Shown here in pieces: positions 1-23,696 of a stretch of DNA of 23,696 bases. How positions within the stretch are numbered: position 1 is the stretch's first letter; the number at the start of each line of letters is the position of its first letter. Below the pieces are notes generated by a model. The model saw only the letters and a list, made by a program, of their open reading frames with translations. It did not search any database and was not told the DNA's origin. The position numbers and the translations under genes are program-made. Source of the DNA: a virus; the IMG/VR virus record IMGVR_UViG_3300042454_000043, positions 1 through 23,696 of that record, one strand, 5' to 3'.

Positions 1-10
1 ATGGTTTCAT
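1..10 (-). CDS. Start of an unidentified gene cut by the window edge
   Basis: The stop codon of the ERF-family gene forms an ATGA overlap with an ATG at position 10. Only Met-Lys-Pro can be read before the window ends. The 4-nt overlap is the same coupling used by many gene pairs in this window, so a real downstream gene is likely. Its product cannot be told. Confidence 0.4.
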
Positions 11-558
11 ATAGCCTCATCCATTAACATTTCTCTTTGCTCTTCTGTGATGTCGCATTTAGCTTCAACGTCTGCAATTGTGATTTCGTTTTTAGCCAAT
101 TTTTCAACAATCTGTTTCCATGCCGCCGAGCCTTTAACCAATGCAATTTTTTTAGGCTTTGTTTCTTGCACTTTGCCATGTGTGTTTGTTGTGTCGCTGT
201 CTTTTGTATCGTCCAGAGCAAACATACCCCCAAGCGCAAATTTTCGAGCGTAACTCGATGACGAACCAAACGACTGCGAAATGTCCATGCCTTTGCGGTT
301 TGGGTCAATGCCTGCGCATCCAGTTGTCGTTATAACAATACCATTTGGCAAAGTAAGTTGGACACTTGACTCGCAATAAATTAATCCGCCCGCCTCTTTG
401 ATTTGGTCTGAAATAGTTAGCATGCAACCATACTTTAAAAGATAAGGTTTTAACGCTTCAAGTATATCCTCGCAATTGCGATACTTGTATTTTCCAAAAG
501 CATTAAACTGATTTTTCGGTGCTTTTAATTCCGATTGAATTTTGATAAGTTCTGACAT
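7..558 (-). CDS. erf: ERF-family single-strand DNA annealing protein
   Basis: A 183-aa protein that resembles the ERF recombinase family. These phage proteins bind single-stranded DNA and anneal complementary strands during recombination and genome circularisation. Visible family marks are the N-terminal stretch around residues 23-40 (YKYRNCEDILEALKPYL), then a beta-rich part with GCAGIDP at about 80-86, and the conserved QSFGSSSSYARKFAL segment at about 95-109 followed by LDD. The last 60 residues are charged and look like a linker plus a small helical tail. It is preceded by a promoter-like site and an A-rich leader, and an ATGA overlap couples it to the next gene. It is the only gene in the left block with a clear function and points to a recombination or early module. 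The family call is from recognition, not alignment. Confidence 0.85.
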   Translation of the reverse strand: MSELIKIQSELKAPKNQFNAFGKYKYRNCEDILEALKPYLLKYGCMLTISDQIKEAGGLIYCESSVQLTLPNGIVITTTGCAGIDPNRKGMDISQSFGSSSSYARKFALGGMFALDDTKDSDTTNTHGKVQETKPKKIALVKGSAAWKQIVEKLAKNEITIADVEAKCDITEEQREMLMDEAI

Positions 559-581
559 TTTTTAGGTTTTTTAGTGATTTG

Positions 582-612
582 TAAATTTAAACATTTAAAG
601 TATTTAATCAAA
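582..612 (-). promoter_or_regulatory. Bacteroidota-type promoter in front of the ERF gene
   Basis: On the minus strand TTTG (612-609) is followed after 19 nt by TAAATTTA (589-582). The Bacteroidota primary sigma consensus is TTTG, 19-21 nt, TAnnTTTG, so only the last base of the -7 box differs. A transcript would start near 575, leaving a leader of about 17 nt before the ATG at 558. It sits in the only non-coding gap between the 73-aa gene and ERF. The region is very AT-rich, so chance matches are possible. Confidence 0.4.
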
Positions 613-616
613 TTTT

Positions 617-838
617 TTAGCGAATATTTTTAAACAATTCGTAATTGTCTCGCAGTTCTAATTTGATGACTTTTTTCTCAGTCATTTCCAGTTGCGCCCG
701 AATGTGTTTGCCCCAACGTTCTAAACTGATATTTGCATCCTCTGGCTTTGTGCCAGTTGTGGATTGAACGAAAACAACTTCTGTCTTTGGACATCCGTCC
801 TCTTCTTGTCTGTGTGGATAAGTATGGATTAACTTCAT
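617..838 (-). CDS. Small hypothetical protein (73 aa)
   Basis: Not recognised. The start is fixed by an ATGA overlap with the stop of the 108-aa gene upstream. The protein is soluble in appearance, with an extended first half and a helical, charged second half (SLERWGKHIRAQLEMTEKK, then VIKLELRDNYELF). No membrane segment or known motif is seen. It is the last gene of a tightly coupled set before the gap and promoter-like site in front of ERF, so a role in early phage functions is possible but not shown. Confidence 0.65.
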   Translation of the reverse strand: MKLIHTYPHRQEEDGCPKTEVVFVQSTTGTKPEDANISLERWGKHIRAQLEMTEKKVIKLELRDNYELFKNIR

Positions 839-1161
839 GATTTGATTATTTGATTGATTAAAGATTGATTAACTAATGAGCCACATTTTTCAATTAGATG
901 CAATTTATCCGCATCGCTTTTGTAATGAATTGGCAGTTTGATAATACCATGACATGCGAGCAGGGTCATTGCTTGGTCTGCTGAGTCTGGATAATAAAGC
1001 GGAGCATAACAATTTGGCATTGTGAATGTCTCCCAGTTCAATTTAATTTCGAACTCATCTTTGATAAAATGCGCCATGAATGGCTCTTCGATTCGTTCTA
1101 TTAAGACAAAACCTTGTTTGCTTAATACTTGCGCAAATGCGTCAATGTTTGTTGCTATCAT
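835..1161 (-). CDS. Hypothetical protein (108 aa)
   Basis: Not recognised. The ATG overlaps the stop of the 126-aa gene by 4 nt (ATGA) and its own stop overlaps the next ATG in the same way, so it lies inside a translationally coupled string. The sequence has a mixed alpha/beta look: a helix near the N-terminus (NIDAFAQVLSKQGF), strands in the middle with several aromatic residues (NWETF, YAPLYY), and a C-terminal helix with CGSLVNQSLINQII. No catalytic motif or membrane segment is visible. Confidence 0.65.
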   Translation of the reverse strand: MIATNIDAFAQVLSKQGFVLIERIEEPFMAHFIKDEFEIKLNWETFTMPNCYAPLYYPDSADQAMTLLACHGIIKLPIHYKSDADKLHLIEKCGSLVNQSLINQIIKS

Positions 1162-1538
1162 TTTATGCGTGTGATTTTAAAGTGTTTGCCATTATCGTAA
1201 TAAACCTCAAATTCAAAATCTCTGTTTCTTGTTTTTCTGTAATAAGATACCAGAGAGCGTTGGTTTTTGATTTCGATTTCACTTACCGAATAGTTCTCGC
1301 CAAGTTTCATTTTGCCAATGATTGTCTGGTTGTAAGTTCGTGAAATGTCCCCCGCTTTTTTTCTTGCATGCTCTCTGACATATTTCATGGCCTCTCTAAG
1401 TTCAATAAAATTGCATTCGACTGCATGTTCTTTGCCGTCAAAGGCGTAAACCAGAACTTCGTTTCCGAATTGCTTAATCATGTAATCGACTCCATTTTCT
1501 TTGGCTTCGATTTTGCCTTTTAGTCTAAAGTTTACCAC
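1158..1538 (-). CDS. Hypothetical protein (126 aa), GTG start
   Basis: Not recognised. The chosen start is GTG at 1538, because AAGGAG (1548-1543) lies 4 nt upstream, one of the few good Shine-Dalgarno sites here; this spacing is slightly short. The next in-frame ATG would start at residue 20 and lacks a comparable site. The start overlaps the 116-aa gene by 14 nt. The protein is basic and strand-rich, with a central helix (NFIELREAMKYVREHARKK) and a C-terminal run of strands (FEFEVYYDNGKHFKITRIK). A nucleic-acid-binding role would fit the charge but is not shown. Confidence 0.65.
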   Translation of the reverse strand: MVNFRLKGKIEAKENGVDYMIKQFGNEVLVYAFDGKEHAVECNFIELREAMKYVREHARKKAGDISRTYNQTIIGKMKLGENYSVSEIEIKNQRSLVSYYRKTRNRDFEFEVYYDNGKHFKITRIK

Positions 1539-1875
1539 TTGTCTCCTTAATTAAATTGTAAAATAAATCGTATTTGTTTTCGTCAATAAATTGGTAAAAT
1601 GGAATAAATGCAGGATTCTCGCCCTCGTCATCTGTCCTAACTAAATATTTGCCGTTTAATGTGTTTTTATTTATTTCCTCAATGCTATAAAATTCTGATA
1701 AGTATTTGTCCAATTCGTTTTCTGTGATTAGAACATAGCTTTCGGCTTCGTTTTCGTCTGTGGTAAAATAACCATTAACAATATAATTTGAGCCGTCATT
1801 ACTAATATAAACAATTTCACATTCTGAGTTCACTGGCAAACTCGCCAGTGTCCTTGTTTGTTTAGTTGCGCCCAT
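1525..1875 (-). CDS. Acidic hypothetical protein (116 aa)
   Basis: Not recognised. The ATG shares its A with the TAA stop of the 42-aa membrane protein gene (TAATG), which fixes the start. The product is strongly acidic, rich in Asp, Glu, Asn and Tyr, with an N-terminal strand region (CEIVYISNDGSNYIVNGYF) and later helices (NELDKYLSEFYSIEEIN; DENKYDLFYNLIKE). Small acidic phage proteins are often inhibitors or DNA mimics, but nothing in this sequence proves that. Confidence 0.65.
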   Translation of the reverse strand: MGATKQTRTLASLPVNSECEIVYISNDGSNYIVNGYFTTDENEAESYVLITENELDKYLSEFYSIEEINKNTLNGKYLVRTDDEGENPAFIPFYQFIDENKYDLFYNLIKETSGKL

Positions 1876-2003
1876 TACGATAAGAAATAAAATAAAAGGC
1901 CAAGAAATGACCCGAAAAAAAGAATTAAAACTCCGAAACCCAATAAGGCCTCGTCAATTTCTGCAATAGATAAATTTGTGTTTTTTGTTTTTAGCTTGTT
2001 CAT
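1875..2003 (-). CDS. Small single-span membrane protein (42 aa)
   Basis: A short open frame starting at ATG 2003 and ending at TAA 1877-1875, where it overlaps the next ATG (TAATG). The first 20 residues are polar (MNKLKTKNTNLSIAEIDEAL) and are followed by one hydrophobic stretch of about 20 residues (LLGFGVLILFFGSFLGLLFYF), so it should be a one-span inner membrane protein with its N-terminus in the cytoplasm. It fills most of the gap between the 78-aa and 116-aa genes. The coupling to the next gene supports it. Function unknown. Confidence 0.6.
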   Translation of the reverse strand: MNKLKTKNTNLSIAEIDEALLGFGVLILFFGSFLGLLFYFLS

Positions 2004-2056
2004 GATTTTGTTTTTAAAATTTATGCAGTGATGGATGCTGCTCCCCTTTTGGTTTT

Positions 2057-2293
2057 TTATAATGTTTTATATTTTGGATTTACCCAAGTTAAATTTTTTT
2101 GCATATAACCCTCTATAATTTCATAAGGTATTAATGTAGGCTCTACAACAAAAACCGATACCCAAGTTCCCCAACTTACTTTGACTCTGTTTTTTTGTGT
2201 GTCAATCTCTTCAATAATTCCAACTCTACCAACAACGTAATCGCCTTTGGCTCTCACTACTTCTAATCCGATTGATGCGTTTTGAATGTTCAT
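2057..2293 (-). CDS. Small beta-rich hypothetical protein (78 aa)
   Basis: Not recognised by name. The core (VVGRVGIIEEID, then NRVKVSWGTW and VFVVEPTLI, about residues 20-55) reads like a compact SH3- or KOW-like beta barrel, a fold often used for binding nucleic acid or protein. This is inference from the strand pattern. It is the first gene after the terminator at 2436-2464 and lies 33 nt downstream of the predicted transcription start from the promoter at 2333-2363, so it should be the leading gene of the left transcription unit. Confidence 0.65.
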   Translation of the reverse strand: MNIQNASIGLEVVRAKGDYVVGRVGIIEEIDTQKNRVKVSWGTWVSVFVVEPTLIPYEIIEGYMQKNLTWVNPKYKTL

Positions 2294-2326
2294 AATTTTT
2301 AGTTTTTAAAGGTTTTCGTTTGATTT

Positions 2327-2340
2327 GATATTCAAATATC
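2327..2340. promoter_or_regulatory. Palindrome overlapping the -7 box (possible operator)
   Basis: GATATT-CA-AATATC is a perfect inverted repeat with 6-nt arms. It covers the -7 element and the predicted start point of the promoter at 2333-2363, the usual place for a repressor site. AT-rich DNA makes short palindromes common, so this remains a proposal. Confidence 0.3.
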
Positions 2341-2363
2341 GTTTTAAATATTTAAAAAACAAA
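2333..2363 (-). promoter_or_regulatory. Promoter for the left gene block
   Basis: On the minus strand TTTG (2363-2360) and GATATTTG (2340-2333) are separated by 19 nt. This matches the Bacteroidota sigma consensus TTTG-N19-TAnnTTTG with one mismatch. It lies just after a strong terminator and before the first gene of the left block, which is where a promoter is expected. The start point would be near 2326. Confidence 0.5.
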
Positions 2364-2435
2364 ACAATTTTTATTTTTTTTTAATCTTTTTTTCACAATC
2401 TGTAATTTTAACTATTTAAAGCCACTTTTTAGGGC

Positions 2436-2464
2436 AAAAAAAAAGCCACACATTTCTGCGTGGC
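2436..2464 (-). terminator. Rho-independent terminator ending the lysis block
   Basis: On the minus strand a 7-bp stem (GCCACGC paired with GTGTGGC, including one G-T pair) with a 6-nt loop is followed by nine T. It lies 23 nt after the stop of the lipoprotein gene and upstream of the promoter at 2333-2363, so it separates the late block from the left block. Confidence 0.85.
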
Positions 2465-2486
2465 CTCTCCAAACTATGAACCTAAA

Positions 2487-2918
2487 CTAAAAAACCCGAA
2501 TTTTTGACATTATATATAACACAATAGCCACTAATATAATTAAACCGAATAACCAGAGAGACCATGTCCCGCTCTCCTTAACTACTTGCTTTGACTTCTG
2601 CTCGACTTTCTTTTCCTCAACCACTACTTGTTTTGTTTTAACCTCTTCGTGTCTCACAACGGCTAATTTGCGTTTGTGAATAATCTGTCTGGTTAACTTC
2701 TTTGGCGCAGATTGAATTTGCCCCAACGTATCGATGTGAACTTCATAGTCAATAGTTTCCAATATAACAACAACAGACGAATCGTTGACAACCTCTGAGA
2801 CCTTTGTTTCTGTCTCAATCTTAACCTCGCTCTTTGTCTCGGTCTCAACGCTTGTCGATTGTTTCTTGACTCCGCAACTTGCTAAAATTATTGCTAAAAA
2901 TATTATTGTTATTCTCAT
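2487..2918 (-). CDS. Lipoprotein with C-terminal membrane span, u-spanin candidate (143 aa)
   Basis: The protein begins with a short lipoprotein signal (MRITIIFLAIILASC; lipobox LASC, Cys15) and ends with one transmembrane segment at about residues 119-137 (LWLFGLIILVAIVLYIM). In between is a Thr/Val/Glu/Lys-rich, probably strand-forming periplasmic part. An outer-membrane lipid anchor plus a C-terminal inner-membrane span is the defining layout of one-piece spanins (phage T1 gp11 type), which disrupt the outer membrane at lysis. ATG 2918 is chosen over TTG 2936 because the signal peptide starts there and is preceded by an A-rich tract. It is the last gene before a terminator, in a region with holin and endolysin genes. 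The spanin role is inferred from topology. Confidence 0.65.
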   Translation of the reverse strand: MRITIIFLAIILASCGVKKQSTSVETETKSEVKIETETKVSEVVNDSSVVVILETIDYEVHIDTLGQIQSAPKKLTRQIIHKRKLAVVRHEEVKTKQVVVEEKKVEQKSKQVVKESGTWSLWLFGLIILVAIVLYIMSKIRVF

Positions 2919-2929
2919 TTTTTTTATTT

Positions 2930-3157
2930 TTAACAATCCTCATCTTCAAAGTTTAACCATTTTAATCTTTGGTCGATTAACTTTATTAACTCGGTTTGCC
3001 ATTCAACCTTTTTGTTTGGGAAATATAGCAATGTGTTCTCTTCAACTTCCCAAAGAAACTCTTTTAAGAAATATAATTCCTTATAGATGTCCTCATCTGC
3101 CATGTCTTCGATTTCCTCTTCAATCGGATTCTCTGGTTTCTCTGGTTTCTTGCTCAT
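2930..3157 (-). CDS. Small acidic hypothetical protein (75 aa)
   Basis: Not recognised. Its ATG overlaps the stop of the metallophosphoesterase gene by 4 nt (ATGA), which fixes the start. The product has a charged, proline-containing N-terminus (KKPEKPENPIEEEIED) and then helices rich in Leu, Trp and Glu (IYKELYFLKEFLWEVEENTLLYF; ELIKLIDQRLKWLNF). No membrane span. Coupling suggests a job linked to its upstream or downstream neighbour, but no function can be given. Confidence 0.6.
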   Translation of the reverse strand: MSKKPEKPENPIEEEIEDMADEDIYKELYFLKEFLWEVEENTLLYFPNKKVEWQTELIKLIDQRLKWLNFEDEDC

Positions 3158-4368
3158 TCTGCAAATATCGGAATTTTAACTGAAATTCCTCTCTTTTCGT
3201 CTAACAATGTAAACGCTTGCGCAGGCTTTTCGGGTTTGAATCCCGCCTTGTGTCCGTAAGGAGACAAGCCAATTAATGACCCATTGACGCAGCAGCTTGT
3301 TGTCGGATAAAATAATTGATGGAAATGGCCTAAACAAGTGAAATCGGCTTTTCTTTGCTCATCTTTTCTTAACAAATATTTAATCAAAGGAATTGTCAAC
3401 CCGCCAATGCCGCCCCCATATTTGACCGCCTCGCCATGAAAGAACCTAATTGTTTTGCCCAGAACTTTGACATAACAATCGTCCGACTCTGGCATGTGAA
3501 ATGTCATTCGCTTTTCGTTTCTAAACAAATCCTTTAAATCCGAATACATCATGAACTCGTAATTGGTTGCCGAACTCGTTGAAATGTGCATCTTTTTTGT
3601 ATTCCTGCCATGATTACCAACCGAGCATGGTATGATAAAATTTACTTTGGTATTTTTTAATAAAAACTCAAAGCCATTCATGATTAATTGCTTTGCCATT
3701 CGGATTGCTTGCAATGGCGATAGGTTATTTGACTCAACCAACTCGTCATGAATGTAGCCAGATATAAAGTCGCCACCCAACCAAACCACAACGTCTTTAA
3801 TGTGAACGTCTTTGCTCTCTTTGTCAATTAACTTGACAATGTTTTGAAATATAGCTATCGAGCGTTTCTCTGCAATCTTCAAATTGTATTCATTAAATCC
3901 ATTGACTTGCCCACGTCTCACGTTCTCTTCAATGTGCCAGTCAGACAAAGAAATTATTGGCGTTCCCATGTTTTTTTGACCGCTTGACTTTTCAAATTTG
4001 ATTTCCAGAGTGTCGCTCTTTTCTTTAATAGCTAATAAATCGTCATAGGCCTGCTCGGTTGCCTCTAATTTATTTAACAAGTATTCGTTTTTCTTTTTAA
4101 CATCATTCAGTTGAGCCGCTAAGGCTTTGTTTTTTCGGTCTTCTTGAATGACAATGCTAATGTCTTTAACCTTTTCAATCGGTTGCTCAATGTTTGGCAA
4201 TGGATTGTCTCTGAAAAATGCTTTGACGCCTGCTCGTATTCCCTCCAGACCAGTTGTGCCAAGTTCTTTTGGGTAACTTTCCTTTAATAACTGCGCAAAA
4301 TGAGTTTTGTTTCGGCCAAGTTGCTCAAATGAATCGAGGTTGGCAACGATAAATTTTTCGTATTTCAT
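3154..4368 (-). CDS. Calcineurin-like metallophosphoesterase (404 aa)
   Basis: The C-terminal two thirds carry the metal-binding motifs of the calcineurin-like phosphoesterase fold in order: SDWH at about 142-145, GGDF at 198-201, GNHGR at 251-255, HGE at 311-313 and GHFH at 347-350. These bind two metal ions and hydrolyse phosphoesters; relatives include DNA nucleases of the Mre11/SbcD type and many phage enzymes of unknown substrate. The first 60 residues could be a small helical DNA- or protein-binding domain, and 65-125 is a charged helix, probably a coiled coil. It lies between the endolysin and a small gene, with a promoter-like site upstream. A role in DNA processing is likelier than in lysis, but the substrate cannot be read from the sequence. 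Confidence 0.8.
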   Translation of the reverse strand: MKYEKFIVANLDSFEQLGRNKTHFAQLLKESYPKELGTTGLEGIRAGVKAFFRDNPLPNIEQPIEKVKDISIVIQEDRKNKALAAQLNDVKKKNEYLLNKLEATEQAYDDLLAIKEKSDTLEIKFEKSSGQKNMGTPIISLSDWHIEENVRRGQVNGFNEYNLKIAEKRSIAIFQNIVKLIDKESKDVHIKDVVVWLGGDFISGYIHDELVESNNLSPLQAIRMAKQLIMNGFEFLLKNTKVNFIIPCSVGNHGRNTKKMHISTSSATNYEFMMYSDLKDLFRNEKRMTFHMPESDDCYVKVLGKTIRFFHGEAVKYGGGIGGLTIPLIKYLLRKDEQRKADFTCLGHFHQLFYPTTSCCVNGSLIGLSPYGHKAGFKPEKPAQAFTLLDEKRGISVKIPIFAE

Positions 4369-4389
4369 AGTTTAGGGTCTAATTTTCTG

Positions 4390-4419
4390 CAAATTAGCAA
4401 TTATTTTAACAATAACAAA
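4390..4419 (-). promoter_or_regulatory. Promoter-like site before the phosphoesterase gene
   Basis: On the minus strand TTTG (4419-4416) is followed by CTAATTTG (4397-4390), close to the Bacteroidota TTTG / TAnnTTTG pair but with a one-base shorter -7 box. It falls in the only clear gap (about 50 nt) between the endolysin and phosphoesterase genes, with about 21 nt from the box to the ATG. Confidence 0.3.
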
Positions 4420-5025
4420 TTAACCCAGTAACGTATGGAACTCTTTGAAATGTTTAATCCTATCTGCGAGGCCAATTGTGCCGCCATTGACACGCTTAGT
4501 AATTGATGTTACAACTATGTCTGTTGCTCCTTTGTCTGCAATTGCATTTAATCCATTTTTGCTCCAAAACCATGCAGCCGATGCCAATGGATATTTGGTT
4601 GCGACCAATTCTGGATTGGCCATTATGTCTTCGGGAACGCTTTTGTCAAATTCCATATAATTAGCCTTGCCAGTTAGTTGAATATATCCCTTGCCAGAAT
4701 ATTTAAAACCATCCTTTGACGCTTCGTTTCCATTACCCATTCTATTGGCGTAAACTTTTGATGCGATTTTCTCTGGTTGCCTTGCAAAATCTTTGGCAGA
4801 CTCTAAAGTCGGAAAGTATTTTTTAAATATTTTGTTTAATCCCTCAGCCGAATAGTTTAGATTTTCTTTTGTAGCTTTAAAATTAGCCGATTCATGGCCA
4901 CATTGAGCCAAAAAATGCGCAAGTCTTAAAGATGTATTTACTTTGTAATTACTTTCAATAAATGGAATTTGTGCAATGACTGAATCTGGGACATGTCCTT
5001 TTAGTTTGGTTAAATCTAATGCCAT
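4420..5025 (-). CDS. GH19-type endolysin (201 aa)
   Basis: The protein resembles the glycoside hydrolase 19 (chitinase-like) lysozymes used by many phages to cut peptidoglycan. Visible marks are LAQCGHESANF at about 39-49 with the likely catalytic Glu45, a second candidate acid Glu54 in KENLNY, YANRMGN at 92-98, GYIQLTG at 113-119 and the ITKRVNGG segment at 175-182. The full catalytic domain is present and no binding domain follows, so it is of usual length for a single-domain endolysin. There is no signal peptide, so release through the holin is expected. It overlaps the upstream 139-aa membrane protein by 10 nt, in a lysis cluster. Confidence 0.88.
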   Translation of the reverse strand: MALDLTKLKGHVPDSVIAQIPFIESNYKVNTSLRLAHFLAQCGHESANFKATKENLNYSAEGLNKIFKKYFPTLESAKDFARQPEKIASKVYANRMGNGNEASKDGFKYSGKGYIQLTGKANYMEFDKSVPEDIMANPELVATKYPLASAAWFWSKNGLNAIADKGATDIVVTSITKRVNGGTIGLADRIKHFKEFHTLLG

Positions 5026-5435
5026 ATTAGTAAGTATAAAAATGTAATAAATCCAATGCCAATAAATATATTGCTCGGCTCTTTGTTTTCCTTAGCCAAT
5101 TCCATAGATTTTGCGTCTAATTCGTACCTATTTGATTGCTCATTGTAATTATAAAGCAAATAATTACCATTTGGAATCAAAATAGATGTTCTTTGGATTG
5201 TGTCTTTTGTCGGTTTTATTTTTGTAATAGAATCCAGTTCTATTTTTAGCCTATCAATTTGGCTTTTAGTGTTTTTAAATACCAGATTGATGTTTTCAGC
5301 TTGCTTCTTTGTCATTACAACAATAGTGTCTTTGCCCTCAATTCGTTGAGTCGGATATGATTGGCTCGATGCTGAATGGGATAGACTTGTCAGCAGAATT
5401 ATACTCAACAATAGCCTTAGTTTCTTGCAATTCAT
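5016..5435 (-). CDS. Signal-peptide protein with C-terminal membrane span, spanin-like (139 aa)
   Basis: The N-terminus looks like a secretion signal (MNCKKLRLLLSIILLTSLSHS, then ASSQ), followed by a helical, probably coiled-coil region (about 40-70), a Thr/Asn/Tyr-rich part and a C-terminal hydrophobic span (about 122-138, IFIGIGFITFLYLLIW). No lipobox Cys is seen at the cleavage region, so it is not a textbook lipoprotein. The start overlaps the upstream 108-aa gene by 98 nt in another frame; the signal peptide in the overlap supports this start over the internal Met at residue 42, which falls after the overlap. Location before the endolysin and topology suggest a lysis accessory. Confidence 0.65.
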   Translation of the reverse strand: MNCKKLRLLLSIILLTSLSHSASSQSYPTQRIEGKDTIVVMTKKQAENINLVFKNTKSQIDRLKIELDSITKIKPTKDTIQRTSILIPNGNYLLYNYNEQSNRYELDAKSMELAKENKEPSNIFIGIGFITFLYLLIWH

Positions 5436-5664
5436 TTTTTAATTGTGTTTTTTCCTCTTCTAATGTTTCAATGCTTTGTCTCATTCCACTCACTTTGCTT
5501 TCAGACATCTTATCAATCTGTTTTGCAAGTGTATTAATTTTGTTTAATCTAAGTTTAGATTTTTCGATGAGCGCATCCAATTCCTGCTCTTTTGGGTCAA
5601 CCATCTTTGGCGATTGCGCCAAAACAATAGTCATGCAAAACACAAGTAAAATTGCTATTCTCAT
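5338..5664 (-). CDS. Secreted coiled-coil protein, spanin-like (108 aa)
   Basis: The first 16-18 residues (MRIAILLVFCMTIVLAQ) look like a signal peptide or membrane anchor. The rest is strongly helical with heptad-like charge (about 25-88, including LRLNKINTLAKQIDKM and SIETLEEEKTQLKNELQE), typical of periplasmic coiled coils of spanins. It overlaps the upstream 90-aa gene by 4 nt (ATGA) and the downstream 139-aa gene by 98 nt. An overlapping pair of envelope proteins beside an endolysin recalls the Rz/Rz1 arrangement, but which partner spans which membrane is not settled by sequence alone. Confidence 0.65.
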   Translation of the reverse strand: MRIAILLVFCMTIVLAQSPKMVDPKEQELDALIEKSKLRLNKINTLAKQIDKMSESKVSGMRQSIETLEEEKTQLKNELQETKAIVEYNSADKSIPFSIEPIISDSTN

Positions 5665-5933
5665 TTTATTATCTGTAACATTTCAACTTTTGAAATCATA
5701 TAGCCAAGCGTTGAATCGCTTTTCCTAATATGCTCAGTCAACTTATCAATTTTTTGGTTTAATATAACAACTTCAGTATTGCACGAATCTATTTGCTTTG
5801 TATAATTCATTTTACCATCGACATACAAATAGCCAATTGCTGCAAGCACAATGAATAACAATCCTTTGACTGGGTCTTTGCTAAACTGCTCAAAAGATAT
5901 TGGCAAAACCTTAATTTCCGCTTTCTTTTCCAT
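5661..5933 (-). CDS. Membrane-anchored coiled-coil protein, inner spanin-like (90 aa)
   Basis: Starting at ATG 5933, the protein has a short cytoplasmic part, one membrane span at about 23-38 (KGLLFIVLAAIGYLYV) and a helical, heptad-like outer part (about 45-88). This is the layout of an inner-membrane spanin subunit. A longer reading from 5969 is possible, but it would overlap the upstream gene by 59 nt instead of 23 nt and add a basic stretch with no clear purpose; ATG 5933 is preceded by AAGAAGAAG-like A/G-rich sequence. It overlaps the next gene by 4 nt. The lysis role is inferred from topology and neighbours. Confidence 0.6.
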   Translation of the reverse strand: MEKKAEIKVLPISFEQFSKDPVKGLLFIVLAAIGYLYVDGKMNYTKQIDSCNTEVVILNQKIDKLTEHIRKSDSTLGYMISKVEMLQIIK

Positions 5934-6171
5934 CTTCTTTTTTACCCCAAATTTTGTCAACAGACGCAAGGCCTAAACATCCAAATGCTAATAATGCAAC
6001 TGCGTCAACTAAGTCCTTAGACGGCGCAAAATGAGCCTCAGTGAATGAGTTTGAATACATAGTAACGCAGAGCGTTAGTGCAGATATGATACCAACAAAG
6101 CGCTTAGACGATGGCGTTCCCTTTTCGTCCTTAAAAAGACCAGTTAACCAAATTTTTATATTATTTATCAT
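5911..6171 (-). CDS. Small two-span membrane protein, possible second holin (86 aa)
   Basis: Two hydrophobic segments are visible at about residues 25-43 (FVGIISALTLCVTMYSN) and 54-71 (LVDAVALLAFGCLGLASV), with the preceding PSSKRF motif and a charged C-terminus (KKEDGKESG). Proteins of this kind are common next to holins in Bacteroidota phages. Its ATG overlaps the holin stop by 4 nt, so the two are translated together; an antiholin or holin-partner role is plausible but not proven. Confidence 0.65.
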   Translation of the reverse strand: MINNIKIWLTGLFKDEKGTPSSKRFVGIISALTLCVTMYSNSFTEAHFAPSKDLVDAVALLAFGCLGLASVDKIWGKKEDGKESGN

Positions 6172-6542
6172 TTGCCCTCTTTAAAAAATTGTTTAAATAG
6201 ACTTTTGCCAGTCATGTCTTTTAGGTTTTCGTCCAAAGACTTTAACTCGATAAACGCAATAAGACCAGAGACAATTTTCATGACCTCAATAGTTGGCAAA
6301 AAGTGTTTCTGAAAAATGTGTGCGGCTAAGATTGCTAACATGTAGCCCATCCCTTTGGTAATCGTTGGCCTCATTTTACGACTTGTAATGGCTTCGCCTC
6401 TTTTATGAGCGGCAACCATACCAGTGATAAAATCAATTAGCACCAGAAAGCTAATACCCATCATGACCGAGAAAGTCGGAGAGAAATAGGTAACTAAATA
6501 AATGATAATAACGTCTAAACTTTTAACTAACCAATTTCTCAT
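6168..6542 (-). CDS. Phage holin, toxin-secretion/holin 4 type (124 aa)
   Basis: The protein has a hydrophobic first half with two or three spans (IIIYLVTYF; VMMGISFLVLIDFITGMVAA), a basic connecting loop (HKRGEAITSRKMRPTITKG) and another hydrophobic segment (MGYMLAILAAHIF), which matches the phage holin family often called holin 4 or toxin-secretion holin. Holins open the inner membrane and let the endolysin out. ATG 6542 is preferred to GTG 6551 because it forms an ATGA overlap with the upstream stop, the coupling used throughout this operon. It heads a run of lysis genes. Confidence 0.8.
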   Translation of the reverse strand: MRNWLVKSLDVIIIYLVTYFSPTFSVMMGISFLVLIDFITGMVAAHKRGEAITSRKMRPTITKGMGYMLAILAAHIFQKHFLPTIEVMKIVSGLIAFIELKSLDENLKDMTGKSLFKQFFKEGK

Positions 6543-6835
6543 AACAAACACTCATCTGCTAAATTGATTATTCTGGCCATGTCCTCAAATACTAAAGTTG
6601 CATTTGCAGGATTTAAGTTCGAATAATCGCTTTGTCCATAAACTTTCAAACTCCAAAACCCAGTTGGTAAATCCACATTCACAATGAATGAATAAAAATC
6701 GCATTCGACCGCAGTAAATACATCAATAAACTCATCGCATCCATTATTCCTTGTAAATTGGAATAGATAAAAGCTAAACGATTCCTCTAAAAATAGAGTT
6801 ACTTTTGTGTCGATATTTGCGTCAATAACTACCAC
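6539..6835 (-). CDS. Small structural-type protein, paralogue of its neighbour (98 aa)
   Basis: A beta-rich protein that begins with GTG inside the end of the upstream gene (7-nt overlap). It shares a recognisable pattern with the 115-aa product upstream: an acidic strand region with cysteine (VECDFYSFIV), then G-W/F-x-hydrophobic strands (GFWSLKVYGQ) and the core S-x-x-NLNPA-x-AT. The neighbour has GIWDINIFGQ and TNLDPALAT at the same place. The pair probably arose by tandem duplication. Their position after the head-tail adaptor gene suggests neck, tail or virion-surface proteins, but no named family is assigned. Confidence 0.65.
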   Translation of the reverse strand: MVVIDANIDTKVTLFLEESFSFYLFQFTRNNGCDEFIDVFTAVECDFYSFIVNVDLPTGFWSLKVYGQSDYSNLNPANATLVFEDMARIINLADECLL

Positions 6836-7176
6836 TCTGTCATTAAATAATCATTGTCCTCAGTTACGATAAAATCACATTTCTGAGTTACTATATAATC
6901 ACTATAATTAACTTTAACCTCAACGTCATTGTCATAAAGGAATGTCGCCAATGCAGGGTCTAAATTTGTTGGACTCGCTTGCCCAAAAATATTAATATCC
7001 CAAATACCCAACTCAATGTCTTCAATTAAAACAAAACAAAAGTCATCGCATGGAATTGTTTCGTATATGCTTTTTTCAATTATACCATCTTTAATAAACA
7101 CGAATAGATAGTAATCATGTACGCTTGGCAATGATATACTTATTTCGCTCGTTGTATTTTGATAGATTGTTAACAT
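6829..7176 (-). CDS. Small structural-type protein with C-terminal short repeats (115 aa)
   Basis: Paralogue of the 98-aa product that follows. The domain (about residues 1-85) is all strands, with CDDFCFVLIED, GIWDINIFGQ and the shared TNLDPALAT. The C-terminus carries three copies of a short strand unit, DYIVT, DFIVT and DYLMT, spaced 8-9 residues apart, which the shorter paralogue lacks. The ATG overlaps the TAA stop of the adaptor gene (TAATG). A virion protein near the portal/neck is likely from context. Confidence 0.65.
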   Translation of the reverse strand: MLTIYQNTTSEISISLPSVHDYYLFVFIKDGIIEKSIYETIPCDDFCFVLIEDIELGIWDINIFGQASPTNLDPALATFLYDNDVEVKVNYSDYIVTQKCDFIVTEDNDYLMTEW

Positions 7177-7676
7177 TATGATATGCTCCAGTTTTCTAAG
7201 TTTTTAGTATTATCGCAGTTATTGCACGATGCTTGGTCGTATAATGGATTCAAATTTTCGTTTAGCTTTAGCCATTCGAACATTTCCCTTGCATAATTTT
7301 TAGCAATCTGTCTCCAGTAACTTGCTTGCTTTTCGTTGGTGTCAAAATCCACAAATTCGCTTTCGTCTGTAACTTTTCTGACAACGCTTTCCTTTGTCAC
7401 TTGCACTGGATGGAAAAACAAAAAGTCTCCAAACGCATAGCAAACATGCACCTTTTTTAAATAGCACAATAATTCCTCATTTGCAATGCTTATATCTTCG
7501 TCTGTTATTTGTTGGCATAACTCATCGAATAAATCTTGACAAAGCAATTGATTAATGTATGTTATTTGTGTGTTCTTAATAGCAATTTCAATGTCCTCGC
7601 TCTCAATGTTTCTTGAAAGTGGAACGATGCCATAAAAATCTGTTTGTGTTATGAATTGACAACTGCAACAAGCCAT
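7176..7676 (-). CDS. Head-tail adaptor-like protein (166 aa)
   Basis: A mostly helical protein directly after the portal gene, coupled by TAATG overlap. The segment FVDFDTNEKQASYWRQIAKNYAREMFEWLK (split: DTNEKQASYW at about 113-122, then NYAREMFEWLKL at about 127-138) resembles small head-completion or connector proteins of Bacteroidota phages. The N-terminus MACCSCQ and the C-terminal CNNC motif are odd for such a protein and could bind metal or form disulfides. The adaptor role rests on position, size and partial resemblance. Confidence 0.6.
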   Translation of the reverse strand: MACCSCQFITQTDFYGIVPLSRNIESEDIEIAIKNTQITYINQLLCQDLFDELCQQITDEDISIANEELLCYLKKVHVCYAFGDFLFFHPVQVTKESVVRKVTDESEFVDFDTNEKQASYWRQIAKNYAREMFEWLKLNENLNPLYDQASCNNCDNTKNLENWSIS

Positions 7677-9109
7677 TATTTTACTGGATTAATAGGTGTA
7701 ACAACTGGCGCAGACGATGGCTTTGCGCCAACCAATCCCGCTAAACTTCTTATCTCTGCCTCAGACATTGACTCCAATACTTTGTTTGCAACCAATGGCG
7801 ATAATGCGTTAATATTATCAATAATGTTATTTGCCGCAGTGTTCAATTTCACTTCTTTAGCGCCGTAACCAAATGCGTCTCTGATTTCCTCTTCTGTGAA
7901 TGCGTTTGCAAATGATTCTGCAACAAATGCTAAAGGAATTGAGTTGCTTACTTTTATAATTGTGCCATCATAGCCATCCATTAATGTAGCCAATGAGTTC
8001 ATTTCATACATTAATAAATTTTGGTCATGTTTTATGACTGCATTCTGGTAATATATTGACGAATCTGCAATTTCTTTTGCCGTTCCTAACTTACCAGAGA
8101 CTTGAATCCCTGCCAATATAGATGGAACTTGAAATGCAGTTGCAATGTGGTCTCTAATTAAATTTGAAAGTGTGATGTACATTTCGTGTGATGTACTCTG
8201 GCTAAATGGAATGATTTGGATTGACCCCTCTTTTGATGAGCCATCCAAAATCGCAAATTTACCTCCATTGTCTGCGCCAGTTAATCTGTCAGAAATATAA
8301 TCCCTCAATGAATCTTTCATGTCCTTGCCATTCTCATCCACGCCAGTCAATTTGTATGGCACATAAACAATGAATGCAGGCGCAAACGAATTGTCAACGT
8401 TGTTAGCGTGGAAATTTTGAATCTGGCCATCGGCATAAATCCATTTCAATGCAGACGCATATTTTGGTTGCGAATAATACACTTGGCCAGGCTTGTATCT
8501 GCGAATATATTTAAGCGTACCATTCCATTTGCTAAAATCTTCAAATAAAGATTGCTCAATAAAATTTGAAATCTTAGCTTTTGTTTCAATGTCATTATAT
8601 AAATCAATCGGAACGGCTTTGTATCTTCTGTCTTTTGTTTCCTGCTGCCAGTTACTTGACAACTTGGCGAATGTTATTTCAAAATCTTTGTTCGGAATAC
8701 CCAAACGAATGGTTGAAAAATCCTGCGACTTAACACTTTTTAAAAAGCCGTTTAAATCCCATTTCATAATCAATCCTAAACTTTCAAAATATGCCATATC
8801 ATAGCAGATTCTTTGAAACATTGATTCGTTAAAAACCTCGCTTAATTTTTTAGAAAAATCGGTTTCCTCGCCAGTCGGAGTTTCAAAATATAATCCATCC
8901 CCATACAAAAATTTTGCGTGTGTTTCAACGCAAGCGTTTGCGATTGGAGACGATTGGACGGCTTTGATTAGTTCCTGCGGAAAGTTGTTGTCTTTACCAT
9001 AGCGCACAATTTTGTTTGCGGTGTCGTCTGTTTGATTAAAAACAGATAAATCCGCAGGCGCTTTCGCCGAAAACATGAAATAATTGTCCGAAATTTGAGT
9101 TAGTTCCAT
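7676..9109 (-). CDS. Phage portal protein (477 aa)
   Basis: The length and features fit the portal family, the dodecameric ring through which DNA enters the head. Clues are the N-terminal region with KIVRYGKDNNFPQEL and SSPIANACVETHAKFLYGDGL (about 33-75), and the stem/clip-like helical part IRDHIATAFQVPSILAGI with KLGTAKEIADSS followed by a long helix (about 315-365). The C-terminal region is Ala-rich and helical. The start at 9109 is the only sensible one; it follows a 45-nt gap with a TAnnTTTG box five bases before the ATG. In the direction of transcription it comes after the capsid and sugar genes, which is unusual. Confidence 0.85.
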   Translation of the reverse strand: MELTQISDNYFMFSAKAPADLSVFNQTDDTANKIVRYGKDNNFPQELIKAVQSSPIANACVETHAKFLYGDGLYFETPTGEETDFSKKLSEVFNESMFQRICYDMAYFESLGLIMKWDLNGFLKSVKSQDFSTIRLGIPNKDFEITFAKLSSNWQQETKDRRYKAVPIDLYNDIETKAKISNFIEQSLFEDFSKWNGTLKYIRRYKPGQVYYSQPKYASALKWIYADGQIQNFHANNVDNSFAPAFIVYVPYKLTGVDENGKDMKDSLRDYISDRLTGADNGGKFAILDGSSKEGSIQIIPFSQSTSHEMYITLSNLIRDHIATAFQVPSILAGIQVSGKLGTAKEIADSSIYYQNAVIKHDQNLLMYEMNSLATLMDGYDGTIIKVSNSIPLAFVAESFANAFTEEEIRDAFGYGAKEVKLNTAANNIIDNINALSPLVANKVLESMSEAEIRSLAGLVGAKPSSAPVVTPINPVK

Positions 9110-9160
9110 TTTTACAAATTTACTTTTTATTTTAAATAACTATTTGCAATATATTTACAA
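9110..9160 (-). promoter_or_regulatory. Promoter-like -7 box directly before the portal ATG
   Basis: On the minus strand TAAATTTG (9122-9115) is a perfect TAnnTTTG box, five bases before the ATG. Two TTGTAAA words lie nearby (9160-9154 and 9117-9111). No TTTG at the usual 19-nt distance is seen. The same pairing occurs before three other unit-leading genes in this window. If used, the transcript would have almost no leader. Confidence 0.35.
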
Positions 9161-9880
9161 ATCAAAGTGATTAGCAACGTCAATTGTCTTAAAATCTTTG
9201 AAATGTATCATTTCGCCAGTGTCATCAAATCGGTTCCAGATGTCGTATTGCCCATCGAATGCGCTTGACGATGACGAGTTTCTCAGCTTGCGTTCAATAT
9301 TATTGCGGACAAACGAATAGTGGTGCATTCTAAGCCATTCAATTTGCTTATGTTTGGCGTAAGTATTTGTCCGCCTTGTTGGGTCTGCAAAGGCAGGATA
9401 TTTTTTGTCGAAACACATGATTGTTTCCTTGTAAATCTTATGAATAAAAGGAACGAAATAGTCTTCGTCTGGCGATAGTTGTTTTGTTGGGTATTTATAA
9501 TAGGTTTTTAGCCTGCAATAGCTTGCATCCAGTTCCGCAATATAAACTTGCTCCTTTGCACGCTCAAAATCCTCGCTAAAATACATTTCGTCGCAATCCA
9601 TTTGAATGAAATGGGTGCAACCAACGCTCTTTGCAGTTTGCAAACCTATATTTCGTTTGATGGTTTCATTCCACTGAGCGGTTTGCTCAAGCGCAGGAAT
9701 GTAAAAATTTGTAAAATCAATCAATTCGTGTGGCAAAGTTGGCTCATATAATTCGCCAGAATTGCTTACGTTTTGGTAAACGACAATAACAACGTCCAAA
9801 TGTGGTTTGATTAACTCAATAGAACGGCGCAAATGCTCGTCGCCATCCCAAACATTCCAAATGCCTGCCAGTTTATTCAT
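9155..9880 (-). CDS. Glycosyltransferase, GT-A/GT2-like (241 aa)
   Basis: The protein starts with a strand-helix pattern of a nucleotide-sugar binding fold (GIWNVWDGDEHLRRSIELIKPHLDVVIVVY), then KRNIGLQTA at about 75-83 and MDCDEMY at about 94-100, where DCD is a likely metal-binding DxD motif. Later MHHYSFVRNNIERKLRNSS (HHYSFVR at 186-192) is a segment seen in phage and capsule glycosyltransferases. It is the last of the sugar genes before the portal and overlaps the upstream membrane protein by 8 nt. Donor and acceptor cannot be told. Confidence 0.75.
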   Translation of the reverse strand: MNKLAGIWNVWDGDEHLRRSIELIKPHLDVVIVVYQNVSNSGELYEPTLPHELIDFTNFYIPALEQTAQWNETIKRNIGLQTAKSVGCTHFIQMDCDEMYFSEDFERAKEQVYIAELDASYCRLKTYYKYPTKQLSPDEDYFVPFIHKIYKETIMCFDKKYPAFADPTRRTNTYAKHKQIEWLRMHHYSFVRNNIERKLRNSSSSSAFDGQYDIWNRFDDTGEMIHFKDFKTIDVANHFDL

Positions 9881-10148
9881 AATTCGAAACTATTAAATCA
9901 ATAAAATAATTGAATGAGGCCACAATTAACATTGTCGGAATAATATCAATAGTCAAACCAAACAAAAGAGAATGCCAAACGAATGTGTGTAGTGAGGCCA
10001 TGCAAGTTAAACACAAGCAAATTGGCTTTCCAAATATCTTTGGTAATTTATCCGCAAATCTTTGGATAAAATATAAAATATTCCCATGCCTTGTTGACCT
10101 ATAAAAGCCAAAGCATAGCAAACTAATTACAATTGAGTTGTATATCAT
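9873..10148 (-). CDS. Small membrane protein with CxxCMAS motif (91 aa)
   Basis: Two or three hydrophobic segments (about 4-17, 54-64 and 67-85) flank the motif CLCLTCMASLHTFVW (Cys46-Cys49 region). Small integral membrane proteins with a central Cys-x-x-Cys-M/L-A/G motif occur in Bacteroidota phages and resemble DUF1360-type proteins. It sits between two glycosyltransferase genes with 4-nt and 8-nt overlaps, so it may anchor or assist them at the membrane. No enzymatic motif is visible. Confidence 0.6.
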   Translation of the reverse strand: MIYNSIVISLLCFGFYRSTRHGNILYFIQRFADKLPKIFGKPICLCLTCMASLHTFVWHSLLFGLTIDIIPTMLIVASFNYFIDLIVSNYE

Positions 10149-10756
10149 ACAAAAAGTCTTTTCATTTCGTTTGGAACGTATTGCGGAAAAATAAATTCAT
10201 GCGGATGCTTTGACATTAAATAGATAATGTTTTTCTTTTGCTGCTCCCACTTTTTATTGTTGCCATAGTTCTTTGTCCTATCAAAATCCGAATGAGGGAT
10301 GTATCGCATTGACTTAATAAAGTTTTTTTGAATCCCATTTCTGGTTAAAGAAATATATAAATCGGAATCCTCTCCGCCATAGCCTTTGATATTTTCGTCA
10401 TAACCCATAAAATCTGAGCGCTTGACTATGCAATTGCCAGAACAATCTGGTTCCCCAGTGTAATAGTTGCCGTCTTTTAAATTTAATTTATCAAAAAAGG
10501 TTGGGTCTAATAAAGTGTCCGCATCGCAAAAGAAAATCCATTCCTCGTTAGTTTCAGCAACCCCCAAGTTTCTGGCCTTTGATAAATGAAAGTCTTTTGC
10601 GGCCGTCAAGCATGAGCGGATTTTGTTAGTTTGGCAATATCTATATGCCATCTCATCGCCGTAACAAACAACGAATATCTTTGATTTATCTTTAATAGTT
10701 GCAATACACTTTTTTAAATGCAGCAATCTATCTTTACAAGTTATAATTATATCCAT
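10145..10756 (-). CDS. GT2-family glycosyltransferase (203 aa)
   Basis: A compact GT-A glycosyltransferase. Visible motifs are the N-terminal strand MDIIITCKDR with HLKKCI, SKARNLGV at about 59-66, FFCDADTLLDP at about 75-85 (DxD metal site DAD) and GYGGEDSDLYISL at about 125-137. The last is the conserved block of the galactosyl/N-acetylgalactosaminyl transferase C-terminal domain. At 203 aa it is shorter than most GT2 enzymes but has all core motifs. It overlaps the methyltransferase gene by 10 nt and the membrane protein gene by 4 nt. Confidence 0.85.
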   Translation of the reverse strand: MDIIITCKDRLLHLKKCIATIKDKSKIFVVCYGDEMAYRYCQTNKIRSCLTAAKDFHLSKARNLGVAETNEEWIFFCDADTLLDPTFFDKLNLKDGNYYTGEPDCSGNCIVKRSDFMGYDENIKGYGGEDSDLYISLTRNGIQKNFIKSMRYIPHSDFDRTKNYGNNKKWEQQKKNIIYLMSKHPHEFIFPQYVPNEMKRLFV

Positions 10757-11274
10757 AAAATTCCAATTCCGCCCCAGTCAGAACCCTCAATAAATTCGTC
10801 ATGCTCTTTGCCGTCTTTGATTTCGTTCCAGAACTTATCCACTCGACAGAACAATTCTCTATGCAATGGCGTGTCAATAATGTCATGGAATGCAATCACT
10901 CCGCCTTTACGCACAAACTTAGAGTAAATTTCGTAATCTGCCTTAACTCCCTCATAAGTATGGTCGCCATCAATCATAAGAAAATCAATCTTTGCATTGC
11001 TATTGCCCAGTGCTTTGATTAACTCAGCTTTCAATTCTTTAGAGTCTCCGATTAAATAATCCACGCCGTCAATGTTTGAACGTTGAGACATATCAATTGA
11101 AATCACTTTGTCAAACAATCCTTTGTAAGCATGCAAGCATCCGCCATCATAGCTGCCAATTTCAACGGCAATCTTTTTACTCTTCATTGAGTTTAGGGCA
11201 TGCAATAACTCTTCAAATTCTAATGGCTTCTGTTGAGCCTTATTGTTTATCGCCAACTGGACTAATGTCTTCAT
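10747..11274 (-). CDS. SAM-dependent methyltransferase, class I (175 aa)
   Basis: The Rossmann-type methyltransferase motifs are clear: VEIGSYDGG at about 37-45 (SAM-binding loop), SIDMS at 59-63 (acidic residue for the ribose) and FLMIDGDHTYEGVKADYE at about 98-115, followed by KGGVIAFHD (123-131). The IDGDHTYEGV block is typical of the methyltransferase 24 / cephalosporin-hydroxylase-like group, members of which often methylate sugars in glycan clusters. Its location between glycosyltransferase genes supports glycan methylation. The start overlaps the 59-aa gene by 35 nt. Confidence 0.82.
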   Translation of the reverse strand: MKTLVQLAINNKAQQKPLEFEELLHALNSMKSKKIAVEIGSYDGGCLHAYKGLFDKVISIDMSQRSNIDGVDYLIGDSKELKAELIKALGNSNAKIDFLMIDGDHTYEGVKADYEIYSKFVRKGGVIAFHDIIDTPLHRELFCRVDKFWNEIKDGKEHDEFIEGSDWGGIGILWI

Positions 11275-11419
11275 ATTCTATGGTTATTTTTTTACCGATT
11301 ATTTTATTTAATTTTTCTGCCTGCTCGACATTCATTATGTAATCATTTAGATACATTTTTTTGACAACTTCCATGTAAAGGCCGTCATCGTCTTTTCTCA
11401 ATACTCCTTTAATTTTCAT
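11240..11419 (-). CDS. Small hypothetical protein in the sugar cluster (59 aa)
   Basis: Open frame from ATG 11419 (sharing an ATGA overlap with the 57-aa membrane gene) to TAA 11240. AAGGAG occurs only inside the frame, so initiation probably depends on coupling. The product is mixed alpha/beta with basic patches (MKIKGVLRKDDDGLYMEVVKK in two blocks, then AEKLNKIIGKKITIEYEDI). It overlaps the methyltransferase start by 35 nt in another frame. Not recognised. Both overlaps and the lack of any other explanation for this stretch support it. Confidence 0.55.
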   Translation of the reverse strand: MKIKGVLRKDDDGLYMEVVKKMYLNDYIMNVEQAEKLNKIIGKKITIEYEDISPVGDKQ

Positions 11420-11589
11420 GCTTTATAAATTATAAAGAAAATCCCCAACTCAATTAAAATTGTGATAATTGTTTTAGTGTAGTAAATTCGAGAGCCGCCG
11501 TATTCTTTAAAGAAACTCCAGTCCTTTTTGTAAATTTTATTGTATGACATCAAAACGATTAATGCCAGAATGATTTTATAAATGTTCAT
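11416..11589 (-). CDS. Small two-span membrane protein in the sugar cluster (57 aa)
   Basis: Open frame from ATG 11589, which overlaps the stop of the upstream glycosyltransferase (ATGA), to TGA 11416, which overlaps the next ATG in the same way. Two hydrophobic segments, about residues 3-14 and 39-54 (TIITILIELGIFFIIY), flank a basic loop (NKIYKKDW, FFKEYGGSR). It would be a small hairpin-like inner-membrane protein. Function unknown; double coupling to sugar genes suggests it helps place them at the membrane. Confidence 0.6.
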   Translation of the reverse strand: MNIYKIILALIVLMSYNKIYKKDWSFFKEYGGSRIYYTKTIITILIELGIFFIIYKA

Positions 11590-12239
11590 ATTGTTCTATG
11601 ATGGTTAAAGTATGAATTTGCCCCCATGCCCCATTGACAAGGCGATGTCGTTAATTTTATATTGTGTTTGACCGCTAAGTTTGTTAAAATACTTTGGTCG
11701 TGTCTGTGAGCCTTAAATCCGCTCAATTGATAATCTGGATTAAACTCATCATTGACAAGCATAAGATTTGAGCAAAGATTAAAATATTCCTGCACAAACG
11801 CTCTGGTCTCTGGTGTGTTTCTGTAAATCTGAATTGCTGCATTGGCTTGCATTTGGTCTGGCATGCAGACAACGCCCATGTCGTAATATGTCTCAGACTT
11901 GCACCAATCAATGTGTCTTTGGCCGTTATGAAATAGCTTTATATTTTCGCCCTCTTTGATTAAGTCATTTGGATTCTTTAGGCATTCAATTGTTGAGTCC
12001 AGATACATAACATATTCGCCCTCGTCAATAATGTTCAAAATGTAATCTATTAAATAAGGTTTCCAAAGCCACCAACCATAACCCCGAGACGAATATAGAT
12101 GCTCTGGGTAAGCATCAAAAAGCATTTCAACACTCTTCTCGTTAAACGTTTTAGTGTACATAAATCTGCTCATGGATTTATGCAATTTATCGATTGCTTG
12201 TTGATATTCTTTTGTCCCGAAAGTTATGCAGATTGGCAT
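11586..12239 (-). CDS. Glycosyltransferase-like protein with WLWKP motif (217 aa)
   Basis: The stretch SRGYGWWLWKPYLI at about 51-64, MYLDSTIE at 78-85 (the YLD site stands where a DxD-like metal motif is expected) and RHDQSILTNLAVK at about 179-191 match a group of GT-A-like glycosyltransferases found in capsule and lipopolysaccharide clusters, in which the Trp-Leu-Trp-Lys-Pro block is a strong mark. Length is typical for this small group. The start overlaps the fucosyltransferase-like gene by 16 nt. Sugar donor unknown. Confidence 0.72.
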   Translation of the reverse strand: MPICITFGTKEYQQAIDKLHKSMSRFMYTKTFNEKSVEMLFDAYPEHLYSSRGYGWWLWKPYLIDYILNIIDEGEYVMYLDSTIECLKNPNDLIKEGENIKLFHNGQRHIDWCKSETYYDMGVVCMPDQMQANAAIQIYRNTPETRAFVQEYFNLCSNLMLVNDEFNPDYQLSGFKAHRHDQSILTNLAVKHNIKLTTSPCQWGMGANSYFNHHRTI

Positions 12240-13003
12240 TTGCTTTGAATAAAATTAAATATATTTAGTTCGCTAAAATAGTATTCTTTTTGCTCTTCGA
12301 CAAGTTTTTCTGAATCGCCCATGCTTGCCAGTGAAATAATAGCCTCTAAACGTTGCATTGTATTTTCAGCAATGGCCGAATAAGGTATCGGAAACGCATT
12401 GCAAATGACAATATCCCAGAATTTTTCTGTAACATAATAGTCCTCAACAGAATTTTCAATGCAAATAGACGTGTGGTAATCAATCAAACCATCTTTTTTT
12501 TCTTTTAATTCGCCTTTGTATCTGGCATCCTTAATGTCCCAACCTTTGCCATAAATATCAATGTCCAAATCCGATGCTAATATCTTTTCAACCAATTCGT
12601 TTCGGAATCCATACAACGTTCCCTCTCTCGGTTCTTGTTTGGCCACTATAAAACTGCACTTTTTAGTCTTTTGGGCTTTTAAATTCATAGCATCTTCGTA
12701 ATCTAAGCCAGTCCAATTAAACATCATTGGCAATTGGTTATTCACTGGCGCAATAAACTCAGCAACTTGCCCAGTCCAATCCTTATAATTTCCAGACCAA
12801 CTCGGTTCTTGGGCAAACGCAAATGTTTTTGCAGGGTCTTTTATCTTTTCTATTGTGTCATTGAATATAAAAAGCAAGTCATAGTCATTGCCATACGTAA
12901 ATTCAAAATTTTTGACCGCATTTTTTGGAGCAAATTGTCTCATGACCTCACTTGCCAACCTTTCAGATGTGGCATAGTTGCTCGTTAGTTTTACTTTTAG
13001 CAT
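12224..13003 (-). CDS. GT10-family fucosyltransferase-like protein (259 aa)
   Basis: The C-terminal half carries the alpha-1,3-fucosyltransferase signature: ICIENSVEDYYVTEKFWD at about 180-197, with ENS at 183-185 and TEK at 192-194, followed by CNAFPIPY, where the family has a similar aliphatic-Pro-Val segment. YGKGW at about 151-155 fits the nucleotide-sugar domain. GT10 enzymes transfer fucose (or a related 6-deoxy sugar) from GDP to a glycan, usually in the cytoplasm in bacteria. It overlaps the preceding 225-aa gene by 7 nt and the next by 16 nt. The real sugar may differ from fucose. Confidence 0.8.
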   Translation of the reverse strand: MLKVKLTSNYATSERLASEVMRQFAPKNAVKNFEFTYGNDYDLLFIFNDTIEKIKDPAKTFAFAQEPSWSGNYKDWTGQVAEFIAPVNNQLPMMFNWTGLDYEDAMNLKAQKTKKCSFIVAKQEPREGTLYGFRNELVEKILASDLDIDIYGKGWDIKDARYKGELKEKKDGLIDYHTSICIENSVEDYYVTEKFWDIVICNAFPIPYSAIAENTMQRLEAIISLASMGDSEKLVEEQKEYYFSELNIFNFIQSKCQSA

Positions 13004-13674
13004 AAATGTTTTATTTTAAAGTTTTTAGTTGCGCAAAAGGTTGAAAAAAAACGCTCGCAAATGAATGTGTGCATCGGATAATATTTAACCCCAGTAATTT
13101 GTTTAATTTTATCTGGCGAAAATCGCCCGCACTTGTATTTAGTGTCTGTAAATAATCGATTCTGCAACCATTTATCTTCGGTCTGAGCCATTATATCCAT
13201 TAAAGGTATTAACCATGTGCAAACAAACTCTTCGTATAACTCAGAGCGTGAAACGTGGGCGTTTTGGTAAATGGTCGGAGTGTTTAATCGGTCTATTTTT
13301 AGGCCATTGAATTGATTAAATATATATTGAGCCGTCTCAATTATTCCAGAATGCCAGTTCTCAGCAACTCTCCAGACATTCGGCTGCGTGTGCAACCTAT
13401 AAAACGTGTATATGTCGAAATCTTTAACGTCTGTCTCTAAGTTTTTAAGCCAATATGAGTTTTTTGATTCAAATTGCCATGAAAAAACGCCAAAGTATTC
13501 GGCCTCTTTATGCTTTCCCTGCTCAATTAGTTCTCGAATGATATGATTCTCAAATGCAGGCTGAAACGCTTTGCCCTCATAAATAGAATTGTCATAGCCA
13601 ATTGCGTTTGGACTTATATACTTCTTTGTTTTGTCATCAAAGTATATTTGATAAATTACTGATTTTGCAGCCAT
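12997..13674 (-). CDS. DUF4422-like or other glycan-related protein (225 aa)
   Basis: Not firmly recognised. It has an N-terminal part with IYQIYFDDKT and a block ENHIIRELIEQGKHKEAEYFGVFSW at about 42-66 (ENHIIREL; YFGVFSWQF), and a C-terminal half with NAHVSRSELYEEFVCTWLIPLMD and HTFICERFFSTF (about 202-213). The C-terminal pattern, an Asn followed by a seryl/tyrosyl helix and a later ERxF/LS block, recalls DUF4422-type capsule glycosyltransferases. Being first of the large genes in the sugar cluster supports a glycan role. The exact reaction is open. Confidence 0.5.
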   Translation of the reverse strand: MAAKSVIYQIYFDDKTKKYISPNAIGYDNSIYEGKAFQPAFENHIIRELIEQGKHKEAEYFGVFSWQFESKNSYWLKNLETDVKDFDIYTFYRLHTQPNVWRVAENWHSGIIETAQYIFNQFNGLKIDRLNTPTIYQNAHVSRSELYEEFVCTWLIPLMDIMAQTEDKWLQNRLFTDTKYKCGRFSPDKIKQITGVKYYPMHTFICERFFSTFCATKNFKIKHLC

Positions 13675-13832
13675 CTGTATGCTCTTTTATAACACGACCC
13701 ACATCCAGTCGATAATCTATTTCCAGTTTGTCTTTTGTACATGTCAAATATTAAATTCCAGACGATGTCCTTTCTGCTCATTGCTTGTCCGCCTTGCGCA
13801 CTCACATAAATTTTGATTTCTGGTATTGTCAT
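13656..13832 (-). CDS. Small conserved-type protein with CGSC motif (58 aa)
   Basis: The start is taken at ATG 13832, where the protein reads MTIPEIKIYVSAQGG; a longer reading from 13886 would run through the terminator hairpin, so it is rejected. The C-terminal half is a basic helix with GCGSC near residues 43-47 (LSTGCGSCYKRAYRWL). Small proteins with a single CxxC near a helical end are frequent in Bacteroidota phage structural regions; function unknown. It overlaps the 225-aa gene by 19 nt and lies just after the terminator, behind a TAnnTTTG box, so it probably leads the sugar unit. Confidence 0.6.
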   Translation of the reverse strand: MTIPEIKIYVSAQGGQAMSRKDIVWNLIFDMYKRQTGNRLSTGCGSCYKRAYRWLQNQ

Positions 13833-13836
13833 AAGG

Positions 13837-13858
13837 CAAATATAGTAATATTTTACAA
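13837..13858 (-). promoter_or_regulatory. Promoter-like site for the sugar-gene unit
   Basis: On the minus strand TTGTAAA (13858-13852) is followed after 7 nt by TATATTTG (13844-13837), a perfect TAnnTTTG box, four bases before the ATG of the 58-aa gene. It directly abuts the T-run of the terminator at 13857-13897, so it is placed to restart transcription. The closeness to the ATG means a nearly leaderless message. Confidence 0.4.
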
Positions 13859-13897
13859 AAATAAGAGAGGCGACATGGTTTCCCAAATCGCCTCTCT
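13857..13897 (-). terminator. Strong rho-independent terminator after the structural block
   Basis: On the minus strand a perfect 10-bp stem (AGAGAGGCGA paired with TCGCCTCTCT) encloses a 14-nt loop and is followed by TATTTTTG. It lies 22 nt after the stop of the 188-aa structural protein. It should end the capsid/tail transcript before the sugar genes begin. Confidence 0.88.
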
Positions 13898-13919
13898 AAA
13901 CATTTTTGTTTAAAACTAA

Positions 13920-14486
13920 TTAAGCAATTTTGCTCTCTAAATAAGCCTTTGTCGCTTGGTAGCTTGTTACAAAGAAATCTGGTGCTAACTCTGACTCTCC
14001 GCCCATAGGCTGAGACAAAGTAATATTGAACGCATTGTCATCGCCAATTAAAACTCCAGTCGCTTTTGTAAGCGCAGTGATTTCTAAACCTGCTGACATG
14101 CCGTACAATTCAAATGTACCATTTGTCTTTTCAACTACAACGAATAAATCGTCAATCAATTTTAAATTATCCCAAACATTTTTAGCGTCTTGTGTTTGTT
14201 GCTGAAATTTACCAGTAATCGTTTGTGTAAACGATTTGATATTGTTTTCGCCAGTAACCAACTCTTGACTTGCTCCTGCGCTTTTTGTTTTTGCGCAGAA
14301 CTTGTAAAGATAGTTGTATGGTTGTAAACCTATTGCAGTAACAACGTTCTCGCTATCTGTCGTGAATCCACTATCGGTCAAATCCGATAGTGAACCCACG
14401 TAAATGTTTTTGGCTTTTATTCCGCCTACTGACTGCAAATCTTCGCAAGTCGCACAAGCTAATCCACTAACTATTCCACATGGCAT
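13920..14486 (-). CDS. Probable major tail protein or other abundant structural protein (188 aa)
   Basis: The protein follows the major capsid gene and has one of the best ribosome binding sites in the window. It begins MPCGIVSGLACATCEDLQ, then GGIKAKNIYVGSLSDL, followed by beta-rich sequence with SFTQTITGKFQQQ and a C-terminal PDFFVTSY/AYLES region. Size, strand-rich composition and place fit a tail tube or a similar abundant virion protein in Bacteroidota siphophages. The N-terminal CGIV/CATC cysteines are uncommon for a tail tube. A head decoration protein is an alternative; no motif decides. Confidence 0.55.
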   Translation of the reverse strand: MPCGIVSGLACATCEDLQSVGGIKAKNIYVGSLSDLTDSGFTTDSENVVTAIGLQPYNYLYKFCAKTKSAGASQELVTGENNIKSFTQTITGKFQQQTQDAKNVWDNLKLIDDLFVVVEKTNGTFELYGMSAGLEITALTKATGVLIGDDNAFNITLSQPMGGESELAPDFFVTSYQATKAYLESKIA

Positions 14487-14494
14487 GATATTGT

Positions 14495-14500
14495 CTCCTT
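14495..14500 (-). promoter_or_regulatory. Strong Shine-Dalgarno site of the 188-aa structural gene
   Basis: AAGGAG lies 8 nt before the ATG at 14486, after a run of A. Most genes here lack such a site, so this suggests heavy translation, as expected for an abundant virion protein. Confidence 0.6.
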
Positions 14501-14517
14501 TTTTTTAAGTTAAATAA

Positions 14518-15492
14518 TTATGATAATGCAATAACTGATAAATCGCCATAGATATATTGAGTTCCCATTTTGAACTCAGCATCGATGTAATTCATTTTGT
14601 CTCTTTTATCATAAAAGAAATCTAATGTATTTGTGTCAGAAATTGCATCTGTACCAATAACTAAATTCTCTCTGTATGTGTAAACCGCTCTGTGTTTGCT
14701 ATTCAAGTTATTAGCATTGATTACTTGAGACCAACGTGATTTCTTGTAAACTGGAATGCCTCTGAATTGTAATACTCTCGCAGCTTGCTCAACCATATCC
14801 CATGATTTGTCTCCACAACAAGCATCTTCACGACAAGTCAAATAATTGTCATATAACTCTCTGGTTAATGCAAAGTATTTGTCGCCCTCTGGCATTTGGT
14901 CTAAGATGTCTGGTGCAATTTCGTACATTGAACGCAATACATCTAATGCAGTACAATCGCCTAAAGTCGATGCAATTGCTACTCTTTTAACATCGTAAGC
15001 GTTTGCGCCTGCAATTAAGCGAGCCCATACTCCAGTACATGATGCTAAAGTGTCATTTGATGAGTTCTCATCGCCAAACCAAGCAATATCGTAAACGTCT
15101 AAACGCACTGCGTTTGTAACTTTCTCAATAATGTAGTTTTCTACGATAGTTCCCTCTAAGTTTTGAGCCTCGTTACCAGTTCTCAAAAACTCTTCCATGA
15201 AAGTGTTTTTTAAGTTCTTAGCACATTGGTCTAAGTTTACTTTTAAATCACATACTTCAATAAATTTCTCAGTGATGTCAACTACATCGCCTGCATTATC
15301 ACGACCGCAACCAACTGATGGACGAACTACGCCCGAAAGGATTGTGTCTAATGCTAATTGTCTTTTTGATTTAATATCTAAAATGATACGAAATTCGTTT
15401 TGTAACTCTGGAGTTAAAAACGTTGGTTTTATTAAAACCTCGTTAGCTTGTTGCCCTGCCCAACTAACGTTAATGTCTAATACATCTGCCAT
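14518..15492 (-). CDS. Major capsid protein (324 aa)
   Basis: Length, place directly after the protease/scaffold gene and sequence character fit the main head protein. Features include an N-terminal helical arm (about 20-60; TPELQNEFRIILDIKSKRQLALDTI), a mixed alpha/beta body, and a C-terminal beta part with SKHRAVYTYRENLVIGTDAI, DKRDKMNYIDAEFKMGTQYIYGDLSV. It has eight cysteines, including CREDACCGD at about 221-229, which is a lot for a cytoplasmically made capsid protein. The HK97 fold is expected from the family context but cannot be proven by eye. Confidence 0.78.
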   Translation of the reverse strand: MADVLDINVSWAGQQANEVLIKPTFLTPELQNEFRIILDIKSKRQLALDTILSGVVRPSVGCGRDNAGDVVDITEKFIEVCDLKVNLDQCAKNLKNTFMEEFLRTGNEAQNLEGTIVENYIIEKVTNAVRLDVYDIAWFGDENSSNDTLASCTGVWARLIAGANAYDVKRVAIASTLGDCTALDVLRSMYEIAPDILDQMPEGDKYFALTRELYDNYLTCREDACCGDKSWDMVEQAARVLQFRGIPVYKKSRWSQVINANNLNSKHRAVYTYRENLVIGTDAISDTNTLDFFYDKRDKMNYIDAEFKMGTQYIYGDLSVIALS

Positions 15493-15519
15493 TTTCTTGT
15501 TGTTTTATTTTTTGTTTAA

Positions 15520-16056
15520 TTAATATTGTTTTTTAATGTTTTCTGCAACGATGTCAAATGGCGATTTTTTAACCTCTGACTTTGCTGCTGCTGCGTTTAC
15601 TACTTTAGTCTCAGCCGTTTCAACTAATGACTTTAACGCTTTGAATTCTTTGTCCATTTTCGCTTTGAATGCTGCACTTGCAGTTTCAATTGTTGCTTTC
15701 TCAGCTTTCAATGCAGTGATTTCAGCATTTAACGACTCAACTTGAGCGGTTAAAACTTCTGTTTCATTTACTGCCTCTTCTGCTTCAACTTCAACCTCAC
15801 GAATCTCAACGATTACGCCTGCTGCGTCAACTAAAATGATTTTGCCAGTTGCTAAAGCATGCTCGCCCTCTGGTGCAAAAGTTGTCATGGTTTCGTCTGT
15901 GTAAACTGGTTTCCCAACTTCTAACTCGCCGTCTCCATATAAAATTGTAATTCCGTCTGCCAATGGCTCAACGAAATTTGTTGGCTCTGTGCCAGTCAAT
16001 GCCTCTTCAATAGCCTTGAAAGCAGAGGCAATTTTGTTTTTGAAATTTGTATCCAT
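15520..16056 (-). other. Possible in-frame scaffold start inside the protease gene
   Basis: ATG at 16056 (residue 182 of the protease-scaffold protein) follows AACGATAAAATAAAA, an A-rich sequence like those before other starts here. It lies right after the protease domain, and starting there gives a 178-aa product made of the strand domain and coiled coil. Lambda Nu3 is the known parallel of a scaffold made from inside a protease gene. Confidence 0.35.
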
Positions 16057-16599
16057 TTTTATTTTATCGTTAAATTTTCCGAATGCTGCAATTGGCATCC
16101 TTACCGCATCCACAAAGCCAAGTTCTTTTGCTTGTTGTGGTGTCATGTAAGTTGTTTTATCCATCATTGCCATGATGGCCTCAATTGATTTGTTTGTTTT
16201 CTTTGAATAATTCTGAGCAAGGATTGTGTCGATTTGAGACAAAGCCTCTGCCGTTGACTTAATTTCGTTTGCAGTTCCCTGCGCTCCGCCACTTGCATTG
16301 TGAATCATGTATTGAGCAGTTTCACTCATTTCCACATAAGATGCCGCAGATGCAATTAGAGTTGCAATTGAGCCACAAAAACCATGAATGTATGCCGTAA
16401 TTTTTAGACCTGCATCCTGCAAATCGTTGTAAATAGAAAAACCCTCGTAAACGCTGCCGCCTCGTGAGTTAATTATCAATTTGATTTCTTTTGACCCTTG
16501 TGAATGTGCCTTTGAAATTTCAGACCTAACGTAATCGGCCGAGAGTTCGCCCTTGTCAGTTCCAATGTCCTTATTGATTAGCAAATTGTAAATTTCCAT
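15520..16599 (-). CDS. ClpP-like prohead protease fused to a scaffold-like C-terminus (359 aa)
   Basis: The first 175 residues are a ClpP/S14-type serine protease, as used by many phages to trim scaffold and capsid proteins. LIINSRGGSVYEGFSIYNDL is the hydrophobic/oxyanion region (41-60), FCGSIAT has the nucleophile Ser77, MIHNASG has His100, and MDKTTYMTPQQAKELGFVD (146-164) contains the likely acid Asp147. The second part has a small repeat-like strand domain (about 205-265, TNFVEPLADGITILYGDGE; EGEHALATGKIILVDAAG) and a long coiled coil (about 275-345, LTAQVESLNAEITALKAEK), typical of scaffolds. An internal ATG at residue 182 could give separate scaffold. A -7 box lies 5 nt before the ATG. 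Confidence 0.86.
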   Translation of the reverse strand: MEIYNLLINKDIGTDKGELSADYVRSEISKAHSQGSKEIKLIINSRGGSVYEGFSIYNDLQDAGLKITAYIHGFCGSIATLIASAASYVEMSETAQYMIHNASGGAQGTANEIKSTAEALSQIDTILAQNYSKKTNKSIEAIMAMMDKTTYMTPQQAKELGFVDAVRMPIAAFGKFNDKIKMDTNFKNKIASAFKAIEEALTGTEPTNFVEPLADGITILYGDGELEVGKPVYTDETMTTFAPEGEHALATGKIILVDAAGVIVEIREVEVEAEEAVNETEVLTAQVESLNAEITALKAEKATIETASAAFKAKMDKEFKALKSLVETAETKVVNAAAAKSEVKKSPFDIVAENIKKQY

Positions 16600-16604
16600 G
16601 TTAA

Positions 16605-16650
16605 CAAAGTTAGCGGAAATACAAATGTGCTTTTTGTAAAGTTTTTACAA
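16605..16650 (-). promoter_or_regulatory. Promoter-like site and palindrome before the protease gene
   Basis: On the minus strand TAACTTTG (16612-16605), a perfect TAnnTTTG box, lies five bases before the ATG at 16599. Upstream, TTGTAAA-AAC-TTTACAA (16650-16634) is a perfect inverted repeat starting right after the stop of the 81-aa gene. TTTG occurs at 16625-16622 but with only a 9-nt spacer. The palindrome could be an operator or activator site. Confidence 0.35.
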
Positions 16651-16896
16651 TTAGATTTTCTTTACAATATAGATGACCGAATGAATGCTTTTGCAGTATT
16701 TCTCTGCTAAGTCTGCATAGATAATCATTTTGCTTTTTTTATTCTTAATGACTTGCTCTTCGTATTCGCAACGAATTAAATATCGCTCCATGTCGCCAGT
16801 TGTTAGCGCACATTTCTCGGCTAAATGATAGGCCACATTATTGCAATCGCCAAAAGTGGTGTCAATTCTGGTGTAAAATTCACGTTCAATGTTCAT
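16651..16896 (-). CDS. Small protein with possible helix-turn-helix end (81 aa)
   Basis: Not recognised by name. The start overlaps the stop of the 39-aa gene (ATGA). The N-terminal half is helical with FYTRIDTTFGDCNNVAYHLAEKCAL, and the C-terminal end, IIYADLAEKYCKSIHSVIYIVKKI, reads like a helix-turn-helix (ADLAEKY, turn, SVIYIVKK). This could bind DNA in packaging or in regulation. Position between the tape measure and the protease gene is where this phage group often keeps tiny conserved genes. Function unproven. Confidence 0.6.
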   Translation of the reverse strand: MNIEREFYTRIDTTFGDCNNVAYHLAEKCALTTGDMERYLIRCEYEEQVIKNKKSKMIIYADLAEKYCKSIHSVIYIVKKI

Positions 16897-17012
16897 TTGC
16901 CTTGTCCTTTATATTTTTTTGGTTGAAATTTTTTTGCTTTCGCTGCTCTGCCAGTCTTTCGTTTACCGAAATTTAGTTTGGTTTTCTGCGCCGTTGCTTT
17001 TGCCTTTGCCAT
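16893..17012 (-). CDS. Tiny, very basic protein (39 aa)
   Basis: Open frame from ATG 17012, which shares a base with the TAA stop of the tape measure gene (TAATG), to TGA 16893, overlapping the next ATG (ATGA). About one residue in three is Lys or Arg (KAKATAQK, NFGKRKTGRAAKAKKF, QPKKYKGQGK), with no acidic residue. Short proteins of this FGKRKTGRA...KYKGQG type occur in Bacteroidota phage structural regions. It may bind nucleic acid or an acidic partner. The double coupling makes it credible despite its size. Confidence 0.65.
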   Translation of the reverse strand: MAKAKATAQKTKLNFGKRKTGRAAKAKKFQPKKYKGQGK

Positions 17013-19414
17013 TATAGTGATGTGGTTGTTTCTATGACTCTAAGTCTGTTTTGAACTTCTGTTATTTCGGTTGCACTTACTACAAGTTGTAAACCTCTCA
17101 ATGCCTCTGCCATATTTATGCTGCTATCAATCGCCGCATCTGGTGTAATCATTCCGCCGTTAGCAAATCCAGGGACTCCGATGCGCTTAAATGTATTTGA
17201 GCCACCTAAAGCCGCTTGTTGTCTTTGATTTAATATTACCTCGCCAGTTTTAATTGTTGCTAATAAGTTGTCGCCATTTTTTCTGCGAATAGGCATTCCC
17301 ATTCCTGCGCCAATTCGTGTGCCAGATAAACCGCCATTTGCAAAGCCGTCAATTAATCCGCCCTCTGCGAATTGTGGGACTTCTACGGCTCTAATCTCTC
17401 GCACTCTTTGGTAACCTTGCAACAAAGCAATACCCGCATTGATAGGCGCTAAAATTGAGCCAATAAATGGAATCTTTGATGTTGACTCGTAAATGTTTTG
17501 AGCGGATGTAAGCGTGCTAATAATTGTTGAGGCAATTGCCAATGCTTTCCCCGCTTTTGTATTTTCTCCTAATAATTTAGATAAAGCCATGAATGATTGA
17601 CCAACCGCATTTATGGCCTCAATTCTTGCTTTTCCAGTTGCTTTCTCAATTGCAACAATGGCTGCATTGTTTTTAGCAATTTCAAGTTTCTTTTGCTCTT
17701 CTGTTTTAGTTGTATCTGCTAAGATTAAAGCATTTTTATTTTGCAAAATAGCAATTTCGGCTGCGCTTTGTTCTTGTAATGTTGTTGCCTCAAATTGTGC
17801 AAGTTCCAATTCGTATTGCAGTTTTTGCTCATCTAATTGTTTTTGCTCCTCATCATTTACAATCTTATTGTCAGTAACCAAATTTTGATTAGCAATTTTT
17901 AGCGCAGTGATTTGGTCGTCATAAGCGCCAGTTATTCCATTGTATTGCTCGAGACGTGCAATTTCATCGTTGTTCTTATCTATCTGCGATTGCTTTAAAG
18001 CATCATCATATTGCTTTCTGGTTTTTAATCCATTTGCAAACTCTTCTTTTAAATTAGCCTCTATTTGCGCTCTGTTAAGTTCGTTTATTACCTTATCGTT
18101 ATTGAACGCATCTAATTTTTTCTTTTGCTCAGCATTTAATTGCTCAGTTACTTTTTTAGTAAAATCTTCGAGGTCTTTTATTGCTTTAGCATTAAATTTT
18201 TCTCGCTCCTTTTGTCTATCTTCTAAAATCTTTTTTTCCTTTTCTTTTTGCTTTTCCCTTAATTCTGTCTCGCCCTCAACCAATCCATTTATACGACCTT
18301 GGTTTTTTTCTGTTTGAACGCCTGCCGCTTGTTGTATTTCAAAACGCTTCTGTTGAGCGTCTGCCAATCTTTGCTCGGCTTTGTCTCTGTCTTGACCATT
18401 GTTAATCGCTTTAGACAAAGCATCGGCCGCAATCGCAACGTTTCTGTTTGCTAATTGCTCGTCCTTTTTTAATTGTGCCTCTTCTAATCTGTTTGCCTCT
18501 TGTAAAAATGCAATTCGTTCTTTCTCTGTCTTAGTCCTATCTTTACTTTGTGCAATTAAGATAGCCACATCTCTGTTTGTTTGTGCGATAGATGCTTGGT
18601 TTGCACGCTCTGCGTCTTCTAATTCGTCCAATGCTTGCACCAAATCATAACCTTGCTCAGCCGCTTCGCCTATCTTAGAACCCAAACCGCCAAATGCGTT
18701 TGAAAATGAATCTAATAACCCCCCGCCAGAACTTACCAAATCAAAAAAGTTTTTAACCGATGACGCAATGGTTGTGATTGTCGCACTTAGTCCCTCAAAA
18801 ACTCCGCTAATTGCGTTTGTTACTGGTTCTAATTTTAAGAATGATTGAATCAATGGCGTAACTGCCATCAAAATTAAGCTAAATGGATTTCCTGCTGCTA
18901 ATGCTTTGAATCCATTGCCTACTCCAGTTAATCCATTTTGCAATGCAGGAAATTGACCTATTAATCCTTTGAATGATTCTGAATAGTTACCGACATTTCT
19001 GCGGTTGTCTCCGATTGCAGATTCCTGCGCCTTTAAAGTGTCTGTTAAACTCTTTAGCCTATCGGTCTGCTCTTTGGTTGGTTTTGCCAGTCTAATGTAT
19101 TCCGCATTCAATTCCTTTAGCAACTCACGATTTTGTTTTATTGAGTTGTTATTAAAATTGGTTGTGTCTGTGTTTGCTTTCTCGGCAGTCGATAAATCGC
19201 CAATAGATTTTTCGTTCAACTTGTATTGACCCTCTAATGCTTTTAACTGAGCGTTATTATCCCTAAAAGCCTTTTGATTCTCTTTAGTTGAAACGTCTAA
19301 CTTCGATTGCTCTTCACGCAAGTCAGAAATTCTTTTTTTGATTTCTTCTTGATTTTTCTGGAGTTCGCCGAACTGAATATCGACATTATATACAATTGAC
19401 TTTTCGTCTGCCAT
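17012..19414 (-). CDS. Tail tape measure protein (800 aa)
   Basis: This long, mostly helical protein sets tail length and sits in the tail tube until injection. The N-terminal 150 residues are coiled coil (NQEEIKKRISDLREEQSKL; LKELNAEYIRLAKP), a hydrophobic part follows at about 160-260 (LILMAVTPLIQSFL; GLSATITTIASSVKNFFDLV), then a very long charged coiled-coil section (about 275-620), a second hydrophobic part near 650-700 (ALAIASTIISTLTSAQNIY; IGSILAPINAGIALL) and a C-terminus with FAEGGLIDGFANGG and FANGGMITPD, Gly-rich motifs typical of tape measures. By the usual proportion of residues to tail length this implies a long flexible tail. It follows a hairpin and ends in TAATG coupling. Confidence 0.9.
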   Translation of the reverse strand: MADEKSIVYNVDIQFGELQKNQEEIKKRISDLREEQSKLDVSTKENQKAFRDNNAQLKALEGQYKLNEKSIGDLSTAEKANTDTTNFNNNSIKQNRELLKELNAEYIRLAKPTKEQTDRLKSLTDTLKAQESAIGDNRRNVGNYSESFKGLIGQFPALQNGLTGVGNGFKALAAGNPFSLILMAVTPLIQSFLKLEPVTNAISGVFEGLSATITTIASSVKNFFDLVSSGGGLLDSFSNAFGGLGSKIGEAAEQGYDLVQALDELEDAERANQASIAQTNRDVAILIAQSKDRTKTEKERIAFLQEANRLEEAQLKKDEQLANRNVAIAADALSKAINNGQDRDKAEQRLADAQQKRFEIQQAAGVQTEKNQGRINGLVEGETELREKQKEKEKKILEDRQKEREKFNAKAIKDLEDFTKKVTEQLNAEQKKKLDAFNNDKVINELNRAQIEANLKEEFANGLKTRKQYDDALKQSQIDKNNDEIARLEQYNGITGAYDDQITALKIANQNLVTDNKIVNDEEQKQLDEQKLQYELELAQFEATTLQEQSAAEIAILQNKNALILADTTKTEEQKKLEIAKNNAAIVAIEKATGKARIEAINAVGQSFMALSKLLGENTKAGKALAIASTIISTLTSAQNIYESTSKIPFIGSILAPINAGIALLQGYQRVREIRAVEVPQFAEGGLIDGFANGGLSGTRIGAGMGMPIRRKNGDNLLATIKTGEVILNQRQQAALGGSNTFKRIGVPGFANGGMITPDAAIDSSINMAEALRGLQLVVSATEITEVQNRLRVIETTTSL

Positions 19415-19425
19415 TTCCTTTGTTT

Positions 19426-19454
19426 AAAAAATGGCGGCCAGTTTCCCGACCGCC
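19426..19454 (-). terminator. Hairpin with T-run in front of the tape measure gene
   Basis: On the minus strand GGCGGTC pairs with GGCCGCC (7 bp, one G-T pair) around an 8-nt loop, followed by ATTTTTT. It lies 7 nt after the stop of the 54-aa gene and only 12 nt before the tape measure ATG, with no promoter visible between. It probably acts as a partial terminator (attenuator), with AAAGGAA serving the next start. Confidence 0.7.
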
Positions 19455-19461
19455 GTTAAAA

Positions 19462-19626
19462 TTACTCTGCCTTTTCGGCTTGTGTTGTTTCGGTTAAATC
19501 TAAAACCGATTTCAATTCTAACAACGCTTTCTGAATGATTGCGCTTTCGTCTAAATTGAATGCTCCTTTTGTGTTTGCAATGTTTAGTCCTTGACTAACA
19601 ACGCCATATATTTCCTCTTTGTTCAT
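19462..19626 (-). CDS. Small hypothetical protein before the tape measure (54 aa)
   Basis: Open frame from ATG 19626 to TAA 19462. The protein is helical and mildly acidic (MNKEEIYGVVSQGLNIANTKG, then FNLDESAIIQKALLELKSVLDL). It lies behind a TTGTAAA/TAnnTTTG site and just before a hairpin, so it could be made in larger amounts than the tape measure. The place directly upstream of the tape measure is where tail assembly chaperones normally lie, but it is much shorter than those and no frameshift partner is seen. Confidence 0.6.
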   Translation of the reverse strand: MNKEEIYGVVSQGLNIANTKGAFNLDESAIIQKALLELKSVLDLTETTQAEKAE

Positions 19627-19630
19627 GATT

Positions 19631-19653
19631 CAAATTTAGTAAATTTTTTACAA
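19631..19653 (-). promoter_or_regulatory. Promoter-like site before the 54-aa gene
   Basis: On the minus strand TTGTAAA (19653-19647) is followed after 8 nt by TAAATTTG (19638-19631), a perfect TAnnTTTG box, four bases before the ATG at 19626. The TTGTAA overlaps the last codon and stop of the upstream gene. The layout is almost the same as before the 58-aa gene at 13832. Confidence 0.4.
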
Positions 19654-19857
19654 TTTACTCCAAACTTCGTTTGCTTGTTTTAAATAATCTGAATCTAAAA
19701 CTTCACTCGCCATTGGGTCGTTTATTTGTAAAACGCACCTCCAAAAAGTTGTGGAAATTACCTCTTCGTTTTCAATTGTTTCAGTTGTTTGACGAATTGA
19801 AATTGTGCCGTTTTCGTTTACATTAAATGCGCTAATGTATTTTTTTTCTTGTGCCAT
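19648..19857 (-). CDS. Small fibre-associated hypothetical protein (69 aa)
   Basis: The start is taken at ATG 19857 (MAQEKKYISAF), which follows an A-run; a longer reading from 19881 would overlap the fibre gene. The pattern SIRQTTETIENEEVISTTFWRCVLQIND-P...ANEVWS resembles the small conserved proteins that follow tail fibre genes in many phages, with an R-x-T-T-x-I-x-E-x-x-E-I strand start and a Trp near the end. A role in fibre folding or attachment is likely from context. Confidence 0.62.
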   Translation of the reverse strand: MAQEKKYISAFNVNENGTISIRQTTETIENEEVISTTFWRCVLQINDPMASEVLDSDYLKQANEVWSKL

Positions 19858-19873
19858 TTTTTTATTTATTATA

Positions 19874-21106
19874 TTATACAAAGTAAGTAAATGAAATTGC
19901 TATTGAACTTGTGTTTGTGAAATTAGTATCTGATACTGAACTAATAACTCCTAAAGTTGATATTTGTTCAACACCTATTGTTGTTGTATTTATTACTCCT
20001 AAATTTATTAATTCGTTCACAACTGCAATGTTATTATACCATAATGATGCAGGTGAATAGTTAGCAACTGAATTAGGAATTGTAAATGGTAAACCAGTTA
20101 TTTTTACAATTCCAGTTGAACTGCCTTTACTTGACAAATTTAAAAACCCATTTAATGTTACTTGCCTACCTATTTTTGTATAGCTACCAGTATTTTGCGA
20201 ATAAGTAACCCCAACCGCATTTCCACCAAAACTAACACCCATAGTCCAAGTTCCCTCTTCGTAATCGTCTAAATTATTTGCCGATGCACTTGCTACTTGT
20301 GTTGCAGGAAATTGAATACCACTTGCAGGAGCAGTTGCATTACTTAAAGCTAAACCAGTTCCTGCAGTTATTGAACCTGCAAAAGTTGCTTTAGTAGTTT
20401 CAAATGTTGCAATATCAGCTAAAGTATTATTTATACGCAATATGTTAAACTGATTATATATATCAAAATTTGCTCCACCACTTCTTGACCCTATAACCAA
20501 TTTTGCAGAAGCTGTTGGACTTAATACAAAATTTGCATCTGTTGTTATACTTGCACTAAATCTTCCATTACCATTAACATCTAATTTATAACCAACATCT
20601 GTTGTTGTGTTTATTAAAACATTGCCCGTACTTCTTTTAATAAATAAAGCCGTACTCAATAAAGTTCCTGCATCGCTATAAGCACGAAACGCAAAATCAC
20701 TTCCTGCATTTGCACCACTTTCCGCAGTATTGTTTACATATAAACCAAATCTTTGTACCCCATTTGTGCGATATGTTATAATTTTACTTTGTCCTGCATC
20801 GCCATCAATTACCATTCGAGTTGTTGCACCCGCTTTAAAAAGGTGCAATAATCCTAAAGGTGTAATAGTTCCTAAACCAACACTTGTCCCATCGTCAAAA
20901 AGTTGTGAGTTTCCAATTGTTGAGGTTGCAGTAAATTTTGCAAGTCTATTAATTGTGCCACTACCATCAACATCAATTGCATTACTCAAATTTGCAATGT
21001 CTTGCGTTGTGATTCTTTTAGTTGTGCCACCTTGAACGATAGGCACTAACTCAGTTCCATTTAGAGCGCTGCCCGCAGGCAGTCCGCTTATTTTTTTCTT
21101 TGCCAT
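19874..21106 (-). CDS. Tail fibre / receptor-binding protein (410 aa)
   Basis: The N-terminus (KKKISGLPAGSALNGTELVPIVQGGTTKRITTQDIANL, in blocks of residues 3-40) is the widespread phage fibre attachment motif. The shaft (about 55-260) is Thr/Ala/Gly/Asn-rich with repeats such as GLGTITPLGLLHL, VLINTTTDVGYKLDVNGNGRF, typical of trimeric fibres with endosialidase-chaperone relatives, but the chaperone domain itself is absent. The C-terminus, from about 280 (NNLDDYEEGTWT; SQNTGSYTKIGRQVTLNGFL), is a common beta-rich head domain likely to contact the receptor. It is 6 nt downstream of the hub gene. Confidence 0.82.
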   Translation of the reverse strand: MAKKKISGLPAGSALNGTELVPIVQGGTTKRITTQDIANLSNAIDVDGSGTINRLAKFTATSTIGNSQLFDDGTSVGLGTITPLGLLHLFKAGATTRMVIDGDAGQSKIITYRTNGVQRFGLYVNNTAESGANAGSDFAFRAYSDAGTLLSTALFIKRSTGNVLINTTTDVGYKLDVNGNGRFSASITTDANFVLSPTASAKLVIGSRSGGANFDIYNQFNILRINNTLADIATFETTKATFAGSITAGTGLALSNATAPASGIQFPATQVASASANNLDDYEEGTWTMGVSFGGNAVGVTYSQNTGSYTKIGRQVTLNGFLNLSSKGSSTGIVKITGLPFTIPNSVANYSPASLWYNNIAVVNELINLGVINTTTIGVEQISTLGVISSVSDTNFTNTSSIAISFTYFV

Positions 21107-21112
21107 TTTTTT

Positions 21113-23311
21113 TTAAATTATTATGTCGTTATTATTTTCAGTTATTATATCTTCTAAAATTTCTGTGTCCAAATATGTAAAATCTGCCACTGGTTCTATT
21201 GCTCCAAATGTGTCAATCGTCCTATCTAAGACCCCAACGTTAATTAATTCAACCTTTGTTAGACCTAAAGAATTTGGATTGTAGTCAATTATTCTGTTAA
21301 GTCTAAAAATCGCACTAAAATACGAAATATACCAGAGTTCTGCAAAATCTAATTCTGTAATGTCTTTACTACTCAGCTTAAAATATGCCGTAACTTGCGC
21401 AGATACCGAAAGCGAGTCAATTGCTGACTTGTAATATGTGTCAACTAAATTTTTTGGCATGTTTAAAACATCATTTGGCGTGTTAAATGCCAAATTCAAT
21501 TCAAATGCGTCAATGCCGTTTTCGTTATATTTTTTTTTCTGGAAATAGCACAATGGTAAATCTGAAACATTGCCAACGCCCTCAACATTTAAAACAGAAT
21601 ATAAGCCATCGGATAAAATGTCAATGGTTGTTAGACCGCCATTTATTAAAATTCTCGGCTGATGCTGAGTGTTTAAAATTGTTGGTTGTGCAATGTCAAG
21701 CATTGTCGGCAAATAAATATAGTCTGGGTCGTTTCCATTCCATGACTTTTCAATGATAGTCGGAGAGAATCCAACCTCGCCAATTAACATAGCCTCGCCC
21801 TCTGGTGTTAAATAATATTGGCCGTCTCCATATCTGTAAGGTTGGTCGGTTGTTTGTTTTAAATCGTATCTGGTTAACCAATAATCCTTTTCGTCATGCT
21901 TATATCTAAAATCGTATTTGCGAGAAAAATTGGTCGGTTGATAATTGATTATTGCATTTGGTGTCAAACTTAATTTTTGGCTAAAGTCTTTTTGACCGCC
22001 ATTTTGATAAAACAAATCATAAGTGCTTATTTCAACTTGCCCTTTATTATCGTCAACAACAATAACCCAGTTAAACATTTTATAGCACCATTGAAATAAA
22101 TCTGACTGCTTTATGTTTGGTAAATTTGGAGACATTTGGACAATTTCGCCTTGTGCAATATTTAACTTAACGTCTTTTGGATAAATCGTATAAACGTTTG
22201 GATAAATTAAAACCTCACTGCCAATTGATTTAACTGCATATCTGGTTGCCACAAATCTTAACTTGTCGCCAGTAAACAAATTAATACTTGTTTTAATCTG
22301 AAAAGGAACTGCATTTGTAATCTGTCCATAATCTTTTACAATTACGTCTGACCATGTAGCCGTTGCACTATTATAGTATTGCAGTTTAATGTCAAATACT
22401 TTTGGCACTGAATAAGTTCCAAGCGTGTCCACAAAGCCAGAAATATTAACTTCAACTGATTGACTGCTTGCTGAAACAAACTCATTGGATGCAAATTGAA
22501 ATAATGGGTCAGATATTTCCTGCGTGATTGGAATTGTATATTGGATTAAACTCGATGGCAAAGCATAAGGAGACGTTTCTGGTCGTGTCCCAGAAAAGCC
22601 ATCTGTATTAATTAGATATTTATTTGAATGAATGAATTGTTGGTTGCTAAATGGAATCAACAATTTACTTGTATTATAGTCGTCAAAGAACGTTGTCTTT
22701 AATGTATAGCCATTATCAATGCAAATTTGATTAATTGCACGCTTTAAATATAATGCAGGATAAACATCAGTAATAAAAACATCTATTTCCTCTGGATTGT
22801 TTAATGGGCTTCTATTATTAAATTGGCCATAGTCAATAAATGGATAAAAATAATCCTCTGGAACTCCCGCAGGATAGTTCCCATTCCATGTGTCAAAGAT
22901 TGTTTCGTCATAGGTATGGTCTAAGTCATCCAGATTCAAATCATTTATTGACCTCGTTCCAAATACCTCTTTTAATTTGCTCAACTCTGCAAAGGCATAA
23001 AACGAAATTGTCTCATTTGTTACGTCTGTAAGTCTGCAAAGGCCATTGAATAATACTTGGCTATTCTTTTGGATGCGGATTTTTCTTTGAGTGTATTTAT
23101 CAAAAGCATTTTTTGCATTTATATTGAACGCAAATCCAAATATTTTGTCATTTTGCTTTGTTCTGGGAATAACAATCGTCTTTGTCTTAGAACCAGAGCG
23201 TCTATTTAAGTCCTTAATATCAATCAATTCATAAGTCGTTGGAATTAAAATGGCTTTGTCGCCCAACTCCAATTGATACAAATCGTCAATTATAATTTCT
23301 GTATATTCCAT
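21113..23311 (-). CDS. Tail hub or tip protein, Bacteroidota-phage type (732 aa)
   Basis: A large beta-rich protein between the end of another tail protein and the fibre. The N-terminal part has the pattern LGDKAILIPTTYELIDIKDL, RSGSKTKTIVIPRTKQND-IFGFAFNIN (about 17-70), seen in the baseplate-hub-like or tail-tip proteins of Bacteroidota siphophages and prophages, followed by LFNGLCRLTDV. The rest is strand-rich with many Tyr, Asn and Thr. It starts at the ATG directly after the stop of the upstream gene (TAAATG). The hub role is inferred from size and neighbours. Confidence 0.65.
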   Translation of the reverse strand: MEYTEIIIDDLYQLELGDKAILIPTTYELIDIKDLNRRSGSKTKTIVIPRTKQNDKIFGFAFNINAKNAFDKYTQRKIRIQKNSQVLFNGLCRLTDVTNETISFYAFAELSKLKEVFGTRSINDLNLDDLDHTYDETIFDTWNGNYPAGVPEDYFYPFIDYGQFNNRSPLNNPEEIDVFITDVYPALYLKRAINQICIDNGYTLKTTFFDDYNTSKLLIPFSNQQFIHSNKYLINTDGFSGTRPETSPYALPSSLIQYTIPITQEISDPLFQFASNEFVSASSQSVEVNISGFVDTLGTYSVPKVFDIKLQYYNSATATWSDVIVKDYGQITNAVPFQIKTSINLFTGDKLRFVATRYAVKSIGSEVLIYPNVYTIYPKDVKLNIAQGEIVQMSPNLPNIKQSDLFQWCYKMFNWVIVVDDNKGQVEISTYDLFYQNGGQKDFSQKLSLTPNAIINYQPTNFSRKYDFRYKHDEKDYWLTRYDLKQTTDQPYRYGDGQYYLTPEGEAMLIGEVGFSPTIIEKSWNGNDPDYIYLPTMLDIAQPTILNTQHQPRILINGGLTTIDILSDGLYSVLNVEGVGNVSDLPLCYFQKKKYNENGIDAFELNLAFNTPNDVLNMPKNLVDTYYKSAIDSLSVSAQVTAYFKLSSKDITELDFAELWYISYFSAIFRLNRIIDYNPNSLGLTKVELINVGVLDRTIDTFGAIEPVADFTYLDTEILEDIITENNNDIII

Positions 23312-23696
23312 TTATCGTGTTTGGATGTTAATTGGAAACGCATATTCAAATTGGAACTTAACAATAAAATCTTTTGAGAATGTATCGTAAACCACAGATG
23401 AGTTTTTGACATTAACTGGGACATAAGTCAAGTCATTAACAACGTAAACATCAATTGAGTCAATTAATTCTTTTTTTAGCCATTGTGCGGTTTCTTTGGT
23501 GTCAACTCTGGTTGCTAAACTAAGCGACTCAACCGATAAGTGTGAACGATAGCCATTAATTCTGTTTGGAGACTCAAAGTTTGTCGCCATGCTAAACTCA
23601 ATCGGATTCTCACGTTTTACATTTATTGCGGTTTCTTGACCCGCAGTGAACATAAAGCTATCGTAACCGCCCAACTTGTTCAACCAGTTAACTTGT
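23312..23696 (-). CDS. C-terminal part of a tail protein (cut by the window edge)
   Basis: The open frame continues past the window end (upstream codons read QVNW before the TTG at 23683), so the 128 residues seen are the C-terminus of a longer protein. It contains WLNKLGGYDSFMF, a block common at this place in Bacteroidota phage tail tip proteins, then YRSHLSVESLSLATRVDT and a strand-rich end (FIVKFQFEYAFPINIQTR). The protein precedes the hub-like gene without a gap. A structural tail role is likely; the exact part is not. Confidence 0.6.
   Translation of the reverse strand, partial: QVNWLNKLGGYDSFMFTAGQETAINVKRENPIEFSMATNFESPNRINGYRSHLSVESLSLATRVDTKETAQWLKKELIDSIDVYVVNDLTYVPVNVKNSSVVYDTFSKDFIVKFQFEYAFPINIQTR

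Follow-up and report, generated by a model that had tools for sequence, protein, structure and literature searches.

What does a block of glycosyltransferase genes do between the head genes and the portal gene of a bacterial virus? The question is raised by IMG/VR record IMGVR_UViG_3300042454_000043, where 10 genes, all on the minus strand, occupy positions 9155-13832 of the window (the whole stretch of 23,696 nucleotides analysed here); a preliminary description of this DNA had counted nine. Neighbouring reading frames in the cluster overlap, and its products include a GT10 enzyme, a GT2/GT7-like enzyme, a GT-A enzyme with a WLWKP motif, a remotely GT111/DUF4422-like protein, a sugar-type O-methyltransferase and a DxD protein, together with two small membrane proteins (MemA and MemB) and one further small protein, Sm59 (Table 1). 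The motifs quoted earlier (ENS/TEK, GYGGEDSDL, WLWKP, DCDEMY and IDGDHTYEGV) and the DUF4422-like frame were all located in open minus-strand frames, and there is good support for the earlier reading of this locus, sited between capsid and portal genes, as a multi-step glycan pathway with GT10 and methyltransferase components. A glycan coating on the virion would be a trait rarely documented in viruses of bacteria; most glycosylated phage particles described to date are those of mycobacteriophages (work cited in PMC12619734). Such glycans bear on adsorption and stability, on how the phage evades host defences and on whether predators or immune systems recognise it.

Table 1 Features of the cluster and its flanks, by position in the window
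Feature	Coordinates	Strand	Evidence and remarks
Portal protein	7676..9109	-	phrog_11226 5e-32; comparison anchor
Bacteroidota-type -7 box before portal	9115..9122	-	TAAATTTG; at -13 to -15 in every near or far relative examined
DCDEMY protein, candidate GT-A glycosyltransferase	9155..9880	-	DxD motif and context
MemB, small membrane protein	9873..10148	-	hydrophobic segment; invariant GKPICLCLTCM
GT2 glycosyltransferase with GT7-type GYGGEDSDL motif	10145..10756	-	Pfam PF00535 Glycos_transf_2 2e-7; PF02709 Glyco_transf_7C 5e-5
SAM-dependent methyltransferase	10747..11274	-	IDGDHTYEGV; Pfam Methyltransf_24 3e-12; RMNT_CmcI (rhamnosyl O-methyltransferase) 0.008
Sm59, small accessory protein	11240..11419	-	weak PHROG match of unknown function
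MemA, small membrane protein	11416..11589	-	hydrophobic segment
WLWKP retaining-type GT-A glycosyltransferase	11586..12239	-	predicted fold
GT10 (fucosyltransferase-type) glycosyltransferase	12224..13003	-	motif SIENSVEDYYVTEKFWD; Pfam PF00852 Glyco_transf_10 2e-8
GT111/DUF4422-like glycosyltransferase, putative UDP-galactofuranose-type transferase	12997..13674	-	AF2 model; conserved in all relatives
CxxC head-region gene, shortened	13656..13832	-	homologous to adaptor-portal gene in Bacteroidales phages
Bacteroidota-type -7 box before CxxC/GT unit	13837..13844	-	TATATTTG; at about -12 in the near group and L028
Terminator hairpin after adaptor gene, then U-rich tract	13864..13897	-	-24.7 kcal/mol, z -7.9
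Major capsid protein	14518..15492	-	phrog_1623 5e-5; 24% identity to BS-TP3 capsid protein; comparison anchor

Not every gene in the interval belongs to the pathway. The CxxC gene, the first of its transcription unit, shares 19 nt with the GT111-like gene, in the window as in the relatives examined, and it is also present in phages that lack the cluster. Judged by these homologues it is an ancestral gene of the head region that stands outside the glycan pathway, to which the preliminary description had assigned it.

Three of the six enzymes (GT10, GT2 and the methyltransferase) are backed by Pfam searches, whilst the GT111-like, WLWKP and DCDEMY proteins have no Pfam match. GT10 has a C-terminal donor-binding domain with the ENS..Y(V/I)TEK motif and scores above the PF00852 cut-off; its profile also matches a glycoprotein 3-alpha-L-fucosyltransferase A (PDB 9s6a, E 9e-8) with ENS..YYVTEKFWD aligned. 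Its donor would be GDP-fucose or similar, and the sugar that it transfers may be fucose-like. GT2 is above the PF00535 cut-off, and both the DAD of its GT-A domain (residues 78-80) and GYGGED are invariant. The methyltransferase exceeds the cut-off for PF13578 and is a probable sugar O-methyltransferase. The weak PDB profile matches nearest to GT2 (E 0.003-0.008) are to GmaR and SunS, which glycosylate proteins or peptides, and we count this as weak support for a virion-protein acceptor.

Structure prediction, which had been proposed as a check on these enzymes, gave results of unequal strength for two of them when AlphaFold models were compared with known folds. The WLWKP protein (AF2 model, pLDDT 79) is firmly predicted to have a GT-A fold: its top VIA-align match is domain 1 of A064R from chlorovirus PBCV-1 (2p72, Z 14.5), tied with GT6 (Z 13.9) within a range of Z 13-14.5 for the two families of fold, and Foldseek finds LARGE1/GlyE (E 1e-6). 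The DUF4422-like protein is placed more weakly beside the GT111 domain of WbbM. Its model (pLDDT 70) is closest in VIA-align to the WbbM N-terminal domain (6u4b, Z 10.9 over 185 residues at 13% identity; next family Z 6.8), whilst a Foldseek search against the PDB returned nothing below E 0.1. DUF4422 corresponds to family GT111 (PMC12269835), and in Pfam neither the window protein (E<1) nor two distant members (E<0.5) gave a match. We therefore describe it tentatively as a glycosyltransferase of GT111-like fold; it differs from the WbbM-type galactofuranosyltransferase in being a single domain of about 225 aa without a Pfam DUF4422 match.

The DCDEMY protein is probably a fifth glycosyltransferase, a candidacy suggested by its DxD motif and its context. 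The DCDEMY motif is invariant among relatives, and the only phage relatives of the protein are in the Lak megaphages of Prevotella (27-29%). It has no Pfam or PDB match, profile-profile comparison with the WLWKP and GT111-like alignments (all too shallow) gave nothing, and a search of 395 Bacteroidota genomes, run without a positive control, found no match. As for the small proteins, MemB is conserved in the near and far groups of relatives and has no family or phage match, whilst Sm59 is confined to the near group and L028/L029. MemA, an accessory protein, occurs in the near group and at 35-37% in L040/L061 and is not detected in most others; the distant group either lacks it or has a diverged version.

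The recurrence of the gene set shows that its assembly is not due to chance: a conserved set of about eight genes is found, with its order kept, in a further 19 IMG/VR contigs whose capsid identity goes as low as 76%, and in each of them it lies between the CxxC head gene and the portal gene. Twelve distant Bacteroidales phages and prophages share the head-gene order and have no insertion at this site. The comparison of related phages suggested earlier thus shows the cluster travelling with the same structural genes, and these virus-encoded glycosyltransferases are kept in fixed order across the lineage. Purifying selection acts on the cluster genes much as it does on the head genes (dN/dS 0.03-0.11, compared with 0.08 for capsid and 0.05 for portal, and 0.19 for both the tape measure protein and the tail-region protein g21113), and they are stable, not hypervariable. 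A lineage-wide, selected glycan unit among the head genes of uncultured Bacteroidota phages suggests that virion glycans may be a wider phage strategy.

The viruses themselves form a family whose members are small, uncultured and lytic-looking. Four relatives (G001-G004) are circular at 33-35 kb, the window being a fragment, and no match to the integrase family PF00589 was found in 12 records, the four circular ones included, which argues against lysogenic conversion. The Bacteroidota host named in the preliminary description is borne out by capsid and portal relatives, which are mostly Bacteroidota phages (Salmonella SEN4/5 being the exception), by Shine-Dalgarno-like sites at only 6 of 36 genes and by conserved TAnnTTTG promoters. 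A genome scan for the host found distant prophages in Bacteroides and relatives, and nothing closer.

Is the cluster expressed as part of the virion operon? Its position inside that operon had been taken to favour a virion target. A terminator hairpin, with compensatory changes at five pairs across 13 relatives, and a promoter of its own precede the cluster, and another promoter precedes the portal gene, which softens the argument from position: the block is not just a section of the capsid operon. The promoters were found with the Bacteroidota consensus (TAnnTTTG) and the terminator by folding, and by no other route; sigma-70 and terminator scanners gave nothing above shuffles and Rfam no match. 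The promoter of the CxxC/GT unit nevertheless shares its class and position with those of the protease and portal units, making co-expression of the cluster with head genes likely.

On balance we think it probable that the enzymes of the cluster work in the cytoplasm and use host sugar nucleotides to build a short methylated glycan, step by step, on a virion protein, as in PBCV-1. Four recognisable glycosyltransferases (GT111-like, GT10, WLWKP GT-A and GT2/GT7-like), probably the DCDEMY protein and one sugar O-methyltransferase would act in the host cytoplasm, using host GDP-fucose or a similar donor for GT10 and UDP-hexoses for the others. The product, an oligosaccharide with about 4-5 sugar units and a single O-methyl group, would grow on the virion protein itself, be it capsid, adaptor or some other head protein, while particles are being assembled or earlier, with the small membrane proteins as accessories. 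Which way and in what order the steps run, which sugars are used and that the virion is the acceptor are our inferences. A virion target, as first proposed, thus remains the plausible and favoured reading, with less weight on operon position. Soluble stepwise synthesis fits the lack of any flippase, polymerase or oligosaccharyltransferase candidate in the genomes checked, where a single ORF (120 aa) has at least three hydrophobic segments; no record has an NAD-epimerase match, so that the phage would depend for its sugar donors on the host or on enzymes unrelated to that family. The glycosyltransferases form a compact set of small soluble proteins (about 200-260 aa), the GT111-like one among them, that is open to expression and assay.

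The closest parallel is PBCV-1 (A064R, A061L, A111/114R), which likewise encodes mostly soluble cytoplasmic glycosyltransferases and SAM methyltransferases; a methylated terminal sugar is a further point of likeness. In A064R, the end of the capsid glycan that bears this methylation is made by a GT-A domain together with a second glycosyltransferase and a methyltransferase (PMC9614988), an architecture that the present cluster resembles; the WLWKP fold is best matched by domain 1 of A064R, though GT6 folds match about equally. PBCV-1 is, however, a large algal virus, whereas here the enzymes are separate single-domain genes of a 33-35 kb tailed bacterial phage and capsid glycosylation is a prediction. 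Mycobacteriophages also encode glycosyltransferases and carry glycans on capsid and tail-tube C-termini (Freeman et al. 2023, as cited in PMC12619734); as far as that citation describes them, they differ in host phylum and in having a smaller enzyme set than this one, with its GT10, GT111-like and methyltransferase components. It is possible, and we propose it tentatively, that small lytic Bacteroidota phages have a complete dedicated cytoplasmic pathway for a head coat of fucose-like, O-methylated oligosaccharide, which selection would maintain as a standing feature of the particle and which would be a tailed-phage parallel, independent in origin, to chlorovirus capsid glycans.

The main rival to virion glycosylation is modification of the host envelope, in which the enzymes would alter a lipopolysaccharide, capsule or surface glycoprotein during infection, blocking superinfecting phages or stopping progeny from re-adsorbing to debris. 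Precursors of capsule or of lipopolysaccharide core are also substrates for cytoplasmic glycosyltransferases like these, and WbbM, the GT111 prototype, acts on O-antigen. Homologues of the WLWKP protein in Bacteroidota chromosomes lie in polysaccharide-type clusters with a Wzx-type protein, GT2 and TylF-type methyltransferases (the methyltransferase family of the phage cluster adjoins such a homologue in one genome), and the two small membrane proteins would also suit an envelope target. We nevertheless regard this explanation as unlikely: the cluster sits in the midst of head genes and has a promoter class in common with them, its fixed content under purifying selection contrasts with the swapping expected in surface arms races, it offers no candidate for a GtrA-like flippase or a polytopic transferase, and circular relatives without an integrase match would draw no long-term benefit from lysogenic conversion. 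Serotype-converting phages do carry glycosyltransferase clusters (gtr), but the present cluster differs in the missing integrase match and in having no polytopic Gtr or GtrA-like flippase candidate, and lysogenic serotype conversion was rejected on the PF00589 search of the 12 records.

Less probable still is that the genes are moron-like cargo from a host polysaccharide locus with another particle role or none, for example in modifying a secreted or lysis-related glycan. The homologues in Bacteroidota chromosomes would fit such an origin and a promoter of its own behind a terminator is typical of morons, but strict retention under purifying selection throughout the lineage, including members at 76% capsid identity, makes it rather improbable.

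The other alternative raised earlier, a glycan built on modified DNA bases against restriction, is very improbable: virus-encoded glycosyltransferases that decorate DNA are known (work cited in PMC12619734) and the distant relative G001 has a Tet_JBP oxygenase with a TET-associated glycosyltransferase (TAGT), but that glycosyltransferase sits beside TET, in a separate locus about 14-15 kb from the cluster, and the other three circular cluster-bearing relatives (G002-G004) have no TET, TAGT or thymidylate-synthase match. DNA modification was rejected as a general explanation on these three families as searched in the circular relatives, and no circular relative, G001 included, has a thymidylate-synthase homologue.

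One member of the lineage weighs against the virion reading. In the L038 contig GT10 and GT2 are each interrupted by nonsense codons, so that, barring errors of assembly, this virus may be able to do without the pathway.

All of the sequence motifs quoted in the preliminary description, which had placed a multi-step glycan pathway between capsid and portal, are found in the window, and the gene cluster itself is real, conserved and non-random, with the same set and order in relatives. The genes of this tailed-phage contig lie on the minus strand and are transcribed in the order tail genes, tape measure protein, ClpP-type protease, capsid, adaptor-like protein, small CxxC protein, nine further genes and portal (see table), with reading frames overlapping throughout from the CxxC gene to that of the DCDEMY-motif enzyme.

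Features of the head and glycan region (window coordinates)
Feature	Position	Strand
ClpP-type head protease	15520-16599	-
Major capsid protein	14518-15492	-
Adaptor-like protein	13920-14486	-
Small CxxC protein	13656-13832	-
Nine further genes	9155-13674	-
memB (91 aa)	9873-10148	
Portal	7676-9109	-
TAnnTTTG box, portal	9115-9122	
TAnnTTTG box, CxxC gene	13837-13844	
TAnnTTTG box, protease	16605-16612	
TAnnTTTG box, g19462	19631-19638	

An IMG/VR scan with the capsid protein as query identified 40 loci. In every contig spanning the region, the enzymes lying between CxxC gene and portal follow one and the same order; these contigs comprise 12 close relatives (L005, L011, L013, L015, L016, L018, L019, L021, L025, L026, L046 and L069) and seven distant ones (L028, L029, L033, L036, L038, L040 and L059), the latter with enzyme identities of 53-78%. 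Among the small genes, memB is constant whilst memA and sm59 vary. Median dN/dS is 0.03-0.11 for cluster genes, 0.08 for capsid and 0.05 for portal, whereas the tape measure protein and a protein of the tail region both reach 0.19. Taken together, constant order and low dN/dS indicate that the block is old and maintained in this lineage. In L038, GT10 and GT2 carry nonsense codons (TAG and TAA, positions 3081 and 4782), reflecting either lost function or assembly error; the other genes of that cluster that were checked are intact. Of the lineage's head proteins, the adaptor-like one shows the highest conservation (91% in the distant group versus 78% for capsid).

Bacteroides phage BS-TP3, IMG/VR loci L089-L095 and Bacteroidales genomes L096, L098, L099 and L100 have protease, capsid, adaptor, CxxC gene and portal in that order, with nothing between the last two. 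Their CxxC proteins are 190-256 aa long, versus 58 aa in the window, whose protein aligns with the start of the long form (42% by BLAST against L100; C-x-x-C-Y invariant). This alignment marks the window gene as an ancestral head-region gene, here shortened, with the enzymes inserted behind it. A CxxC-Y protein of unknown function lies between adaptor and portal in Bacteroidales phages (L042, L089, L096, L098-L100), trimmed to ~58 aa in the window's lineage.

Shine-Dalgarno-like sites precede only six of 36 genes. The Bacteroidota -7 box TAnnTTTG lies 11-15 nt 5' of the start codon in four genes (protease, CxxC gene, portal and g19462), against 0.5 expected under uniform placement, a spacing that suggests that several genes of these phages have very short 5' leaders. 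The portal box is kept in all relatives examined, the CxxC box in the near group and L028. Between the adaptor gene and the putative CxxC promoter lies a hairpin with a U tract (-24.7 kcal/mol, z -7.9, five compensated pairs), a likely terminator judging from its sequence. Hairpin and box together make the block most likely a separate transcription unit that begins with the CxxC gene, apparently sharing its promoter class with the head units; an insertion into the capsid operon is less likely. The interpretation proposed earlier is partly supported.

Pfam matches three of the six enzymes (GT10, GT2 with a GT7-type motif, and Methyltransf_24) but not the WLWKP, DUF4422-like and DCDEMY enzymes. 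Among solved structures, the GT10 profile matches a glycoprotein 3-alpha-L-fucosyltransferase, and the donor-site motifs align. The GT2 profile is nearest, weakly, to two enzymes that glycosylate proteins or peptides, GmaR and SunS. WLWKP has a predicted GT-A fold, its top solved matches being domain 1 of PBCV-1 A064R (Z 14.5), a capsid glycosyltransferase (PMC9614988), and GT6 enzymes (Z <=13.9). Cyanophage P-TIM68 has a WLWKP domain fused to GT2 within a sugar cluster. For the suspected DUF4422 protein, support is moderate: WbbM's N-terminal GT111 domain comes closest to it in structure, at Z 10.9 against 6.8 for the next family, and GT111 corresponds to DUF4422 (PMC12269835), but neither Pfam nor Foldseek confirmed this. 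DCDEMY, with an invariant DxD, is a candidate glycosyltransferase whose only phage relatives are Lak megaphages of Prevotella. The membrane protein memB, kept in all members with an invariant GKPICLCLTCM motif, had no known relative in our searches.

Four relatives (G001-G004, 33-35 kb) have exact terminal repeats of 121-127 bp and so are probably complete circular maps. Integrase, NAD-epimerase and thymidylate synthase had no match in any record searched, and among the genomes checked, hydropathy revealed no ORF resembling a flippase, polymerase or oligosaccharyltransferase. The best explanation for a set of soluble glycosyltransferases plus a single methyltransferase, kept with head genes under the same putative promoter class and lacking donor-making, export or lysogeny genes, is that they glycosylate a virion protein in the cytoplasm, much as PBCV-1 does (PMC9614988). 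The virion-protein acceptor, the sugars and the order of steps are all inferred. Modification of the host envelope stays the main rival because homologous enzymes act there. WLWKP homologues occur in nine of 395 Bacteroidota genomes, and in three of the four chromosomal loci read closely they neighbour TylF/Methyltransf_24 methyltransferases together with GT2, or a GT-B enzyme, or GT2 plus a Wzx-type protein.

TET and TAGT genes occur only in the distant relative G001, ~14-15 kb from the cluster, and no such cassette was found in the other relatives. There (13214-16782, minus strand), a Tet_JBP oxygenase, TET-associated glycosyltransferase, kinase-like, nucleotidyltransferase-like (GGNGTRM) and ParB-domain proteins adjoin one another in a probable DNA 5hmC glycosylation cassette.
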